From: Sphingomonas tagetis
Lineage (GTDB): Bacteria; Pseudomonadota; Alphaproteobacteria; Sphingomonadales; Sphingomonadaceae
Assembly: GCF_024211275.1 (NCBI RefSeq)
Contig: NZ_JAMLDX010000005.1
Location: 1-64,000, forward strand
Reading direction: 5' to 3'
Length of the DNA stretch: 64,000 nt
The notes under the pieces are model-generated. The model was not told the origin of the DNA and did no database searches. It saw nothing but the letters and a program-made list of their open reading frames with translations. Position numbers and translations under genes: made by a program. This document shows, one piece after another, positions 1-64,000 of the stretch. The first letter of the stretch is position 1, and the number at the start of each line of letters is the position of its first letter.

Positions 1-123
1 ACTTCGCCCGCCGCCTGAAGGCGCTCGGCGGCCTCACACCCTATGAGTACATCTGCAAAATCTGGACTTCAGAGCCAGATCGCTTCATCGTCAACCCGAT
101 CCACCAGATGCCGGGACTGAACA
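1..123 (+). mobile_element. Right end of an IS481-family insertion sequence (partial)
   Basis: The encoded peptide is the C-terminus of an IS481-family transposase, and the element continues off the left edge. The last bases, ending ...CTGAACA, fit the TGT...ACA termini of this family. Directly after them comes GCTAGG (124-129), which matches the NCTAGN target known for IS481. I therefore place the IS edge at 123. The terminal inverted repeat cannot be confirmed because the left end is outside the window. Confidence 0.75.
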
Positions 124-128
124 GCTAG
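3..128 (+). CDS. IS481-family transposase, C-terminal fragment
   Basis: Only the last 41 residues lie in the window; they read FARRLKALGGLTPYEYICK and continue to a MPGLNS end. This is the conserved tail of the DDE integrase-core transposases of the IS481 family, which catalyse cut-and-paste or copy-paste movement of the element. The TAG stop (126-128) lies past the inferred IS edge, inside the CTAG target sequence, so the stop codon seems to be supplied by the insertion site. The 5' part is truncated by the window edge, not by a mutation. Confidence 0.8.
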   Translation, partial: FARRLKALGGLTPYEYICKIWTSEPDRFIVNPIHQMPGLNS

Positions 129-129
129 G
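124..129 (+). repeat. Probable target-site duplication, right copy (NCTAGN type)
   Basis: GCTAGG abuts the IS end and fits the 6-bp NCTAGN site that IS481 is known to duplicate. The matching left copy is outside the window. CTA GGC here reads as Leu-Gly ahead of the GNHD motif, so these bases belong to the interrupted gene. Confidence 0.5.
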
Positions 130-607
130 CAATCACGACCATTGGCGCGACGCCGCGGCGTTCCGCCGCGAGCTGCCGCGCGCGGGCGTGCGCGTGCTGG
201 CGAACGAGGCTTTGCGAGCCGGGCCGGTGGTGATCGCCGGGGCCGACGATCCCTATACGCGCCGCGCCGATATCGCGGCCCTGGTGCGGTCGGCGGCACG
301 CCACGACGCGCCGGTGGTCACGCTGAGCCACAGCCCGGACATCGTGCCGCAACTGCCCCCGCGTTTCGGGCTGGTGCTGGCCGGACATACGCATTGCGGG
401 CAGATCGCGCTGCCGCTGATCGGGCGGGTCGCGACGATGTCGGATCATGGCGACCGTTATGCATGCGGCGTGATCCGCGAGGGCGGGCGGACGGTGATCG
501 TCGGCGCGGGGCTCGGCACCAGCCTGCTGCCGTTGCGCTATGGCGCCCCGCCCGACTTCTGGGTGATCACGATCGGCCCTCTCGCGCCGGCGCACGGCTT
601 ACGCTAA
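124..607 (+). pseudogene. Metallophosphoesterase, 3' fragment cut by the IS
   Basis: Reading in frame from 128 gives GNHDHWRDAAAF, then SHSPD and AGHTHCGQ: three metal-binding motifs of calcineurin-like phosphoesterases, in order. The first motif (DxH) and the N-terminus are missing because the IS edge falls just before the GNHD motif. The remaining part is about 160 residues, roughly the C-terminal half of the YkuE-like family. The upstream piece should sit on the far side of the IS. An in-frame GTG at 188 could start a shorter protein, but it would lack the GNHD motif and is unlikely to be active. Confidence 0.75.
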
Positions 608-672
608 CGTCAACCTCGCCCCGTCGGGCCGGCCGCGATTCGCGTGTGCCGTTGGGAGGGATGCTTGTACCG

Positions 673-981
673 ATGAAGACCGTTGTTCTGGCCGCGCTCG
701 CGGCCGTCGCGCTGACGCCTGCCGCCATTGCGCAGACCGCGCCCGCTGCCGCGGCGCCTGCCGCCACTGCCAAGTTCAACCTCGAGACGCCGATTCAGGA
801 TATCGTCGCCGACGCAAAGGCCAAGGCCGCGCTCGACACCGCGATTCCGGGCGTGAGCAATCATGAATCCTACGAGATGTTCAAGGGCATGAGTCTCAAG
901 CAGCTGTCGGCCTATGCCGCCGACAAGCTGACCCCCGAAGTGCTGGCCAAGGCCGAGACGGCGCTGGCCGAAGTGAAGTGA
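673..981 (+). CDS. Small secreted protein of unknown function
   Basis: A 102-residue product. It starts with a clear Sec signal peptide (MKTVVLAALAAVALTPAAIAQ), followed by an Ala/Pro linker and a mature part of about 70 residues predicted to be helical and rich in Lys, Ala and Glu. An in-frame ATG at 661 would add four residues before the signal peptide; I prefer 673 because the signal n-region begins there. I do not recognise a named domain. Similar short periplasmic proteins are common in sphingomonads. It is likely exported and is transcribed alone, convergent with the next gene. Confidence 0.75.
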   Translation: MKTVVLAALAAVALTPAAIAQTAPAAAAPAATAKFNLETPIQDIVADAKAKAALDTAIPGVSNHESYEMFKGMSLKQLSAYAADKLTPEVLAKAETALAEVK

Positions 982-1011
982 TGCAGAGCCCCGGGCGGCA
1001 GCGTTCGGGAC

Positions 1012-2226
1012 TCACTTCTCCGCGTCGATGTTGAGGCTGCGCGTGATGCGATAGTCGAGCACGCCCACGACGAAATAGACCGCCGCCTGCTTGATGCGGG
1101 TCCACAGGCCGGTGCGCTGGCGGTGCAATTCGCGCGTCACCTCGCGCGAGCGTGCGATCTCGCCATCGATATAGGTGCGGACATGCACGGCGAAGGCGCG
1201 GTCGTCGATGCGCAGCATGACCTCGAGGTTGAGGAACAGGCTGCGCATGTCGAAATTGGCCGAGCCGATCTGCACGGCGTCGTCGATCACGAACAGCTTG
1301 GTGTGCAGCTTGGTCGGCAGATATTCGAAGATGCGAACGCCGCGCCGCAGCAGTCCGCGATAAGTGAAACGCGCCGCCCAGATCGTCAGGTGATTGTCGG
1401 TGATCGAGGGCAGCACCACGCGCACCTCGCCACCGCGCCGCGCCGCGCGGCCGAGGCGGCGGAGCATCGCCGGGTTGGGGAAGAAATAGGCGGCGAGGAT
1501 GTCGATCCGCTTCGCGCGCTTGAGGTCGCGGCGGACGGCGCGCGCCCAGGGTGACAGCCGCCGGGTCGGGCCGCCGAGCAGCCAGCGTAGTTTGCCCTCG
1601 GGTTCGCTCCAGTCCGACAGCGCCTTGCGCAGCACGCGGAGCGGCGCGCGCGGGCGTTTCGCCCAGCGCCACAGCGCGTCGAAATAGCCGCCGAGCCGCG
1701 CCGCCGCCGGACCTTCCACGAGCAGGCCGAGGTCGCGCCAGGCATCGCTGCCCGGCGCGCCGAAATAATCGTCCTGGATGTTGAACCCGCCGATGATGAC
1801 GCGGGCGTCGGGCGTTCCGGCATCGGCGAGCGCGAACTTCTGGTGGTTGCGCAACAGATAGCGGCGGCCGAGCCGGGGCACGAAGAAGCAGACATTGCCG
1901 CCCGCGCCTTTCAGGCTCGCGAAGAAGTCGTTGTCATAGGCGGGATCGCTGCCCAGACCATCGACGATCAGCGTCACCTGCACGCCGCGTCCCACGGCGG
2001 CGGTGAGCGCGTCGCGCACCTGCGCGCCGACCGCATCGTCGGTGTAGATGTAATAGAGCAGCCGCAACGAGCTGCGCGCGCCGCCGATCAGGCCGATCAG
2101 CGCGTCGAGGCGGCGCGGGCCGGTATCGAGCAGGGTCAGCCGGTTGCCGTCGATTCCGAACACCGGTTGCGGTGGCGGCTCGGGCGGCAGGCCGCGGGGA
2201 ATCGAGGTCGGCGCGACTGGCTCCAT
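1012..2226 (-). CDS. Phospholipase D-like / cardiolipin synthase family protein
   Basis: A 404-residue protein with two HKD motifs. The first is HQKFALAD (His128, Lys130, Asp135) and the second is HTKLFVID (His308, Lys310, Asp315). Both are followed by the usual GGFN/GSANFD segments. This two-motif layout defines the phospholipase D superfamily; length and spacing suit bacterial ClsB-type cardiolipin synthases, which transfer a phosphatidyl group between phospholipids at the inner membrane. There is no clear N-terminal membrane segment, as in ClsB and unlike ClsA. Phospholipid synthesis is inferred; another phosphodiester transfer is possible. Confidence 0.85.
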   Translation of the reverse strand: MEPVAPTSIPRGLPPEPPPQPVFGIDGNRLTLLDTGPRRLDALIGLIGGARSSLRLLYYIYTDDAVGAQVRDALTAAVGRGVQVTLIVDGLGSDPAYDNDFFASLKGAGGNVCFFVPRLGRRYLLRNHQKFALADAGTPDARVIIGGFNIQDDYFGAPGSDAWRDLGLLVEGPAAARLGGYFDALWRWAKRPRAPLRVLRKALSDWSEPEGKLRWLLGGPTRRLSPWARAVRRDLKRAKRIDILAAYFFPNPAMLRRLGRAARRGGEVRVVLPSITDNHLTIWAARFTYRGLLRRGVRIFEYLPTKLHTKLFVIDDAVQIGSANFDMRSLFLNLEVMLRIDDRAFAVHVRTYIDGEIARSREVTRELHRQRTGLWTRIKQAAVYFVVGVLDYRITRSLNIDAEK

Positions 2227-2265
2227 CGCGTTTCTCGTGGCACGATGCTGTGCATCGAGCCAGGA

Positions 2266-2376
2266 GTTTCAGCGAAGCTGAAACGCGGCACCGGCCCGCT
2301 CCCCCACCCGGCCACCCATTCCAGAATATCCTGCCGATGGGTGCTCGGGTGGGGGAGCGGGCTGGTGCCGCATCCG
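2266..2376. repeat. Sphingomonad palindromic intergenic repeat, copy 1
   Basis: A small hairpin (TTTCAGC-N3-GCTGAAA) is followed by a long imperfect palindrome. Its arms are GCTCCCCCACCCGGCCACCC and the near-complement around a CAGAATATCCTG-type loop. The same architecture recurs at 7730-7880 and 18567-18728. It lies between the phospholipase gene and rpoZ, in non-coding DNA. Confidence 0.85.
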
Positions 2377-2476
2377 GCAACGCCGGATCAGCTCGACCAA
2401 CCCGATTTTCTTGACTCTGCGGGACGTGCGCCCTAATTGCCCCGCTTTCCCGTATCTCTGCTCCAAGGAAGCGTTC

Positions 2477-2821
2477 ATGGCGCGCGTCACCGTTGAAGAT
2501 TGCGTCGACAAGGTCTCGAACCGGTTCGACCTCGTGCTGCTGGCGGCCCAGCGCGCGCGGCAGATCTCGGGCGGCGCCGAGCTGACGCTCGACCGCGACC
2601 GCGACAAGAACCCGGTCGTCGCGTTGCGCGAGATCGCCGAGGAGACGGTGCGTCCCGACAATCTTCAGGAAGCGCTGGTCGGCAGCCTGCAGCGCGTGCA
2701 GATCGACGACGAGGAAGCGCCGGATGAAGTCGGCAGCCTGGCCGCATCGGCCGAGGCGCTGCGCCTCACCGCCGCCGCGCCGCCGCGCAACCAGAATCTG
2801 GGCGCCGACTACGACGGCTGA
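2477..2821 (+). CDS. rpoZ: DNA-directed RNA polymerase omega subunit
   Basis: The product has 114 residues and begins [20 protein letters not shown], the near-invariant RpoZ N-terminus, followed by the second conserved block [15 protein letters not shown]. Omega binds the beta-prime subunit and helps RNA polymerase assembly. The C-terminal tail (from about residue 80) is long, acidic then low in complexity, as in other alphaproteobacteria. The ATG at 2477 has AAGGAAG nine bases upstream. A strong terminator follows directly. Confidence 0.95.
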
Positions 2822-2847
2822 CTCGGCGTAACCCGCGATATCGCAAG

Positions 2848-2882
2848 ACGCCGGCGCTTCTCATTGAAGTGCCGGCGTTTTT
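2848..2882 (+). terminator. Rho-independent terminator of rpoZ
   Basis: The stem ACGCCGGCGCTTC pairs with GAAGTGCCGGCGT around a short loop, then a T run. It starts 27 bases after the rpoZ stop. Confidence 0.85.
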
Positions 2883-2977
2883 CGTTGCGTTCGCTACGAA
2901 TGGCTTGATCGCCATGGTCCATTGTGGACTATGTCCCTTCCGGATTGGGGGATGGCGTGCCGGGCAGCGAGTCGATC

Positions 2978-4327
2978 ATGATCGTCATCGACGCGGTTGC
3001 GCGCGAGACGATGTTGTTCGCGGCGATCGGGTTCCTGATCGGCGGGATCGACGATGTTCTTGCAGATCTCGCCTATTTCGCCGTGCGGGTGCGCGGCTGG
3101 CTCGTGCGGAGACCCAAACCGGCGCTAGATGACGGCGCGGGCGCGATGGCGATCTTCGTGCCCGCCTGGGACGAGGCCGCGGTGATCGCGCCGATGCTGC
3201 GTACCGCGCTCGCGCGCTACGACTATCCCGATTTCCGCATCTATGTCGGCGCCTATCCCAATGACCGTGCGACCATCGCCGAGGTGGCCGGGGTCGCGGA
3301 TGGGGATGCGCGCGTGCGGCTGGTGATCGGCGAGGCGGCCGGACCGACGACCAAGGCCGATTGCCTCAATTCGCTGTGGCGCGCGCTGCTTGCCGACGAG
3401 GCCGAAGGCTGGCCGGTGCGCGCGGTGGTGCTGCACGACGCCGAGGATGTCGTGCATCCCGCCGAGTTGCGCGTGTTCGCGGCGTATCTCGACGCGTATG
3501 ACGCGGTGCAGATTCCGGTGCTGCCGCTCGCCGATTCGCGCTCGCCGCTGGTCGAGGGGCACTATCTCGACGAGTTTGCCGAGGCGCATGGCAAGGCGCT
3601 GGTGGTGCGGCAGGCGCTCGGCGCGGCGCTGCCGTTCGCCGGGGTGGGCTGTGCGATCGGGCGCGGCATGCTCGGGCGGATCGCCGGGCTGCGCGGGGGC
3701 ATGCCGTTCGACGCGACCAGCCTGACCGAGGATTACGAGCTGGGGCTGACGGTCGCGGCGATGGGCGGGCGCAGCTGCTTCGTGCGGCGGCGCGACGCAC
3801 GCGGCGGGCTGATCGCGGTGCGCGCCTTCTTCCCGGCGACGCTGGGCGCGGCGGTGCGGCAAAAGGCGCGATGGATGATGGGGATTGCGCTTGCCGGGTG
3901 GGACCGCACCGGCTGGGCGCATCGGGGCGGGATCGGCGAGCATTGGATGCGGATGCGCGACCGCCGCGCGACGCTGGCAATTCCCGTGCTGGCCATCGCC
4001 TATCTCGCGCTGGTCGCCTGGGGGGCGTCGCTGGCAGGGCATGTCGTGACGGGCACGCCGCTGCCGCGGCCCGAAGGCGCGATGCGCTGGGTGCTGGGCG
4101 TCAATGCCGGACTGCTCGGCTGGCGGCTGGCGCTGCGCATGGCGTTTACCGGGCGCAGCTACGGCCTTCCGCAGGCGCTGCTGTCGGTGCCGCGCGTCGT
4201 GGTGGCCAATCTGGTGGCGCTGCTCGCGGCGCGGCGTGCGCTGGCGCTCTATTGGCGCACGCTGCGCGGCGAGCGGGCGCAATGGGACAAGACGGCGCAC
4301 CGCTTCCCCGAAGGGCTGGTGCAGTGA
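2978..4327 (+). CDS. NfrB-like family 2 glycosyltransferase, membrane-bound
   Basis: A processive-type GT2 protein of about 449 residues. An N-terminal membrane segment is followed by the nucleotide-sugar domain with HDAEDVVHP (the DxD-type metal site), then TEDYELG (catalytic region) and a QxxRW-like QKARW motif. Two or more membrane segments close the protein. The DAED/TEDYEL pattern matches NfrB, the inner-membrane enzyme of phage N4 receptor polysaccharide synthesis, and its relatives. It overlaps the next gene by four bases (GTGA), suggesting coupled translation. Start choice is uncertain: ATG 2978, GTG 2957 (with GGGG upstream) or ATG 2924 are in frame. Confidence 0.8.
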   Translation: MIVIDAVARETMLFAAIGFLIGGIDDVLADLAYFAVRVRGWLVRRPKPALDDGAGAMAIFVPAWDEAAVIAPMLRTALARYDYPDFRIYVGAYPNDRATIAEVAGVADGDARVRLVIGEAAGPTTKADCLNSLWRALLADEAEGWPVRAVVLHDAEDVVHPAELRVFAAYLDAYDAVQIPVLPLADSRSPLVEGHYLDEFAEAHGKALVVRQALGAALPFAGVGCAIGRGMLGRIAGLRGGMPFDATSLTEDYELGLTVAAMGGRSCFVRRRDARGGLIAVRAFFPATLGAAVRQKARWMMGIALAGWDRTGWAHRGGIGEHWMRMRDRRATLAIPVLAIAYLALVAWGASLAGHVVTGTPLPRPEGAMRWVLGVNAGLLGWRLALRMAFTGRSYGLPQALLSVPRVVVANLVALLAARRALALYWRTLRGERAQWDKTAHRFPEGLVQ

Positions 4328-5331
4328 ACGGCAAGGGCCGCCCGCTGCGCTTCGTCGCGCTGGTGGCGGCCGGCTGGGCCGGCGCGCGCGTGGCGATCCT
4401 GTGGCCCGAGGGCGCGACCTTGCCCGAGGCGATCGAGGCGGCGTTCCCGATCCAGCGCGCGGTGGCGGCGGTGTCGCCCCGTGCCGCACCGGTCGAGGTT
4501 CCGGGCCGGAGGCAAGTCGCGCGCGCGACGCCAGCGCCGATCGCCGTTCATGTGCAGCTGCCGGACCAGCCGTCCGCCGAGCCGGGGCGAGTCCAACTGG
4601 CGATGCTCGGGCTGGTGTCGTTCGGGCAGGAACAGCCGCTGGGTGCGCCGTCGGGTGCGATTCCCTATCTGTTGCCGCGGCCAGTGGCGCTGCCCGAGGC
4701 GGCGCAGCCGCCGTCGCGCTGGTCGGCGAGCGGCTGGTTCGTGACGCGGCGCGGCGCGCCCGCCAGCGGCGCGATGCTCGGCGGCGATCAGCTCGGCGTG
4801 CGCGTCGTCTATGCCTTGGGTCAGCAGCGGCGGATGCGGCTCTATCTGCGTGCGAGCGCGCCGCTGGCGGTGGCCGGGCGCGAGCTGGCGCTGGGCATCG
4901 AATGGCAACCGACGCGGCATCCGGTGCGGGTCGCCGCGGAGCATCGCGTCGGGCTCGACGGCAACCGGGGCGGCCCGGCGGTGGCGGTGGTCGGCGGGGT
5001 CGATGCGGTCGAGCTGCCGTTCGACTTCAGGCTTGAAGCCTATGGCCAGGCGGGTGCGGTGTGGCGCGGGCGGCTCGACCCGTTCGCCGATGGCGCGCTG
5101 CGCGTGACGCATGAGGTGGCGCGCGCGGGCAAGGCGCGGCTGGATGTCGGCGCGGGCGCATGGGGCGCGGCGCAGCGTGAGGCGGCGCGGCTCGATGTCG
5201 GGCCGAGCGCGGTGGCGACGGTGCCGCTGGGCGACAAGGCGGTGAAGCTCGCGGTCGACTGGCGCGAGCGCGTGGCGGGCGATGCGCGGCCGGGATCTGG
5301 ACCGGCGGTGACGCTGGGGGCGGATTTCTAG
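4324..5331 (+). CDS. Predicted outer-membrane partner of the NfrB-like glycosyltransferase
   Basis: A 335-residue protein with an N-terminal signal-anchor-like stretch (RFVALVAAGWAGARVAIL), a Pro/Ala-rich linker to about residue 115, then a C-terminal half of alternating hydrophobic and polar residues ending in Phe (GADF). This suggests an outer-membrane barrel strand pattern. The GTG start overlaps the glycosyltransferase stop, so the two are translated together. By position it resembles NfrA or BcsC-type export pores, but it lacks the TPR repeats of those proteins. The export role is inferred from context only. Confidence 0.55.
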   Translation: MNGKGRPLRFVALVAAGWAGARVAILWPEGATLPEAIEAAFPIQRAVAAVSPRAAPVEVPGRRQVARATPAPIAVHVQLPDQPSAEPGRVQLAMLGLVSFGQEQPLGAPSGAIPYLLPRPVALPEAAQPPSRWSASGWFVTRRGAPASGAMLGGDQLGVRVVYALGQQRRMRLYLRASAPLAVAGRELALGIEWQPTRHPVRVAAEHRVGLDGNRGGPAVAVVGGVDAVELPFDFRLEAYGQAGAVWRGRLDPFADGALRVTHEVARAGKARLDVGAGAWGAAQREAARLDVGPSAVATVPLGDKAVKLAVDWRERVAGDARPGSGPAVTLGADF

Positions 5332-5726
5332 TCCAAATGCTCGATGCCGTCGCCCGTTATGGCGACCCAGCCGTGCTTGCGCTCTTCATAGACCGAATAA
5401 TGCGGCGACGGGAATGATGGGTCGGCGAAGGCACCGACCGCGACGGCGGTGAGGCCCGGCATGGCTTCGCTGGCATAGGCGACGGTCGCGCCGCAGGTCG
5501 GGCAGAAGCGGAAGGTCGCGCTTTTGCCGCTGTCGCCGGTGCGCGACCACGTGCTGAACGTGCCCGCCGTTTCGACCTGTGCGTCGGGCCAGCGCGCCTG
5601 AAACGCGAACGCGCTGCCGCTGCGCTTCTGGCATTCGAGGCAATGGCACACTGAAACGCGCACGGGCTCGCCGGTGCAGGTGACACGCAGCTGACCGCAG
5701 CGGCAGGTGGCGACGCGGTCGGTCAT
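5328..5726 (-). CDS. GFA family (glutathione-dependent formaldehyde-activating-like) zinc protein
   Basis: A 132-residue Mss4-like fold protein. Zinc ligands are visible as Cys8/Cys10, Cys27/Cys29/Cys32 and Cys75/Cys78, in the order CRCGQ, CHCLECQKRSG, FCPTCG that defines the GFA/CENP-V family. Family members bind glutathione adducts, but the substrate of this one is unknown. It overlaps map by four bases (ATGA) and is read after it, so it is probably the second gene of a map operon. Confidence 0.85.
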   Translation of the reverse strand: MTDRVATCRCGQLRVTCTGEPVRVSVCHCLECQKRSGSAFAFQARWPDAQVETAGTFSTWSRTGDSGKSATFRFCPTCGATVAYASEAMPGLTAVAVGAFADPSFPSPHYSVYEERKHGWVAITGDGIEHLD

Positions 5727-6487
5727 GCGGCGCGTTCGCCGTGGCGCAGGGTGAGGACTTCGACGCCGTCGCCAGTGACCGCGACGGTATGCTCGAATTG
5801 CGCGGAGAGCTTACCGTCCTGAGTCACCACGGTCCAGCCATCGGGCTGCGTCGCGACCTTGCGGCTGCCCTGGTTGATCATCGGCTCGATCGTGAAGACC
5901 ATGCCCTCGCGCAGCTTCATGCCGGTGCCGGGGCGGCCGAAATTGAGCACCGAAGGCTCCTCGTGCATCTCGCGGCCGATGCCATGGCCGCAATAGTCGC
6001 GGACGACCGAATAGCCATTCTTCTTCGCGTGCCGCTCGATCGCCGCGCCGATATCGCCGAGATGTGCGCCGGGGCGGACCTGACCGATGCCCTTCCACAT
6101 CGCCTCCTGCGCGACGCGGACCAGCCGCTTCGCAGCAGGGGCGACCGCGCCGACCAGATAGGTCTTGCTCGAATCCGCGATGAAGCCGTTCTTCTCGAGC
6201 GTGATGTCGAGGTTGATGATGTCGCCATCGCGAATCACGTCGAGCGGATCGGGCACGCCATGACAGACGACATGGTTGATCGAACAGTTCAGCACATATT
6301 TGAAGCCGTACTGCCCCTTGCTCGCCGGGCGCGCGGCGAGGTCGTCGGTGATGAAGCGGTCGACCAGATCGTTGACCTGCATCGTCGACATGCCGGCGAG
6401 ATCGAGGCGATCGAGCATCTCGAACACCGATGCCAGCAGCTTGCCCGACACGCGCATCAGCGCGAGTTCGTCCGCGGTCTTGACCAT
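5723..6487 (-). CDS. map: Type I methionine aminopeptidase
   Basis: A 254-residue enzyme that removes the initiator Met from nascent proteins using a di-metal centre. The metal ligands can be followed: Asp in NLDITLE and in the DSSKTYLVG block, His in GHGIGREMHEEP, Glu in TIEPMIN and Glu in QFEHTVAVT. The length is that of the compact type I bacterial form with no N-terminal SH3 extension. The GFA gene follows with a four-base overlap. Confidence 0.95.
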   Translation of the reverse strand: MVKTADELALMRVSGKLLASVFEMLDRLDLAGMSTMQVNDLVDRFITDDLAARPASKGQYGFKYVLNCSINHVVCHGVPDPLDVIRDGDIINLDITLEKNGFIADSSKTYLVGAVAPAAKRLVRVAQEAMWKGIGQVRPGAHLGDIGAAIERHAKKNGYSVVRDYCGHGIGREMHEEPSVLNFGRPGTGMKLREGMVFTIEPMINQGSRKVATQPDGWTVVTQDGKLSAQFEHTVAVTGDGVEVLTLRHGERAA

Positions 6488-6488
6488 G

Positions 6489-6695
6489 TCAGGCGGCCGC
6501 GGCGTCCGCGACTGGCGGCGGCACTGCGGCGAGTTCGCGCCGCACGATCTCGCTGAACGACAGCGCCGGATTGGCTTCGGCGAGCATGCCGATCTTCATC
6601 CAGAATTCGGCCTGCGCGTTGATCGAGCGGCACATGACGGTGCTGGCGCGGCGCGCCTCCTCGTGCAGGTCGTCGTCGATCTTCACGATGCCCAT
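6489..6695 (-). CDS. ParD-like antitoxin-family protein, no toxin partner seen
   Basis: A 68-residue protein starting MGIVKIDDDLHEEARRAST and continuing with SINAQAEFWMKIGMLAEANP, a pattern typical of the ParD-like family (a ribbon-helix-helix N-terminus). The ATG at 6695 is preceded by GAGG seven bases upstream; a TTG at 6707 would add four residues. Proteins of this family are usually solitary. No ParE-like toxin lies next to it: map is one base downstream and a divergent permease is upstream. A regulatory or housekeeping role is more likely than a live toxin-antitoxin pair. Confidence 0.7.
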   Translation of the reverse strand: MGIVKIDDDLHEEARRASTVMCRSINAQAEFWMKIGMLAEANPALSFSEIVRRELAAVPPPVADAAAA

Positions 6696-6802
6696 GATCG
6701 TCCTCAAGCCGGTTAATATACGATTCGTATATGGATCATATGCTCGTTCGTCAAACGCTGCGCCTTCCGAATGCGCTTCCGACGCGCTAGGCAGAGGAAC
6801 GC

Positions 6803-7717
6803 ATGGACCTTTACCTTCCCATCGCCAGCCTTTCGGTCAACGCGGTCGTGATCGTGCTGCTGGGACTCGGTGTCGGGTTGCTGTCGGGCATGTTCGGGGT
6901 CGGTGGCGGATTCCTGACCACGCCGTTGCTGATCGTCTATGGCATCCCGCCGACCGTCGCCGCCGCCTCCGCCGCGAGCCAGGTGACCGGGGCGAGCGTG
7001 TCGGGGGTGTTCGCGCATCTGCGCCGTGACGGGGTCGACCTGCATATGGGCGCGGTGCTGATCGCGGGCGGCGTGCTGGGATCGGGCATGGGCGCGATCC
7101 TGTTCAAGCTGCTGCAATCGACCGGGCAGATCGATACGGTGATCGCGGTGCTCTATGTCGTGATGCTCGGCGCGATCGGCTGGCTGATGCTGTCCGAATC
7201 CTGGGGCGCGATCCGTGCGGCGCGCGAAGGCACCACGCCGCGCGCCAAGCGGCGGCGGCATCATCCGATGGTCGCGGCACTGCCGCTGCGCTGGCGCTTC
7301 TACCGCTCGGGGTTGTACATTTCGCCCTTCGCGCCGCTGCTGCTCGGCTTCGCGACTGGCATATTGACCGTGCTGCTCGGCGTCGGCGGCGGGTTCATCC
7401 TGATCCCGGCGATGCTCTATCTGATCGGCATGCCGACTCAGGTGGTGGTCGGCACTTCGCTGTTCCAGATCCTGTTCGTCAGCGCCGCGGCGACGATGGT
7501 GCATTCGCTGACGACCAAGGCCGTCGATATCGTGCTGGCCGCGCTGCTGCTGCTGGGGTCGGTGGTCGGCGCGCAGATCGGGGTGCGCTTCGCCCAGCGC
7601 GCGCGGCCCGAATATCTGCGGCTGGCGCTGGGCGTGATCGTGCTGCTGGTGGCGATCCGCATCCTGTTGGGGTTGGCGTGGCGGCCGGACGAGATCTTCA
7701 CGGTGGAACTGGCGTGA
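6803..7717 (+). CDS. TauE/SafE family anion exporter (sulfite exporter-like permease)
   Basis: A 304-residue multi-spanning membrane protein with two homologous halves. Each has a glycine-rich motif (GLLSGMFGVGGGFLTTPLL and GILTVLLGVGGGFILIPAML) typical of the TauE/SafE family. Members move sulfite, sulfoacetate or other organic anions across the inner membrane; the substrate here cannot be read from sequence. GAGGA sits eight bases ahead of the ATG. The next gene (TIGR02186-like) is commonly found with it, so the pair forms an operon. Confidence 0.9.
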   Translation: MDLYLPIASLSVNAVVIVLLGLGVGLLSGMFGVGGGFLTTPLLIVYGIPPTVAAASAASQVTGASVSGVFAHLRRDGVDLHMGAVLIAGGVLGSGMGAILFKLLQSTGQIDTVIAVLYVVMLGAIGWLMLSESWGAIRAAREGTTPRAKRRRHHPMVAALPLRWRFYRSGLYISPFAPLLLGFATGILTVLLGVGGGFILIPAMLYLIGMPTQVVVGTSLFQILFVSAAATMVHSLTTKAVDIVLAALLLLGSVVGAQIGVRFAQRARPEYLRLALGVIVLLVAIRILLGLAWRPDEIFTVELA

Positions 7718-7729
7718 TGTTTGATTGGG

Positions 7730-7880
7730 TTTCAGCTGCGCCGAAACGCGGCACCGCCCTCCGCAGCATCCATCGATCTTCGATCGCTGGAGCCTGGCTG
7801 CTCCGCCCGTTCCCCCACCCGGCCACCCATAAGATACTACCGTGGGGTGGCCGGGTGGGGGAGCGGGCAGGTGCCGCAAC
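7730..7880. repeat. Sphingomonad palindromic intergenic repeat, copy 2
   Basis: Same layout as the copies at 2266 and 18567: a small TTTCAGC hairpin, a variable spacer with CATCGATCTTCGATCG, then the arms CCCCCACCCGGCCACCC and GGTGGCCGGGTGGGGG. It sits between two genes of an operon and covers the region where the start of the second gene would be expected. Confidence 0.85.
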
Positions 7881-8643
7881 GCGATCGAAGATCGCCCTCA
7901 TACTCGCCGCCCCGCTGTTGCTCGGGCAGACCAAGCCGGTGCTGGTTCCCGACGTGTCGCAGCGTGAGATCGAGATCGCCTATTCCTTCACCGGCGCCGA
8001 CCTGCTGCTGTTCGGCGCGATCCTGCATGCCGGGGGCAGCGGGCCGCGCGCCGGCGAGCCGCCCGCCGACATCGTGGTGGTGGTGAAGGGGCCCACCGAA
8101 TCGGTGCTGGTGCGCGAGAAGCAGAAGATCGCAGGCATCTGGGTCAATGCCGAACGGACGCGCTACCGCTCGGCGCCGAGCTTCTACGCGATCGCCTCGT
8201 CGCGGCCGATCCGCCAGATCGTCGATGCCCGCACGCGGGCGATCTACGAGCTGGGACTGGATAGCCTGCAGCTCTCGCCGGCTTCGGGCGCGGTGCCGGC
8301 AGTGCAGGCGCGGTTCGATGCCGGGCTGGTCGAATTGAAGAAGCGCGGCGGGCTTTATTACGAGGCGCCGAAGACGGTGGAGATCACCGATGACGTGCTC
8401 TACCGGGCGCGCGTCAACATCCCCGCGCGCGTGCCGGTCGGGCGCTTCACCGCCGAGACCTTCCTGATCCGCGACGGGCGCGTGCTGGCGGCGGCGGTGC
8501 GCGACATCGACATCCGCAAGTCCGGCTTCGAGCGATGGATCGCGCGCGCGGCGGAACGCTCGTCGTTCCTGTACGGTCTGGCGGCGGTGTTCCTGTCGGT
8601 CTTCTTCGGCTGGGCGGCGGGAGCGATCTGGCGGCGGTTCTGA
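7855..8643 (+). CDS. TIGR02186-family membrane-anchored protein
   Basis: About 262 residues: a signal-like N-terminus (SKIALILAAPLLLG), an extracytoplasmic domain with the family hallmark SQREIEIAYSFTGADLLLFGA, and one C-terminal membrane segment (FLYGLAAVFLSVFFGWAAGA). The family partners TauE/SafE permeases; its molecular role is unknown. The start is unclear because the palindromic repeat covers this place. I chose GTG 7855 inside the repeat because it leaves a normal signal peptide. An in-frame ATG at 7717 touching the permease stop would translate the whole repeat into a 46-residue prefix. Confidence 0.75.
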   Translation: MGERAGAATRSKIALILAAPLLLGQTKPVLVPDVSQREIEIAYSFTGADLLLFGAILHAGGSGPRAGEPPADIVVVVKGPTESVLVREKQKIAGIWVNAERTRYRSAPSFYAIASSRPIRQIVDARTRAIYELGLDSLQLSPASGAVPAVQARFDAGLVELKKRGGLYYEAPKTVEITDDVLYRARVNIPARVPVGRFTAETFLIRDGRVLAAAVRDIDIRKSGFERWIARAAERSSFLYGLAAVFLSVFFGWAAGAIWRRF

Positions 8644-8732
8644 GTCCATAAAAGCCCCTGATCCCAACCTCATCTTAACTTGTCGGAGCGCATAATACGG
8701 CCTGTTTTGATGCCGGGGAGCCGTGTGCCCAA

Positions 8733-10403
8733 ATGACCGATGACGTGAGCGGCCAGCGTTTCGACCGTATCCGCCCGCCGTCCGAAGCGGTGGTGCCGGT
8801 CGCCACGACTTTCGTGCCCGCGGTGATCGGTACGCTTTCTGCTATCGGCGGCGCGTCGAGCGAGGTGATCTTTGATCCCGCCGCGGTGGAAGCGCTGACG
8901 CACAGCGCCGATCCCGCCGTCGCCAGCTCGGGCACGGTCGGCAGCCAGATCAAGATGCGATCGGGCGCGGCCTGGCTGATCGCCAATGTCCGCGCGCTGC
9001 GGCTCGACGAGGGCAAGGTCGTCGCGCAAGTCGATTTCCTCGGCGAAGGCGATGAGGAGCGGCTGACCGGCAAGCTCTACAGCTTCCGCCGCGGCGTGAC
9101 GCGTTATCCCTCGCCGGGCGCGGCGGTGTTCCCGGTCTCGACCGCGGATCTCAGGCAGATCTACGCCGCCGACGATCGCGCGTATATCGAGGTCGGCAAC
9201 GTCTATCCGACCAAGGACATTCGCGCCGCGCTCTATATCGACGCGATGCTCGGCAAGCATTTCGCACTGCTCGGCTCGACCGGCACCGGCAAGTCGACCA
9301 GCGCAGCGCTGATCCTCCACCGCATCTGCGAGCTCGCGCCGCAGGGTCATATCGTGATGATCGACCCGCATGGCGAATATTCCGCGGCGTTCAAGACCAA
9401 CGGCATGTTGTTCGACGTCAGCAATCTGGCGATGCCGTACTGGCTGATGAATTTCGAGGAGCATTGCGAGGTCTTCCTGACCACCGAAGGCTCGGACCGG
9501 CAGGTCGATGCCGACATCCTCGCCAAATGCATCCTGATGGCCAAGCAGAAGAACCGGCTGGCGGCCGAGTTCGGCAAGCTGACCGTCGATGCGCCGATCC
9601 CCTATCTGCTGTCCGACCTCACCACGATCATCCAGAACGAGATGGGCAAGATGGACAAGGCGACCGACACGGCGCCTTATCTGCGGCTCAAGTCCAAGGT
9701 CGAGGAGATCAAGGGCGATCCGCGCTACGCCTTCATGTTTTCGGGCATGTTGGTGTCGGACACGATGGCGAGCTTCATCAGCCGCATCTTCCGTCTGCCG
9801 AGCGAGGGCAAGCCGATCTCGATCATCGACGTGTCGGGCGTGCCGAGCGAGATCACCAGCGTGGTGGTCGCGGTGCTTAGCCGGATGGTGTTCGACTATG
9901 CGATCTGGTCGCGCGGCGAGGCGCAGCGGCCGGTGCTGCTGGTGTGCGAGGAAGCGCACCGCTACGTCCCCAACGAGCGCAACGCTGATGGCTCGTCGGT
10001 CGGACGCATCCTCAGTCGCATCGCCAAGGAAGGCCGCAAATATGGCGTGTCGCTCGGGCTGATCACGCAGCGGCCGTCGGATCTGGCGGAAGGCGTGCTG
10101 TCGCAATGCGGCACGATCATCGCGATGCGCCTCAACAACGACCGCGACCAGGCCTTCGTCCGCGCGGCGATGCCCGAGGGCGCGCGCGGCTTCCTAGATT
10201 CGATCCCCGCGCTGCGCAACCGCGAGTGCATCATGGTCGGCGAGGGCGTGGCGACGCCGGTGCGCGTGACGTTCGATTCGCTCGCCGAGGCGAAGCGTCC
10301 GGCGTCGAGCGATCCGATGTTCTCCGAACTGTGGCGGCATACCGGCGGCGAGGATGCGATCCTCGAGCGCACGATCAGGAAGTGGCGCTCACAGGGGCGT
10401 TAG
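8733..10403 (+). CDS. HerA-like ATPase with DUF87-type core
   Basis: A 556-residue protein. The N-terminal 160 residues form a barrel-like HAS domain. A FtsK/HerA-type ATPase follows, with Walker A GSTGTGKST (181-189), an HGEYSAAF segment typical of HerA, and Walker B VLLVCEEAH. HerA proteins are hexameric DNA translocases, usually paired with the NurA nuclease in DNA end resection. No NurA gene is adjacent, so this is a stand-alone bacterial homologue. The ATG at 8733 has only a distant GGGAG. Confidence 0.85.
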   Translation: MTDDVSGQRFDRIRPPSEAVVPVATTFVPAVIGTLSAIGGASSEVIFDPAAVEALTHSADPAVASSGTVGSQIKMRSGAAWLIANVRALRLDEGKVVAQVDFLGEGDEERLTGKLYSFRRGVTRYPSPGAAVFPVSTADLRQIYAADDRAYIEVGNVYPTKDIRAALYIDAMLGKHFALLGSTGTGKSTSAALILHRICELAPQGHIVMIDPHGEYSAAFKTNGMLFDVSNLAMPYWLMNFEEHCEVFLTTEGSDRQVDADILAKCILMAKQKNRLAAEFGKLTVDAPIPYLLSDLTTIIQNEMGKMDKATDTAPYLRLKSKVEEIKGDPRYAFMFSGMLVSDTMASFISRIFRLPSEGKPISIIDVSGVPSEITSVVVAVLSRMVFDYAIWSRGEAQRPVLLVCEEAHRYVPNERNADGSSVGRILSRIAKEGRKYGVSLGLITQRPSDLAEGVLSQCGTIIAMRLNNDRDQAFVRAAMPEGARGFLDSIPALRNRECIMVGEGVATPVRVTFDSLAEAKRPASSDPMFSELWRHTGGEDAILERTIRKWRSQGR

Positions 10404-11098
10404 ACGCTCCGCCGGAGCCTTTTCTTCAAGACGAACGTGTTGGCATCGAGCGCTTCGCCGCGGGTGAAGGCGGCTTGCCTGACCGCGCCGCGGAACGGGT
10501 TGACGCGGTTCATACGGATGCCGACCGACGCCTTGCCCGGGTGTTGCGGCTTGAACGCCAGCGGCATTTCGGCCTGAAGCGCGCCGTCGACGAACGAGCG
10601 ATAGGTCGTTCCGTCATAGCTTTGCGCGACATGATACCAGCGGCCGACAGGAAAGGTCTTGTCGGGCACGATCAGCGGCTGGTTATAGCCCTCGCCGCGC
10701 ATGAAGGCGTCGAGATACCAGCGGTCCTTCACGACGCGGATCTCGAACAACATGCGCGTGCGGCCGGTGCCGGGGGCGACCGGCGGCGTCTCGTCGCTTT
10801 CAAGGTGAAACCAGCGCTGCTCGAACGCGCCGCCATCGGGGCGGAACAGCGCCTCGAAGGTAAAGCGCGGGGTGTTGGCGAGCGGGTGATGGTCGAGAAA
10901 CAGTGCGTCGCCGACGCCGTCGAATTCGACGGCGCGGCCGAGCGGGGTGCGGATCAGCTGCGGCGCGCCTTCGGTCCGGACGCGGTGGCCGCCGATGCGA
11001 GTCAGCGAATCGAAGGTCCAGATTTCGGGACGGGCGCGGGCCGCAGCACCCGACGACACAGCCAGTGCGCCGATCAGCAGCGTGCGGCGATCGAGCAA
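10400..11098 (-). CDS. Secreted LamG/concanavalin-like fold protein
   Basis: About 232 residues. After RRTLLIGALAVSSGAAARA, a Tat-like or Sec signal, the mature protein has the segments AVEFDGVGDALFLDHHPL, FTFEALFRPDG, and WYHVAQSYDGTTYRSFVDG. These are typical of LamG-like jelly-roll domains that bind carbohydrate or ligands. The likely start is TTG at 11098, immediately after the M23 gene stop, so the two are co-transcribed. A catalytic role cannot be supported. Confidence 0.65.
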   Translation of the reverse strand: MLDRRTLLIGALAVSSGAAARARPEIWTFDSLTRIGGHRVRTEGAPQLIRTPLGRAVEFDGVGDALFLDHHPLANTPRFTFEALFRPDGGAFEQRWFHLESDETPPVAPGTGRTRMLFEIRVVKDRWYLDAFMRGEGYNQPLIVPDKTFPVGRWYHVAQSYDGTTYRSFVDGALQAEMPLAFKPQHPGKASVGIRMNRVNPFRGAVRQAAFTRGEALDANTFVLKKRLRRSV

Positions 11099-11099
11099 A

Positions 11100-12599
11100 T
11101 TACTCGGCTTCGGCGGTGGGCTTGTTGCGCGTGCCGCCGATCGGCACCGCGAGCAATTGCGCGAGCTTGCTCTTGAACGCGCGCAGGTCGCCGCCGCCGA
11201 GCTGATCCACGACCGAGAAGCTGACCGAGCGCGGGTTGATCGCGATGCCGTTGCGGTAGAGCTCGTAATGGAGGTGCGGGCCGGTCGAGATGCCGGTCGA
11301 GCCGACATAGCCGATCACCTGGCCGCGCGCGACGCGCTGGCCGTTGCTCACCGCGATGCGGCTCATATGGCCATAGCCCGAGCCCATGCCGCCGCTGTGA
11401 TTGAGCCGCACGAAATTGCCGTAACCGCCATTGCGCCCGGCAAAGGCGACGGTGCCGTCATTGGCGGCGCGGATCGGCGAGCCGTAGCCGGCGGCGATGT
11501 CGAGCCCCTTGTGCATGCGCGCGAAGCCCAGCACCGGGTGGCGGCGCAGGCCGAAGGTCGAGCTGATGCGGCCGGCGGCGGGCATCGCCATCTGCCCCTT
11601 GCGCTCGCCCATGCCGCGCCCGTCATACCAGGTGGTGCGGCCCTCCTCTTCCCAGCGCACGAGCTGGAGCTTGCCCGCGCCGCCGTTGAGGCCGGCGAAC
11701 AGGAGATTGCCGAGCTGGACCTCGCCGGTCGCGGCCTTGGCCTGCTCGACGATGATGTCGAATTCGCTGTCGGCGCCGACGCGGCCGATCGGCATGCGCG
11801 TCGCGATCGAGCGGATATAGGCTTCGACCGCCTTGGACGGCGCGCCGGCGGCGCGCGCCGAGCGGTAGAGCGAGTCGCCGACGCGGCCACGGATGCGCAG
11901 CGGCGTGTGGTCGATGGCGATCGGAATTTCGTTGAGCGCGAGGCTCGCGCCGCTGCGCACGAGTTCGAGGCTCAGGTCGAAACGCGCGCGGAAGGCGAGC
12001 TTTTCGAGCGGGCGCGGCTGCGACTTGTCGCTGCGGCGGCCGAGCGTCAGGTCGAGCTGGGTGCCGGAATTGAGATCGGCGAGCGAGACCGCACCGGCGA
12101 CCAGGTCGGCGGCCTGTGCGGCTTCGGCGCGGCCGACGCCCGAGCGCTGGAGCGCTGCGGCGAGCGCGGTGCCAGAGCCGAGCGTCACGCTGTGCTGCAG
12201 GATCGGGCGTTCGGGCGTGTCGGTGAGCGGGGTGACAAGCGCGGTGGCGGCGAGCCTGGTGCCGGTCTTGCTGCCTTGTCCCAGCGGGGCGATCGCCTGT
12301 GCCTGCGCGATCGCGGCGTCGTTGCCGGTCAGTGCGGGCGGGACGGCGCCATAGATCGGGCGCTCGAAGCCGGGCGAGAGCAGCACGACGGCTGCGAGCA
12401 ATGTCGCGCAGGTCGCGGTGCCGCGCCACCAGTCGCCGGTGCCGATGCGCGAGCCGAGATCGGGCGCCAGTTCGAAATCAGGATAACGTTCGTGGAAACG
12501 GGCGAGCAGGCCGGATGCGGGCGCGGGCAGGGCGCGGCCGAACGACAGCGCTGCCGCGCCGCCGGCCTGCTCAATTCCCTGATCGCTGCGCAGAAACAA
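11100..12599 (-). CDS. M23 family metallopeptidase (murein endopeptidase)
   Basis: A 499-residue protein. It has one membrane segment near residue 85 (TCATLLAAVVLLSP), a long middle domain, and a C-terminal LytM domain. Zinc ligands are visible in HKGLD and in HLHYE, with a supporting HMSR segment between. Such enzymes cut peptide cross-links in peptidoglycan and sit in the inner membrane facing the periplasm. The start is TTG at 12599 (MFLRSDQG), supported by the characteristic N-terminus of sphingomonad homologues. The LamG-like gene follows directly. Confidence 0.9.
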   Translation of the reverse strand: MFLRSDQGIEQAGGAAALSFGRALPAPASGLLARFHERYPDFELAPDLGSRIGTGDWWRGTATCATLLAAVVLLSPGFERPIYGAVPPALTGNDAAIAQAQAIAPLGQGSKTGTRLAATALVTPLTDTPERPILQHSVTLGSGTALAAALQRSGVGRAEAAQAADLVAGAVSLADLNSGTQLDLTLGRRSDKSQPRPLEKLAFRARFDLSLELVRSGASLALNEIPIAIDHTPLRIRGRVGDSLYRSARAAGAPSKAVEAYIRSIATRMPIGRVGADSEFDIIVEQAKAATGEVQLGNLLFAGLNGGAGKLQLVRWEEEGRTTWYDGRGMGERKGQMAMPAAGRISSTFGLRRHPVLGFARMHKGLDIAAGYGSPIRAANDGTVAFAGRNGGYGNFVRLNHSGGMGSGYGHMSRIAVSNGQRVARGQVIGYVGSTGISTGPHLHYELYRNGIAINPRSVSFSVVDQLGGGDLRAFKSKLAQLLAVPIGGTRNKPTAEAE

Positions 12600-12831
12600 G
12601 GTGCGCCGCCCCCCATCATCGATCTACCGATGCCGACCCCCGGCACAGGTCCAAGCGTTGTGGACCATACTCCCTAAAGTCAAATTAAGCAGCCAAAATG
12701 AGGGCCTCGGCTGCGGTGAGCCGTGCGCAGGGGAAGGCGAGGCGTTTGCCGGGGGCAAGCGCGCCTTTTCAATGCGCTATCGCTGCAATGGCTTGCGCGG
12801 AGCATCAGTCGCGACGATCTTGGCAGGCACG

Positions 12832-15306
12832 ATGAGCCTGTTTTCGAACAGTCCGGTCACCGCGGTGCTCGGCCCTACCAATACCGGCAAGACGCACCTC
12901 GCGATCGAGCGGTTGTGCGGTCATTCGAGCGGGATGATCGGTTTCCCGCTGCGGCTGCTGGCGCGCGAGGTCTATGACCGGGTGGTCGCGATCAAGGGGC
13001 CGAAGGAAGTGGCGCTGGTCACCGGCGAGGAGCGGATCGTGCCGCCGGGCGCGCGCTGGTTCCTGTGTACGGTGGAATCGATGCCGACCGATCGAGAGCT
13101 GGGATTCGTCGCGATCGACGAGGCGCAGTTGGGTGCCGATCCCGAGCGCGGGCATGTCTTCACCGACCGCATTCTGCGCGCACGCGGGCGCGACGAGACG
13201 ATGATCCTGGGATCGGATTCGCTCCGGCCGGTGCTGCGCAAACTGGTGCCCGAGGCGGAGATCATCACGCGGCCGCGTTTCTCGACGCTGAGTTATGCCG
13301 GCGCCAAGAAGCTGTCGCGGCTGCCCAAAAGATCGGCGATCGTCGCGTTCAGCGCCGAGGAAGTCTATGCCGTGGCCGAAGCGCTGCGGCGGCTGCGCGG
13401 CGGGGCGGCGGTGGTGATGGGCGCGTTGTCCCCGCGCACGCGCAACGCGCAGGTGGCGATGTTCCAGGCTGGCGAGGTCGATTATCTGGTCGCGACCGAT
13501 GCGATCGGCATGGGACTCAATCTGGATGTCAGTCATGTCGCCTTCGCCTCGCTCAACAAGTTCGACGGCAAGCGTCAGCGGCGGCTGACCGTCGCGGAGA
13601 TGGCGCAAATCGCCGGACGCGCGGGAAGGCACCAGCGCGACGGGACGTTCGGCGCGCTGAGCGAGGAAGGGCCGGGCGCGTTCACGCCCGAGGAGATCGC
13701 GGCGGTCGAGGGGCATTCGGTGCCGCGGCTCGAATATCTCTACTGGCGCGAAGGCGAGCCGGATTTTGCCAGCATCGAGGCGCTGATCGCGAGCCTGGAG
13801 CGCAAGCCCGACTCGCCGGGGCTGCGCGCCGCGCCCGAGGCGGTGGACCTCGCTGTGCTCAAGCGGCTGGCGGGTGAGGACTGGGTGCGCGAACGGGTGC
13901 GCTCGCCGCGTGCGGTGGCGCGGCTATGGGCGGCGTGCGGCCTGCCCGATTTCCGCAAGCTCGGCAGCGATCCGCATGCGCGCTTCGTGGCGCGGGTGTT
14001 CCGGCATCTGAGCGAGGGGACCGGGCATATTCCGCATGTCTGGTTCGCCGACGAATTGGCGCGGCTCGACCGGGTGGATGGCGATGTCGAGACGATCGCC
14101 GGGCGGATCGCGGCGGCACGCAGCTGGGCCTATATCGCGCAGCGCAGCGACTGGCTGGCCGAGCCGGCGCATTGGGCCGACCGCACGCGCGCGCTCGAGG
14201 AGAAATTGTCCGATGCGCTGCATGCCAGTCTGACGCAACGTTTCGTCGACAAGCGCACTACGGTGCTGTTGCGCCAGATCGGCGCGGACGCCTCGAACCT
14301 GCCTGTGGTGATCGGGCCGGAGGGCGAAGTCAGCGTCGAGGAGCATGTGCTGGGTCACCTGCGCGGCTTCCATTTCGCGGTCGATGCCGATGCGCGGGTG
14401 GCGGACAAGCGCATGCTGCTGGCGGCGGCGGAGAAGGGACTGGCGCGCGAGTTGCGCCAGCGCGGCGAGGCGCTGATCGCGGCGGAGGATGACGCGTTTT
14501 CGCTGGCAGAAGGTGCGGTGACGTGGCGCGGCGCAGTGGTGGCGCGGCTCGATCCGACCGGCAATCCGGTGCGGCCGCGGGTTCGCACCGACCGCTCGCT
14601 CGACGTGCTCGACGTGAAGACGCGCGCCGCGGTGCAGGCGCGGATCGAGCGTTGGTTCGCCGAGCGTATCGCCGCCGACCTGCCCGCGCTGACCGCGCTC
14701 GACGCGCTGAGCAAGGAAGCAAGCGCAGGCGCGCGGGTGCGGGCGCTGGCCGGGGCGCTGGTCGAGGCCGGCGGGCTGCTGCCGCGCCGCGCGGCGGGCG
14801 CGCTGGTCGAGAAGCTCGAGCCTGACGAGCGCAAGACGCTGCGCAAGGCGGGGCTGGTGATCGGCACGCTCGACCTGTTCGCGCCGGCGCTGCTCAAGCC
14901 GCGCGCGGCGGCGGCGCGGCGGGGCTTGCTGGGGCTGACGGAGGCACCGGCCGAGGGGGCGACGGTGCTGCCGCGCGGCGCGCCTGGCGCTGCGCTGGAA
15001 CATGGCTTCCGCCCGCTCGGGCAACAGGCGGTACGCGTCGATCTGGCCGAGCGCATCGCGCAGGCGGCGCATGACCAGCGCAAGGGGCGCATGCCGTTCA
15101 GCCCCGATCCGGCGCTCGCGACGTCGATGGGACTGACCGCCGACACGATCGCGCGGCTGATGGCGCAACTCGGCTTTCAGAGCGTTCGCGCGCCGAAAGG
15201 CGAGCCGCCGCGCTGGGTGTGGAAGGGGCTGACCCCGCTCGCCAAGCCCAGGGCCGCGCCAAGAGACAACGCTTTCGCCAAGCTCGCGGAGCTGGTCGAT
15301 GAGTGA
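12832..15306 (+). CDS. SUV3-type ATP-dependent helicase
   Basis: About 824 residues. Motif I GPTNTGKTHLAIE, motif II AIDEAQ, then ATDAIGMGLNLD and QIAGRAGRHQRDG identify the SUV3/superfamily 2 RNA-DNA helicase group, found in mitochondria and alphaproteobacteria. The C-terminal part is Ala/Arg-rich and poorly conserved. In-frame ATGs exist upstream (12772), but the motif I block begins so near 12832 (MSLFSNSPVTAVLGPTNTG) that I prefer this start. The stop overlaps the next gene by eight bases. A role in RNA turnover is likely. Confidence 0.85.
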   Translation: MSLFSNSPVTAVLGPTNTGKTHLAIERLCGHSSGMIGFPLRLLAREVYDRVVAIKGPKEVALVTGEERIVPPGARWFLCTVESMPTDRELGFVAIDEAQLGADPERGHVFTDRILRARGRDETMILGSDSLRPVLRKLVPEAEIITRPRFSTLSYAGAKKLSRLPKRSAIVAFSAEEVYAVAEALRRLRGGAAVVMGALSPRTRNAQVAMFQAGEVDYLVATDAIGMGLNLDVSHVAFASLNKFDGKRQRRLTVAEMAQIAGRAGRHQRDGTFGALSEEGPGAFTPEEIAAVEGHSVPRLEYLYWREGEPDFASIEALIASLERKPDSPGLRAAPEAVDLAVLKRLAGEDWVRERVRSPRAVARLWAACGLPDFRKLGSDPHARFVARVFRHLSEGTGHIPHVWFADELARLDRVDGDVETIAGRIAAARSWAYIAQRSDWLAEPAHWADRTRALEEKLSDALHASLTQRFVDKRTTVLLRQIGADASNLPVVIGPEGEVSVEEHVLGHLRGFHFAVDADARVADKRMLLAAAEKGLARELRQRGEALIAAEDDAFSLAEGAVTWRGAVVARLDPTGNPVRPRVRTDRSLDVLDVKTRAAVQARIERWFAERIAADLPALTALDALSKEASAGARVRALAGALVEAGGLLPRRAAGALVEKLEPDERKTLRKAGLVIGTLDLFAPALLKPRAAAARRGLLGLTEAPAEGATVLPRGAPGAALEHGFRPLGQQAVRVDLAERIAQAAHDQRKGRMPFSPDPALATSMGLTADTIARLMAQLGFQSVRAPKGEPPRWVWKGLTPLAKPRAAPRDNAFAKLAELVDE

Positions 15307-15595
15307 GGCGATGCGGCTCGACCGGTTTCTGTGGTTCGCGCGGCTGGTGAAGACGCGCAACGCCGCGCAGGATCTGGCCGAGGCGGGCATGCTGCGGCTC
15401 GACGGACGGCGGATCGAGCGCTCGTCGGCGCAGGTGCGCGTGGGGTCGGTGATCGCCTTTCCGCTGCGCGGCAAGGTGCGCGTGCTGCGGGTGGAGGCGC
15501 TGCCGCGGCGGCGCGGTCCGGCGCCCGAGGCGGCGGAGATGTATCAGGAGCTTACGCCCGGCGTAGCGCAACCCGCGCAACCCGGCGAAGACTAA
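15299..15595 (+). CDS. S4-domain RNA-binding protein (Hsp15-like)
   Basis: A 98-residue protein with an S4 domain at residues 4-60 (MRLDRFLWFARLVKTRNAAQ ... LDGRRIERSSAQVRVG). Hsp15-like proteins bind the 50S subunit carrying a stalled nascent chain. It overlaps the helicase gene, a frequent pairing in alphaproteobacteria that suggests a shared RNA-related function. Confidence 0.85.
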   Translation: MSEAMRLDRFLWFARLVKTRNAAQDLAEAGMLRLDGRRIERSSAQVRVGSVIAFPLRGKVRVLRVEALPRRRGPAPEAAEMYQELTPGVAQPAQPGED

Positions 15596-15697
15596 GAACG
15601 TCTCGCAGAAAGCGCGTCTTGATTGACGCGCTCAAATGCCGGGCATAGCAGGAGCGGTGATACTGCCCGCATGGGCGCTTGAGGGGCCTGAACTGCC

Positions 15698-16039
15698 ATG
15701 ACCTATGTCGTCACCGATGCCTGCATCCGCTGCAAGTATATGGACTGCGTCGAGGTCTGTCCGGTCGACTGCTTCTACGAGGGCGAGAACATGCTAGTCA
15801 TCAACCCCAACGAGTGCATCGACTGCGGCGTGTGCGAGCCCGAATGCCCGGCCGAGGCGATCCTGCCCGATACCGAGAGCGGGCTGGAGCAGTGGCTCGA
15901 ACTCAACACCAACTTCTCCGCGCAATGGCCGAACGTCACGCGCAAGGCCGACCAGACCCCCGCCGATGCCGACGAGCACAAGGGCGAAGAGGGCAAGTTC
16001 GAGAAGTATTTCTCGCCCGAGGGCGGCGCGGGGGATTGA
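15698..16039 (+). CDS. fdxA: Ferredoxin FdxA, 3Fe-4S/4Fe-4S type
   Basis: A 113-residue ferredoxin. Cys9, Cys12, Cys17, Cys21 and Cys25 lie in [19 protein letters not shown]; Cys40, Cys43, Cys46 and Cys50 lie in [14 protein letters not shown]. This is the seven-iron arrangement of the FdxA family, with its usual C-terminal extension. It is a soluble electron carrier. It appears monocistronic, followed by an intergenic repeat. Confidence 0.95.
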
Positions 16040-16073
16040 TGGGAAGGGCGAACTTCGCTCCGCACTTGTGACT

Positions 16074-16177
16074 GTCACCCGGCCTCGTGCCGGGGTCCAC
16101 GTCGAAGCGCGTGCTGACTTCAGGCATCGTGCGCACCGCTTGCCGCGCGGTGGACCCCGGCACGAGGCCGGGGTGAC
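16074..16177. repeat. Second intergenic palindrome type (CCCCGGCACGAGGCCGGGG)
   Basis: Left arm 16074-16103 (GTCACCCGGCCTCGTGCCGG and continuing) is the reverse complement of right arm 16150-16177 over about 26 bases. A 46-base, GC-rich loop separates them. It lies after fdxA and could act as a terminator or a REP-like element. A related sequence is widespread in alphaproteobacterial genomes (recalled, not checked here). Confidence 0.8.
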
Positions 16178-16441
16178 GGAAAGCGGCAGAACGGGCGTTC
16201 GGCGACAAAACCGAATCACGCCAATCGCTTCCCGCAATGCACCATTCTCCACCGCCGGGATTCCGGGGTGGTAATTTTATTGCATCTGTGTTAAATACGC
16301 CGCCGGACGCGAGGAATCGCGTTTCGGTACTGGAGACCGTTGTTGATTTGCCCCGCGCGACGTCCATTGCCCCGGTAACCGCACCGGGCGGGCGGCGCAA
16401 TATGCAAGGGGCGTGAATTCTTGAAGAAAGGCTTCCCGCAC
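16178..16441. other. Leader region upstream of carD
   Basis: I see no gene here. It contains an AT-richer patch (16270-16310, TTTTATTGCATCTGTGTTAAA) likely to hold the carD promoter; no clear -35/-10 pair stands out. Confidence 0.4.
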
Positions 16442-16975
16442 ATGGCTGCCAAGGCGCTGTCCTTCGATGTCGGCGATTATGTCGTTTACCCCAAGCACGG
16501 CGTAGGCCGTGTGATCGAGCTCCAGAAATCTGAAATCGCGGGCATGCAGCTCGAGCTGTACGTGCTCCGCTTCGAAAAAGAGAAAATGACCCTGCGCGTT
16601 CCGACCAACAAGGCGGAAAGCGTGGGCATGCGCAAGCTGTCGAGCGACAAGACGCTCAGGGAAGCGCTCGACACGCTCAAGGGCAAGCCCAAGGTCAAGC
16701 GCACCATGTGGTCGCGCCGCGCGCAGGAATATGAGGCGAAGATCAACTCGGGCGACCTGGTGTCGATCGCCGAGGTGGTGCGCGACCTGTTCCGCGCCGA
16801 CGACCAGCCCGAGCAGAGCTATTCCGAGCGGCAGATCTTCGAAGCGGCGGCCTCGCGCCTCGCGCGCGAACTCGCCGCGATGGAGCAGATCGACGAGAAG
16901 GCGGCGCTCGAGAAACTGCTGGAAATCCTGCGGGCGTCCGCAGCGATCTACAACAAGGACAAGGCGCCGGCCTGA
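16442..16975 (+). CDS. carD: CarD-family RNA polymerase-binding regulator
   Basis: A 177-residue protein. The N-terminal RNA polymerase-interacting domain is VGDYVVYPKHGVGRVIEL; the helical C-terminal part carries MWSRRAQEYEAKINSGD, the basic and Trp-containing region that contacts the promoter fork. CarD/CdnL binds the beta subunit and stabilises open complexes, mainly at rRNA and growth promoters. ATG 16442 follows AAAGG; a TTG at 16421 is in frame but less likely. A terminator follows. Confidence 0.93.
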   Translation: MAAKALSFDVGDYVVYPKHGVGRVIELQKSEIAGMQLELYVLRFEKEKMTLRVPTNKAESVGMRKLSSDKTLREALDTLKGKPKVKRTMWSRRAQEYEAKINSGDLVSIAEVVRDLFRADDQPEQSYSERQIFEAAASRLARELAAMEQIDEKAALEKLLEILRASAAIYNKDKAPA

Positions 16976-17000
16976 ACGCCGGACGCCGTGGACGAATGAA

Positions 17001-17027
17001 GGGCGGTCCCGCAGGGCCGCCCTTTTT
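17001..17027 (+). terminator. Terminator of carD
   Basis: The stem GGGCGG-T-CCC pairs with GGG-CCGCCC over a GCA loop, followed by five T. Confidence 0.85.
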
Positions 17028-17086
17028 CGTTTGCGCGGCGTGAATGCCAAGTGTATTAGTCAATCAACACACGTGGGAGAGTCGCC

Positions 17087-17809
17087 ATGAAGACCGTATT
17101 TGCCGCCCTCTTCGCCGCGCCGCTCGCTGCCTGCGGCATGGCCAATGGCATGAGCGGCGAGGTGGTTCAGCCGAGCGGTAGCGGCGGCACGCGGACGTTC
17201 GACGTGGCCGGGTTCACCGGGGTCGCGCTGCTCGGCGCGGACGATGTCGAGGTGCGGCACGGCGCGAGCTTTGCGGTCAGTGCGCAGGGCGACAGCGCGC
17301 TGCTCGACAAGCTCGAGATCCGCAAGGACGGCGACACGCTCAAGATCGGCCGCAAGGACGGCGACTGGAATTGGGGCGGCGACACGGGCGCGAAGATCAC
17401 GGTCACCTTGCCCCGGCTCACCGCCGCGAGTCTCGCCGGGTCGGGTGACATGACCGTCGACCGCGCCGAGGGTGATTTCCGCGGCGCGGTGGCGGGGTCG
17501 GGCGACCTCAAGATCGCGCAACTGGGCGGCGGCAAGGCCGGACTGTCGATCGCCGGGTCGGGCGATATCGGCGTGGCGGCGGGACAGGCGGCGGAGATCA
17601 GCGCCAGGATCGCCGGATCGGGCAATATCGACGCGGCTGGCGTCAAGGCCGAGCGCGGCAACGTCTCGATCGCGGGCTCGGGCAGCGTGCGCGCGCAGTT
17701 CACCGGCGAGGCCAAGGTCTCGATCGTCGGATCGGGCGATGTCGAGGTGACCGGCGGCGCCAAGTGCCAGGTCAGCCAGATGGGATCGGGAACCGCGCGC
17801 TGTAGCTGA
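17087..17809 (+). CDS. Head GIN domain (DUF2807) lipoprotein
   Basis: A 240-residue protein with a lipoprotein signal ending in a lipobox (APLAACG, Cys near residue 17). The mature part is a right-handed beta-helix-like DUF2807 domain made of repeated IAGSGD-type turns (LAGSGDM, VAGSGDL, IAGSGDI, IAGSGNI, IAGSGSV, IVGSGDV). The family is envelope-located with no known reaction. A second gene of the same family follows after about 40 bases. Confidence 0.85.
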   Translation: MKTVFAALFAAPLAACGMANGMSGEVVQPSGSGGTRTFDVAGFTGVALLGADDVEVRHGASFAVSAQGDSALLDKLEIRKDGDTLKIGRKDGDWNWGGDTGAKITVTLPRLTAASLAGSGDMTVDRAEGDFRGAVAGSGDLKIAQLGGGKAGLSIAGSGDIGVAAGQAAEISARIAGSGNIDAAGVKAERGNVSIAGSGSVRAQFTGEAKVSIVGSGDVEVTGGAKCQVSQMGSGTARCS

Positions 17810-17851
17810 CGGCGCTTGTATGCCGCACCGGATCGGTGCGATGCGTGCGGC

Positions 17852-18562
17852 ATGCAGTTTCGCCTTATCCTCATCCCGCTCGCGCTGATCGCGGCCGGCG
17901 CGGCCCCGGCACCCGCCGAACGCCGCTTCATGCTGACCGATTTCGATCGCGTGCGGCTGAGCGGACCGTTCATCGTGGAGGTCAAGACCGGCGGGCCGCC
18001 CGGGGCGACCGTCAGCGGCGACGGGCGCGCGGCGGAGCGGGTCAATCTGCGCGTCGATGGCGGCATGCTGGTCATCGCGGCGAGCACGCAGGGGTGGGAC
18101 GGCTGGCGCGACGACCGCGAGAGCCAGCTGGTCATTCGAGTCTCGGGCCGCCAGCTACGCGGCGCGCGCGTCAATGGCGGCGGCAAGCTCACCATCGACC
18201 GGGTGAGCGGGCAGCGCGTCGAGCTGGGGCTCGCCGGGTCGGGCCAGCTCGACATCGGATCGGTCACCGCCGATCAGATGATCGCGTCGCTGACCGGTAC
18301 TGGGGTGATCAACCTCAAGGGCGGCAAGGTGCGCACCGCGCGCTTCATCTCGCAGGGCGCGGGCGCGATCGACGCGGCGGGCACGAGCATCGCCGACCTC
18401 AACGTCCAGTCGCAAAGCGCCGGTGACAGCCGCTTCACCGCCAGCCTGACCGCGGCGGTGGCCGCGCTCGGCACCGGCGCGGTGCGGGTCGAGGGCAACG
18501 CGGTGTGCCGCCTGTCGGGGCCGGGACCGATGAGCTGCGCCGGAAAGACCGCCGAGCGTTAG
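17852..18562 (+). CDS. Second head GIN domain (DUF2807) secreted protein
   Basis: A 236-residue protein starting MQFRLILIPLALIAAGAAPA, a Sec signal, then FDRVRLSGPFIVEVKTG and repeats such as LAGSGQLDIGSV and LTGTGVINLKGG, typical of DUF2807. It is a paralogue of the preceding lipoprotein but lacks a lipobox Cys, so it is probably periplasmic. Earlier in-frame starts (17816, 17840 region) would precede the signal peptide. A palindromic repeat follows the stop. Confidence 0.8.
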   Translation: MQFRLILIPLALIAAGAAPAPAERRFMLTDFDRVRLSGPFIVEVKTGGPPGATVSGDGRAAERVNLRVDGGMLVIAASTQGWDGWRDDRESQLVIRVSGRQLRGARVNGGGKLTIDRVSGQRVELGLAGSGQLDIGSVTADQMIASLTGTGVINLKGGKVRTARFISQGAGAIDAAGTSIADLNVQSQSAGDSRFTASLTAAVAALGTGAVRVEGNAVCRLSGPGPMSCAGKTAER

Positions 18563-18566
18563 TTTG

Positions 18567-18728
18567 ATTCAGCTGCGCTGAATGGCCGCACCACCCTCCG
18601 CTGCCTGTCCACCGATGCTTCGCATCGTCGGAGCCTTTGGCTGCTCCGCCCGCTCCCCCACCCGGCCACCCATTCCAGAATATCCTGTCGATGGGTGGCC
18701 GGGTGGGGGAGCGGGCTGGCGCGGCAAC
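18567..18728. repeat. Sphingomonad palindromic intergenic repeat, copy 3
   Basis: The best-preserved copy. After the small TTCAGCTGCGCTGAA hairpin, arms CTCCCCCACCCGGCCACCCA and TGGGTGGCCGGGTGGGGGAG are perfect complements around TTCCAGAATATCCTGTCGA. It lies between two convergent genes and may serve as a bidirectional terminator. Confidence 0.9.
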
Positions 18729-18729
18729 C

Positions 18730-19167
18730 TCAATTGGAAACGTCGACCACCTCGATCGTCTCGACCGCGCCATAGCTGAAATAGGGAATCGTCGCGGCGA
18801 CGCCGGCAAGGCCGATCAGGATCAGGAAGGTCAGCGCGATGCCGATCGAGCGGCCGGGCTTCCACACGCCGTCCATGCCGAACGGATGGAGGATGCGGGC
18901 GACCACGAACAGCCCGGCCGTCGCCCACAGCCACCATTGCGTGCCCACCGCCAGCTCGATCAGGCCGATCAGGATCAGTACGAACGGCGCATATTCGGCG
19001 AAATTGAGCTGCGCGCGCATCCGCGCGGTGAGCCGCTCGTTGCCGCCGTCGCCGATCGATATCTTTTCGGACATGCGCACCTTGCCGACGCGAATCGCCA
19101 GCCAGAAGTTGATCAGCGCGCAGGCGGCGGCAGTGGCAAGCGCCACGGGCAGGATGATCGCGTCCAT
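18730..19167 (-). CDS. MAPEG family membrane protein
   Basis: A 145-residue integral membrane protein with four hydrophobic segments and the family signature in its first loop: IGDGGNERLTARMRAQLNFAEYAP with the E-R-x-x-R-x-x-N-x-x-E pattern. MAPEG proteins include glutathione transferases and leukotriene C4 synthase-like enzymes. Bacterial members are mostly uncharacterised, so the substrate is unknown. Convergent with the head-GIN genes. Confidence 0.85.
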   Translation of the reverse strand: MDAIILPVALATAAACALINFWLAIRVGKVRMSEKISIGDGGNERLTARMRAQLNFAEYAPFVLILIGLIELAVGTQWWLWATAGLFVVARILHPFGMDGVWKPGRSIGIALTFLILIGLAGVAATIPYFSYGAVETIEVVDVSN

Positions 19168-19374
19168 CGGTCTAGGCTCCCCCGGGAAAGCGCCATGTTA
19201 GGCACGACGGTCCTCGCCTTGCAACTTGGCCGAAAATCGGTATAGGCGCTCGCTCGCTTCGCGGCAGCCTGTCTGGCGTCCGGCGAGTGCCGGAACCCCG
19301 GCGCTTGCCCGTTCGTCATAGCGGGCGTATCGCGAATCCGTATTTGATGACAAGAATCCAGAAGGTTTGCCGAA

Positions 19375-19554
19375 ATGGCCGTCCCCAAGAGAAAAGTATC
19401 GCCCAGCCGCCGTGGCATGCGCCGGTCGCACGACGCCCTCACGGTCGCCGCGTTCCAGGAATGCCCGAACTGCGGCGAGCTGAAGCGCCCGCACGTGCTG
19501 TGCGGTGGCTGCGGCCATTATAACGGCCGCGAGATCGTCTCGGTCGAGGGCTGA
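19375..19554 (+). CDS. rpmF: 50S ribosomal protein L32
   Basis: A 59-residue protein: [20 protein letters not shown], then [20 protein letters not shown] with four zinc-binding Cys. This is the standard bacterial L32. It is the first gene of the conserved rpmF-plsX-fabH cluster that links ribosome and fatty-acid synthesis; plsX starts 25 bases downstream. Confidence 0.97.
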
Positions 19555-19579
19555 GCCCCAAACGCAGGAATTTGACCGC

Positions 19580-20611
19580 ATGACCTCCAGCGCGCGAATC
19601 GCCGTCGATGCGATGGGCGGCGACGAGGGGTTGGCGGTCATGCTGGCCGGGGTCGCGCGCGCGCGGCGCCGGTTTGACGGGATGCGATTCCTGCTGGTGG
19701 GCGACGAGGCCGCGATTCGCGAAGGCCTCAAGAACCACCCGAATCTGACCGCGGCGTCGGAAATCGTCCACGCGCCCGATGTGATCTCCGCCAGCGACAA
19801 GCCGAGCCAGGCGATCCGCCGCGCCAAGACCACCTCGATGGGCATCGCGATCGACCTGGTGAAGAAGGGCGAGGCCGCCGCCGCAGTATCGTCGGGCAAT
19901 ACCGGCGCGCTGATGGCGATGTCGAAGCTCGCGCTGCGCACCATGCCCGGGATCGACCGCCCTGCGCTCGCCGCGCGCATGCCCACGCTGGGCGACAATG
20001 ACGTGGTCATGCTCGATCTCGGCGCGAACACGGAAGTCGATAGCCGCAACCTCATCCAGTTCGCCGTGATGGGCGCCGCCTATGCGCGCACTGTGCTCGA
20101 CCTGCCGTCGCCGCGCGTCGCGCTGCTCAACATCGGCACCGAGGAGATGAAGGGCACCGAGAGCATTCGCGACGCCGCCGCCAAGCTGCGCGCCGCCAAG
20201 CATCTGCCGCTGACCTTCACCGGTTTTATCGAGGGCAACAGCCTGTCGCGCGGCGATGTCGACGTGATCGTGTGCGACGGCTTTTCGGGCAATATCGCGC
20301 TCAAGACGATCGAGGGCACCGCGCGCTTCGTCGCCGACCTGCTCAAACGCGCTTTCTCCAGCTCGACTCGCTCGAAGATCGGTTTCCTGATCTCGCGCCC
20401 GGCGACCGAGCTGCTCAAGCACCATCTCGATCCTAACATCCACAATGGCGCGGTGTTTCTCGGCCTCAACGGCATCGTCGTGAAGAGCCATGGCAGCGCC
20501 ACCGAGATCGGCGTCGAGACCGCGATCGGCGTCGCGGCGAAGATGGTGCGCGACGACCTGACGCGCCGCATTTCCGAAGATCTGGGTAATTTCGAGGCCC
20601 AAGCCGCATGA
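19580..20611 (+). CDS. plsX: Phosphate acyltransferase PlsX
   Basis: A 343-residue enzyme that converts acyl-ACP and phosphate to acyl-phosphate, the first step of phosphatidic acid synthesis via PlsY. The N-terminus [14 protein letters not shown] is diagnostic, followed by [10 protein letters not shown] and the C-terminal [13 protein letters not shown] block. GCAGGAA precedes the ATG. Four-base overlap with fabH. Confidence 0.96.
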
Positions 20612-21600
20612 ACGGAGCCGGCATGACTTTGGTTCGGCGTGCGGTGATCACCGGGACCGGATCGGCGCTGCCGCCGAACCGCGTGTCGAACGCACAACTC
20701 GCCGAACGAGTCGACACGTCCGACGAATGGATTGTCGAGCGCACCGGCATCCGCTTCCGCCATATCGCCGGGCCCGACGAGACCACCGCGACGCTCGCCA
20801 CCGATGCGGCAAGGGCGGCGCTGGCCGCGGCCGGGACCGCGGCGGCGGACATCGACCTGATCGTGCTCGCCACCGCGACGCCAGACCAGACCTTCCCCGC
20901 CAGCGCGACCAAGGTGCAGGCGGCGCTGGGCATCGACGATTGCGTCGCGTTCGACGTCGCGGCGGTGTGTTCGGGCTTCCTCTATGCCGTGCAAGTGGCG
21001 GAGAGCATGATCCGCGCCGGCAGCGCCAACCGCGCGCTGGTGATCGGCGCGGAGACGTTCAGCCGCATCCTCGACTGGGAGGACCGCGCGACCTGCGTGC
21101 TGTTCGGCGACGGCGCGGGCGCGATCGTGCTCGAGGCGCAGGACACCGCGGCGGACGGCGGGCGCGGCGTGCTCGCGACCAAGCTGCACGCCGATGGGCG
21201 GCACAACCAGTTGCTCTATGTCGATGGCGGGCCGTCGACCACCGGCACGGTCGGCAAGCTGCGCATGAAGGGCAAGGAAGTGTTCCGCCACGCGGTGACC
21301 AATCTTGCCGCGGTAATGAACGAGAGCCTCGCCGCGGTGGGACTGCAGTCCGGCGACGTCGACTGGGTGGTGCCGCACCAGGCCAATGCCCGCATCCTCG
21401 ACGCCACTGCGAAGAAGCTCGGCCTCGCGCCGGAGAAGGTCATCGTCACGGTCGACCAGCACGCCAACACGTCTGCGGCGTCGGTCCCGCTGGCGCTCGA
21501 TACGGCAGTCCGCGACGGGCGGATCAAACAGGGCGACCTGCTCGTTCTGGAGGCGATGGGCGGCGGTTTTACGTGGGGGGCGGCGGTCGTCCGGTTCTGA
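20608..21600 (+). CDS. fabH: Beta-ketoacyl-ACP synthase III
   Basis: A 330-residue condensing enzyme that starts fatty-acid synthesis from acetyl-CoA and malonyl-ACP. The catalytic triad is visible: Cys121 in AVCSGFLYA, His257 in VPHQANARI, Asn287 in HANTSA. ATG 20608 overlaps the plsX stop; ATG 20623 ([13 protein letters not shown]) is an equally good start with GGAG upstream. Part of the rpmF-plsX-fabH-ihfA operon. Confidence 0.96.
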
Positions 21601-21715
21601 GAATCGTTCGATAAAGTCGCTTTGACCCGTTCGATATCGTCACACGCGCGTAACGAGAGTTGCGTGGCGTTTCCAGTCTGTTAGGGTGCGTTACGGCCAA
21701 AGGGAGAGTTTTCGC

Positions 21716-22015
21716 ATGGCGACCGCGGCGACGTTGACCAGAGCTGATCTTGCCGATGCCCTGCATCGCGAGGTGGGTTTGTCACGCGCGGACGCGTCAC
21801 GGCTCGTCGAGCAGATCCTGCACCATATGTGCGAGTCGCTGGCCAAGGGCGAAAACGTCAAGATTTCGGGGTTCGGCAGCTTCATCCTGCGCGACAAGGG
21901 TGAGCGGATCGGCCGCAATCCCAAGACCGGTGTCGAAGTGCCGATCGCGCCGCGCCGTGTGCTGACGTTCCGCGCCAGCCAGATGCTGCGCGACCGGATC
22001 GTCAACGGGGGATGA
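21716..22015 (+). CDS. ihfA: Integration host factor alpha subunit
   Basis: A 99-residue HU/IHF protein with [18 protein letters not shown] at the N-terminus and the DNA-binding arm [23 protein letters not shown]-alpha pairs with IHF-beta to bend DNA; it also serves many phage integrases. AGGGAGAG precedes the ATG. The MerR gene starts one base after the stop. Confidence 0.93.
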
Positions 22016-22016
22016 T

Positions 22017-22364
22017 ATGGCAGCCGGTCCGGACAAGGGGGCTTTGGAGAAGAAACCAGGCGCCTTCCGGACGATCGGCGAACTTGCGCAGGAAATAGGC
22101 CGCCCGCAGCATATCCTGCGCTATTGGGAAACGCGTTTTCCCCAGCTCAAGCCACTCCAGCGCGCCGGCGGCCGGCGCTATTATCGCCCCGACGACGTTG
22201 CCCTGGTGCGGCGGATCGACGCGCTGCTGGCGAAGGACGGCTATACGATCCGCGGCGTGCAGCGGCTGCTGGCGGCCGAAGCGCCCGCGAGCGGCAGCGA
22301 GAAGGCGTCGCTCAAGCAGGTGCGCGATGCACTGGCGAAGGCGCTGAAGGACGATCAGGGCTGA
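22017..22364 (+). CDS. MerR family transcriptional regulator
   Basis: A 115-residue protein. The winged-helix HTH is FRTIGELAQEIGRPQHILRYWETRFPQLKPL, followed by GRRYYRPDDVALVRRIDALLA. A short helical tail follows, with no ligand-binding domain. The pairing ihfA-merR is conserved in alphaproteobacteria. Target genes unknown. Confidence 0.9.
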   Translation: MAAGPDKGALEKKPGAFRTIGELAQEIGRPQHILRYWETRFPQLKPLQRAGGRRYYRPDDVALVRRIDALLAKDGYTIRGVQRLLAAEAPASGSEKASLKQVRDALAKALKDDQG

Positions 22365-22389
22365 CCAGCCGCGCTGGTCGCAGCCCCGT

Positions 22390-23541
22390 TCAATCACGTT
22401 CGCGCGTGGGCGGTCGCGCGAGAACCTGAACCAGCGCCAGGATCGCCGCCAGCGACAGCGGCGTCGCCAGCACCGGAAGCAGCTTGAGGTCGCTCATCGC
22501 GCCGAGGATCGCCAGCGCCGATGCCGTCTGGACCATCACGGTGACGGCGATCCAGCGCCGTGTCGGCCGCGCGACCGCGAGTATGATTGAGAGCAGGTCG
22601 GCGAGCAGCAGGAAGCGCTCGTGCATCTTGGGCAGCAGGAACGGCAGCAGCAGCGCCGACAGCAGCGCCGCCGCGAGCATCGTCTCGAAATCGATCTGCC
22701 GCCGCCGCGCGACCGCCCGGATGATCGCCGCCGCCGCCAGCGCCGCGGCGAGATAGCCGAAGGCGAATGCCGCGATCGGCCGGGGCGAAACGACCAGCGC
22801 GACGATCGCCCACGGCCCCGGGGCCGTGCTGATCGTGTTGAAATAGTCGGCCTGGCGCAGATAGATGGTCGACAGATGCGCGAACGGCCAGCCCGCCGCC
22901 CAGGCCGGCGCCAGCGCGACCGCGAAGATCATCGCGGGCAGCAGCCAGGCCGCGGGCGATGCGCGGCGCGCGAGCAGGCGGCCGATGACATAGGGCGCGA
23001 TGAACGCCGCCTGCGCCTTGAACGCGAAGCCCAGCCCGGCCCATGCCGCCATCGCGAACGGCGAATCGTCCATGTCGGCATCGATCGCCATCAGCACGGC
23101 GGCGACCCAGAAGCCGTCGCACTGGCCATAGACGATGCCGTTGGCGAGGATCGTCGGGAGAATCGGCACCAGCAACGCGGCCTCGATCCCACCAGGAAAA
23201 CGCCGCGCGACCCGCCACAGCGCGACAGCGGCGCACAGGACCGACAGGATCGACAGCGTCTTGACCACCGCGAGATTCGATCCCGTGAGCGCGGCGCCGC
23301 CGGCGAGCAGATAGAGATAGGGCGGGTTGTAGTTGCTGAAGGGGATGGCGAACGCGCCGAGAGTACCGTGCGCGCGGATGTGATCGAGCCAGCGGTAGAG
23401 ATAGGCTTCGAGGTCGGGCGGCTGCACGCGCCAGCACAGCCAGTAGATCGCCAGCGTCGGCACGAACACCAGCGCCGCCAGCTTCGCCGGAGAGACAGGT
23501 TTGGACTGCGTGCCGGTGATGTCGCTTCCCCCCGCACGCAT
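22390..23541 (-). CDS. Multi-spanning membrane glycosyltransferase-like protein (GT-C/DUF2029 type)
   Basis: A 383-residue protein with about ten hydrophobic segments and an early acidic loop (WRVQPPDLEAYLYRWLDHI) in the place where GT-C enzymes hold their catalytic Asp/Glu. The segments NYNPPYLYLL and LLPFLLPKMHERFLLLADLL are typical of DUF2029-like mannosyltransferases that use polyprenyl-linked sugars. The specific reaction is unknown. I start it at ATG 23541 because the longer frame would run into the tRNA gene. Confidence 0.65.
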   Translation of the reverse strand: MRAGGSDITGTQSKPVSPAKLAALVFVPTLAIYWLCWRVQPPDLEAYLYRWLDHIRAHGTLGAFAIPFSNYNPPYLYLLAGGAALTGSNLAVVKTLSILSVLCAAVALWRVARRFPGGIEAALLVPILPTILANGIVYGQCDGFWVAAVLMAIDADMDDSPFAMAAWAGLGFAFKAQAAFIAPYVIGRLLARRASPAAWLLPAMIFAVALAPAWAAGWPFAHLSTIYLRQADYFNTISTAPGPWAIVALVVSPRPIAAFAFGYLAAALAAAAIIRAVARRRQIDFETMLAAALLSALLLPFLLPKMHERFLLLADLLSIILAVARPTRRWIAVTVMVQTASALAILGAMSDLKLLPVLATPLSLAAILALVQVLARPPTRERD

Positions 23542-23614
23542 GGTGCGCGCGATCGCAGGCGGTTTCAATGCCGCCCGGGCGCCATCGAAGGGCTGCTCAA
23601 ACCGAGAGGGAGAT

Positions 23615-23688
23615 TGGATGCCCCGTGAGGATTCGAACCTCAATTAACGGAGTCAGAGTCCGTGGTCTTACCATTAGACGACAGGGCA
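23615..23688 (-). tRNA. tRNA-Gln (anticodon CTG)
   Basis: Read on the minus strand from 23688. The acceptor stem TGCCCTG pairs with CGGGGCA; the D-arm is TCTAATGGTAAGA; the anticodon stem ACGGA/TCCGT encloses CTCTGAC with anticodon CTG; the T-arm is GAGG TTCGAAT CCTC; a TCCA 3' end is encoded. The prophage begins just beyond its 5' side. Confidence 0.95.
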
Positions 23689-23759
23689 TCATCTGCGCAG
23701 GGGCAGGCGGGCGAATTAGGAGGGGAAACGGGCCGGGTCAAGGGCCTAAGCGCCGGGCC

Positions 23760-23790
23760 GTGCGACAAGATTTATGTCGCACGTGCGACA
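23760..23790. other. Candidate phage attachment core
   Basis: GTGCGACA (23760-23767), a 7-base spacer AGATTTA, then the exact inverted repeat TGTCGCAC (23775-23782), directly followed by a third GTGCGACA (23783-23790). Inverted 8-bp arms around a 7-bp spacer are the layout of a tyrosine-recombinase core site. It lies exactly between the last chromosomal gene and the first prophage gene. The partner site is outside the window, so this remains an inference. Confidence 0.35.
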
Positions 23791-23791
23791 T

Positions 23792-23814
23792 AAGTAAACA
23801 GGGGCTGTTTACTT
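23792..23814. promoter_or_regulatory. Operator-like dyad A (also a hairpin at the end of the leftward transcript)
   Basis: AAGTAAAC-N7-GTTTACTT, a perfect inverted repeat of the half-site shared by six other prophage sites (spacer 7 instead of 5). It overlaps the stop codon of the last leftward gene and may also work as a terminator hairpin. Confidence 0.5.
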
Positions 23815-24186
23815 TTTGCGGCCGGGCGGCGGCCAGTGGCCGTCGCGGCGGGCGCGATCGATAAGGGCGCGGGCGATCCTGTCCGAGCCGTAATCGCGCT
23901 TCTTGCTGGCGCTGCGCATGGCGTGGAAGAAGCCTGCGACCAGCTCGGTCGCGTCGCGGTCGCTGATTGGCGGGCGCGAGGCGGGCAGGATCAGGCAGTC
24001 GCGCGCGCCGCACTGGCGGCAGGGAAAGCGCGGCGTGGCGTCGGCGATCGCCAGCGACAGGCCGCGCGATTCGAAGTGCTGCCAGATGATCGAGCCGATG
24101 ACGGCGGCGCGCTGGCAGCGGTAGCACCACAGGCGCAGGTCGTGGCCGGCGTCGTCAATCTCTTTCAGTGTGCGATAGCGCGGCAT
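23809..24186 (-). CDS. Prophage protein with two Cys pairs, unknown function
   Basis: A 125-residue protein. It has CYRC near residue 21 and FPCRQCGARDC near residue 55, which looks like a split zinc ribbon, followed by a basic tail (KKRDYGSDRIARALIDRARRD). I do not recognise the family. It is the last gene of the leftward prophage operon, nearest the presumed attachment site. DNA or RNA binding is plausible from its zinc site and charge, but unproven. Confidence 0.6.
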   Translation of the reverse strand: MPRYRTLKEIDDAGHDLRLWCYRCQRAAVIGSIIWQHFESRGLSLAIADATPRFPCRQCGARDCLILPASRPPISDRDATELVAGFFHAMRSASKKRDYGSDRIARALIDRARRDGHWPPPGRKK

Positions 24187-24219
24187 CGTTCCCGGTGTGT
24201 TCCATCGCGAGCGAGTCGG

Positions 24220-24483
24220 TCAACCGCGTTCGCGATGAACGATGTCGAGCCGCCATGCGGAGCCGTCTTGCGCGACGATGCGCGGTTCATCGCTGGGCGC
24301 GAAGGTCAGCGAGATTGGCACGCCGCGCCACCGTCGCGCATTCTCTGGCACGTTCACGACATCGCGCCCGATCTCGGCGCGGAAGGCGGTTTCGAGTTCG
24401 GGTGACAGCCAGATGCGCGTGGGCGTAAGGGCGCGGCGCTGCAGCTGTGCCAATGCTCGATCCACGGCCTGATGCACGCTCAC
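24220..24483 (-). CDS. Prophage protein of unknown function
   Basis: An 87-residue protein (SVHQAVDRALAQLQRRALTP at its start, then RIWLSPELETAFRAEIGRDV). GTG start overlapping the stop of the upstream small gene by four bases, so it is translationally coupled. No domain recognised. Similar short proteins with a predicted alpha/beta layout accompany phage integrases. Confidence 0.55.
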   Translation of the reverse strand: MSVHQAVDRALAQLQRRALTPTRIWLSPELETAFRAEIGRDVVNVPENARRWRGVPISLTFAPSDEPRIVAQDGSAWRLDIVHRERG

Positions 24484-24665
24484 GCCTCCGGCAGCGTGTC
24501 GGGAAACTCGATATCGCTGACGGACCCGATCACCATGTCAATGGTCTGCGGCGGCTTGTCTGGATGCACGGCAATGAGTGTGGTGGGCCCCGTCCGCATG
24601 ATTGTCGTGCCTGCGGGGATGGTGGCAATGTGGACCGCGTCGCGGCGCTTGGGCGGTTCGCTCAC
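24480..24665 (-). CDS. Small prophage protein, unknown function
   Basis: A 61-residue protein beginning VSEPPKRRDAVHIATIPAGT and rich in beta-forming residues. The GTG start overlaps the integrase stop (GTGA), and its own stop overlaps the next gene in the same way, so it sits inside a tightly coupled operon. No family recognised. Confidence 0.55.
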   Translation of the reverse strand: MSEPPKRRDAVHIATIPAGTTIMRTGPTTLIAVHPDKPPQTIDMVIGSVSDIEFPDTLPEA

Positions 24666-25933
24666 GCTTGTTTCTCCTGCAATTGCTGGCGCTGCCAGTG
24701 GGCGACGGCGGTGGCGACGCAGGCGATCGCTGCGGCGGTGTCGCCGGGCATGTAGGTGTCGAGGATGGTCTTGCGCCCGATGACGGCGTGGCCGCTCAAT
24801 TCGGTGATCCAGGCGAGGCGGGCACCGGCATCCTTGGCGAAGCTCATACCGGTGCGGCGCAGGTCGCGATACTGGACGGTCCAGATGCGCGCCGCCAGCT
24901 CGTCCTGACCGCGAATGAGGGCGACGGCGGCGGCGGCGTCGCGCGCCTCGCGGAAGCGGCGCTGGAACATCCAGCTGGGCATGGCCTCGTCGGGCCGTTC
25001 GGGGTGCGGAAAGACATAGCCGTGGTTGGTCGCGCGCATCGCGTCCTCGACGGTGGCGTGGAGCATGGGCGGCAGCGGCGCATCGATCCATGTGCGGGTC
25101 TTGCGCTGGCAGAGGCGGAAGCCCATCACGCGCCCCTTGGGATCGACGAGCCGCGCGAGGTGGCGTTGCTCGACTTCCTCCAGCGAGCCCATTTCGCGCC
25201 ACGCCATGCGGCCAAGGTCGAGGATGTCGCGCTGGCGCTGGAACATCCAGAAGGCAAGGTCGATGCCGAGCACGACATCGGGCATGTCCAGTTCCGCCGC
25301 GGCTTCGGCAATGGCGTCGCGGATCCTCGCCGGCATCATCGTGGTGCGGCTGGGCGGGGTCGGAATCTTCACGCTGTCGCCGGGGTTGAGCGCGATCACG
25401 CCTTCATCGACAGCCCAATTGAGCAGCAGGCGGAGCACGCGCAGCACCTGTGCCGCCTTCGACACGCTCTGCTTGAGCAGCTCGCTCTTCAAATCCTTGA
25501 TCATCGCCTTGTCGATGTCGCGGACGGGCAAGTCGCCACCCAAGGCCCAATGCTCGATCTGGCGCAGGCGGCTGCTGTAGTCGGCGCGCGTGGCGACGGA
25601 GAGGCCGCCCTGATCGGGCAGCAGCGTCCAGCCGTCGCTTTGCTTGTAGTCGCGGATCAGTTCGCGCACGCGGATGACGCGCGGCAGCTTGCGCACGGGC
25701 GGGGCCTCGCTGCCCTCGGCGGCCGCATCGGCCTCGGCCGCGCCGCGCCGCCATGTCTCGACCTGATCGTTGAGGCGGTCGGCCTCGGCGATGGCGACGC
25801 GCTTGTTGGCGCCGAGCTTGACGTTGACGAAACCGGCAGCGCGAAGCGTCTTGCTGGGCTTCCAGTGCCACGCCGTGCTGCCATCGGCGAGCGGCTGGGA
25901 GAAGAGGCGCGGGATCTGGCGCTGCTTAGGCAT
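24662..25933 (-). CDS. int: Phage tyrosine recombinase (integrase)
   Basis: A 423-residue integrase. An arm-type and SAM-like N-terminal half (to about residue 210) is followed by the catalytic domain: Arg in FQRQRDILDLG, Lys in QRKTRTW, YRDLRRTG in the HxxR position, LSGHAVIGRKTILDTYMP with the His/Arg box and the Tyr nucleophile. Tyr replaces His in the YRDLR box, a tolerated change. It catalyses prophage integration and excision. It is read leftward toward the presumed attachment core about 900 bp away. A small gene precedes it with an eight-base overlap. Confidence 0.9.
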   Translation of the reverse strand: MPKQRQIPRLFSQPLADGSTAWHWKPSKTLRAAGFVNVKLGANKRVAIAEADRLNDQVETWRRGAAEADAAAEGSEAPPVRKLPRVIRVRELIRDYKQSDGWTLLPDQGGLSVATRADYSSRLRQIEHWALGGDLPVRDIDKAMIKDLKSELLKQSVSKAAQVLRVLRLLLNWAVDEGVIALNPGDSVKIPTPPSRTTMMPARIRDAIAEAAAELDMPDVVLGIDLAFWMFQRQRDILDLGRMAWREMGSLEEVEQRHLARLVDPKGRVMGFRLCQRKTRTWIDAPLPPMLHATVEDAMRATNHGYVFPHPERPDEAMPSWMFQRRFREARDAAAAVALIRGQDELAARIWTVQYRDLRRTGMSFAKDAGARLAWITELSGHAVIGRKTILDTYMPGDTAAAIACVATAVAHWQRQQLQEKQA

Positions 25934-26189
25934 GGTTGACCTCGGGGGCTGGTTCCTGCGCGGGGCGGGCGGCGTCGAAGAGGCGTGCGGCGAGGCGGTC
26001 CTTGCCGTGCTGGTCGGCCCAGCGCGCGCATTTTTCGAGCAGGGGAGGCGGGGCGGGCTTGACCGTGCGCAGCCGCTTGACCGATCGCCGGTCCATGTCC
26101 AGCAGCTCGGCGGCGACGGCATCCTTGTCGAGCCAGTTCACGAACGCGCGGAAGGCCGCGATCCGTTCTTCATCCTTGGGGGTGGGCAT
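25926..26189 (-). CDS. Small helical prophage protein upstream of the integrase
   Basis: An 87-residue protein (FVNWLDKDAVAAELLDMDRR, then SVKRLRTVKPAPPPLLEKCA). The charged, helical N-terminal half with an AAELLDMDRRSVKRLR segment looks like a small DNA-binding or excisionase-type protein, which would suit its place just before int. Not recognised as a family. Its ATG follows the repeated leader CGGCAAAAGGAGGCCG. Confidence 0.6.
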   Translation of the reverse strand: MPTPKDEERIAAFRAFVNWLDKDAVAAELLDMDRRSVKRLRTVKPAPPPLLEKCARWADQHGKDRLAARLFDAARPAQEPAPEVNHA

Positions 26190-26191
26190 GT

Positions 26192-26207
26192 CGGCCTCCT
26201 TTTGCCG
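26192..26207 (-). promoter_or_regulatory. Repeated ribosome-binding leader, copy 1
   Basis: On the minus strand CGGCAAAAGGAGGCCG lies five bases (from AGGAGG) ahead of an ATG. The same 16 bases occur at 37738-37753 and 38191-38206, always just before a gene start. Confidence 0.7.
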
Positions 26208-26243
26208 AGGTTGTGGGATGCTGCGCCGGGTGGCGCGGCGGGG

Positions 26244-27035
26244 TCAAGGGGTGGCTTCCCCACCTCCTGCGACCTGTTCGCTTTCCGGCGTTTTGCTGAC
26301 AGGTTGGGGAGGGGTGGCAAATTCCAGCATAGCGCGGATAATAGGCGTCAAGATTCCATCGTCGGACACGCCGAAATGCCGCGCCAGCACTTCCCGCGCA
26401 CTTTCCTCGCTCGGTGCTTGGGGCTGTGTATCGAGGGCGGCGAGCTTTCCTTCCGCATCAATGGCACGGTCCATCTGGCTTTCGGCGGTTTTGTAAGCGT
26501 CTCTCGCTTCATCCTGCCAAGTCGTTCGCCACATGGGCACGTTGCAATTTGGACAGCTGTCAGGCTCTTCATTGGCGAAAGCACCAACGGGCGTGAGCGT
26601 GGTCTTGGTCAGCCGGAAATCGCATTTGGCGCATCTCAGGACGCCGGGGCAGTAGATCAGGCTTCGCATGCGCTTAAACTCGCGTGCCAATGCCTCTGCT
26701 GTGTCGGCATCCATCATCACGCCATCGGCGGCATCTTCCCACCGAGCAATGAATTCGCCGATCATGACGTCGCCCACCTCCCCACCATCATCGCGGGTGG
26801 GGCTGTGGCTTTCGAGGGCGGCGAGGATGGCGTCGATTTCGCTGTCTGGCACGTTGCGTAGATCGTCAGCAAGATGGCTCGCCATCGAGAATGCGCCTTT
26901 CTGGTGGTCGGGGAATAGCTCGCGGCACAGGCGAAGGTTGATATGACGATCAGCGACGCGCGCGAAATGCTCGCGCAACTTCGCCACAGCCTCGCGCCGC
27001 GCGATCAGGTTGGGGGTCACGTCTTGATCACCCAT
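26244..27035 (-). CDS. Prophage zinc-ribbon protein, unknown function
   Basis: A 263-residue protein. The N-terminal 110 residues are helical and acidic; the middle has LIYCPGVLRCAKCDFRLTKT and SCPNCNVPMWRTTW, forming a zinc ribbon; the C-terminus is Pro/Glu-rich and disordered-looking. Similar zinc-ribbon proteins with the phrase YCPGV...CAKC are frequent in early regions of proteobacterial phages, without a known role. Eight-base overlap with the acyl-carrier-like gene. Confidence 0.6.
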   Translation of the reverse strand: MGDQDVTPNLIARREAVAKLREHFARVADRHINLRLCRELFPDHQKGAFSMASHLADDLRNVPDSEIDAILAALESHSPTRDDGGEVGDVMIGEFIARWEDAADGVMMDADTAEALAREFKRMRSLIYCPGVLRCAKCDFRLTKTTLTPVGAFANEEPDSCPNCNVPMWRTTWQDEARDAYKTAESQMDRAIDAEGKLAALDTQPQAPSEESAREVLARHFGVSDDGILTPIIRAMLEFATPPQPVSKTPESEQVAGGGEATP

Positions 27036-27309
27036 CGACCTTCTCCGGGTGCTGCTGGCGCACCATCGTATCGACCTCGTGCACGATCGTGGGGATCGTG
27101 GTCATCCGCTCGGCGATGTCGTCGGTGATCTCGATCTTGAACTCGTCCTCAAGCGCCATGACGAACTCGACCTGATCGAGACTGTCCAGCTCGACGCGGC
27201 GGTTGGTGGTGGCGGGTTCAAAGGTGACGGTCTGTTGCTCGAAGCGGTCGAGCAGGTCTTGTCCGAAATGCTCCTGAAAGACGGCGCGGACGCGCGCGAC
27301 AGTGTCCAT
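27028..27309 (-). CDS. Acyl carrier protein homologue carried by the prophage
   Basis: A 93-residue protein. The segment RRVELDSLDQVEFVMALEDE followed by FKIEITDDIAERMTTIPTIV is close to bacterial ACP: Ser43 in the DSL motif is the phosphopantetheine attachment site, and helix 2 and helix 3 residues are kept. The N-terminus (about 35 residues) is longer than in standard ACP (about 78 residues in total). If loaded by the host ACP synthase it could carry acyl groups. No condensing enzyme or acyltransferase is encoded nearby, so the partner is unknown. Confidence 0.8.
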   Translation of the reverse strand: MDTVARVRAVFQEHFGQDLLDRFEQQTVTFEPATTNRRVELDSLDQVEFVMALEDEFKIEITDDIAERMTTIPTIVHEVDTMVRQQHPEKVDG

Positions 27310-27324
27310 GTGGTTCCCCTTGGG

Positions 27325-27597
27325 TTAGCGCTCGCCGAGCAGGCGGGCGGTGTTTTCGTAAGCGGTGCGCGAATCGATGGACGGCCCGCGCTGGGCGATG
27401 TTGGCGGCGAGCGCTTCGCCCGCCTTGCGCTTCCAGACGCGCCAATCCTTGGTGCGCCGTTCCTTGTGCGCCAGGATCAGCGGCACGCGGATGTAGGGCG
27501 GGAGCGCGGCAAAGCAGCGCTGACACAGCCGCTGCCACCGCTTGCGATCCATGCCGCAGCCGGGCGTGTCGCAAAGGTGGCGGCGGCGGGCGGTCAT
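27325..27597 (-). CDS. Small Cys-containing prophage protein
   Basis: A 90-residue basic protein with CDTPGCG near residue 9 and LCQRCFAALP near residue 24, a likely four-Cys zinc knuckle, then a basic helix (KERRTKDWRVWKRKAGEAL). Similar small zinc proteins occur in early operons of temperate phages. Function unknown. Its ATG overlaps the stop of the upstream 52-residue gene. Confidence 0.6.
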   Translation of the reverse strand: MTARRRHLCDTPGCGMDRKRWQRLCQRCFAALPPYIRVPLILAHKERRTKDWRVWKRKAGEALAANIAQRGPSIDSRTAYENTARLLGER

Positions 27598-27752
27598 GCC
27601 TCGGCCCGCCGGCGGCGCAGGTCGCGGAGGTGATCGAGGCGGTCGAACTCGGCAAGCTCGTCGGCATCGAGGCGGCGCCAGTGCGGGCGGCGCGCGTCGA
27701 GTTCACGCCAGCGCCGCATCTGTTCGGCGGGGAAGTGTTCGAGCGTCCGCAT
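27594..27752 (-). CDS. 52-residue charged prophage protein
   Basis: A very short gene: MRTLEHFPAEQMRRWRELDA at the start and HLRDLRRRRAEA at the end. It is almost entirely helical and Arg-rich. Overlaps of one base upstream and four bases downstream (ATGA) place it in the leftward operon, and those couplings are the main evidence that it is real. Function unknown. Confidence 0.55.
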   Translation of the reverse strand: MRTLEHFPAEQMRRWRELDARRPHWRRLDADELAEFDRLDHLRDLRRRRAEA

Positions 27753-27955
27753 CAGACGGCGCTCATGAAGTCGCGCGCGGGCGGCTCGAAGAAGGGGGTG
27801 GCGAGCCGGTGGGCTTGGCTGGGCAGCCCGAACGCATCGCAGAGCGCGTCAACGAGATCGGGCAACTCGTCGCGGGCGATCGCCACGAACTGCGCGCCAT
27901 CGTCGCCGATCAGCAGCACGTCGCGCTCGCGCGGGCGGTAGACGGCGGTGGTCAT
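27752..27955 (-). CDS. Small prophage protein, unknown function
   Basis: A 67-residue protein starting MTTAVYRPRERDVLLIGDDG, with DELPDLVDALCDAFGL in the middle. ATG overlaps the previous stop (ATGA). A GTG twelve bases upstream is an alternative start. No family recognised. Confidence 0.5.
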   Translation of the reverse strand: MTTAVYRPRERDVLLIGDDGAQFVAIARDELPDLVDALCDAFGLPSQAHRLATPFFEPPARDFMSAV

Positions 27956-28332
27956 GCGAGCGGCCACTGGTCGGCCATGCCGGGGATCGGGCGCAGGATC
28001 AGGCCGCCGCGGGACAGGTGGTCATGCGAGCCGGGACCGATATCGTCGAGCGTGTCGGGGCGATACCATTCATACGTCGGCGTTAGGTGCGACGCTACGC
28101 GATAGGCTTTGCTGTAAGCCTCGCCCCCGCAGCTGCGGCACCGCACGATAAATGGCGTCACGCCCGGTGCGCGATCAATCGTGATCACATAAGCACCGCA
28201 GCCGCCCGGCTTTCCGTTGGAAGTGCGTTCGCAGACATAAGCGTTGGTCTTGCCGGTGTTCTTGAAGCCCTTGCCGCCCGGGCCGTTGTAAGCCTCCGCG
28301 ACGGCCCTCCATGCGGCCAGAATGTCAGTCAT
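27952..28332 (-). CDS. Prophage zinc-binding protein, unknown function
   Basis: A 126-residue protein. Cys in YVCERT and GGCGAYV, and the pair RCRSCGGEAYSKAY, suggest a zinc ribbon. Trp and Tyr are frequent in the C-terminal half. It overlaps genes on both sides by a few bases. Not assigned to a family. Confidence 0.55.
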   Translation of the reverse strand: MTDILAAWRAVAEAYNGPGGKGFKNTGKTNAYVCERTSNGKPGGCGAYVITIDRAPGVTPFIVRCRSCGGEAYSKAYRVASHLTPTYEWYRPDTLDDIGPGSHDHLSRGGLILRPIPGMADQWPLA

Positions 28333-28492
28333 TGAGATTGCTCTCCGGGTGGGCGCTGTCGCGCTCGTAGGTTTCGAGGGGGTCGGCGGCGCACTGGCGC
28401 GCCAGATGCGGCGTGTTGGCGATCGCCTCGATCCAGCTGCCGGCGTCGCTGTCGGTGTCGATGAACACCGTGCCGTGCGGGTCGCGGTTCAC
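28325..28492 (-). CDS. 55-residue prophage protein
   Basis: VNRDPHGTVFIDTDSDAGSW at the start, acidic end. The GTG start overlaps the previous gene stop (GTGA), and the stop overlaps the next ATG. Unknown function; accepted because of the tight coupling on both sides. Confidence 0.5.
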   Translation of the reverse strand: MNRDPHGTVFIDTDSDAGSWIEAIANTPHLARQCAADPLETYERDSAHPESNLND

Positions 28493-28671
28493 GGTAGCGG
28501 CGGCAGCGGTTCGGTTGCGGCGAGGAACGCCTGCAGCAGCAGCCAGCCCGTCACCATGCCTGCGATGAGTGCGCCGCTGCGCGAAGGAGTGGCCGGACGC
28601 GCTTGTGCGGGGGGAGCGGCGCGCCCGGCCCGGCCGCGCTTGGGAGCGGCCGATGGGGTGGAGCGGATCAT
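28489..28671 (-). CDS. Small single-span membrane protein
   Basis: A 60-residue protein with a basic, Pro/Ala-rich N-terminus and one hydrophobic segment (SGALIAGMVTGWLLLQAFLA), so probably membrane-anchored with the N-terminus in the cytoplasm. Early phage membrane peptides can act in superinfection exclusion, but nothing here shows it. ATGA overlap with the upstream gene. Confidence 0.5.
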   Translation of the reverse strand: MIRSTPSAAPKRGRAGRAAPPAQARPATPSRSGALIAGMVTGWLLLQAFLAATEPLPPLP

Positions 28672-29078
28672 GCGACTGCTGCCACGGCACCGAAGCCGCT
28701 GGCGGCGCGGGCGCGCATTTCGTCGCGGATCGGGCGGGCGACGGGCTGGGCGGGGGCGGCGGGGCCGCGACCGTCGAGCCAGGCGTCGATCTCGCCCGCG
28801 TCCCAGCGGCTGCGCGCATAGATGCTGCGCGGGCCGTGGATGGGCCGTCCGCGTTCGAGCCGCGGGGTGATCGGCAGCGGCATGCCGTCATGCCGTGCAA
28901 GCGCCCGCAGCTTGTCGATGACGGTGCGCGGCTTGTCGGTCAGCTTGAGCGCGCGGGCGATGTCGCCGATGGCGTATTCACCGCGCTTGCCGCCCGTGCG
29001 CTCCAGTGGATCGGACACCACGCGCACCGGTGCGGCGCGGCGGCGAAGCACGATTGGCAGCGGCATGACGTCACCCAT
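28668..29078 (-). CDS. AlpA/excisionase-like DNA-binding protein
   Basis: A 136-residue protein. The central part EYAIGDIARALKLTDKPRTV followed by MPLPITPRLERGRPIHGPRS and RSRWDAGEIDAWLDGRG has the helix-wing-helix pattern ending in a W-x-x-x-E-I-D-A-W-L motif, as in AlpA and HTH_17 excisionase-like proteins. As first gene of the leftward operon, just behind operator dyad B, it may be an early regulator or excision factor. Not confirmed. Confidence 0.55.
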   Translation of the reverse strand: MGDVMPLPIVLRRRAAPVRVVSDPLERTGGKRGEYAIGDIARALKLTDKPRTVIDKLRALARHDGMPLPITPRLERGRPIHGPRSIYARSRWDAGEIDAWLDGRGPAAPAQPVARPIRDEMRARAASGFGAVAAVA

Positions 29079-29111
29079 CTGTTTACTCCCTTTGGCTGTT
29101 GTCCACAGGAG

Positions 29112-29132
29112 AAGTAAACTGACAGTAGACTT
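29112..29132. promoter_or_regulatory. Operator-like dyad B
   Basis: AAGTAAAC-TGACA-GTAGACTT, followed at 29133 by TTGACA. A lone half-site GTTTACTC lies at 29081 and GTAGAC at 29168. It is 34 bases ahead of the leftward operon start (29078) and downstream of the repressor gene, where a repressor would control leftward transcription. Confidence 0.7.
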
Positions 29133-29147
29133 TTGACAAGCGGGGGC

Positions 29148-29185
29148 ATGAAAAAAGGCAACGGTCCGTAGACTGCTGCCTTATT
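29148..29185 (-). terminator. Possible terminator of the repressor gene
   Basis: On the minus strand AAGGCA pairs with TGCCTT over a 20-base loop, followed by six T. It lies about 20 bases after the repressor stop. The stem is short, so confidence is modest. Confidence 0.4.
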
Positions 29186-29206
29186 CAGATCGGTGAAGGC
29201 GTGCCG

Positions 29207-29581
29207 TCAGCCCTCGTTGGCGCGCTCGTCGGCTTGCGGCTCCGGGGGCTGCGCGCCCCATTCGCGCAACTGGCGGGTGTGTTCGCGCACGGCGGCGCGG
29301 AGCTTGGCCGGCAGCGCGTAATAGTCGGCGAGAAAGTCGCGTTCGCCGAGCGGCACGGTGTTGGGCGTCTGTTCGGGCAAATAGGTGTCCGCAACGTCGA
29401 TCGCCAGCTCGCGGGCGACGGCGAGCCGGTAGGCGTCGTTGAGCGGGCGGATGCCCGTTTCGAGGTGGCCGACCATCTGCTTGCTCACGCCGATGCGGTC
29501 GCCGAGCTGTTCCTGCGACAATCCGCGCTGCTTGCGCCAATAGCGGATGCGGTTCGGTAGGGTTTCGATTGCCTTCGCCAT
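29207..29581 (-). CDS. XRE-family phage repressor (CI-like)
   Basis: A 124-residue protein with an N-terminal HTH_3 domain (RIRYWRKQRGLSQEQLGDRI, then GVSKQMVGHLETG as turn and recognition helix). The C-terminal half is acidic and lacks the S24 peptidase of RecA-cleaved repressors. It faces a divergent Cro-like gene and is flanked by operator-like dyads on both sides, the usual immunity-region layout. ATG 29581; an in-frame GTG at 29611 would add ten residues. It probably keeps the lysogenic state. Confidence 0.8.
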   Translation of the reverse strand: MAKAIETLPNRIRYWRKQRGLSQEQLGDRIGVSKQMVGHLETGIRPLNDAYRLAVARELAIDVADTYLPEQTPNTVPLGERDFLADYYALPAKLRAAVREHTRQLREWGAQPPEPQADERANEG

Positions 29582-29661
29582 AGGCGTATGAAGGTAGTAG
29601 ACATTCGGCACCGCGCTTATCCCCTTATTCGTAGACTTTTTTCATTCCCCGACTGGACATG

Positions 29662-29682
29662 AAGTCTACAGCCAGTTTACTT
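29662..29682. promoter_or_regulatory. Operator-like dyad C in the repressor/Cro intergenic region
   Basis: Read on the minus strand: AAGTAAAC-TGGCT-GTAGACTT, 18 of 21 bases like dyad B. It ends eight bases before the Cro-like ATG. Two extra half-sites (GTAGAC at 29597 and GTAGACTT at 29631) lie in the same 110-bp space, so this looks like a multi-operator switch. Confidence 0.75.
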
Positions 29683-29689
29683 TCGCGCA

Positions 29690-30037
29690 ATGGACAACCT
29701 TGGGGCCGTCAAGCTGCGCCGCTGGCGCTCTCGCACTATGGGTAGCTGTCCCGACACGGGACGGGCGCGGGTGCTGTCGCAGGCCGAAGCGGGCGCGCGC
29801 GTCGGCGTGAGCAAGCAGATGATCGGGCATCTTGAGGGGGCGATTCGCAAGCCAAGTCTGACACTTGCGGCCCGGCTTTCGGAAATGGGCGTGTGCCCGC
29901 CCGAAGACTGGAACCGCAAGCCGAGCTGCATCGCGTGCGGGATCGCGCTGGGCAAGGCGTCGGACTATTGCGACAAGGACGGGTGCGAGTGGCGCGAGGC
30001 CGCGCCCGCGCCGGTCAATGCGAAGGTGGCGGCGTGA
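29690..30037 (+). CDS. Cro-like HTH regulator with C-terminal zinc site
   Basis: A 115-residue protein. The HTH part LSQAEAGARVGVSKQMIGHL has almost the same recognition helix as the repressor (GVSKQM-V/I-GHLE), so both should read the same DNA. The C-terminal half has CIACGIALG and YCDKDGCEW, a four-Cys zinc finger. Divergent from the repressor, first gene of the rightward early operon; a four-base overlap leads to the next gene. Confidence 0.75.
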   Translation: MDNLGAVKLRRWRSRTMGSCPDTGRARVLSQAEAGARVGVSKQMIGHLEGAIRKPSLTLAARLSEMGVCPPEDWNRKPSCIACGIALGKASDYCDKDGCEWREAAPAPVNAKVAA

Positions 30038-30315
30038 CACCGCGCCGCGTTCAGCTGTCGCGCGCCAAGGGCTGGCGGATGCCTGCCGACACGGTGAAGG
30101 TCGATCGCTCGACCAAATGGGGCAACCCCTATGGTGATCGCGATACGGAACGTTCGTGGCGGTCTGCCGCCGTCGAAGCCTTCCGTCTAGAAAATCATCG
30201 CCGCGATCCATCCGATTTTAGCGAACTGCGCGGCAAGAACCTCGCCTGCTGGTGCCCGCTCGACCAGCCTTGTCATGCCGACGTGCTGCTTCAACTCGCC
30301 AACGCGACCGGCTGA
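30034..30315 (+). CDS. DUF4326 domain protein
   Basis: A 93-residue protein (GTG start). It has the DUF4326 pattern: RVQLSRAKGWRMPADTVKVD, then STKWGNPY, and LRGKNLACWCPLDQPCHADV near the end. The family is common in phages and its function is unknown; the conserved Cys/His cluster (CWCPL..PCHAD) suggests metal or nucleotide binding. Overlaps the Cro-like gene. Confidence 0.8.
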   Translation: MTPRRVQLSRAKGWRMPADTVKVDRSTKWGNPYGDRDTERSWRSAAVEAFRLENHRRDPSDFSELRGKNLACWCPLDQPCHADVLLQLANATG

Positions 30316-30319
30316 AACC

Positions 30320-31498
30320 ATGGCCGGGGGGCAACTTGATCCGCGCGAGCTGCAGGACCGTGCGGCGAGGGTGCGCGAGCGCGTGCCGATCAGCAGCGTG
30401 ATCAGCCGCGACGTGAAGCTGCGCGACGCCGGATCGCGCGAAAAGACGGGCCTGTGCCCGTTCCATGCCGAAAAGCGCGACGGCGCGTTCATGGTCAACG
30501 ACGACAAGGGCATCTTCCAGTGCTTCGCGTGCGGCAAGGGCGGCGACGTGTTCGACTATCTCAAGCTGCGGCTGGGGCTCTCGTTCATGGACGCGCTCAA
30601 GGAACTGGCGGAGGGAGCCGGAATCGATTTCAGCAGTGCCGCGGCGAAGCCCGAGTTGGACGGCGCGGCCGAGCGGCGCAAGCGGCAGTCGCGCGCCGAC
30701 GCGGCGAAGCGGCGCGCCGATGCGAGAGACATGTGGCTGACCGCGCATCCGGGGCTGGGCTCGCCGGCGCAGCTGTATCTTGAGGAACGCGGGATCGACT
30801 TCGCCGGGCTGGGGCATTTCCCCGGCTCGATCCGGTTCCGGCCCGATTGCTACAATGGCGAGGTCAAGGCGCATCTGCCCGCGATGGTGACATCGATCGT
30901 CAGCCTGTCGGGCGACTTCATGGCGGTGCATCGCACATGGCTGACGCAGCAGCGCGGCAGCTGGATCAAGGCCCCGCTGGACAAGGCCAAAATGGTGCTC
31001 GGCGATTTCTACACCGGGTCGATGTCGATCTGGAAAGGCGGGCAGCGCAAGTCGCTGCAGGATGTCGCGCCGGGGACGCGGATCGCGATCAGCGAAGGGA
31101 TCGAGGATGGGTTGAGCGCGGCGATGAACGCGCCCGACCTGTATGTGCGCGCGGCAGTGAGCCTCGACAACAGCGGCAATGTGGCGCTGCCGCCGCAGGC
31201 CGGCGACGTGATCCTGATCTGCCAGCGCGACAAGGAAGATCGCGAGCGGCGAGCGGCGCGGTGCCGAGTGCTGGCAATGGAAAGCTGGGGCGAGGCGGCA
31301 GAGGACTATCTGCGCCAGGCCGCGCATCACGAACACTGCGCGCGCCACATCGAGGGCGCGCTCGAACGCTCGATCGCCAAGCATCAGCGCGGCGCGGCGA
31401 GCGACGGCAGCGGGCGCGCGGTCCGGCTGGCGTGGCCCAGCGAGGGCTACAAGGATTTCAACGACGAGCTGCGCGGCGTGCGCATGGAGGGGGCGTAA
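30320..31498 (+). CDS. Phage DnaG-type primase (CHC2 zinc finger plus Toprim)
   Basis: A 392-residue protein. The zinc finger is Cys46, His49, Cys68 and Cys71 (LCPFHAEK ... FQCFACGKGGD). The C-terminal Toprim domain has RIAISEGIEDGLSA (Glu259) and a later acidic region. This is the layout of primases that lay RNA primers at phage replication forks. It is shorter than DnaG and lacks a helicase-binding tail. The ATPase gene follows two genes later, so together they would form the replication module. Confidence 0.85.
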   Translation: MAGGQLDPRELQDRAARVRERVPISSVISRDVKLRDAGSREKTGLCPFHAEKRDGAFMVNDDKGIFQCFACGKGGDVFDYLKLRLGLSFMDALKELAEGAGIDFSSAAAKPELDGAAERRKRQSRADAAKRRADARDMWLTAHPGLGSPAQLYLEERGIDFAGLGHFPGSIRFRPDCYNGEVKAHLPAMVTSIVSLSGDFMAVHRTWLTQQRGSWIKAPLDKAKMVLGDFYTGSMSIWKGGQRKSLQDVAPGTRIAISEGIEDGLSAAMNAPDLYVRAAVSLDNSGNVALPPQAGDVILICQRDKEDRERRAARCRVLAMESWGEAAEDYLRQAAHHEHCARHIEGALERSIAKHQRGAASDGSGRAVRLAWPSEGYKDFNDELRGVRMEGA

Positions 31499-31845
31499 TG
31501 GCAGGCATAAGCCTTGAGCCGCGCGGGGCGCATGAGACGCCCACGGGCTTGACCCGCTATGCGATCTGGCACTGGCGCGACGCAGATGGCCTCAGCATGA
31601 TCCCGTGCGGCGTGATCTCGGCGCTGGCAAAGACGCGCTACGCCAAGGCCGGGAAGTGCAGTGACCAGCGCCCATTCCTCAAGACGCATAGCCGTGCACT
31701 GCGCATGGTGGCACGGCTGCACGATCTGGTCGATGACGAGAACCGGCTGACAGAGCGCGGCGCGGTTGTCCGCTCGACCTTCCTGCGCCGTGACGGCGTG
31801 CTGGCCGGATGGGAAACCGCGCATGGTGAAACGATCCCGTACTGA
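31498..31845 (+). CDS. Prophage protein between primase and helicase, unknown function
   Basis: A 115-residue protein (TRYAIWHWRDADGLSMIPCG near the start, LKTHSRALRMVARLHDLVDD in the middle). Starts on the last base of the primase stop and ends on the first base of the next gene, so it is fully coupled to the replication genes. No family recognised. Confidence 0.55.
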   Translation: MAGISLEPRGAHETPTGLTRYAIWHWRDADGLSMIPCGVISALAKTRYAKAGKCSDQRPFLKTHSRALRMVARLHDLVDDENRLTERGAVVRSTFLRRDGVLAGWETAHGETIPY

Positions 31846-33734
31846 TGCCGGATAACGTCACCCCGATCAGCGAGGCATTGCGCAACGCGACCGCCGCGCC
31901 GGACTTTACCGGCACGGGCCACGAAGGCGGCGGCGACGAGCCGTTCACGCTGCTGCCGCCGGGCTGCCCGATCACGATCCTGGGCAAGGACGGGCTGACC
32001 GTCCATCTGATCGACCACAATTACCAGCTGATGGCGATGAAGCCGCGCGAGATGGGCAAGGGTGAGCTGACGCTGATCTGCGGCGACGACGACTGGCTGA
32101 TGCAGCACTATCCGTCGTTCAACAAGGCGGACCCGCCGCAGATCGTCGGCTTCAATCAGGCGCATGTGCAGACCGCATTCGTCAAGGCGGCGGCGATGCA
32201 GGGCATCTTCTCGCCGCTGGGCAAGGTGTTCGGTCGCGGGGCGCATCGCCGCATCCTTGACGACGCGCTGGTGCTGCACCTTGGCAAGCGCGTGCTGCTG
32301 GTCGGCGCGGCCGACACCAAGGGCCGCAAGTCGATGACGATCACGGAGCGCAAGCCCGGCGTGATCGAGGACAAGATTTATCCCGGCCTGCCCGCGCTGT
32401 CGGCGCCGGCGGCCGAGCCGAGCAAGCGCGCCGAGGCCGAGCGGCTGCAGACGCTGTTCGGCAAGTGGTTCTTCTTCGAGCCGGAGATCGCCCCGCTGCT
32501 GTTGCTGGGCTGGGTCGGGCAGGCGCTGATCTGCGGCGCGTTCGGGTGGCGCGCGCATGTGTGGCTGACGGGCGAGACGGCGGCGGGCAAATCGACGCTG
32601 CAGAAGGTTATCCGCGCCTGCCTCGACGATTGGGGCATGTTCACCGGCGACGCGACCGAGGCCGCCGTGCGGCATGTGCTGGGCGACGACACGCTGCCGG
32701 TGATGATCGACGAGGCCGAGGGCGACGACAAGCCCGAGAAGCAGAAGGCAATGATCAACCTCGCGCGCAAAAGCTCGAGCGGCGACAAGATGCACCGCGG
32801 TTCATCCGACCAGACCAAGGGCGGGCAGGAATTCACGGTGCATAGCTCGTTCCTGTTCAGCTCGATCCTGCACGCGCCGCTCGACCCGCAGGACCGCAAC
32901 CGCTTCGCCATCCTCGCGATGCGCCAGATCCCCGAAGGGGCCGACGAGCCGATGCTCGACCTGAAATATTGGGGCGAGGCGGGGCGGCGGATGCAGCGGC
33001 GAATGCTGGAACAATGGCCGCGCTTCGACAGGACGCTCGCGACCTACAAGAACGAGATCAGGGCGCTCGGCTTTCAGGGGCGGTGGCGCGAGACGTTCGG
33101 CATCCTGTTGGCCTGCGCCGACATGCTGCTGCACGATCACGCGCCCGAGGACGCGCCGGTGCATGACGACGAGCTGTTCGGGCGGCACACGCGGCTGGCG
33201 CGGATGTGCGTGCCGCTGATGGAGCGCGGGCGGCAGGAAGCCGAGGACACGACGACGCGCTGCATCACGCATCTGGTGTCGAGCCTGTTGCCGCCGCTGG
33301 CGGGGCGGCATCCCGAGACGGTGGGCAAATGGATCGAGCGCGCGGCGAAGCCCGACCAGATCGGCGCGTTCGACCATGATGCGCGCAACAAGCTGTTGAG
33401 CCATGGCTTGGCGTTGGTGAACGTGCACCAGAGCCCCAAGACCAAGAAGTGGGGCGCGGACCGCAACGCCACGCCGTCGCAGCAGCTGTATGTGCTGATC
33501 GCGAGCAAGAGCAACACCCAGCTGCGCAAGCTGTTCGAGGGCAGCAAGTGGTTCGACGGCGGTTGGTCGCAGGCGCTGCAGCATGCGGTGTGGAAGGGCG
33601 AGGACGGCACGCTGCCCGAGCCGGTCGAGACGCGCACGGGCATCCGATTCCGCTTTGGCCCGGCGAACAACGACTATGCGATCGCGGTGCCGATCGAGGC
33701 GCTGATTGGGCCGGTGACAGGGCGGACGGAGTGA
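31845..33734 (+). CDS. Phage replicative helicase-like ATPase
   Basis: A 629-residue protein. Walker A is GETAAGKST (243-251) and Walker B is VMIDEAE (286-292), followed by a sensor-like SSFLFSSILHAPLDPQDRNR. This resembles the DUF927/phage primase-helicase ATPases that act as replicative helicases. The first 180 residues contain no recognised domain. With the CHC2/Toprim primase it makes a complete priming-unwinding pair. Overlaps the methyltransferase gene by four bases. Confidence 0.75.
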   Translation: MPDNVTPISEALRNATAAPDFTGTGHEGGGDEPFTLLPPGCPITILGKDGLTVHLIDHNYQLMAMKPREMGKGELTLICGDDDWLMQHYPSFNKADPPQIVGFNQAHVQTAFVKAAAMQGIFSPLGKVFGRGAHRRILDDALVLHLGKRVLLVGAADTKGRKSMTITERKPGVIEDKIYPGLPALSAPAAEPSKRAEAERLQTLFGKWFFFEPEIAPLLLLGWVGQALICGAFGWRAHVWLTGETAAGKSTLQKVIRACLDDWGMFTGDATEAAVRHVLGDDTLPVMIDEAEGDDKPEKQKAMINLARKSSSGDKMHRGSSDQTKGGQEFTVHSSFLFSSILHAPLDPQDRNRFAILAMRQIPEGADEPMLDLKYWGEAGRRMQRRMLEQWPRFDRTLATYKNEIRALGFQGRWRETFGILLACADMLLHDHAPEDAPVHDDELFGRHTRLARMCVPLMERGRQEAEDTTTRCITHLVSSLLPPLAGRHPETVGKWIERAAKPDQIGAFDHDARNKLLSHGLALVNVHQSPKTKKWGADRNATPSQQLYVLIASKSNTQLRKLFEGSKWFDGGWSQALQHAVWKGEDGTLPEPVETRTGIRFRFGPANNDYAIAVPIEALIGPVTGRTE

Positions 33735-34303
33735 CGCCTTGGCCGTTCGGCGATCTGCCGCTGTTCGGCTATCGCGTGATCTATGCCGATCCGGCGTGGA
33801 ACTTCGATGGCGGCGGCGACCGCAATGCGCGCGAGCATTATTCGTGCATGTCGATCGACGACATCAAGGCGCTGCCGGTGGGCCAGCTGGCGAGCAAGGA
33901 TTGCGCGCTGTTCCTGTGGGTGACGGACCCGTTCCTTGAAGCGGCGTTCGACGTGATGCGGGCATGGGGCTTTCGCTACAAGTCAGTCGCATTCCATTGG
34001 GCCAAGCGGACCAAGCTGGATTCGGGCTGGCACATGGGGACCGGCTACGGCACCCGCGCCAATGTCGAGACGTGCCTGCTGGGCGTCAACGGCGAGATCG
34101 GGCTGCCCAAGCACCGCGACGTCCGCCGCCTGATCGTCGAGCCGCTGCGCGAGCATAGCCGCAAGCCCGACCGCGTGCCCGGTGACATCGAGCGGCTGTA
34201 CGATGGCCCCTATGTCGAGCTGTTCGCGCGCACGACTCGGCCAGGCTGGGACAGCTGGGGCAACCAGACCGGCAAGTTCGAGACGGTTGCCGCCGCGCCC
34301 TGA
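33731..34303 (+). CDS. MT-A70-type DNA N6-adenine methyltransferase
   Basis: A 190-residue protein. The catalytic motif is read as DPAW (YRVIYADPAWNFDG) where the family usually has DPPW. VTDPFLEAAFDVMRAWGFRY, ETCLLGVNGEIG and KPDRVPGDIERLYDGPYVEL are characteristic of phage MT-A70 proteins. It probably methylates phage DNA to escape host restriction. The Pro-to-Ala change in the motif is unusual but keeps Asp and Trp. GTG start overlaps the helicase stop. Confidence 0.85.
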   Translation: MTPWPFGDLPLFGYRVIYADPAWNFDGGGDRNAREHYSCMSIDDIKALPVGQLASKDCALFLWVTDPFLEAAFDVMRAWGFRYKSVAFHWAKRTKLDSGWHMGTGYGTRANVETCLLGVNGEIGLPKHRDVRRLIVEPLREHSRKPDRVPGDIERLYDGPYVELFARTTRPGWDSWGNQTGKFETVAAAP

Positions 34304-34323
34304 CCCGTGGCAGGGTGGCGGGC

Positions 34324-34605
34324 ATGGAAGAGGGCGGCGCTTTCTCGATCGACTTCATGATGCTGGTGTGCGCGGCGATCGGCGTCGGTCGCGCGTTCGA
34401 GCTGGGAAAGGTGAGTGATGCGCCGGGCCATGCGGTGCTGCGGCTGGTGCTGCTCGCTATGGTTGCCCTGATCGCGCTGGGTGGCGCGACGCACTGGCGC
34501 CATGTGCTGTATGGCACGCTGATGCCGCTGGGTGCCTACTACCTCGCGCGCTCGATCGCCGAGCCGATCGCGGCGTGGCGGGCGCGGACCAAGGTAGATT
34601 CCTGA
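34324..34605 (+). CDS. Small membrane protein, unknown function
   Basis: A 93-residue protein with three hydrophobic stretches (FSIDFMMLVCAAIGVG; VLRLVLLAMVALIALGG; VLYGTLMPLGAYYLARS). A GTG at 34315 could add three residues. It is the last gene of the rightward early operon, convergent with the next operon. No family recognised. Confidence 0.6.
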   Translation: MEEGGAFSIDFMMLVCAAIGVGRAFELGKVSDAPGHAVLRLVLLAMVALIALGGATHWRHVLYGTLMPLGAYYLARSIAEPIAAWRARTKVDS

Positions 34606-34611
34606 TCGTCG

Positions 34612-35229
34612 TTACCAGACGGTCGCGCCCATTTCCTCAAGCCATGACGATGATCGCTCGTCGGCGATGGTGTCCAGCAGGGTGAAGCCGTCATCCTCGC
34701 CCAGCTGCTGATCGAGTGAGCGCGGCCCCCATTTGCTGGCGAACTGCTCTAGGACGCGGTTGCCATAGCGCCGCGCCTGTTGCTCGATCTCGTCCAGCGT
34801 AATCGTGCCATCCAGCAGAGCCAGCGAGATTTCTGCCACCGCGTCATCGACGTTCTCGCGGCCGATCTTCGCGCCGACCGCGCGGCGGATTCGGCGATAC
34901 ACGTCTGCCATCGTCGGGCGCGGGTTATAGCACTGCTGGTTGCCACGCGAAAAGTTGGCGGGCAGGCCGTGGTCGCGCCGCCAACGCAAGATTTTCGAGG
35001 GAGGCAACCCCTCGGTTTTGCCGAGTTCGACATCGCTCCACCCCAGCTGATAGTAGAGCATCCGCCGCGCGTATCCCTGCGGTCCCAGCTTCGCCGCTAA
35101 GTCGTTGACCGGCAGGCCGTGATATCGCCGCCAGTGTCCGACCGTCAGGCGGTTCGCGCCCGTTGCGCGCGCAATCTCCGCGTCGCTCAATCCCTGATCG
35201 TAGAGCGCGCGGCGCTGCTCAAGGCTCAC
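34612..35229 (-). CDS. Two-HTH regulator with sigma-factor-like C-terminal part
   Basis: A 205-residue protein. Two similar helix-turn-helix units occupy residues 10-40 (LSDAEIARATGANRLTVGHW) and 60-90 (WSDVELGKTEGLPPSKILRW), each ending in WRRxHGLP. The C-terminal part (108-191) recalls sigma-70: NVDDAVAEISLALLDG resembles region 2, and SLDQQLGEDDGFTLLDTIAD resembles the linker before region 4. It may direct host RNA polymerase to phage promoters. GTG start overlaps the upstream stop. Confidence 0.55.
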   Translation of the reverse strand: MSLEQRRALYDQGLSDAEIARATGANRLTVGHWRRYHGLPVNDLAAKLGPQGYARRMLYYQLGWSDVELGKTEGLPPSKILRWRRDHGLPANFSRGNQQCYNPRPTMADVYRRIRRAVGAKIGRENVDDAVAEISLALLDGTITLDEIEQQARRYGNRVLEQFASKWGPRSLDQQLGEDDGFTLLDTIADERSSSWLEEMGATVW

Positions 35230-35606
35230 TGGTCGTAGCCCAACCGGTTGCGCAGGGCGACATATTCGATCGCGCGCATGCGGCCGGCGGCGCGATCGTC
35301 GGCGTCCCATTGGCGCATCAGCTGCTCGGCGGCGCGGCGCGCGTCGCGGCCGGTGTCCTTGTCGCCGCGCGTGCCGCCGCGTGTGCTGTGCGAGGCGATC
35401 GCCAGCGGGGCGAGGCGTGCGCCGCGCACGGTGTCGCGGTTGTGCCATGCGCGCTTGTGCGCGGGGCTGCAGAACATTTGCCGGGGATGGGCGCGCTCGA
35501 TCGGCTGCAGGCACTCAGGGCAGGCATTCCCCGGCGCACGGGCGGCGATTGCGCCTGTGGGCGTCTGTGCGGGTGCGTCTAAGACGGACGGCGCGGGGGC
35601 GGTCAT
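35226..35606 (-). CDS. Prophage protein with zinc-finger motif, unknown function
   Basis: A 126-residue protein. Cys and His are placed as NACPECLQPI and RQMFCSPAHKRAWHNRD, a pattern (CPxC...FCSxxHK) also seen in small phage zinc-finger proteins that follow methyltransferases. The C-terminal part is helical and charged. Overlaps of four bases on both sides put it in one operon with the regulator and the methyltransferase-like gene. Confidence 0.6.
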   Translation of the reverse strand: MTAPAPSVLDAPAQTPTGAIAARAPGNACPECLQPIERAHPRQMFCSPAHKRAWHNRDTVRGARLAPLAIASHSTRGGTRGDKDTGRDARRAAEQLMRQWDADDRAAGRMRAIEYVALRNRLGYDQ

Positions 35607-36268
35607 GCCGCTGCCGCCCGCGCCTGGATGACCGGTCCCCACTGATCGGCCATGGCGGCGGCGATGCCGGTGAAGAAGCGGCTGCGCTCGCGCGCGCGGA
35701 TTTCGCCGTGCCTGCCCCAGCCCGAATGACGGTGGACGCGGGCGGCGCGCCCGTTGACGATCTTGGTCGGGGTGAGCGGCGGGAGATCGCGCAGCCAGAG
35801 GCAGGTGCGCTTTGTCTCGCCATGGCCGAACTGCCACGGCTGAACCGATTGCGCCGGATCGACATAGCCGCGAATGCGCGCCTTGCCGTGGCGGTGCATG
35901 ATCGGGTTTTCGACCGCGATGTGCGCAATGGGTGCGTTCCATAGCGTGCTGAAAAGGTCGGCGGCTTCGTCCAGCTCGGCCCACATCGCTTCCAGCGTGC
36001 GGCCCGGCGGCGGGGCGGTGAGCCAGCGCACGCCGCTGTTGCAAAGCCGTGTGCAGGGCGGATGCGCGACGATCAGCAAATCCCAGCCATCGGCCAGGAT
36101 GTCGCGCACGTCGCCCTGAATGTGGCGGTTGCTGCGACGCTCGTCGGGCAGGATGTCGCAGGACCATGCGTCATAGCCGCGCGCCAGGAACGCATCGCGC
36201 ACGGTGCCGCTGAACTCGCACGCGACGAGCACTTGGGGCGCGCGGAACAGGTCTAGGTGCTGGGTCAC
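35603..36268 (-). CDS. Phage DNA methyltransferase-like protein
   Basis: A 221-residue Rossmann-fold protein. It opens with QVLVACEFSGTVRDAFLARG (SAM-binding-like first strand), has DVRDILADGWDLLIVAHPPC and the motif HPPCTRLCNSGVRWL. The PPCTR block and size match small phage proteins annotated as DNA cytosine methyltransferases, although the canonical PCQ catalytic motif is replaced. Modification of phage DNA is likely, the exact base unknown. GTG start. Confidence 0.65.
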   Translation of the reverse strand: MTQHLDLFRAPQVLVACEFSGTVRDAFLARGYDAWSCDILPDERRSNRHIQGDVRDILADGWDLLIVAHPPCTRLCNSGVRWLTAPPPGRTLEAMWAELDEAADLFSTLWNAPIAHIAVENPIMHRHGKARIRGYVDPAQSVQPWQFGHGETKRTCLWLRDLPPLTPTKIVNGRAARVHRHSGWGRHGEIRARERSRFFTGIAAAMADQWGPVIQARAAAA

Positions 36269-36492
36269 AGTGCAAGCGCCGCCTGAACGGGCTGCAAGTG
36301 CTTCTCCAGTCCGCGCACGTCATCCAGCGGCCAGAATCCATGCGTTTCGAGCGGCGTTCGTCCGCCGTTCGCATAGTCACGACAGCGACCGCCCACGCCG
36401 CGATGGTCGATGCACCATGCACGGCCGGGCTGCCATGATCCGTCCTGCCAAAAATAGGCGCGAACGCCCTTCTCACCGAAATCGCGGGTCAT
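36265..36492 (-). CDS. Small prophage protein, unknown function
   Basis: A 75-residue protein (MTRDFGEKGVRAYFWQDGSW at the start, then CIDHRGVGGRCRDY). It overlaps the methyltransferase-like gene by four bases and its own ATG overlaps the stop of the upstream gene. No domain recognised. Confidence 0.5.
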   Translation of the reverse strand: MTRDFGEKGVRAYFWQDGSWQPGRAWCIDHRGVGGRCRDYANGGRTPLETHGFWPLDDVRGLEKHLQPVQAALAL

Positions 36493-36845
36493 GGCTTGGC
36501 CTTCCGCGCGAATTCCATCAGGCGATGATGGACGTGGTGGGCGAGCGCGAGCGCGCGGGGATAGTCGGCCTCGGCGATGGCTTCCTCGACGCTGATCTCC
36601 TGCGCGTAGCGGGCGGGCCATGGGTCGGCCGGCGCGGGCGGCGGTGCGGGCGGCTGGGTGATGATCAGCGTGGGTTCGACGGTGATCTCGACACGATCCG
36701 ATGCCCCGACCCGGTGTTCGTTGAGGAACGCCAGAAAGCCGCGCTGGCTGGTGTCGAGGTCGAGCGCGGCCCATTCGGCGGCGGCTGCCTTGCTGGCGGG
36801 GCGGGCGGTGGCCCAGCGGCCATCGGCGGTGTGATAGAATTTCAT
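36489..36845 (-). CDS. Prophage protein, unknown function
   Basis: A 118-residue protein with a Pro-rich centre (LIITQPPAPPPAPADPWPAR) and a His-rich end (LALAHHVHHRLMEFARK). ATG 36845. Coupled to the next gene by a four-base overlap. No family recognised. Confidence 0.5.
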   Translation of the reverse strand: MKFYHTADGRWATARPASKAAAAEWAALDLDTSQRGFLAFLNEHRVGASDRVEITVEPTLIITQPPAPPPAPADPWPARYAQEISVEEAIAEADYPRALALAHHVHHRLMEFARKAKP

Positions 36846-36900
36846 GCAGGATTCCTCCAAGCATCGTGCGGGCCGGGTTGCCCCGACCCGCTGATCACGG

Positions 36901-37731
36901 TCAGGCCGCGAGGCGGCGCATTTCCTCGGCGAGCACCCACAGGGCGCGGTTGAGCTTCACATTCTGGTCGATGCCCTGAACGGGGCGCGTCGTGTGGCGC
37001 TGACCGTTGGCGTTGCGGCCCTGCAGCCCGCCGCGGATCGCGTTTTCCTGCACGCGGTTGAAGGTCCGCCACAGGTCGTTGCCGCGATCCTCGATGCGGC
37101 GCGCGGTCAGCAGCTGATCGGCGCGGATCGGGGCGGCGTCGGCGTCGTCATAGCGCAGCGTGAGGGCGGCGGCGGCAAGCGCGCGGTCGGCACCGGCGGG
37201 CAGCTGCACCGCCTTCATGCTCTCGCGCGCTTCGTCGGCGCGCTCGAAGCTGTCCAGCACGGTGAACGCTCCTTGGATGACCTGTCCGATCACATCACCC
37301 TTGTGCGGGGTGCGCACGTCGCCCAACGTCTCGCCGCAGACCATGCCATTCGCGCAGACGAAGCGGAACATGCCCGCCAGCATCTGATAGGCGCTCGATC
37401 CGTCATGGCTGTTGAGCAGGATGATTTCGTTGGCTTCTGCGCCTGCGATCTGCCCGGCGTAGCGCATGCGGATCATGTGCTTGGTGTATTCGCGACGGTC
37501 GAGGCGGCGGGTGCGCGTCTGGCAGACCATGAACGGCTCGAAGCCTTCGCGGCGCAGGCCGGTCAGCACGTCGATGGTGGGGATGTAGGTGTAGCGCGCG
37601 CTGCGGCTGTGGTGCGGATCGGCGGCGAAGATCGAGGGCGCGACGGCGCGGATTTGATCGTCGGTCAGCGGGGTAGCGCTGCGGAGCATCGGTGCGCCGC
37701 GTCCGAAGCGGCTGGACAGTGCTTGATACAT
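36901..37731 (-). CDS. DUF932 domain protein
   Basis: A 276-residue protein. It has YIPTIDVLTGLRREGFEPFM near residue 48, then LLNSHDGSSAYQMLAGMFRF and CANGMVCGETLGDVRTPHKG, characteristic of the DUF932 family found on plasmids and phages. The function is unknown; some members accompany recombination genes. Its ATG is preceded by the shared leader CGGCAAAAGGAGGCCG, eight to nine bases from AGGAGG. Confidence 0.8.
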   Translation of the reverse strand: MYQALSSRFGRGAPMLRSATPLTDDQIRAVAPSIFAADPHHSRSARYTYIPTIDVLTGLRREGFEPFMVCQTRTRRLDRREYTKHMIRMRYAGQIAGAEANEIILLNSHDGSSAYQMLAGMFRFVCANGMVCGETLGDVRTPHKGDVIGQVIQGAFTVLDSFERADEARESMKAVQLPAGADRALAAAALTLRYDDADAAPIRADQLLTARRIEDRGNDLWRTFNRVQENAIRGGLQGRNANGQRHTTRPVQGIDQNVKLNRALWVLAEEMRRLAA

Positions 37732-37737
37732 GGGTTT

Positions 37738-37753
37738 CGGCCTCCTTTTGCCG
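37738..37753 (-). promoter_or_regulatory. Repeated ribosome-binding leader, copy 2
   Basis: CGGCAAAAGGAGGCCG on the minus strand, nine bases from the DUF932 start; identical to the copies at 26192 and 38191. Confidence 0.7.
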
Positions 37754-37816
37754 TGGTGATGCGCGTGGCGGCATCTTGAGCGAGTCGAGGGTTTCCCCGA
37801 CCCGCTGGGGATGGCG

Positions 37817-38002
37817 TCAGAGCTTGCGGGGGCGGCTGTTGGCGCGGTCGTAATCGGCCTCGCTGTCCAGCTGGCGCTGTCCGTCCTCGTAGCCTTCGAC
37901 GTAGCTGTCATGATGACGATTGCCGCGCTCATAGGGCGGATCGCTGACCTGCCCGTCGAGTGCGTCGGCGTGGCCGCGATCGTACCAAGTGGGCTTTGCC
38001 AT
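37817..38002 (-). CDS. Small protein with ribosome-modulation-factor-like pattern
   Basis: A 61-residue protein. WYDRGHADALDGQVSDPPYE followed by YVEGYEDGQRQ recalls RMF-type proteins (RGxxAGxxG...CPY...W..GW). If the resemblance is real it could bind ribosomes or tRNA; several phages carry small RMF-like genes. The match rests on a few spaced residues, so a chance similarity is possible. Three bases separate it from the next stop. Confidence 0.45.
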   Translation of the reverse strand: MAKPTWYDRGHADALDGQVSDPPYERGNRHHDSYVEGYEDGQRQLDSEADYDRANSRPRKL

Positions 38003-38005
38003 GGC

Positions 38006-38185
38006 TCAAGCCTCCGCCAGCTGGGCGTCGTCGATCTTCTCGATCGTCTCGGCCTGCCAACCGTTGATGCGGACGCGCTCGCCGTCCTCGGCACAGATCG
38101 CGTCGAACGTGCCGTCGAGGTCAGCGTCGTCGGCGACGTAGACATCGAAGTCGGTCATCCCATCCGAAATGAAATAGCGGGTCAT
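38006..38185 (-). CDS. 59-residue acidic prophage protein
   Basis: Begins MTRYFISDGMTDFDVYVADD and ends DDAQLAEA; strongly acidic, no domain recognised. Preceded by the shared leader CGGCAAAAGGAGGCCG eight bases from the ATG, and followed three bases later by the RMF-like gene. The strong ribosome binding site is the best evidence that it is real. Confidence 0.6.
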   Translation of the reverse strand: MTRYFISDGMTDFDVYVADDADLDGTFDAICAEDGERVRINGWQAETIEKIDDAQLAEA

Positions 38186-38190
38186 TGGTT

Positions 38191-38206
38191 CGGCCTCCTT
38201 TTGCCG
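38191..38206 (-). promoter_or_regulatory. Repeated ribosome-binding leader, copy 3
   Basis: CGGCAAAAGGAGGCCG on the minus strand ahead of the 59-residue gene; the third identical copy. Confidence 0.7.
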
Positions 38207-38225
38207 TGGTGCCGTGTAGCGGCGA

Positions 38226-38246
38226 AAAGTAAACTAGCAGTAGGCT
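38226..38246. promoter_or_regulatory. Operator-like dyad D
   Basis: AAGTAAAC-TAGCA-GTAGGCTT, 20 bases upstream of the third leader and 40 bases upstream of the second leftward operon, where it could control that operon. Confidence 0.65.
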
Positions 38247-38450
38247 TTTGAGGGTGTCAAGCGGGTTTGTTTCGTTGCAGGTCAATGACTTCGCCATGCA
38301 GCGCCGCGCAGCGGCGCGGTGCGCATGGCGTCCTCATTCGCATCTCTGATCAGCAGCTTAATCCTTCCCCGGCCCGGACCCGGACCCACTGATTACAAGC
38401 ATGAGCGCCGCGCGCTGCATGCCTCGAACGCGGGTCAGGGGGCGTTCCGT

Positions 38451-38680
38451 ATGTTCTGTGTTGCGGTGTGGCTGTTCCAAGCAAAAGCCGATGAGTATCA
38501 ATGCGTTACCGCGATGTTCCGTTGTTCCGTTGCTTTCGACCGGCTCCACAGGTGCGCGCGGTTGGGTGCGCCTCACGCATGCGCGCGAGTATGTGGAACA
38601 TGCGGAACATCGCGCTAACACATTGATATCATGCCCTTATAATGTTCTTCGTGATGTTCCTTAGATAGAACATCTAGAAC
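38451..38680. repeat. Cluster of ATGTTC/GAACAT repeats (iteron-like)
   Basis: ATGTTC starts at 38451, 38514, 38642 and 38654, and its complement GAACAT at 38596, 38605 and 38668, with a further GAAC at 38677. The pair at 38653-38674 forms a dyad GATGTTC-N8-GAACATC. The two GGAACAT copies at 38595 and 38604 are nine bases apart. It lies in the AT-richest stretch of the prophage. Confidence 0.6.
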
Positions 38681-38703
38681 AGGGTTCGAGCCGCTTGCGC
38701 TCA

Positions 38704-38724
38704 AAGTAAACTGTGCGTAGCTTT
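38704..38724. promoter_or_regulatory. Operator-like dyad E
   Basis: AAGTAAAC-TGTGC-GTAGCTTT, 24 bases after the repeat cluster and about 700 bases ahead of the terminase genes. Likely controls the late operon. Confidence 0.65.
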
Positions 38725-39423
38725 CCGGCGCTATGGGGAAGGGGCGTCTCGCCGGTTCGAATATTCTAGGGGGCGGATATCCCGCGCCCGCGCTCGATCC
38801 GTGTCGCCGACGGGTGTTGGTCGCGTGTGCGGGCGCGATCTCCCCGGATTTTTCGCGGCGCGCGCGCGGCGAGCTGGTCGGCGAGGCCGTCCAGCCGGGC
38901 GCGATCGGCCTGGCCGATGCGATCCGCGCGAATGGCGGATTTCCGCCGTTCCTTGCTCGGCGCGCGGCGCATGTCGCACGGCTTGATGTCGCATGGTCGA
39001 TGCAAGCGCTTGATCTGGCGTCGGTTTTCGATGGCAGTCCACAAATTGCCAGTTTTCGGACTGACGCCCAGCGCGGCGCGAGGCGGGGGGTGGTCGCGGC
39101 GCTGGGCGGGCGCGAGGCCGGGGGGTGCGACCCCCTCGCCGGCCCGCGCGCCCGGCACCTCCCCCGTCGCGCAGGCGTGCGGCCGGATCAGGCGATCCTC
39201 GCCGACCGCTTCGCGGCTTGCCTTCCTTGTCGGCCTGACCCGGTGGGTGGGTCGCGAACGTCCACCTGCCCAATCGGGGTCGGGGGTCCGGGCGGATCGC
39301 GCGCGACTAATCCCCTTGGCGCGAAGCCGAGGGGGTCACTCGTGCGAACGGGTCGGGGTGCAAAGCGCCTCTGCGTGCCGGGGGGACTGCGGAAGCCTGT
39401 GACGCTAGGCGGGGGGCGGAATC

Positions 39424-40182
39424 GTGTCAACTGAACCCGGCGCAATGACCGAAGCCTTCGCAGACGCCTGTGGCGAACGCGTGATGGGCGGCGCCAGTGC
39501 CGAGCAACTGGACATGATGCGCGATCTGGAAGGCCGGCTGCCCACCGACACCTTCCGGCGCATGCGGATCGAGCAGCGCGGACGCGGACGGCCCAAGGGC
39601 GCGCGCAACCGTGAGAATACCGATCTCGCCAAGCTGATCTGCCAGGAGGGCGGCGATCCGCAGCTTTTCCTAGCTCGCGTCTATTCCACGCCGCTCGACA
39701 TCCTGTGCGAGCAGCTGCTGATCGCGGAAGGCGCGCCGCAGCGCGAAGATCGCCTGATCGAGATGTGCGATGCGCTGACCGACATGCTCAAGCTCGCCGG
39801 TCGCGAGCAATGGGGCAAGGACCAGATGCAGGTGCTGGTGCAGGTCGCCGATCGGGTCGAGCGCGCCGCGTCGTCGATGAAATCCAAGCCCGGCGACATT
39901 GCGATGAAAGCGCTGGCGCTCCAGGTCACCGCAGCCAAGGAAGTCTCGCCCTACGTCCACAAGAAAAAGCCGGTGGACGTGGCGGTGCAGCACACGCGTA
40001 ACGTCATCTTCATGCCCGCGCCGCAGGCCGCCGTCGCCGATCCGGTCGATGCCGTCATGCGCCGCACGGTCGAGGCGATGAACAGTGGCGAAGTCACTGC
40101 CGCGCAGATCCTCGACATGCGGTTCGACAGTGACAGCGGCGCGTTCGTCGAGCGCGCCGACGATGCGCAGGACGGCGAATGA
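39424..40182 (+). CDS. Probable terminase small subunit
   Basis: A 252-residue protein (GTG start). It has a basic patch MRIEQRGRGRPKGARNREN resembling an HTH-proximal DNA-binding segment, a helical middle, and an acidic C-terminus. Position two genes before the large terminase is typical for the small subunit that recognises phage DNA. The sequence alone does not prove it. Overlaps the next gene by four bases. Confidence 0.55.
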   Translation: MSTEPGAMTEAFADACGERVMGGASAEQLDMMRDLEGRLPTDTFRRMRIEQRGRGRPKGARNRENTDLAKLICQEGGDPQLFLARVYSTPLDILCEQLLIAEGAPQREDRLIEMCDALTDMLKLAGREQWGKDQMQVLVQVADRVERAASSMKSKPGDIAMKALALQVTAAKEVSPYVHKKKPVDVAVQHTRNVIFMPAPQAAVADPVDAVMRRTVEAMNSGEVTAAQILDMRFDSDSGAFVERADDAQDGE

Positions 40183-40184
40183 CC

Positions 40185-40205
40185 GTTCCTCAAAAAGTGA
40201 ACAGC
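40185..40205 (+). repeat. Leader repeat, copy 1
   Basis: GTTCCTCAAAAAGTGAACAG(C), ending right before ATG 40206; 18 of 21 bases equal the copy at 40420-40440. Confidence 0.7.
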
Positions 40206-40445
40206 ATGGGCGTTCGCGCGGCGCAGATGATGGGCCTGCGTCGAGCGGCGGAGATGGTCGGCCTCGACTATCTCGCGAACGGGATCGGCATCACGAAGCG
40301 CAACCTGCGGCAGAAGTTCGATGCAGAGCGGGGGCTCGATGCCGCCACGCTGAACCTCGCCGCCGATACGCTGGACGCGCGGGCGCATGCGCTGATGCTG
40401 CATGCGGAAAAGCTGCGCTGTTCCGCAAAAGGTGAACAGTCGTGA
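40206..40445 (+). CDS. Small helical DNA-binding-like protein
   Basis: A 79-residue protein: MGVRAAQMMGLRRAAEMVGL, then YLANGIGITKRNLRQKFDAE, which reads as a helix-turn-helix, and a helical end. ATG 40206 is preferred because it follows the leader repeat; ATG 40179 in the same frame would translate the leader itself (nine extra residues). Its place between the small and large terminase genes suggests a packaging or late regulatory role. No family recognised. Confidence 0.55.
   Translation: MGVRAAQMMGLRRAAEMVGLDYLANGIGITKRNLRQKFDAERGLDAATLNLAADTLDARAHALMLHAEKLRCSAKGEQS
40420..40440 (+). repeat. Leader repeat, copy 2
   Basis: GTTCCGCAAAAGGTGAACAG(T), one base before the terminase large subunit GTG. 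It provides an AAGGTGA ribosome binding site and contains TGTTC-N10-GAACA. Confidence 0.7.
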
Positions 40446-41980
40446 GCGGCGAAGCCTCGCTGATGGGGTTCGTCGGGCCGCGCGCGGAGGGGTTCGTCAA
40501 CGACTGGCGCTTCATCACCGGGATCATGGGGCCGTATGGCTCGGCCAAGACGACGAGCTGCATCCGCAAGATCGTGGCGTCGGCGCTGATGCAGAATCCC
40601 GGCCCCGATGGGGTGCGGCGGGTGCGCTGGTGCGTGGTGCGCGACACCTATGCCCAGCTTGAGACGAACGTGCTCAAGAGCTGGTTCACGTGGTTCCCGC
40701 AGACCAAGGCCAACTGGAACGGCAACCGCAACGAGTTTTTCGAAGAGTTCGATGTGATGCTGCCCGATGGCAAGGCAGCGCGCGTGTCGATCGAGGTCAT
40801 CTTTCGCGCGATGGGCGACCGCAAGGCCGAGGACGTGCTCAAAGGGCTTGAGCTGACCGGGCTGTGGCTCAACGAAACCGACACGCTCGACATGAACGTG
40901 TTCCTGTTCGGCTGGCCGCGCACGGGCCGCTTTCCGTCCGCGAAGAATGGAGGGTGCCAGTGGCGCGGGGTGATCTGCGATTTCAACGCGCCCGACATCG
41001 ACAACTGGACCTATGATTTTCTCGTCCTCGAAAATGACGGGTTGAGCGACGAGCAGCGCGAGCATCTGCGCGGTGTGCTGGGGCCGCGCTTCGGCATCGG
41101 CTTCCACGAGCAACCCGGCGGCCTCGAACCCGACGCAGAGAATATCCACAATCTGCCGCCGGGCTATTACGAGGGTCTGGCGATGGCGTTCGCCAGCAAG
41201 CCGAACCATCTGCGCCGGTTCGTGCACAACAAGTTTGGGGCCGTGTCCGACGGGCAGCCGGTGTTCCCCGAGTTCAACCCCGATATCCATGTCGCGAAGG
41301 AGCGGATTCGGCTCGACCCCCGCTATCCGCTGCAAAGCTGCCTCGATGGCGGACGCACCCCCGCGCTGATCCCGTTCCAGTTCATCGAAAACCAGATGCG
41401 GCTGCTCGACGAGATCGTGATCTGGAACCCCGGCAAGAGCGACGAGCTGCAGCGTCTCGGGCCAAAGGCGTTCGCCGAGCTGTGCTGGGAGCATTTCGCG
41501 CAGCACTATCCGACCGCGCAGCTAGGCACGATGTTCTACGATCCGGCGATCGACTTCGGCCAGGACGACGAGGAAGAGGACTGGCTGCGCTTCTTCCGCA
41601 AGCTGTTCAAGGGCGCGAAGTTCCGCCCCGGCGGGCGCGATGGCAACCGGATCGAGCCGCGGCTTGAAAGCGTGCGCGGGCGGCTGACCAATGCGCCCGG
41701 CGGGCGGCCGGGCCTGATCGTCAGCCCCAACTGCCACACGGTCATTCGCGGCTTCACCAGCGGCTATGTCTATGAGCGGATCAAGCTGTCGAATGGCTCG
41801 GGCCGGTTCCGCGAGAAGCCGATCAAGAATGATTTCAGCCACCCGATGGACGCCGTTCAATACGGCTCGCTGGGCTGCGAGACGGTGGCCGACATCCTCA
41901 ACGATCTGACGGGACGTGCCCGTGCGCAGCAGGCGCGCGGCAAGGTGAAGCATGGTGGCTATGCGGGGGCGGGACGATGA
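40442..41980 (+). CDS. terL: Phage terminase large subunit
   Basis: A 512-residue protein. Walker A is GPYGSAKTT (30-38) and the acidic Walker B region is LELTGLWLNETDTL with Glu145. The nuclease-like C-terminal half includes QLGTMFYDPAIDFGQDDEEE. It drives ATP-dependent packaging of phage DNA into the prohead. GTG start with AAGGTGA upstream. Overlaps the next gene by four bases. Confidence 0.85.
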   Translation: MSGEASLMGFVGPRAEGFVNDWRFITGIMGPYGSAKTTSCIRKIVASALMQNPGPDGVRRVRWCVVRDTYAQLETNVLKSWFTWFPQTKANWNGNRNEFFEEFDVMLPDGKAARVSIEVIFRAMGDRKAEDVLKGLELTGLWLNETDTLDMNVFLFGWPRTGRFPSAKNGGCQWRGVICDFNAPDIDNWTYDFLVLENDGLSDEQREHLRGVLGPRFGIGFHEQPGGLEPDAENIHNLPPGYYEGLAMAFASKPNHLRRFVHNKFGAVSDGQPVFPEFNPDIHVAKERIRLDPRYPLQSCLDGGRTPALIPFQFIENQMRLLDEIVIWNPGKSDELQRLGPKAFAELCWEHFAQHYPTAQLGTMFYDPAIDFGQDDEEEDWLRFFRKLFKGAKFRPGGRDGNRIEPRLESVRGRLTNAPGGRPGLIVSPNCHTVIRGFTSGYVYERIKLSNGSGRFREKPIKNDFSHPMDAVQYGSLGCETVADILNDLTGRARAQQARGKVKHGGYAGAGR

Positions 41981-42210
41981 CGGCTGTGGTTCCTTGGTTG
42001 GTGGGTGGCGTGGTCGGCGGGCTGTTGTCCGGCAAGAAAAAGACGCCCGAACAGCCCGCGCCGGTGCTCGCGCCGCGCCGCAACGAGGCGCGTGAGGCGG
42101 CGGACGCGCGCGACCGCGTGTCGAAGCGGCGCGGGGTGGCGGCGAACCTGATCCTTGGCGCGGGCGGCGCCGAAAGCACGACTGGCAGCAAGGGCACGCT
42201 GGGCAGCTGA
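41977..42210 (+). CDS. Small phage structural or assembly protein
   Basis: A 77-residue protein with a hydrophobic N-terminus (PWLVGGVVGGLLSG), a Pro-rich part and a Ser/Thr/Gly end (GGAESTTGSKGTLGS). Short proteins of this make-up follow the terminase in podovirus-like prophages. Function not known. Confidence 0.6.
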   Translation: MTAVVPWLVGGVVGGLLSGKKKTPEQPAPVLAPRRNEAREAADARDRVSKRRGVAANLILGAGGAESTTGSKGTLGS

Positions 42211-42246
42211 ACCGGGGGCTGTGCCCCTTTGATGATGGAGGTTTGA

Positions 42247-43209
42247 ATGGGTGGAACAACGAAGGTGGCGGCAACGGCGGGCGACGGGAAGTCTGGCGAG
42301 GCGCTACCGCCGCCCGTAGCCGTCGATCTGCGCGAACTGGCGGCGGCTGTGCTAGCGGATTCGATGTTCATCGGACTTGTGCGCGACGGTCTGCGCGAGA
42401 TCCTCGACGAACCGGTGGCGCGGCTCGAAGCGCAGCTCAAGATGTTCACTGACGCGATCGGCAGCGATCCCGAAACGATCGCCAAGGCGCTGTCCACCGA
42501 TGCCATTGCGGTGGAGGTTCTGCCGAACCTGCTGGCGCACGAAGATTTCGTCGCGGGCGTCGGCAATCTGATCACGGCGCGGCTCGCGACCGATGATTTC
42601 GCCGGGCAGCTCGTCGTGCCGATCAGCGAATATCTCGACAAGCAACTGCCCGAGCTGGTCGCGGCGGCGATGCCGGATACGCCGGAGAAGGCGGCGGCGC
42701 GGCGGGTCGAGGAAGCGCAGGCGGCGCAGGATCGGCAGCAGCGTGCCGACCGGCGCGCGGCGCGCGAGCGCGAGCGGGAAGCTGAAAAGGTCGCCGAGGA
42801 ACGCGCGGGCCGCAAGGCCGAGGCGCGCGACCGCCGCACGGCGCTGACCACCTTGCCCGAGGATGAAACCGAGTTGGCGCTGTACCGCGTCGCGGTCGAT
42901 CTGGCGACGGTCGCGCGCGGCAGCCTGCTGCTCGACGATGGCACGGTGCTGTCGATCGATTTCGCGCGCGACGTGGCGGCGAGCGAGCTGCGCCCCGTGG
43001 AGGGCAGCAACGGGCTGCTGCTCAAGGCGGCGGCGATCGACATCGGGCAGGGCATGCCGGAGCCGTTCCGCATCGAAGCGGCGCTGCTGGTGCTGGAATG
43101 CGGCGAGGGCCATCGCGTGCTGCGGTGCCCGATGCAGTCGCCGCTGACCGTGGGCGGCGGCGCGGTCGCGCAGCTGGGGGCCGAGAGCCTGCTGTTCCGC
43201 CCGATCTGA
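42247..43209 (+). CDS. Phage protein with coiled coil, unknown function
   Basis: A 320-residue protein. The middle (residues 150-205) is a strong coiled coil full of Arg, Glu and Ala (RADRRAAREREREAEKVAEE). The C-terminal part is beta-like (LLDDGTVLSIDFARDVAASE). GGAGG precedes the ATG by six bases. It sits between terminase and the Acb2/Tad1-like gene; a role in head assembly or lysogenic interaction cannot be told. Confidence 0.55.
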   Translation: MGGTTKVAATAGDGKSGEALPPPVAVDLRELAAAVLADSMFIGLVRDGLREILDEPVARLEAQLKMFTDAIGSDPETIAKALSTDAIAVEVLPNLLAHEDFVAGVGNLITARLATDDFAGQLVVPISEYLDKQLPELVAAAMPDTPEKAAARRVEEAQAAQDRQQRADRRAAREREREAEKVAEERAGRKAEARDRRTALTTLPEDETELALYRVAVDLATVARGSLLLDDGTVLSIDFARDVAASELRPVEGSNGLLLKAAAIDIGQGMPEPFRIEAALLVLECGEGHRVLRCPMQSPLTVGGGAVAQLGAESLLFRPI

Positions 43210-43249
43210 TCGAAATGGTGTGCGGAGTTAGGCCTTTCGCCGCGCGCCA

Positions 43250-43280
43250 GGGGGAGGGCGGGGGACAGCGGCCCTCCCCC
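43250..43280. other. Strong GC hairpin
   Basis: GGGGGAGGGC pairs perfectly with GCCCTCCCCC over an 11-base loop, without a T run. It lies between the coiled-coil gene and the Acb2/Tad1-like gene. Confidence 0.75.
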
Positions 43281-43332
43281 AGAAGCATCCGTGCCGCGCG
43301 GTTCTGCGGCGACACAACAGGAAGCAGGTAAC

Positions 43333-43737
43333 ATGCGAAAGCTGACAGACCATATCGTCAACCCGGCCAATGATCAGCTTGTGATCACGGCGCGCGACGA
43401 ACCCGGTGCGGGTGGCGCGCAGCACCTGTACATGATCGAGGGCTTCGACACTTCGACCAACCCGTCATGTCCGTTTGTCGAGCGCCACGGTGCGCCGGCC
43501 CAGCATGCGACCGTGCTTTTCCAGAACGGGCCGATCAACGAAGTCGGCGTCAATGGCGTGACGCAGGAAGCCCTGCTGGCGATCGTAGCGGACCGGCTGC
43601 GCTCGTTTCAGGCCGGGCCATATGCGTGCCGCGAAAACGCGCTCGCGCTGACCAAGATCGAGGAAGCGCAGCATTGGCTGCAGCAGCGCACCTTGGAGCG
43701 CATGCGTCGCGGCGTCGAGGGCACGCACGCCAAGTAA
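43333..43737 (+). CDS. Acb2/Tad1-like hairpin domain protein (anti-defence candidate)
   Basis: A 134-residue protein. The N-terminal 66 residues are beta-rich; residues 68-134 hold PINEVGVNGVTQEALLAIVA, RLRSFQAGPYACRENALALT and RTLERMRRGVEGTHAK. These residues match the two-helix domain shared, to my knowledge, by the anti-CBASS protein Acb2 and the Thoeris inhibitor Tad1, which sequester cyclic nucleotide signals. Direct binding is not shown by sequence. It is expressed as part of the structural operon, just before the portal gene. Confidence 0.65.
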   Translation: MRKLTDHIVNPANDQLVITARDEPGAGGAQHLYMIEGFDTSTNPSCPFVERHGAPAQHATVLFQNGPINEVGVNGVTQEALLAIVADRLRSFQAGPYACRENALALTKIEEAQHWLQQRTLERMRRGVEGTHAK

Positions 43738-43756
43738 TTGTCACGGGGGAAGGCAT

Positions 43757-45427
43757 ATGTTCGACGCCAAGGAAGCACTTGCAGCGCAGGGCCGAATGGA
43801 GCTGGGACGCTCCAATTTCGACCAGCAATGGCAGGAGGCGGCGGAGCTTTGCCTTCCCCGACAGGCCGATTTTCCGATTGGCGGGCAGCGCCAGCAGGGC
43901 GAGAACCGCAGCAACCAGATTTTCGACGAGCATGCGCAGCAGGCGGTCGATGACGGGGTGAGCGTGTTCGAGGGCTGGGTGAAGCCCAAGGGCCAAATCT
44001 GGCAGCTGCTGACGCCGCCCGACGACGAGCTGCTGCGCTATCAGCATGTCGCGGCGTGGTATGAGCGGATTTCGCATCGGCTGCACAAGCTGCGCGCGAG
44101 CGCCTTGAGCGGCTATGATCAGCAGAGCAACGAGTCCGTCTATTCGCTGATGGCGTTCGGCAACCAGGCCATGGAGGTCGAGCCGCGCCGCGATCCGGTG
44201 TCGAAGGCGATCGTCGGCCTGCGCTATCGCAGCGAGCATATCGGACGCGTGTATATCGAAACGGACTGGCAGGGGCTGCCGTCGCGGCGCCATGTCAAGT
44301 TCACGCTGACCGGGCCGCAGGCGCTGGAGCGGTTCGGACGCGCCGCGCTGGAGCGCGCGCCGCTGGTGCTCAAGGCGGCGCTGGCCAATGACGATCAGCA
44401 GCGCAGCAAGCCGTTCGAGTTTCTGCGCGTGCTCAAGCCGAACACCGCGATCGACAGCAACCGGCTGGACTGGCGCGGCAAGGTGTGGGTCAACGGGTTC
44501 CTGTCGATCGAGGACCGCAGCTTCGTCGAGGAAGGCGGCTATCGCTCGCCGCCGCTGATCTATTCGCGGTTCCGGCAGTCGCCGACGGAAGATTACGGGC
44601 GCGGGCCGGGCACGGACGTGTTGCCAGCGATCAAGGCTGCGCAGGCGGTGATGATCGACGTGATGGCCGCCGCCGAGCTGGGGCTGCGTCCGCCGCTGGG
44701 CGCGCCCGATGACGCGACCGACATGCTGATCAACTATATCGCGGCCGAGATCACCTATGGCGCGGTCGATCGGCGCGGCAATCAGCTGGTAAAGCCGCTG
44801 TTCGAGGTCGGCGAAATGCAGGGCGCGCTGGCGGTGATGGAGATCATCCATCGCGTCATCGACCGCGCATGCTTCCGCCACCTGCTGATGGTCAATCAGG
44901 ACATGAAGAGCCATGTGACCGACAGCCAGATCTACGAGCGGTTGCAGGAAAAGGGCGTGCTGCTGTCGCCGATGGGCCGGCAGGAAACCGAGTGGTTCAC
45001 GCCGATGCTGGACCGCGAAATCGACATCATGGACATGATGGGCGAGTTCGACGACATGCCCGGCGAAGTGATCGAGGCCGGCGGGCTGTTCGGCACCGAA
45101 TATGACAACCCGCTCAACCGCGCGCTGAAAGCGGCGCAGGCAGGCGGCTATTTCCGCGCGCTCGACAAGGTTGTGGCTGTTGCGCAGTATGACCGCACCG
45201 CGCTCGACGCGTTCCTCGAAGAATATCCGATCGCCAAGGCGGTGCTGGGCATCGGCAAGATCGAGGGCATCCCGGCAAGCTGGCGCGCGACCGCCGCCGA
45301 GAAGCGCGCCGCAGCGGCGGCACGCGAGCAGCAGCAGCAGCTGCAGCAGATCCAGCAGCTGGGCGAATCGCTCGAGCCGGTGACGCGCGTCGCGGGCGAA
45401 TTGTCGGGCGCGCTCGATGCCGCATGA
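43757..45427 (+). CDS. Podovirus head-to-tail connecting (portal) protein
   Basis: A 556-residue protein with the pattern of the bacteriophage head-to-tail connecting family: WQEAAELCLPRQADF, NQIFDEHAQQAVDD, YSLMAFGNQAMEVEPRRDP, YGRGPGTDVLPAIKAAQAVM. The C-terminus is Gln-rich and coiled. The portal forms the ring through which DNA enters and leaves the capsid, typical of T7-like podoviruses. GGGGGAAGG precedes the ATG. Confidence 0.85.
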   Translation: MFDAKEALAAQGRMELGRSNFDQQWQEAAELCLPRQADFPIGGQRQQGENRSNQIFDEHAQQAVDDGVSVFEGWVKPKGQIWQLLTPPDDELLRYQHVAAWYERISHRLHKLRASALSGYDQQSNESVYSLMAFGNQAMEVEPRRDPVSKAIVGLRYRSEHIGRVYIETDWQGLPSRRHVKFTLTGPQALERFGRAALERAPLVLKAALANDDQQRSKPFEFLRVLKPNTAIDSNRLDWRGKVWVNGFLSIEDRSFVEEGGYRSPPLIYSRFRQSPTEDYGRGPGTDVLPAIKAAQAVMIDVMAAAELGLRPPLGAPDDATDMLINYIAAEITYGAVDRRGNQLVKPLFEVGEMQGALAVMEIIHRVIDRACFRHLLMVNQDMKSHVTDSQIYERLQEKGVLLSPMGRQETEWFTPMLDREIDIMDMMGEFDDMPGEVIEAGGLFGTEYDNPLNRALKAAQAGGYFRALDKVVAVAQYDRTALDAFLEEYPIAKAVLGIGKIEGIPASWRATAAEKRAAAAAREQQQQLQQIQQLGESLEPVTRVAGELSGALDAA

Positions 45428-45749
45428 CGCGCCGATCGCGAAGCTGTTGGGTCAGAACAGCGAGGGTCAGAAATGGTCGATCAAGCAGGAGATCGCCAAG
45501 CTGGTCAGCACAAGCCGGGACGCGCGCGAGTGTTTTTGCGGCGAGGATGGCGAGCTGACGCCCGCTGCCGAGCGCATCTTCGCGAAGCTGGCCAAGGCGG
45601 CCGAGCTCAACAAGATCGGGTTCGAGCCGGACGCGCGGCGATCTGACTACCAGAAGGGGATGCAGGACTGCGTTCGCCTGCTGGCCGGGATGGTCAAGCT
45701 CGACACGCAACGGCTCGAAGAGCTGCAACGCAGAGTGGGAGACAGGTAA
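45417..45749 (+). CDS. Small phage head protein, unknown function
   Basis: A 110-residue protein; ATG overlaps the last residues of the portal. Helical, with EIAKLVSTSRDARECFCGED and an end KLDTQRLEELQRRVGDR. Similar small proteins follow the portal gene of podovirus-like prophages. Role unknown. Confidence 0.6.
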   Translation: MPHDAPIAKLLGQNSEGQKWSIKQEIAKLVSTSRDARECFCGEDGELTPAAERIFAKLAKAAELNKIGFEPDARRSDYQKGMQDCVRLLAGMVKLDTQRLEELQRRVGDR

Positions 45750-45750
45750 C

Positions 45751-46632
45751 ATGAACGATGTGACGGGCGGCGCCGGGGGCGCTGCGGGCGGGGATGGCGG
45801 CGCGGGCGCCGGTGGCGCAGGCGCGGCGGCGATCGCCGGTGCGGGTGGCGGCGAAGGCACTGGCGGTCAGGCCAGCGGCGGTGCCGCGCCCAGCTGGCGC
45901 GATGACTTGCCCGAGACGATCCGCGGCGATGCGAGCCTCGCCAACTTCGCCGATATCGGCGCGCTGGCGCAAGGCTATATCGAGACGAAGCGTACCGCTT
46001 CGGAGCGGATCGACGGTTACAAGACCGACGAGGGCTTGAAGAAGTTCGGCGAAATCGTGCGGCCCGCTACGGCGGCGGACTATGAGATCAGCGTGCCGGA
46101 TGGCTTTCCGACCAAAAAGGCGGATGCGTTCCGCGACTTCGCGTTCGGCATAGGCATGCCGCCGCAGTGGGCGAAAGCCATCGTGGACTTCAACAACGAG
46201 CAGGATGCTGACGACCTGAGAGCCGCCGAGGAAGCGAGCCAGGCCGACGTAGACCAGCTGCGCAATACGATGGGCGCGGACAAGTTTGACACCAGCCTGC
46301 AGGCGGTTCGGCAAATGCTCGAAAAAAGCGGCGTCGAGCTCGCGGCCGAGGATATGGCGCACCTCGACACCAAGATCGGCAGCAGCAACCTGCTCAAGTG
46401 GATGTTCGACATGGCGGCACGCGTCGGCGATCCGGGGCCGGTGGAAGGCGCGGGCGGCGCGAGCGGCGGCGGGCAGGCGATGACGCCCGAAGCCGCGTCG
46501 TCGCGGTGGGACGTGGCGGTGAAGGATGCCAACTGGCGCAAGCAGGCGCAGATCAAGGGCACGCCCGAATTCGCCGAATCCGAGCGGCTGCAGAACCTGA
46601 TCGCGCAGGGACGCGCGCGCAAAACCTCTTGA
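45751..46632 (+). CDS. Phage scaffolding protein
   Basis: A 293-residue acidic protein: a Gly/Ala-rich disordered start (residues 1-45), then WRDDLPETIRGDASLANFAD and coiled helical regions, and an end AESERLQNLIAQGRARK. This layout between portal and capsid genes suits a scaffold that guides capsid assembly. Ends just before dyad F. GGGAGACAGGT precedes the start. Confidence 0.7.
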   Translation: MNDVTGGAGGAAGGDGGAGAGGAGAAAIAGAGGGEGTGGQASGGAAPSWRDDLPETIRGDASLANFADIGALAQGYIETKRTASERIDGYKTDEGLKKFGEIVRPATAADYEISVPDGFPTKKADAFRDFAFGIGMPPQWAKAIVDFNNEQDADDLRAAEEASQADVDQLRNTMGADKFDTSLQAVRQMLEKSGVELAAEDMAHLDTKIGSSNLLKWMFDMAARVGDPGPVEGAGGASGGGQAMTPEAASSRWDVAVKDANWRKQAQIKGTPEFAESERLQNLIAQGRARKTS

Positions 46633-46634
46633 CA

Positions 46635-46655
46635 AAGTAAACGTTCCGTAGCTTT
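46635..46655. promoter_or_regulatory. Operator-like dyad F, with TTGACA directly upstream
   Basis: TTGACA (46629-46634) is followed by AAGTAAAC-GTTCC-GTAGCTTT and, six bases later, by a terminator hairpin. It lies between scaffold and capsid genes; it could be a promoter or regulator for the capsid. Confidence 0.6.
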
Positions 46656-46660
46656 TTCAC

Positions 46661-46691
46661 GGGGCCGGTTCGGGGGGATCGGCCCCATTTT
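46661..46691 (+). terminator. Terminator-like hairpin before the capsid gene
   Basis: GGGGCCG pairs with CGGCCCC over a 12-base loop, followed by ATTTT. Probably ends transcripts from the scaffold or attenuates capsid transcription. Confidence 0.7.
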
Positions 46692-46862
46692 CCCCCGAGA
46701 ATGCCGCTCCGACTTCCCGCGCCGCCGACGCGGACCCGAGTGCTACGCCGCTAAAAGATGCGGCCGACGACGCGGGGCGTTCCCGCGAGAGCGGACCCGG
46801 CCAATTGGCCCGCCTTCCCGCTCGAAAAGCAACATATCGTTGATTTTTGAGCGGAGGTTTCG

Positions 46863-47831
46863 ATGCCTGAATGGCAAGACACGATGGCGACGACTGCTTT
46901 CGAGAAGGCAGTCGATTTTCAGCTGAACGAACTCGGCGTCGAGTTCGAGGGTATGTGCGATTTCAAGGGCGGCATGACGGACGAAAAGGTCCAGATCACC
47001 GACCGGTTCAGCGACCTGCCCTATGACGAAGTCGAGGACCGGCTGGGCAAGACCGACCTGCCCGAGTCCGAAGTCGAGCGGCGCTATATCCACATGCCGA
47101 ACCGGCTGCGCACCGGCACGTATCTCGATCCCGACGATCAGATGGCGACGCAGATTCCGCTGGCAAGTCCGCTGGCGATCGGCGTTGCGCGGGGGATTAA
47201 GATCGCGCGCAAGGATCGCTTCCTGCTCGGCTTCCACGGCAACGCCTATACCGGCAAGACCGGCACCACGGCAGTGCCGTTCAAGTCGGCCAACGTGTTC
47301 GCCGCGGACTATGGCGAGACGGCGACGCAGTATAAGGGGCTCACGCTCAAGAAGCTGCGCGCGCTGCGCAAGAAGGCACGGCAGCTGCTGATCGATCCCA
47401 GGGATCCGAGCAACAAGCTGCACATGGGCATCACGGCGGAAGAGATCGAGGACCTGCTCGAAATCGACCAGTATATCAGCCGCGATTACAACCCGGACAG
47501 CCAGACCCGCAAGCCGATGTCGGAAGGCGCCAAGCAGGCGCTGCAGGACGGCGAGCCGACCGACTTCCTGGGCATCCACTTCGTGCCGATGGAATTCACC
47601 AATGCCCGCGCGTTCCCGAAGTCGGCGGCGCTGGGCCTCAACGGCAGTGGTCATCGCCGCTGCCCGGTGTGGATTCCCAAGGGCATGTCGGGCCGCCAGT
47701 GGCAGGGCATCGAGACGCACCGCGACCAGCGGCCGGACATGAACCATGCCTGGCAGTTCACCGCCTACACGAAGCTCGCTTACTCGCGGAACAACGAGGA
47801 TCTGGCGTTCATCGTCGAGTGTGCGGACTGA
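46863..47831 (+). CDS. Major capsid protein
   Basis: A 322-residue protein: TTAFEKAVDFQLNELGVEFE at the start and GYNRNN-free core with GHRRCPVWIPKGMSGRQWQ and NEDLAFIVECAD at the end. Length, position after the scaffold and the start pattern fit the phage capsid family of podovirus-like prophages. GAGCGGAGGTTTCG precedes the ATG, a strong ribosome binding site. Flanked by hairpins on both sides. Confidence 0.8.
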   Translation: MPEWQDTMATTAFEKAVDFQLNELGVEFEGMCDFKGGMTDEKVQITDRFSDLPYDEVEDRLGKTDLPESEVERRYIHMPNRLRTGTYLDPDDQMATQIPLASPLAIGVARGIKIARKDRFLLGFHGNAYTGKTGTTAVPFKSANVFAADYGETATQYKGLTLKKLRALRKKARQLLIDPRDPSNKLHMGITAEEIEDLLEIDQYISRDYNPDSQTRKPMSEGAKQALQDGEPTDFLGIHFVPMEFTNARAFPKSAALGLNGSGHRRCPVWIPKGMSGRQWQGIETHRDQRPDMNHAWQFTAYTKLAYSRNNEDLAFIVECAD

Positions 47832-47837
47832 CCCCTA

Positions 47838-47861
47838 CCGGCGGGGCAGCGGCCCCGCCGG
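47838..47861. other. Strong GC hairpin after the capsid gene
   Basis: CCGGCGGGG pairs with CCCCGCCGG over a six-base loop. No T run; it may stabilise or process the capsid mRNA. Confidence 0.75.
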
Positions 47862-47881
47862 CAACCTAAGAAGGTAGCAAG

Positions 47882-48331
47882 ATGGCTGATGGTTACGGCA
47901 ACAACCGCACCGGTGCGAGCGATGGCACGCTGCCGGTCCCCGTCAAGATCCCCGGCGCCGTCAATGGCGGGCGGGTCGCGTCGTTTTACGAGAAGTTCGA
48001 CCTGTCGAAGGCGAACGTCCAGAAGGTGGCCACCAACCGCAATCTCGTCGGCGAGGTTCCGGTGGGCCACCGCCTGCTCTCGATCAAGGTCCGCTCGTCG
48101 GTATCGCTCACCACTTCGCAGCTCAAGTTCGGCGATGGCAGCGACGACGACAAGTTCGGCGTGGCCGCCGCCTATGGCACGACTGCGGAAGTCGAGAAGG
48201 AATATCTGCTCGTCGCGCAGCAGGGCGAGCCGCTCACGGCCGATACGAAGATCTGGATGACGCACACCACGGCGGACCTGCCCGGTGCCGGCCTCGTCAC
48301 GGTCGAGGTGCGGACCTCGGCACGCGGCTGA
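47882..48331 (+). CDS. Capsid decoration-like protein
   Basis: A 149-residue beta-rich protein (GTLPVPVKIPGAVNGGRVAS, later LTADTKIWMTHTTADLPGAG). AAGAAGGT precedes the start. Position directly after the major capsid protein and the beta-rich composition suggest a head decoration or stabilising protein; this is inference. Confidence 0.6.
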   Translation: MADGYGNNRTGASDGTLPVPVKIPGAVNGGRVASFYEKFDLSKANVQKVATNRNLVGEVPVGHRLLSIKVRSSVSLTTSQLKFGDGSDDDKFGVAAAYGTTAEVEKEYLLVAQQGEPLTADTKIWMTHTTADLPGAGLVTVEVRTSARG

Positions 48332-48337
48332 CCGAAC

Positions 48338-48366
48338 GGCGCGGGGTTTACCTGTTGCCCCGCGCC
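48338..48366. other. Strong GC hairpin after the decoration gene
   Basis: GGCGCGGGG pairs with CCCCGCGCC over an 11-base loop. Confidence 0.75.
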
Positions 48367-48368
48367 TA

Positions 48369-48429
48369 GCGCCGCCCGCCACGCCTCTTTCCGGGGGGAT
48401 CGAGAAACGGCGGGCGGCGCTTCCATTTT
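48369..48429 (+). terminator. Terminator-like hairpin
   Basis: GCGCCGCCCGCC pairs perfectly with GGCGGGCGGCGC over a 28-base loop, followed by TTCCATTTT. Likely ends or attenuates the capsid transcript. Confidence 0.6.
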
Positions 48430-48444
48430 GGGGGAGTGCCGCCT

Positions 48445-49077
48445 GTGGCCGATACGCCAGCACCAAGCCTGCCGGGCAAGCGCGTCGTGATGAACAAGAC
48501 GCTGCTGTTGCTGGGATCGTCCAAGCGGGTGAGCAATACCGACGATTCGACCGACGCCGACACCGAGAGCCTCAACATCCTGTGGGGCATCGCGCGGCGC
48601 GCGGCGCTCGCGCTGCATCCGTGGAACTTCGCGCTGACGCGCAAGAAGATCGACCGCGAAGATGCCGCGGTCAGCGAGGTCGGCCCGGCCTATTCGTACA
48701 AGCTGCCGCTGGAATGGGTGTGCTGGTTTCCGTGGAGCCGGGACAGCGAATATTATTTCGAGGCGGTCGAGGAAGGCGGCTTCCTGCTGTGCGACAGCGC
48801 GGGGCCGCTGGTGGTGCGCGGCGCGCTCGACGTGGACGTGCCGGCGAAATGGTCGCCGCTGTTCGTCGATGTGATGGCCTATACGCTGGCGGTCGAGTTC
48901 TGCCACGGCAAGACGCAGCTGGTCGGCCTGCGTGACCGGCTGACCCATGAGCGCGCCGAGAAGCTCGACGAAGCCTATCGCGTCGATGGCCGCGCGACAC
49001 CGAACCGCCCGCGCCCGTCGCATCATAACAGCGGCTGGGCCGGTGCGCGCTATCGGTCGCTCGGGGTGCGGCGCTGA
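48445..49077 (+). CDS. Tail tubular protein A (head-tail adaptor)
   Basis: A 210-residue protein (SLNILWGIARRAALALHPWN, later VAVEFCHGKTQLVGLRD). The start NKTLLLLGSS...AD and the ends match the T7-type adaptor that joins portal and tail tube. GTG 48445 is preceded by GGGGGAG at a good distance; GTG 48436 is three codons upstream. Ends on the first base of the next gene. Confidence 0.7.
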   Translation: MADTPAPSLPGKRVVMNKTLLLLGSSKRVSNTDDSTDADTESLNILWGIARRAALALHPWNFALTRKKIDREDAAVSEVGPAYSYKLPLEWVCWFPWSRDSEYYFEAVEEGGFLLCDSAGPLVVRGALDVDVPAKWSPLFVDVMAYTLAVEFCHGKTQLVGLRDRLTHERAEKLDEAYRVDGRATPNRPRPSHHNSGWAGARYRSLGVRR

Positions 49078-51260
49078 TGGCGTTCGTCACGCCCGCGCAG
49101 TCGAGTTTCAACGGCGGCGAGCAGTCGCCGCGGATCCTGTCGCGCATCGACCAGAGCGTGCGGTCGATCGCGGTCAAGTCGATGTCGGGCTGGCTGCCGC
49201 TGCTGTCGGGGGTGGCGGAGGCGTGCCCCGGCACGATCTTCGTCGCCAAGGCGAAGGGGCCGTGCCGGCTGATCCCGTTCGAGTTCCAGCGGACGCAGGG
49301 CTATCAGATCGAGCTGGGCCATCTCTACGCGCGCTTCTACACCAATGACGCGCAGATCATGGACGGCGACGATCCGGTCGAGATCGTGACGCCATGGACG
49401 CTCGCGCAGGCGCGTGAGCTTTACTATCACCAGTCGCTGGACGTGCTGTATTGCGCGCATCGCGAGGTGCCGCTGCATGTGATCAAGCGCATCGGCGCGG
49501 ACGAATTCGTGTGCGAGCCCTATGCGCTGCAAAACGGGCCGCTCGACCTGCGCAATGCCGATCGCGCGGTGACGGTCAGCGCGAGCGCGACCACGGGCAC
49601 GGTGACGGTCACCGCCAGCTCGGCGCTGTTCGCGGCGGGCGATGTCGGCGGGATCATGGAAATCGAAAGCCCGGCGTTCGGGACGATCCCGGCGTGGGAA
49701 GCGGGCATGTCCACCGCGGGCGGCGCGTTCTGCCAGAGCAACGGCAACGTCTATGAAAATACCGGCGGCGCGACGCGCACGGGCACGGTGGCCCCGATCC
49801 ATGTCGAGGGCACCGAATATGACGGGATGGGCGGCACGGACGTGAACAGCAAGGGGCCGTATGGCGCGGCCTGGACGTTCGTGCACAGCATGTTCGGGCT
49901 GGTCGAGTTCACCGGCTATGTCAGCGCCACCGAAATGGAGGCGACGGTGCTGCAGACGCTGCCCTCGACCGCCGCCAGCTGGCGGTGGAGCTTCGGCGCG
50001 TTCAGCGACCGGCGCGGGCATCCCGGCGTCGTCGGCGTGTGGCAGGAACGGCTGATCCTGTGCAAGGATCATGTCGCCTATGGCAGCGTGGCCGGTGCGC
50101 TCGACGATTTCGCGCCGCGCAACGAGCTGGGCGATATCAGCCGCGATCAGGCGTTCCGCTATCCGCTGCCGAGCGGCGAGACGATCATGTGGGTGCTCGA
50201 CGATCTGCAACTGGTCGCCGGCACGGACAAGGCCGAGCATGTGATCTTCGCGGCGAGCGCCGGGCAGGGCGCGGGGCCGGGCAATCTCGACCGCAGCGTG
50301 CCCGCCGACAATGGTTCGCGCGCGGCGCGGCCGGTGAAGATCGGCGGGCGCGCGATCCATATCGATGCGTCGTGCGAGAAGGCGATCCAGCTGGCCTATG
50401 ACAGCAATCGGCTGTTGCGGGCGGAGTCGCCCGACCTGACGCGATTCGCCGAGCATATCGGCGAGGGCGATTACGAGCTGGTCGAGATGGCGTGGCTCAA
50501 GCTGCCGCAGCGGCATCTGTGGTTCCGCTGCGAGAACGGCACGCTGGCGGTGATGGGCTATGAGCCCGACGAACAGTTCATCGGCTGGGCGCCGCGCACG
50601 CTGGGCGGGGGCATGTTGGCCAGCAGCATCAGCACGAACACCGATCCGACCGGCAAGCATGCGCAGCTGTGGATGTCGGCGGAAGCGGACGAGGAAGTGT
50701 GGGTGCTGCGGATGCCGCGCGTGCGGCGCGTGCGCGACAGCGGCGAACAGGTGATGACCGACGCGGCTGTGCGGCGGACGGGGGCGGCGAGCGCTCTGGT
50801 GAGCGCACCGCATCTGGCGGGGCGCACGGTCGATATCTGCGCCGATGGCCGCCCGCTGCTGAATGCGGTTCTGGATGGCGATGGCGAGTATATGATGCCG
50901 TTCGAGGCCGAGGATGTGATCGTCGGGCTGACGGTGCCCAACGAGCTCGAGTTCGTGCCGCCGGTCGGCGGGAGCGACAATGGCCCGGCGCTGGGCAAGC
51001 AAAAGCGCGCGCACCGGATCGACCTGCACGTGCTCAACAGCGACGAACTGGAGGTCGAGTGCCAGGGCAGCATCGATCGCATCAACCTGTTGCGGCAGGA
51101 ACGCGCGTTCGACGTGTCGATGCCGCTGTTCTCGGGGCGGCAGCGGATCGAGCCGGCGGGCGACTATGACGGCGACATGGCGATCAAGGTGCGACGCATC
51201 TATCCGCGCCCCTCGACGCTGGCGATCGTGATGCCGTTCTATGAGAGCGCCCAGGCATGA
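49077..51260 (+). CDS. Tail tubular protein B (nozzle)
   Basis: A 727-residue protein with a SFNGGEQSPRILSRID start, typical of T7-like tail nozzle proteins, then LELGHLYARFYTND and a large beta-rich body. It would close the DNA exit of the virion tail. Overlaps neighbours by a base or four, in the order seen in T7-like virions: adaptor, nozzle, internal virion proteins. Confidence 0.8.
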   Translation: MAFVTPAQSSFNGGEQSPRILSRIDQSVRSIAVKSMSGWLPLLSGVAEACPGTIFVAKAKGPCRLIPFEFQRTQGYQIELGHLYARFYTNDAQIMDGDDPVEIVTPWTLAQARELYYHQSLDVLYCAHREVPLHVIKRIGADEFVCEPYALQNGPLDLRNADRAVTVSASATTGTVTVTASSALFAAGDVGGIMEIESPAFGTIPAWEAGMSTAGGAFCQSNGNVYENTGGATRTGTVAPIHVEGTEYDGMGGTDVNSKGPYGAAWTFVHSMFGLVEFTGYVSATEMEATVLQTLPSTAASWRWSFGAFSDRRGHPGVVGVWQERLILCKDHVAYGSVAGALDDFAPRNELGDISRDQAFRYPLPSGETIMWVLDDLQLVAGTDKAEHVIFAASAGQGAGPGNLDRSVPADNGSRAARPVKIGGRAIHIDASCEKAIQLAYDSNRLLRAESPDLTRFAEHIGEGDYELVEMAWLKLPQRHLWFRCENGTLAVMGYEPDEQFIGWAPRTLGGGMLASSISTNTDPTGKHAQLWMSAEADEEVWVLRMPRVRRVRDSGEQVMTDAAVRRTGAASALVSAPHLAGRTVDICADGRPLLNAVLDGDGEYMMPFEAEDVIVGLTVPNELEFVPPVGGSDNGPALGKQKRAHRIDLHVLNSDELEVECQGSIDRINLLRQERAFDVSMPLFSGRQRIEPAGDYDGDMAIKVRRIYPRPSTLAIVMPFYESAQA

Positions 51261-51679
51261 TCGTTATCAGCGAGTTCGCCGCCGCCGACGCCGATGCGAT
51301 CGACCTGCAGCCGATGCAGGCGGCGGATCGGATGGCAGGCGCGATCTATGAGAACGGGCCGGGCTGGACGGTGCGCGACGGCGACGGGCGCATCCTCGCC
51401 TGTCTCGGCTTCCTGCTGGCGGGGCCGTCCTATCGCATCGCGTGGGCGATGCTGGCGCTCGGCAAGCGCAACGCGCTCGTGCCGATCTCGCGCACGATCC
51501 GGCGGCTGCTCGACGGCGCGGGGTGGAACCGGGTGGAGATGCTGACGCACGCGGATTTCGCCGAGGCGGCGCGCTGGGCCGAGCTGCTGGGGTTCGAGCT
51601 GGAAGGCGTGAAGCGCAAGGCGCTGCCGGATGGCGGCGATCTGCTGGTGTGGGCGCGTATCGCAAAAGGGGAAGAGTGA
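51257..51679 (+). CDS. GNAT-like internal virion protein (T7 gp13-like position)
   Basis: A 140-residue protein with RDGDGRILACLGFLLAGPSY and MLTHADFAEAARWAELLGFE, a fold pattern of GNAT acetyltransferases. In T7-like phages gp13, a non-enzymatic assembly factor of the same size and place, has this type of fold. It probably acts in virion assembly. Confidence 0.6.
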   Translation: MIVISEFAAADADAIDLQPMQAADRMAGAIYENGPGWTVRDGDGRILACLGFLLAGPSYRIAWAMLALGKRNALVPISRTIRRLLDGAGWNRVEMLTHADFAEAARWAELLGFELEGVKRKALPDGGDLLVWARIAKGEE

Positions 51680-52266
51680 TGGCGGCCGGGGCACCTTTGA
51701 TCGCGGCGCAGGCGGCGATGCAGCTGATCGGCGGGATCGAGGAACGCGGGCAGCTGCGCGGCGAAGCGCGGGCGCTCGACGAGAATGCGCGCGTGACCGA
51801 GACGCAGGGCGCGTATGACGCGGTGGATGCGCTGCGCGCGGCACGGATGCAGCAGGGCGAGGACATCACCGCGGCGGCGGCGGGCGGGGCGAGCCTGACC
51901 GGATCGATCGGCGACATGCTGTTCCAGCAGGCGGTGGAATACCAGTATCAGGCGATGTCGATCCGGGCCGAGGCCGGGATGCGCGCGCAGGGGTTGCGGC
52001 AACAGGCGCAGGGCAAGCGACGCGCGGGCGATGCGGCGCTGTTCGGCGGGGTGCTGCGCGCCGGCGCGAGCGCGATCGAGGGCGTGCGCGCCGAGCGATC
52101 GGCGTCGCGGCTGGAGGCGGCGGAAGCGCGAGGCCGGGCCAGTGCGCTGGCGCCGAGCGGATCGATCCCGGTGCCGCGCCAGACCGGGCCCTTCACGTGG
52201 AGCGACAGCGAGACCGGAAAATGGGGCGGGCCGGCGCGCCGCAGCCAGAGCGTGGGGATTCGCTGA
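51679..52266 (+). CDS. Internal virion protein (T7 gp14-like)
   Basis: A 195-residue Ala-rich, helical protein (APLIAAQAAMQLIGGIEERG, GASLTGSIGDMLFQQAVEYQ). T7-like gp14 is also a small helical Ala-rich protein forming the ejection channel in the outer membrane. Overlaps both neighbours by one to four bases. Confidence 0.65.
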   Translation: MAAGAPLIAAQAAMQLIGGIEERGQLRGEARALDENARVTETQGAYDAVDALRAARMQQGEDITAAAAGGASLTGSIGDMLFQQAVEYQYQAMSIRAEAGMRAQGLRQQAQGKRRAGDAALFGGVLRAGASAIEGVRAERSASRLEAAEARGRASALAPSGSIPVPRQTGPFTWSDSETGKWGGPARRSQSVGIR

Positions 52267-54143
52267 TGGCGCTGACCCCGCAGCTGGCGCAGGGGCCGCG
52301 CCTGGGTTCGATTCCGCTGCCCGAGCGCGGGCCGTCGATCGCCGAAGCCGCGGCGACGATCCCGCAGGCGCTGGCCAACGCTAATGCGCGCGACCGGCAA
52401 GTCGATGCTCGCGAAGCGCAGATCGCGCATGAGATCGCGTTGCGCGAACAGGCCGACCGGCGATCGACGCAGGTCAGCCAGGGCATCGTGGCGATGGAGG
52501 AAGGCCGCGTCGCGTTCGAGCGGCGGCGCGACGATCTGCGCAAAACCGGCGACCTGACGGGCTATCGCGGCGAGGCCGACAAGGCGTGGGGCGAGTGGTC
52601 GGCGGAATTTCTGGCCGCGCTGCCCGCCGATCCCGAGGTGCGCCAGCATTTCACCGCGCCGCTGGCCCGGATGGGCGCGACCTTTGCGCGCGACGACGAT
52701 GCATGGCTTGGCGGGCAGAAAGCGGGGCTGGACGCGCAGGCGCTGACGCAGCTGGCCAATTCGCACGCGGTGGCGGCGATGGGCGGGTACAAGGATGCCG
52801 CCGCGATCGAGGAACGGCGCAAGACATTCGTCGAATTTCTGGACACCAAGCGGCTCGATCCCAACCGCCGCGCGCTGGCGCTCGACGCCTACGAAAAGGC
52901 GGTGCGCAGCTCGGTCATCGACGGGGCGGAGAATGCCGGGGACGTGGCGGCGATGCGCGCGTTCGGGGCCGATGCCAGCTTCATCACCGTGCTGGGCAAG
53001 GACTATGCGGACACTGTGAACGACCGTGCCGGGGCGGTCGAGCGCGCGCAGGCGGTGCAGGCGCGGGCGGCGGCGGCGGCGGCGGAAGAGAAGGCCGGCG
53101 AAGCGATGGCGGCGCTGTCGCAGACGATCGAGATCGGCGGCACGGTGGCGCAGAAGGATGCCGAGGCGGCGATCGCGGCGGCGCGCGCGGCGAAGGTGCC
53201 CGAGGATCGCATCATCGCGTTCCAGGGCAAGCTGGCGACGCAGAGCATCAACAAGGCGTTCGGCCCGGCGGCGGACCCCGATGGCAGCAGGACGCGGGCC
53301 GAGCTGATGTCGCTCAACCGCACCGCGCAGCAGCGCGAGCTGACCAGCGACGAGAGCATCCGGCATCAGCGGCTGACCGCGCTGCAGGGCAAGCGCCGCG
53401 CGGACGATGCCGCGCTGCTCAAGCCGATGGCGAACAAGACCGCGCAGGGCGATCTGACGGTGCTGGGCGAGCTGCGCGGGCGTAGCCGCGACGAGCGGTT
53501 CGCGGTGGCCGAGGAAGTGCGGCCGGGGCTCGGCTATATCGGGCTGCTCGATGGCGCGACGCGGCAGGCGGCGCTGGAAGGCTATTACGACCTCAAGGCC
53601 AATCCCGACCTGATCAAGACCAAGGGCAAGAATGGCGGGCTGACCGACCCGACCAAGGCGGCATTCCGCGCACATCTGGGCGTGACGGCGGGGCAGATGC
53701 CGGAAAGCGCGGTCGAATCCTATCGCGGCGTCGCCAACGCGATCTATGCCAAGCTGCAGAAGGATGGCGGGCAGAGCGGGTGGGATGCCCGGCTGTATGC
53801 GCATGCCGTCAACAAGGCGATGGGCGCGCGCAAGGGCGATGACGGCGTGTGGCGCGGCGGCATCGGGCTGGTCGGCAACCGGCACGTCTGGCTGCCCGAT
53901 TGGGGCAGCGCACGCGATGTCGAGGCGATGATCGCGCGCAACCCGTTCGCCAATGCGACCTATGACGGCACGCGCGCGGTGGACAAGCGCGACGTGATGG
54001 CGAATTTCACGCCGGTGCTCGACGCGGGCGGCGGCCCCGGCGAGCCGGCCTATTATGTGTTCATCAACGCCGCCGGGCAGGAACTGAAGCGCAAGGGCAC
54101 GCGCGAATCCTATCGCTTCATGCTCGTGCCGGGCGCGCGCTGA
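52266..54143 (+). CDS. Internal virion protein (T7 gp15-like)
   Basis: A 625-residue helical protein (PSIAEAAATIPQALANANAR, then a long Ala/Arg/Glu-rich central region, ending PAYYVFINAAGQELKRKGTR). The order after the gp14-like gene and size correspond to T7 gp15, part of the periplasmic DNA-ejection tube. No catalytic motif. Its start overlaps the previous stop (TGATG). Confidence 0.65.
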   Translation: MALTPQLAQGPRLGSIPLPERGPSIAEAAATIPQALANANARDRQVDAREAQIAHEIALREQADRRSTQVSQGIVAMEEGRVAFERRRDDLRKTGDLTGYRGEADKAWGEWSAEFLAALPADPEVRQHFTAPLARMGATFARDDDAWLGGQKAGLDAQALTQLANSHAVAAMGGYKDAAAIEERRKTFVEFLDTKRLDPNRRALALDAYEKAVRSSVIDGAENAGDVAAMRAFGADASFITVLGKDYADTVNDRAGAVERAQAVQARAAAAAAEEKAGEAMAALSQTIEIGGTVAQKDAEAAIAAARAAKVPEDRIIAFQGKLATQSINKAFGPAADPDGSRTRAELMSLNRTAQQRELTSDESIRHQRLTALQGKRRADDAALLKPMANKTAQGDLTVLGELRGRSRDERFAVAEEVRPGLGYIGLLDGATRQAALEGYYDLKANPDLIKTKGKNGGLTDPTKAAFRAHLGVTAGQMPESAVESYRGVANAIYAKLQKDGGQSGWDARLYAHAVNKAMGARKGDDGVWRGGIGLVGNRHVWLPDWGSARDVEAMIARNPFANATYDGTRAVDKRDVMANFTPVLDAGGGPGEPAYYVFINAAGQELKRKGTRESYRFMLVPGAR

Positions 54144-57100
54144 TGGGCCTGCCTACGCAAGCCCGGCGGCTGCCGCGCAACCGCCCCGGTGCCGAACCGC
54201 CGCCGCCACCCGCACCGGGGTTTTTCGAAGGTGTCTATGCGTCGGCGCGCGCGCCCGATGCACGGGCGATGCGCAATGCCCGGATCGACGAAGCCGAACA
54301 GGATGCGATTGCCGATGTCGCGCAGCGGCTGATCGCAGAGGGCGTCGATCCGGCGAGCCTGCGCCGCCAGAATTGGGCCGAAGGGTTTCAGGACCGGCTG
54401 CGCGGCACGTGGTCGGTCGATGCGGTGCTGGGCGAAGCGGCGAAGCGCCGCACGTCGAACCCCAAGGTCTATGGCGCGATCGAGGTCGATCCGGTGAAGT
54501 TCCGCGCGGCGATCGCCGCGCCGATCGACCCGGACTATCGCGATGTGCTCGACACCGCCGAGCGCGCGACCACGGCGCAGTCGATCGTCGGCGGATTGTG
54601 GGGCGGCGCGGCGGAACCCGAGAATGTCGCGACGATGGGCATCGGTGCGGGCGGCAAGGCGATCGCCGAGACGATCGTGCGCAACGTGGTGCTGCAGAGC
54701 CGTGTCGAGGCGGTCAGCGCGGTGCCGCGCGCGCTCGACAAGGCGGCGCGGGGCGAGGACACCAGCACGGGCACGTTGCTGGCGGAAAGCGCTATGGGCA
54801 TTGCCGGTGCGGGCGTGCTGTCAGGCGTGGGCAAGGCGGTCGAGCTGGGTGTGCCCAAGGCGGGCGACGCGCTGGCGTCGGGCCGCGAGCGCGCGATCGC
54901 GGCGCTGTGGGACCGGCTGCCCGAAACGGTGCGCGCCAAGTGGGGCAGCGCGGCGAAACTGCCCGACGACGAGCTGCCCGGCCTGGCCGAGCTGGTGATC
55001 GGGCGCGACAACCTGACCGTCGACGAAAAGGCCGCGATCGACGTGCTGACGCGCGAGGCGGAGATCGAGCGCGGCAACCCGTTCATTCCCGATGGCGCGG
55101 GGGTGGCGGCGCACCGAGAGGGGCTGGGCGAGGCGATGCGTCGGATCCTGTCGGCGATGCCGGATGCGCCGCCGGTCAAGCCAGCGCTGCCGAGTGGAAG
55201 CCCGGTGCCGCGGCTGCGCGGCGGAACGGCGATCGGCACGGGCACGGTGGGCGTCGAGGGCGGGACGGTGCTGAAATCGCGCATCCGCACGGTCGAGAGT
55301 GGCGGCAGCAATGTCGCGAAGAACCCGAACAGCAGCGCGCTGGGGCCGTATCAGTTCATCCGCTCGACGTGGCTGACGCTCTACAAGCAACGCTTCGGCG
55401 CGAGCGAGGGCGACGATGCGATCGCGGCGAAGCGCACCGATCCCAAGATCAACGAGCTGCTGATCGACGATCTGATCGGGCTGAACGCGCGGGCGTTGCA
55501 GCGCGCCGGTCATGCCGCCGATGCGGGCAACCTGTATCTGGCGCATTTCGCGGGCGAGGCGGGTGCGCGCAAGCTGTTGGGGGCCGATCCAAATGCGAGC
55601 GCGGCGAGCGTGCTGGGGGCGGGCGTGATCCGCGCCAACCCGTTCCTCGCCAGGATGACGGCGGGCGACGTGGTGCAGTGGGCGCATCGCAAGATGGGCG
55701 GAGCGCACGCCGATGTGGCGAGCGGCGCGCCCTCGATCCGCGACCGGGTGCAGGAGGAGCTGGAGGCGGCGGAAGCCGATCTGGCGCGGCTCGACGACGA
55801 AGCCGGGACCGCGCCCCAGATTCGCGACATCCTCGACGAGGTGGCCGACGAAGCGGCGGTGCCGGGGGACGATATCGATCTGCCCGTCTTAGACGGACCC
55901 GCTGTCGCGCCCGTGCAAGGCGTGCCGGTCGAAGTGCTGGCGACGATCCCGCCGCTGCGCGGCATCGTCAGGGACCGTTCGCGCTCGCTCGCGAAGATCG
56001 ACGACATTGCCGCCGAGCTGGGCGTCACCAAGGATCAGGCGCGCACCGCGTTGCTGCACCTCGTCGGCCAGGGCGAGCTACGCCAGAACCGCAAGACGGG
56101 GCATTTCATGCGCCCGCCGGCCGAAGGGCCGCTGGACATCCTCAAATGGCTGGCGCGGCGCGGCGGGCTGCATCCGAGCGGGGCGCGCGGCGGCGGCGCA
56201 GGCGGCTTCGCGGGTCACGGGCTGGGCAAGGCACAGATCGTCAACGGCAAGCGCGTCGGCGGGCGCGACATGGACAGGTTCGTGCCCGGCGCGGGTCCGC
56301 TGCTGCGCGATAGCGGCATGGGGCTGGACGAAGCCGCCGAGCAGCTGTGGAGCGAAGGCTATTTTCGCCAGCGGCCGAGCGAGGCCGAGCTGATTGACGT
56401 GCTGGAAGATGCCGTTCAGCGCGGCAAGAAGTTCTATCCGATCGGCGACGAACCCGAGCTTCCCGCGCCGTTCATGGACAAGGACGGGTGGCAGCCGGGC
56501 GAACGCGAGTTCTATGAAGCCGGGATCGCGGACGCCGCCGACGAGCTGGGCGTGGCGCTGGATGACGACGCGGTGGCGGCGATCACACGGCTGCGGCGCG
56601 GGACCGACATCGATCCGGCCAGCGCGATCGCGCTGCACGTCAATCAGGAAATGGAAGCTGCCCGCTGGGACGCGCTGGCGGAATCCGACGAAATCGACTA
56701 TGAGGCAATGTATGGCGACCTCGATCCCCAATCTCGAAGCGAAGGTGCTGATCGCGGAGAAGGCGGCGGCGGATTCGCGGCTGACGCCGGAGACGCGGGC
56801 GCGCAACGCGCGGGTGGCGACGATGGGGCGGCAGCTGCTCAACTCGGGCAAGCACGGCTAGCCGAGTTCGACGATCCGCACGGCAGCGGTGCTGATGCGC
56901 AAATCGAGAGCGTCGCGCATGACGTGCGCGCCGATCCCAATGTCGCCGCGAAGCTCAAGCAGCAGGCCGAGCTGAAGGCGGCGTCGCCGATGCAGGCGAA
57001 GGTCGATCAGGAAAGCACGATCGGCGCGCCGCTGTTCGATGCGGTCGATCAGTTCGGCTTTCGCCTCGACGACGAAGGCGACGTGATCAATCCCGCCGAC

Positions 57101-57163
57101 CTGCTTGCCGACATCGATGCCGACGATGCGGCGCTCAACATCATCAAGGATTGCCTCAAATGA
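54143..57163 (+). CDS. Internal virion protein with lytic transglycosylase domain (T7 gp16-like)
   Basis: A 1006-residue protein. The transglycosylase segment is RTVESGGSNVAKNPNSSALG PYQF (catalytic Glu385), which would locally open peptidoglycan during DNA ejection. The C-terminal part is helical and acidic and contains a Gly/Ala/Asp-rich stretch at codons of 56711-56861. There a second reading frame has better codon usage (see the embedded gene). Overlaps the next gene by four bases. Confidence 0.8.
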   Translation: MGLPTQARRLPRNRPGAEPPPPPAPGFFEGVYASARAPDARAMRNARIDEAEQDAIADVAQRLIAEGVDPASLRRQNWAEGFQDRLRGTWSVDAVLGEAAKRRTSNPKVYGAIEVDPVKFRAAIAAPIDPDYRDVLDTAERATTAQSIVGGLWGGAAEPENVATMGIGAGGKAIAETIVRNVVLQSRVEAVSAVPRALDKAARGEDTSTGTLLAESAMGIAGAGVLSGVGKAVELGVPKAGDALASGRERAIAALWDRLPETVRAKWGSAAKLPDDELPGLAELVIGRDNLTVDEKAAIDVLTREAEIERGNPFIPDGAGVAAHREGLGEAMRRILSAMPDAPPVKPALPSGSPVPRLRGGTAIGTGTVGVEGGTVLKSRIRTVESGGSNVAKNPNSSALGPYQFIRSTWLTLYKQRFGASEGDDAIAAKRTDPKINELLIDDLIGLNARALQRAGHAADAGNLYLAHFAGEAGARKLLGADPNASAASVLGAGVIRANPFLARMTAGDVVQWAHRKMGGAHADVASGAPSIRDRVQEELEAAEADLARLDDEAGTAPQIRDILDEVADEAAVPGDDIDLPVLDGPAVAPVQGVPVEVLATIPPLRGIVRDRSRSLAKIDDIAAELGVTKDQARTALLHLVGQGELRQNRKTGHFMRPPAEGPLDILKWLARRGGLHPSGARGGGAGGFAGHGLGKAQIVNGKRVGGRDMDRFVPGAGPLLRDSGMGLDEAAEQLWSEGYFRQRPSEAELIDVLEDAVQRGKKFYPIGDEPELPAPFMDKDGWQPGEREFYEAGIADAADELGVALDDDAVAAITRLRRGTDIDPASAIALHVNQEMEAARWDALAESDEIDYEAMYGDLDPQSRSEGADRGEGGGGFAADAGDAGAQRAGGDDGAAAAQLGQARLAEFDDPHGSGADAQIESVAHDVRADPNVAAKLKQQAELKAASPMQAKVDQESTIGAPLFDAVDQFGFRLDDEGDVINPADLLADIDADDAALNIIKDCLK
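56712..56861 (+). CDS. Embedded 49-residue gene inside the gp16-like gene
   Basis: ATG 56712 is in a different frame from the host gene and has GAGG six bases upstream. The peptide starts MATSIPNLEAKVLIAEKAAA and ends ATMGRQLLNSGKHG, a well-formed helical protein. By my count only 3 of 49 codons end in A or T, like real genes here, whereas the host frame over the same bases has about 23 of 50 and encodes low-complexity Gly/Ala/Asp. This strongly suggests dual coding. No homologue recognised. Confidence 0.6.
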   Translation: MATSIPNLEAKVLIAEKAAADSRLTPETRARNARVATMGRQLLNSGKHG

Positions 57164-59715
57164 GCCTGGGCGTCTGCGTCCCCGACCTGATTGCGCGCGG
57201 CAAGATCGGGGAGAAACATGCGGGCGAAGTGCGCGCGCTCTACGACGATCTGCTGCGGCAATATGACGGGCGGATGGGGCGCGAGGCGGCGGAGGCGCTG
57301 GCGACGCAGCAGGCGCTGGCAGCGTGGGAAAAGGGGCTGAAACAGGGGCGGCGCGAGAAGCTGCTGCAGCTCAAGCGCCAGATGGCGATGCTGGCGGAAG
57401 CGCGCACCGGCTATCGCGGCGCGGACCCGCAGGGCGTGATCAGCGGCAAGGCGATGGAAGCGTTTCTCGCCTATGACGGGCGCGCCAGCTACGCCAATGT
57501 CGAGTATCGCGAAGAAGCGATCCGAAAGCTGGCGCTGGGGCAGCTCTATGGGCTGCTGGAACGGCATCGCGCGGACCTGCTGGGCAATGTCCGGCACAAG
57601 AGCGACCTGCTGGACGTGGTGCGCGAGCTGTTCGGCGGCGACACCGGCAACCTGAATGCGCGCGAGATCGCGGGCGCGTGGCGCGAGACGGCCGATGGCC
57701 TGCGCCAGCGCTTCAACGCCGCCGGCGGATCGATCGGCAAGCGCGAGGATTGGGGGCTGCCGCAGAGCCATGACGCGCAGCGGGTGGGCAGTGTGACGCC
57801 CGAGGCGTGGATCGGCGAGGTTCGACCGATGCTCGACCGCGCCAAGATGCTCGACGAGCGCACGGCGCTGCCGCTAACCGATCAGCAGCTCGATGTGCTG
57901 CTGCGCGACGTTTACGAGAACATCGTCAGTGAGGGCTGGGTCGGACGGCAGCCGGGGCGCGCGGGCGCGAAGATGCTGGCGAACCGGCGCGCCGAGCATC
58001 GCGTGCTGCATTTCAAGGATGCCGAGACGTGGATCGGCTATAACGACAAGTTCGGCCAGGCCAGCCCGTGGGATGCGATGATGGGGCATGTGCGCGGGAT
58101 GAGCCGCGACATCGCCTTGATGGAGGTGCTGGGGCCGAACCCGGCCGCGACGGTGCGGTGGATGAAGGATGTCGCGACCAAGGACGCGATGACGCGCGGC
58201 ACCAATGCGGACCGGCGCCGCGCCAAGAAGTCCGCCGACATGATCGACCGGCTGTATGGCGTGATCAGCGGCGATGCCGATCAGGTGGGCAGCGAGACGT
58301 TGGCGCATCTGGGGTCCGCGCTGCGCAACTGGCAGGCGGCGACGAAGCTGGGCAGCGCGGTGATCGCGTCGATGTCGGACGCCGGCACCGCGACGCTGAC
58401 GCGCCGCATGAACGGGCTGGCGGCGCTGACGCAGCTGACCGACATGGCGGGGCAGCTGAGCCTGATCGATCCCAAGGCGCGGGTGACGGCGCGGCGTATG
58501 GGCATCATCGGCGACGAGTTCACGGGGCGCGCGGCCGGGGCAGGCCGGGTGATGCTCGACGAGCTGACCGGCGGGCGGCTTTCGACCAGCAGCGAGGGCG
58601 TGCGCGGGCGGATTCGGCACGGGGCGCAGCTGGCGAACGAGAGCACTCGGCGGCTGGCGGACGGCACGCTGCGCATCTCGGGCCTCAATGCCTGGACGCA
58701 GGCAGGCCGCGAGGCGATGGGCAAGGAGTTCGCCGCAACCTTTGCCGAGCGCGCCGACACCGCGTTCAATGATCTGCCCGAGGCGTTCCGGGGCTTCTTC
58801 GAGCGCTATGGCATGGGGTCGCGCGAGTGGGACACGCTGCGCGCGACCGCGCCGAACAAGGCGGGCGGCTATGACGCGATCTGGCCGGCGATGGTGGCCG
58901 ACAAGGGCGTCGGCACGCGCGTGATGGAAGCGATGCTGACCGAGATCGATTTCGCAGTGCCGACCGGCGGGCTGCGGCAGCGCGCGATCGTCGGCGGCTA
59001 CAAGCGCGGCACGATCATGGGCGAACTGGTCCGCACCGGATTCCAGTTCAAGATGTTCCCGGTGACGGTGATGGTGATGCACGGCATGCGCATGCTTGAC
59101 CAACCGAGCGGCTGGCGCATGGCGAAATATGGCGTCGGCTTCCTTGCCGCTACGACGCTGATGGGCGCGCTGGCGGTGCAGGGCGCGGAGCTGGTCAAGG
59201 GCCGCGATCCGATCGCGCTGCTCGACGACGAGGGCGGGCTGCGCACGGATTTCTGGTGGAAGGCGATGCTCAAGGGCGGCGGGCTGGGCGTGTTCGGCGA
59301 TGTCGTCAACGCCTCGACCAACCAATATGGGCAGGATGTCGGCGACCTGACCGCCGGGCCGGGTTTCGGGACGATCCAGAATGTCGCGGACCTCGCCTGG
59401 GGGCGCAAGGCCAAGGACGCCGAGGGCAACGATGTCCGCGTGCATGACGTGGCGCGCTTCCTCAAGCGCGAAACGCCAGTGATCGGCTCATTGTGGTACA
59501 CGCGCGCGGCATGGGAGCGGATCGCGCTCGACCAGCTCGGCGAGCTGCAGCATGAAAGCTATGCCGACAGCTATGGGCGCCTCGAAAAGCGCGCGCGAGA
59601 GGATGGCACCGCTTATTGGATGCCGCCCGGTGTGCGCGGGCCGGTGCGTGCGCCCGATCTGCTGGGTGCATCGCCGGACGGCGAGCCGATTGACGGCGAA
59701 GAACCGCAAATGTAA
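57160..59715 (+). CDS. Large virion-associated protein, unknown function
   Basis: An 851-residue protein (ATG overlaps the previous stop). Mostly helical; hydrophobic segments FPVTVMVMHGMRM and YGVGFLAATTLMGALAVQGA near residues 640-680 could insert in a membrane. Position after the gp16-like protein and before the tail fibre, and its size, suggest an additional ejected internal protein. No enzymatic motif recognised. Confidence 0.6.
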   Translation: MSLGVCVPDLIARGKIGEKHAGEVRALYDDLLRQYDGRMGREAAEALATQQALAAWEKGLKQGRREKLLQLKRQMAMLAEARTGYRGADPQGVISGKAMEAFLAYDGRASYANVEYREEAIRKLALGQLYGLLERHRADLLGNVRHKSDLLDVVRELFGGDTGNLNAREIAGAWRETADGLRQRFNAAGGSIGKREDWGLPQSHDAQRVGSVTPEAWIGEVRPMLDRAKMLDERTALPLTDQQLDVLLRDVYENIVSEGWVGRQPGRAGAKMLANRRAEHRVLHFKDAETWIGYNDKFGQASPWDAMMGHVRGMSRDIALMEVLGPNPAATVRWMKDVATKDAMTRGTNADRRRAKKSADMIDRLYGVISGDADQVGSETLAHLGSALRNWQAATKLGSAVIASMSDAGTATLTRRMNGLAALTQLTDMAGQLSLIDPKARVTARRMGIIGDEFTGRAAGAGRVMLDELTGGRLSTSSEGVRGRIRHGAQLANESTRRLADGTLRISGLNAWTQAGREAMGKEFAATFAERADTAFNDLPEAFRGFFERYGMGSREWDTLRATAPNKAGGYDAIWPAMVADKGVGTRVMEAMLTEIDFAVPTGGLRQRAIVGGYKRGTIMGELVRTGFQFKMFPVTVMVMHGMRMLDQPSGWRMAKYGVGFLAATTLMGALAVQGAELVKGRDPIALLDDEGGLRTDFWWKAMLKGGGLGVFGDVVNASTNQYGQDVGDLTAGPGFGTIQNVADLAWGRKAKDAEGNDVRVHDVARFLKRETPVIGSLWYTRAAWERIALDQLGELQHESYADSYGRLEKRAREDGTAYWMPPGVRGPVRAPDLLGASPDGEPIDGEEPQM

Positions 59716-59787
59716 ACGCATAGTTGTTTTTAGGCGCGCGGTTTCCCCCCGGTCCAAGCGCCCTGACCGTGACAACGGGGGACGGGC

Positions 59788-61878
59788 ATGGCGGTTGAAG
59801 TTGCCTACGAGCCGAAGGCTTACGTCTCTGACGGCAGCTTGACCGCACGAACGATCGAATGGCCGCTGCGCCAACCATCCGACTTGATCGTCACCGTCGA
59901 TGACCACGCGCGAACGCTGAATGCCGATTTTGAAGTAAACGGAACGTATCCTTCGCAGCAGATCGTGCCGCTGGCAGGGTTCGCCGCCGATGGCGAGACG
60001 GTGCGCTATCGCCGCGCCACGCCGATCGAGCAGGGTTATGCGATCACCGGGCAGAGCCTGTCGCGCACCTCGCTGGAAGCGCAGCTCGACCTGCAGGCGA
60101 TGGCCGCGCAGGAGGCCGCGGCTGACTTGTTGCGCGCGCCGCTCGCACCCTATGGCGGCGCGGGCGGAGGGTTGTTCCCGACCCCGGATGGCGATGGCGG
60201 GTGGGCGCTGACGCCAAGCGGTCCCGGCGCGGCTGGGCCGGCTGGGCCGACCTTTCTGACGCTGGCGGCGTTTCGCGCCGCGCCGGTCACGAACCGCAAG
60301 CAGGCGCTGCTCGATCCGGCCTACCCGTCCGGCGATTATTATTTCGAGACGGCGAACGCGCCATATGCCGAGACGCTGCCTCTCGTAATCAAGGCCGACA
60401 GCATGGCGTTGAGCGTCGGCGCGTGGGTGCAGCAGACCGACGAGTCGATCACGAGCCGAGACACGCGGTTTGAGCATGCACCCGCGCTTGCGTTGCGCAA
60501 ATGGATTGAAGGCGGCGTCGTCAACGCCAAGCAGCAAGCGCTGCCCGCGAACTTCGATCACGATACGGACGATGCCTGGGAGCATCTGCAAGAGCTGGCC
60601 GAGGACATGGAAGCGCTCGGGTCGCGCAACACGATCCTGCTGCCGACAGCTGATACCTATCGGATCAGCCAGCAGCTCGCATTCGGCGCGAACAAGGGCA
60701 GCGGCATCATGGGGTTCGGCCCCGGAAAGCCGATCATCTCCTGGGTGGGCGCCACCCTTGATCCCGAGACGCAGGACGATGCGTCGGGCGCGATGATCAC
60801 CTGGGGCGGTTCCGACCACGCCTGGGGCGGGATCAAGGACGTGGTGCTGTTCGCCAACAGCAAGGCCGTCCACTGCCTTTATGTCGAGGGCGACATCACG
60901 CCGGGGTTCAAGATCGACGATGTGCATGGTCAGCATGCGCTGCTCGATATCGTTTCCGTCGCGACCGCAGGTTCGTCGGCGTCGCCCGTCAACATGATCA
61001 TCAATGCGTTGACGGCGTACCCCTACATCCCGACCGGGTTCGATGGCGTCAACGCGGTCTGCGGACGGAGCGTCCTGCGGTTCCGCCTCAACGGCAGCGT
61101 CGGCCAGATCACGGTGCGCGATGCGAACATCGACAACGGCGCATACAGTTTCGTGGATATCGATTTCCCTGATGACTTAGCAGGCATCGACTTCCTGTTC
61201 GAAAACAGCCGCTTCGAGCAGAACCGGTCCAACGGTGACATCATCACCTTGAATTACGCCAGCGGTGTCAGTGCGCCGGGCACCTTGACCTTCCGCAACT
61301 GCAAGCACGCGCTTGGGGCGGGCGGGTCGAGCACGACTAATTTTGTGCGCAATACCTCGGGTTCGGCAAAGCGCCCTGACATCCTGTTCGATCCGCTGCT
61401 GACGAACGATGCGCTGACGAACGTCTACAAGGATGATTTCGACAGCGGCAAGACCGTGCCCTACGCGCTCGCTGATCATTTCCGGAAGCGGTTCGAGATC
61501 GAGCATTCGCGCAGCGTGACGTCGGGCGCCTTTCCGTCGATCAGCCGGTCGCATGGCGTTGAGAACGTCATCGACGCCACCGCGACGCCGACCGCGATCA
61601 CGAAATACGATCAGGACAAGCGCTTCACCAATGCGTTCGTCGGCGGGGGTGGTGCCATCACATTTACGCTGCCCGCCGTCGCGACTGTCCCGATCGGCTT
61701 CAAGCTCAGCTTCACCGCCGTCCTCGCCGCCGCGATCACGCTCGACGCCAACGCGTCCGAAACCATCAACGCAGGAACGACGCTCGTTTCATCCGGCAGC
61801 GTCGGGGACAGCGTGACGATCGAGCGCTCGGCCGGCGGCGGCTGGGTCACAACGGTCAAGGCGGGGTCGTGGACATGA
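59788..61878 (+). CDS. Tail fibre/spike protein with T7-fibre-like N-terminus
   Basis: A 696-residue protein. The first about 130 residues (VEVAYEPKAYVSDGSL, QQIVPLAGFAADGETVRYRR) follow the T7 tail-fibre attachment domain. A collagen-like hinge GPGAAGPAGP (around residue 148) leads to a beta-helix-rich body with repeated DIDFPDDLAGIDFLFEN and FRNCKHALGAGG turns, typical of receptor-binding spikes. It should recognise host surface sugar. GGGG precedes the ATG. Confidence 0.8.
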   Translation: MAVEVAYEPKAYVSDGSLTARTIEWPLRQPSDLIVTVDDHARTLNADFEVNGTYPSQQIVPLAGFAADGETVRYRRATPIEQGYAITGQSLSRTSLEAQLDLQAMAAQEAAADLLRAPLAPYGGAGGGLFPTPDGDGGWALTPSGPGAAGPAGPTFLTLAAFRAAPVTNRKQALLDPAYPSGDYYFETANAPYAETLPLVIKADSMALSVGAWVQQTDESITSRDTRFEHAPALALRKWIEGGVVNAKQQALPANFDHDTDDAWEHLQELAEDMEALGSRNTILLPTADTYRISQQLAFGANKGSGIMGFGPGKPIISWVGATLDPETQDDASGAMITWGGSDHAWGGIKDVVLFANSKAVHCLYVEGDITPGFKIDDVHGQHALLDIVSVATAGSSASPVNMIINALTAYPYIPTGFDGVNAVCGRSVLRFRLNGSVGQITVRDANIDNGAYSFVDIDFPDDLAGIDFLFENSRFEQNRSNGDIITLNYASGVSAPGTLTFRNCKHALGAGGSSTTNFVRNTSGSAKRPDILFDPLLTNDALTNVYKDDFDSGKTVPYALADHFRKRFEIEHSRSVTSGAFPSISRSHGVENVIDATATPTAITKYDQDKRFTNAFVGGGGAITFTLPAVATVPIGFKLSFTAVLAAAITLDANASETINAGTTLVSSGSVGDSVTIERSAGGGWVTTVKAGSWT
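59933..59953. promoter_or_regulatory. Operator-like dyad H inside the tail fibre gene
   Basis: AAGTAAAC-GGAAC-GTATCCTT, with the invariant left half. It lies about 145 bases into the coding sequence, so it may be a chance match. A weaker ATGTAAAC-GCATA match lies at 59710 in front of the gene. Confidence 0.35.
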
Positions 61879-62054
61879 ACTTTATAGACTGCAAGGTCGT
61901 CGACGGCGCCGCTGGTGGGGCGACGATCCGCGTTCCTCTGACCGATGGCGCACCGTCCGCAACGTTGACACTCGCTGGCGACACCTACGAGCGCGTCGAA
62001 AACGCGTCCGGTGGTTTCGATTACCGCAAGGCCGGGCAGCCGGAAGATGGCTGA
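61875..62054 (+). CDS. Small phage protein after the tail fibre
   Basis: A 59-residue protein (MNFIDCKVVDGAAGGATIRV, DYRKAGQPEDG end), with a beta-rich pattern. ATGA overlaps the fibre stop and its own end overlaps the next gene. Possibly a fibre chaperone or a minor virion component; not recognised. Confidence 0.55.
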   Translation: MNFIDCKVVDGAAGGATIRVPLTDGAPSATLTLAGDTYERVENASGGFDYRKAGQPEDG

Positions 62055-62481
62055 CGTGAGCGGCAGCGACATGGCGATCGGCGGCGGCGCATTTGCCGCC
62101 AGCTGGGCCGGCCTCAAATGGCTGGCCGAGTTCCTAACGAATCGGACCGACAAGCGCGATGCCGATCGCGACGCGCGCGCCAAGCAGCGCGCTGCCGAAC
62201 TCGATGCACGGGAAGCTAAGCTGGATGCGCAAGAGGCGGCCAAGGTGACGGCGCTGGAAGGCAGGCTCGAAGCCCTTGAGAAGAAGCAAGAGCAGCAGGG
62301 CGAAGAACTCGAACGCTATCGCCGCGTGATCGATATTCTGGTCGCGAAGGTGGCGCGCGAGGATCCTAACGCGCCGGAGCTGCGGCAGGTCGCATCGCTG
62401 CTAGGTCCGCTGTGGCCGATCCACCTGCACGCGCCGCCCGACATGGCGGACCTGATCGACAAGCTCAACAAGATCGACTGA
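62047..62481 (+). CDS. Coiled-coil protein of the lysis region
   Basis: A 144-residue protein. A short hydrophobic N-terminus (GGGAFAASWAGLKWLAEFL) is followed by a long coiled coil (AAELDAREAKLDAQEAAKVT, LEKKQEQQGEELERYRRVID). The pattern resembles spanin or holin-partner proteins, but the assignment is only from composition and place before the endolysin. Confidence 0.55.
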   Translation: MADVSGSDMAIGGGAFAASWAGLKWLAEFLTNRTDKRDADRDARAKQRAAELDAREAKLDAQEAAKVTALEGRLEALEKKQEQQGEELERYRRVIDILVAKVAREDPNAPELRQVASLLGPLWPIHLHAPPDMADLIDKLNKID

Positions 62482-62495
62482 CGGGGAGACGGGGA

Positions 62496-63119
62496 ATGGG
62501 CGCGTTCAATCATGCGGCGTTCATGCGGGAGTGGCGGCACCGGCAGGGGGTAATTCCCGCGCCGCTGTATCGCGACGTGATGGCAGCGCTCGAAGTGGGT
62601 TTCGGCACGGCGCTGCCGACCAGTGCGAGCGCGCATCCGAGCGACCCGCCATGGCTGGTCGAGGCGCGCAAGGACATCGGGCTCAAGGAAACGCCCGGCA
62701 AGGCGCACACGCCGCGCATCCTGCAGATGCTGGCATTCGTCTCATACCCGTTCAGCGACGACGAGACGCCGTGGTGCGGTACGGCCATGGCGGCCTGGAT
62801 GAAGCAGGCCGGCATCGTGCCGCCAAAGCAGGGCTTTCGCGCCGCCAGCTGGACGGATTGGGGCGTGGCCTGCGCTGCCCAGCTGGGCGCGATCGGCGTC
62901 AAGAAGCGGCCCGGCGGGAACCATGTGTTTCAGATCGTCGGCGAGACGGCAGACAAGCGCTTTTTCAAGGCGCTGGGGGCCAACCAGAAGGACATGGTCA
63001 ACATCATGGACGTGGCGAAGGCGGACGTTGACGCGATCCGCTGGCCCGCCGGTATCCCCGAACGCAACATCCCGCTGCCCGGCATGCCCAAGGGTGTGAT
63101 CTCGAAGGACGAAGCGTGA
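62496..63119 (+). CDS. Endolysin (TIGR02594/CHAP-like cysteine hydrolase)
   Basis: A 207-residue protein. It has WLVEARKDIGLKETPGKAHT, DDETPWCGTAMAAWM with catalytic Cys94, and GGNHVFQIVG with the expected His. This is the TIGR02594 family of phage cell-wall hydrolases, which cut peptidoglycan peptides at lysis. GGGGAGACGGGG is the ribosome binding site. No signal peptide, so a holin is needed for export. Confidence 0.8.
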   Translation: MGAFNHAAFMREWRHRQGVIPAPLYRDVMAALEVGFGTALPTSASAHPSDPPWLVEARKDIGLKETPGKAHTPRILQMLAFVSYPFSDDETPWCGTAMAAWMKQAGIVPPKQGFRAASWTDWGVACAAQLGAIGVKKRPGGNHVFQIVGETADKRFFKALGANQKDMVNIMDVAKADVDAIRWPAGIPERNIPLPGMPKGVISKDEA

Positions 63120-63463
63120 GCGCGCGCCGCTGGCTGCCGCGTGACTGGCCGCCGCGCGACTGGCGGATGCTGCTGGCGCTGGTGTTCCTCGCGGGCGGCG
63201 GTGTCGCTGTGACACTGCTGGCCGGCGCCGCGCTATATTCGATCGGCTGGATGCAGTGGCCGGCGAAGGTCGCCCCCGAACGCATCCGCTGGCTAGGCTA
63301 TTTCGGGCTCGTCGCGCTCGGCCTGATCGCGATCGTGCTGACCAGCTTCGGTTTCGTGCTCGGCCGGCGGGCGTGGAAGGTGAAGGCCGGCGCGTTCGAC
63401 GCCTCGGCGGTCGGCGGCGAGGAAACGGCGCCAGCGGGCGCGATCGGGGGCGAGCGTGACTAG
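63116..63463 (+). CDS. Holin-like membrane protein
   Basis: A 115-residue protein with two hydrophobic segments (MLLALVFLAGGGVAVTLLAG; YFGLVALGLIAIVLTSFGFV), charged ends, four-base overlap with the endolysin. Size and topology fit a class II-type phage holin. Confidence 0.6.
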   Translation: MSARRWLPRDWPPRDWRMLLALVFLAGGGVAVTLLAGAALYSIGWMQWPAKVAPERIRWLGYFGLVALGLIAIVLTSFGFVLGRRAWKVKAGAFDASAVGGEETAPAGAIGGERD

Positions 63464-63677
63464 GCGTCCCGCCACGCTCGCCGACCGGCGCGCGGCGCAG
63501 CGGCAACAGGCCGCCGTCAGCACCGCCATCGTGCAGAGCGCCAGCGCTTCGGCGGTCGCCGCCGAGCAAGTCGAGACGCTCGGCGAAACCGTCAACACGG
63601 CACAGGCCGAGATTGCCGAGCTGCAGGGGCAATATGACGAACTGCGCGGACGGGTCGAAGAGTTGGAGCCGGATTGA
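63456..63677 (+). CDS. Small coiled-coil protein of the lysis region
   Basis: A 73-residue protein: LADRRAAQRQQAAVSTAIVQ start and AEIAELQGQYDELRGRVEEL coiled end. Overlaps the holin-like gene by eight bases. Role unknown; a spanin partner is possible. Confidence 0.5.
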   Translation: MTRRPATLADRRAAQRQQAAVSTAIVQSASASAVAAEQVETLGETVNTAQAEIAELQGQYDELRGRVEELEPD

Positions 63678-63723
63678 GGATTCGAGTCCGCGCATGGGGC
63701 GCGGCCGGATGGGGAGAAACGAG

Positions 63724-64000
63724 ATGAGGCGATTGCTTGTCCTGGCGTGCGTGGGCGCGCTGTTGACGGCCTGCACCACGGGTCCACCGCCAAAGCTGGC
63801 GGTCGATCCGGTGGCGATCGATGCGAAGATCGAGAAGGCGGCGCAACGGTTCGAGGCGGTGAAGGGTTTCGCCGAGCTGCTGCTGCCGTTCGTCGGCGAC
63901 ACGATGCAGGCCAATGTGCGTGCGGGCATCCGCGTGGTCGAGACGGCGATCGCCGCGGCGCGCGCCGCCAGCGATTCCGCAAGCCGGCTCGCGGAGATCG
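63724..64000 (+). CDS. Lipoprotein of the lysis region (partial)
   Basis: Starts MRRLLVLACVGALLTACTTG, a lipoprotein signal with lipobox LTAC (Cys17), then a helical Ala/Arg/Glu-rich part. It runs off the right edge of the window, so its length is unknown. Lipoproteins at this place are often the outer-membrane spanin subunit. Confidence 0.6.
   Translation, partial: MRRLLVLACVGALLTACTTGPPPKLAVDPVAIDAKIEKAAQRFEAVKGFAELLLPFVGDTMQANVRAGIRVVETAIAAARAASDSASRLAEI

Follow-up and report, generated by a model that had tools for sequence, protein, structure and literature searches.

Proteins of the Tad1 family form hexamers (trimers of dimers). In the excerpt of a review considered here, they are described as trapping gcADPR, cyclic dinucleotides and cyclic trinucleotides and as acting against both Thoeris and CBASS (PMC12043709). 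Such a protein can come at a cost, since, of four Tad1 alleles in the excerpted report on Panoptes, two inhibited the formation of colonies when the Panoptes operon was present (PMC12657218). Judged by titles and the beginnings of abstracts, our literature search brought up no paper on tad1 among structural genes, and none covering both Acb3 and CBASS was found.

The stretch analysed here (the window; 64,000 nucleotides of a Sphingomonas tagetis contig) holds a prophage with successive plus-strand genes for terminase, portal, major head protein, tail proteins and internal virion proteins. The segment from 24.6 to 31.5 kb encodes an integrase-like protein (its Pfam match falls just short of the cut-off), a DnaG-type primase and a helix-turn-helix regulator, and by gene content we read the prophage as a temperate phage of the T7-like podovirus type. 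The tad1 homologue lies between the terminase large subunit and the portal, where a sequence-only reading of the window had placed it, and two genes separate it from the terminase. The features of this region are as follows.

40442-41980, plus strand: terminase large subunit (phrog_2, 3.9e-14)
41986-42210, plus strand: small backbone gene o77, present in 64 of 66 terminase-portal intervals
42247-43209, plus strand: backbone gene o320, whose C-terminal part is related to o230 (~230 aa), present in 45 of 66 intervals
43216-43249 and 43250-43280, plus strand: two predicted stem-loops after o320, a backbone element and the left edge of the exchange slot
43282-43744, no strand assigned: exchanged segment, slot B (blastn breakpoints), with tad1 in the window, acb3 in the related locus L121 and no gene in locus L126
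43333-43737, plus strand: tad1 homologue, 134 aa, with a beta-rich N-terminal part and a C-terminal two-helix hairpin (helices 78-94 and 100-125)
43757-45427, plus strand: portal (head-tail adaptor; phrog_332, 4.7e-75), with the slot's right edge in its start region
46863-47831, plus strand: major head protein (phrog_3437, 1.3e-19)

The family formed by o320 and o230, for which no Pfam or PHROGs family was found, combines a middle part resembling a coiled coil with a conserved C-terminal part that contains GGG.

The open reading frame of the tad1 homologue was recovered as described in the sequence-only reading, with all three of the motifs quoted there. An upstream GTG at 43291 is an unlikely start, because in an alignment of 69 relatives the first column is Met in 49 rows and another 15 rows start one residue into the match. 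A phmmer search of the window protein against all PDB chain sequences matched CmTad1 (4.8e-21, aligned residues 61-131), phiKZ gp184 (5.5e-19, residues 25-133) and the CbTad1 chains (1.1e-17 to 1.6e-17, residues 24-134), with the next match following at E 0.24; the homology to characterised Tad1 extends beyond the hairpin alone. Searching the PDB with a profile of the 69 relatives returned seven sequences, every one of them CbTad1, CmTad1 or gp184. The Pfam hairpin family (PF24729, Acb2_Tad1_hairpin) gave a mixed answer for the window protein, with an E-value of 5.9e-5 that speaks for membership and a score of 23.6 bits that falls short of the gathering score of 27; 35 of the 69 relatives matched it at E <= 0.01. 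The best PHROGs match was phrog_2428 (3e-34), the families matched there being ones without annotated function, and a search against NCBIfam returned nothing up to E 10. Lambda CIII, a Pfam match at E 0.21, was set aside as an identity.

An AlphaFold2 model of the window protein (69 sequences, single chain; pLDDT 92.6, pTM 0.82) shows an N-terminal beta part of four strands (residues 2-4, 17-20, 32-36 and 58-63) followed by the two long helices of the hairpin. Foldseek with this model returned 20 matches under E 0.001, all of them CbTad1 or CmTad1. The best structural alignments were to gcADPR-bound CbTad1 (Z 12.0 over 119-121 residues, at an rmsd of 3.6-4.2, which is not small), and the entries ranking below Tad1 were mostly short helical hairpins. 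The beta-rich first half, which the sequence-only reading had regarded as the protein's own, corresponds to the N-terminal domain of Tad1. Judged from sequence and model, the protein is Tad1 rather than Acb2, because the model has N-terminal beta strands and Acb2 is all-helical. The proposed Acb2/Tad1 identity is therefore upheld at the level of the family, by the solved Tad1 chains matched and by the predicted fold with its two-helix hairpin, and narrows to Tad1, with Acb2 set aside.

Within the hairpin, F92, R119 and R123 are identical in all 69 aligned rows and N102 in 68 of them (alignment A1, comprising the window protein, P0001, and 68 of 80 viral-contig loci; the 12 omitted are likely near copies, as judged from the listing). 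We take the equivalents of these four residues to be ligand-site residues of CbTad1. The tad1 homologue is under purifying selection, with dN/dS values of 0.05-0.16 in five of six pairs with relatives; the sixth pair, with locus L002, is saturated at synonymous sites. The Tad1 proteins of L002 and the window are 88% identical, as against 32% for terminase and 27% for portal. Given the synonymous saturation (pS 0.78), recent transfer was rejected as the cause of this identity, which at least in part reflects slow protein evolution.

Relatives of the window protein occur in 141 of 50,697 phage records. In Agrobacterium phages OLIVR5 and OLIVR6 the Tad1 homologue is called an ABC transporter ATPase (three records), an apparent misannotation; others among the matches listed are annotated as hypothetical or putative structural protein. 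A relative is encoded by 148 of 155 candidate stretches from viral contigs (the best 80 of the 148 were kept) and by 35 of 95 from genome contigs, including the Sphingomonas sp. Leaf32 locus L086, which agrees with L002 in its match and gene order. Across the host order, tad1 was found in one of 396 sampled genomes, the window's own, and Acb3 in none of the 396, in a search without a positive control.

Outside this podovirus lineage, too, tad1 adjoins head genes in several loci. In L061 the order is terminase, tad1, an 85-aa protein, a sigma factor and portal; in L072 tad1 stands between portal (head-tail adaptor) and head assembly; in L038 a 323-aa protein separates portal from tad1; in L003 tad1 is followed by a 183-aa protein and the major head protein; and in L044 it begins 76 bases after the terminase. 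Taking 50 of the 80 loci, we recognised a terminase in 24 records. Of these, 4 have tad1 no more than 8 kb downstream of the terminase and 9 no more than 8 kb upstream, and the remaining 11 have it on the opposite strand. Most of the surveyed genes lie outside head modules. A head-gene position of tad1 is recurrent, not general. Among 117 immediate neighbours tallied from 151 listed (minus-strand and other, mostly short, ones were omitted by hand), recombination exonucleases, primases and terminases were the commonest named families, with few each; the list covers loci where a simple gene caller found tad1 (105 of 121 sources), minus near copies and named phages. In one locus (L077:88-2342) acb3 precedes tad1 by ~1.1 kb on the same strand, and the two may form a counter-defence cluster. 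Burkholderia phage FLC9 (L168:3377-4393) encodes a 338-aa protein whose C-terminal end carries the Tad1 match, and an N-terminal extension is common to this and phiKZ gp184, both jumbo-phage proteins.

To compare the region across relatives of this prophage, we collected 66 terminase-portal intervals from 109 loci, distinct by an exact 500-base core and still including close relatives. Presence of o230 was counted at E <= 0.001, a threshold missed by the L121 copy of o320, which is 63% identical to the window's. Seven of the 66 intervals carry a counter-signalling homologue, namely Tad1 in three (the window, L002 and L007), Tad2 in three (L203, L193 and L191) and Acb3 in one (L121). Neither the terminase nor the portal search had supplied the intervals of the window and L002, and that of L007 came in through both. 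The L191 and L193 homologues were found with a Tad2 profile made from all three interval proteins, and the L121 protein was likewise part of the Acb3 profile, so these profiles match their own members by construction; independent matches were obtained for the Tad2 homologue of L203 and the Acb3 homologue of L121.

Two insertion points can be distinguished, slot A between o77 and o230 and slot B between o320/o230 and portal. Slot B is delimited by comparison of the window with L121, where terminase and portal are 92% and 90% identical. Blastn homology runs to 43281 and resumes at 43745 (86.2% over 1719 bases), and the 463 bases between the breakpoints correspond to tad1 in the window and are replaced by acb3 at that place in L121. 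In L126 (portal 69% identical), homology reaches 43209, the end of o320, and likewise resumes at 43745; a stem-loop is followed there by the portal start, with no gene in between. The right-hand breakpoint, in the portal start region, is common to both comparisons. The Acb3 homologue of L121 (L121:7155-7976) comprises 273 aa from its ATG and matches Pfam PF25187 at 8.9e-73; no sequence relatives of Acb3 were found in the PDB, and 41 Acb3-encoding loci were found in viral contigs.

For slot A, the corresponding comparison is between L203 and L128, which are 94-95% identical on both sides of tad2. In L203 the gene lies between two copies of a 17-base exact direct repeat, each including ribosome-binding site and start codon. 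Its product (162 aa, encoded 283-772 bases after the terminase) has ~70 extra N-terminal residues ahead of the Tad2 match at 73-162, and against the PDB it matched ModTad2 (1.4e-21) and SPO1 Gp34.65 (Tad2; 4.3e-14), as well as chains named AcrIIA7. The gene tad1 occupies slot A in L002 and L007 but slot B in the window, yet the three Tad1 proteins group together with support (96/86, rough values from an unsettled bootstrap on few columns); tad1 has therefore moved within the interval or been gained there repeatedly.

The sequence-only reading had based late expression partly on a strong hairpin ahead of the gene. This part did not hold: given its composition, the hairpin has an ordinary stability (z -1.49, matched by 11 of 200 shuffled sequences), and it is no evidence for timing. 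Stem-loops follow the same upstream gene in L121, where acb3 comes next, and in L126, where no gene does, and the hairpin is therefore an element of the phage backbone and was rejected as a tad1-specific feature. Neither a sigma-70-type promoter nor a T-tailed terminator turned up in simple scans of 43000-43800. Production of Tad1 is nonetheless probably late, together with portal and capsid, as judged from its position in an unbroken plus-strand run of structural genes.

How strongly the interval is associated with counter-signalling genes was assessed with the Tad1, Tad2 and Acb3 profiles, which gave 14 matches in the 66 loci, seven of them in the interval, which makes up 9% of the bases. 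The seven others are, upstream, tad1 in L019, acb3 in L132, L128 and L129, and tad2 in L211 and L212, and, downstream, tad2 in L199. When the window, L002, L007 and L019, which came from the Tad1 search, are left out, 4 of 10 matches lie in the interval (binomial P 0.009), and merging L191 with L193 and L128 with L129 by hand as near relatives leaves 3 of 8 (P 0.029). The enrichment is modest and only suggestive, because the choice of families was post hoc (Tad2 and Acb3 were chosen after being seen there), the phages are related and the flanks are short.

A generally permissive cargo site, at which counter-signalling genes have landed by coincidence, has a chance not far short of even. Extra open reading frames also occur in the intervals of L131, L132, L152, L155, L177 and L228, and the modest, post hoc enrichment just described fits such a site, but the presence of three unrelated anti-second-messenger families within one interval of ~1-2 kb, at two insertion points, argues against coincidence. 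A further reading, which we rate as less likely than not, is that in this podovirus lineage the interval is a dedicated exchange site for Tad1, Tad2 and Acb3 genes, swapped at gene starts. Its extra genes would then be new counter-defence genes, and its sponges would either appear in step with the capsid and portal that trigger the defence or be packaged alongside them. Extra reading frames between o230 and portal are found in L132 (109 aa), L007 (152 aa; L007:11178-11636), L131 (97 aa), L177 (64 aa) and L228 (110 aa), and are candidate counter-defence genes. The PDB held no relatives of the 109-aa protein, and the best match of the 152-aa protein was at E 0.57.

For the window itself, our favoured reading, taken with good confidence, is a second-messenger sponge of the Tad1 family whose gene occupies an exchangeable slot among the head genes, between the gene at 42247-43209 and portal; the protein is probably made with portal and capsid. 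By analogy with the family, the protein as a hexamer would bind gcADPR (Thoeris) and cyclic di- and trinucleotides (CBASS), and signals trapped in this way, without cleavage, would leave the suicide effectors switched off. From its place in the head-gene run it would be made together with portal and capsid. In the excerpts of the two reports considered here, Thoeris can be triggered by major capsid proteins (PMC12578639) and a TIR NADase is triggered by portal (PMC12847820). Because capsid and portal proteins trigger TIR-type defences, a sponge made alongside them may already be in place when the signal arises. The window's own genome gave no match to the SMODS (CBASS cyclase) or ThsB_TIR models of Pfam, so that neither model points to a target in the present host. 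In the host genus, SMODS was above the cut-off in 15 of 121 genomes and ThsB_TIR in 38 of 121, compared with 2 and 1 of 14 control genomes; many of the ThsB_TIR matches in the genus lie within frames of more than 500 aa and need not be Thoeris.

Three other readings of the protein were weighed against this sponge made during head production. The sponge might travel inside the head and enter the cell with the DNA, and thus be active from the first moment, like gp184 of phiKZ. This protein belongs to the same family (it is identical to PHIKZ184), is annotated as a 'structural protein' and, according to excerpted sources, was validated as injected (PMC10449902; the Tad1 statement is in PMC13282480), and the tad1 gene of the window likewise stands among head genes. 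Gene position is no proof of packaging, however, the extra N-terminal part of gp184 (whose match covers residues 114-226 of 230) is missing from the 134-aa window protein, and the legend of the phiKZ injection blot gives n = 1 (PMC10449902, as excerpted). We consider such loading unlikely.

Very unlikely, in our estimate, is a drift in ligand range that would leave this Tad1 relative blocking some nucleotide signal other than those of Thoeris and CBASS. Sponges of the Tad1 family do vary in ligand range, according to the excerpted review (PMC12043709), and with 33 of 60 aligned hairpin residues identical to CbTad1, differences remain; the strong conservation of the hairpin and the close structural match to gcADPR-bound CbTad1 speak against drift. 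Hardly credible is a head-assembly or other virion protein that has the Tad1 fold and no anti-defence role, as might be suggested by its place between terminase and portal and by the head genes adjoining tad1 in several other phages, because tad1 is absent from L121 and L126, and thus dispensable for assembly, and because conservation extends to the hairpin residues that the protein has in common with ligand-binding Tad1.

The sponge reading thus places the window protein beside known systems as follows. It resembles CbTad1 and CmTad1 (PDB 7uav, 7uaw, 8smd, 8kbe and 8kbf; 8kbb-8kbd) in length class and in the combination of a beta part with a two-helix hairpin, at 36-39% identity in structural alignments; in the window the gene lies between terminase and portal. 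From the jumbo-phage protein gp184, of 230 aa with an extra N-terminal part and injected according to the excerpted report (PMC10449902), it differs in its length of 134 aa. With Acb2 (T4 Vs.4 and others) it has the hairpin in common, and the alignment to Vs.4 with cGAMP (Z 6.4, 60 residues) falls in the range of unrelated helical hairpins; Acb2 is all-helical in the excerpted review (PMC12043709), whereas the window protein has an N-terminal beta part in the model. Tad2 and Acb3 are other families, whose homologues occupy the same terminase-portal interval in related phages. The slot is thereby a bounded place with homologues of three unrelated inhibitor families, and its other genes are therefore ranked counter-defence candidates. 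It also makes a question of timing testable, namely whether the particles that raise the alarm by their capsid and portal are produced alongside the sponges or have them loaded inside. The protein is a further member of the known Tad1 family, and the less expected part is its place and the exchange of tad1, acb3 and an empty site at that place.
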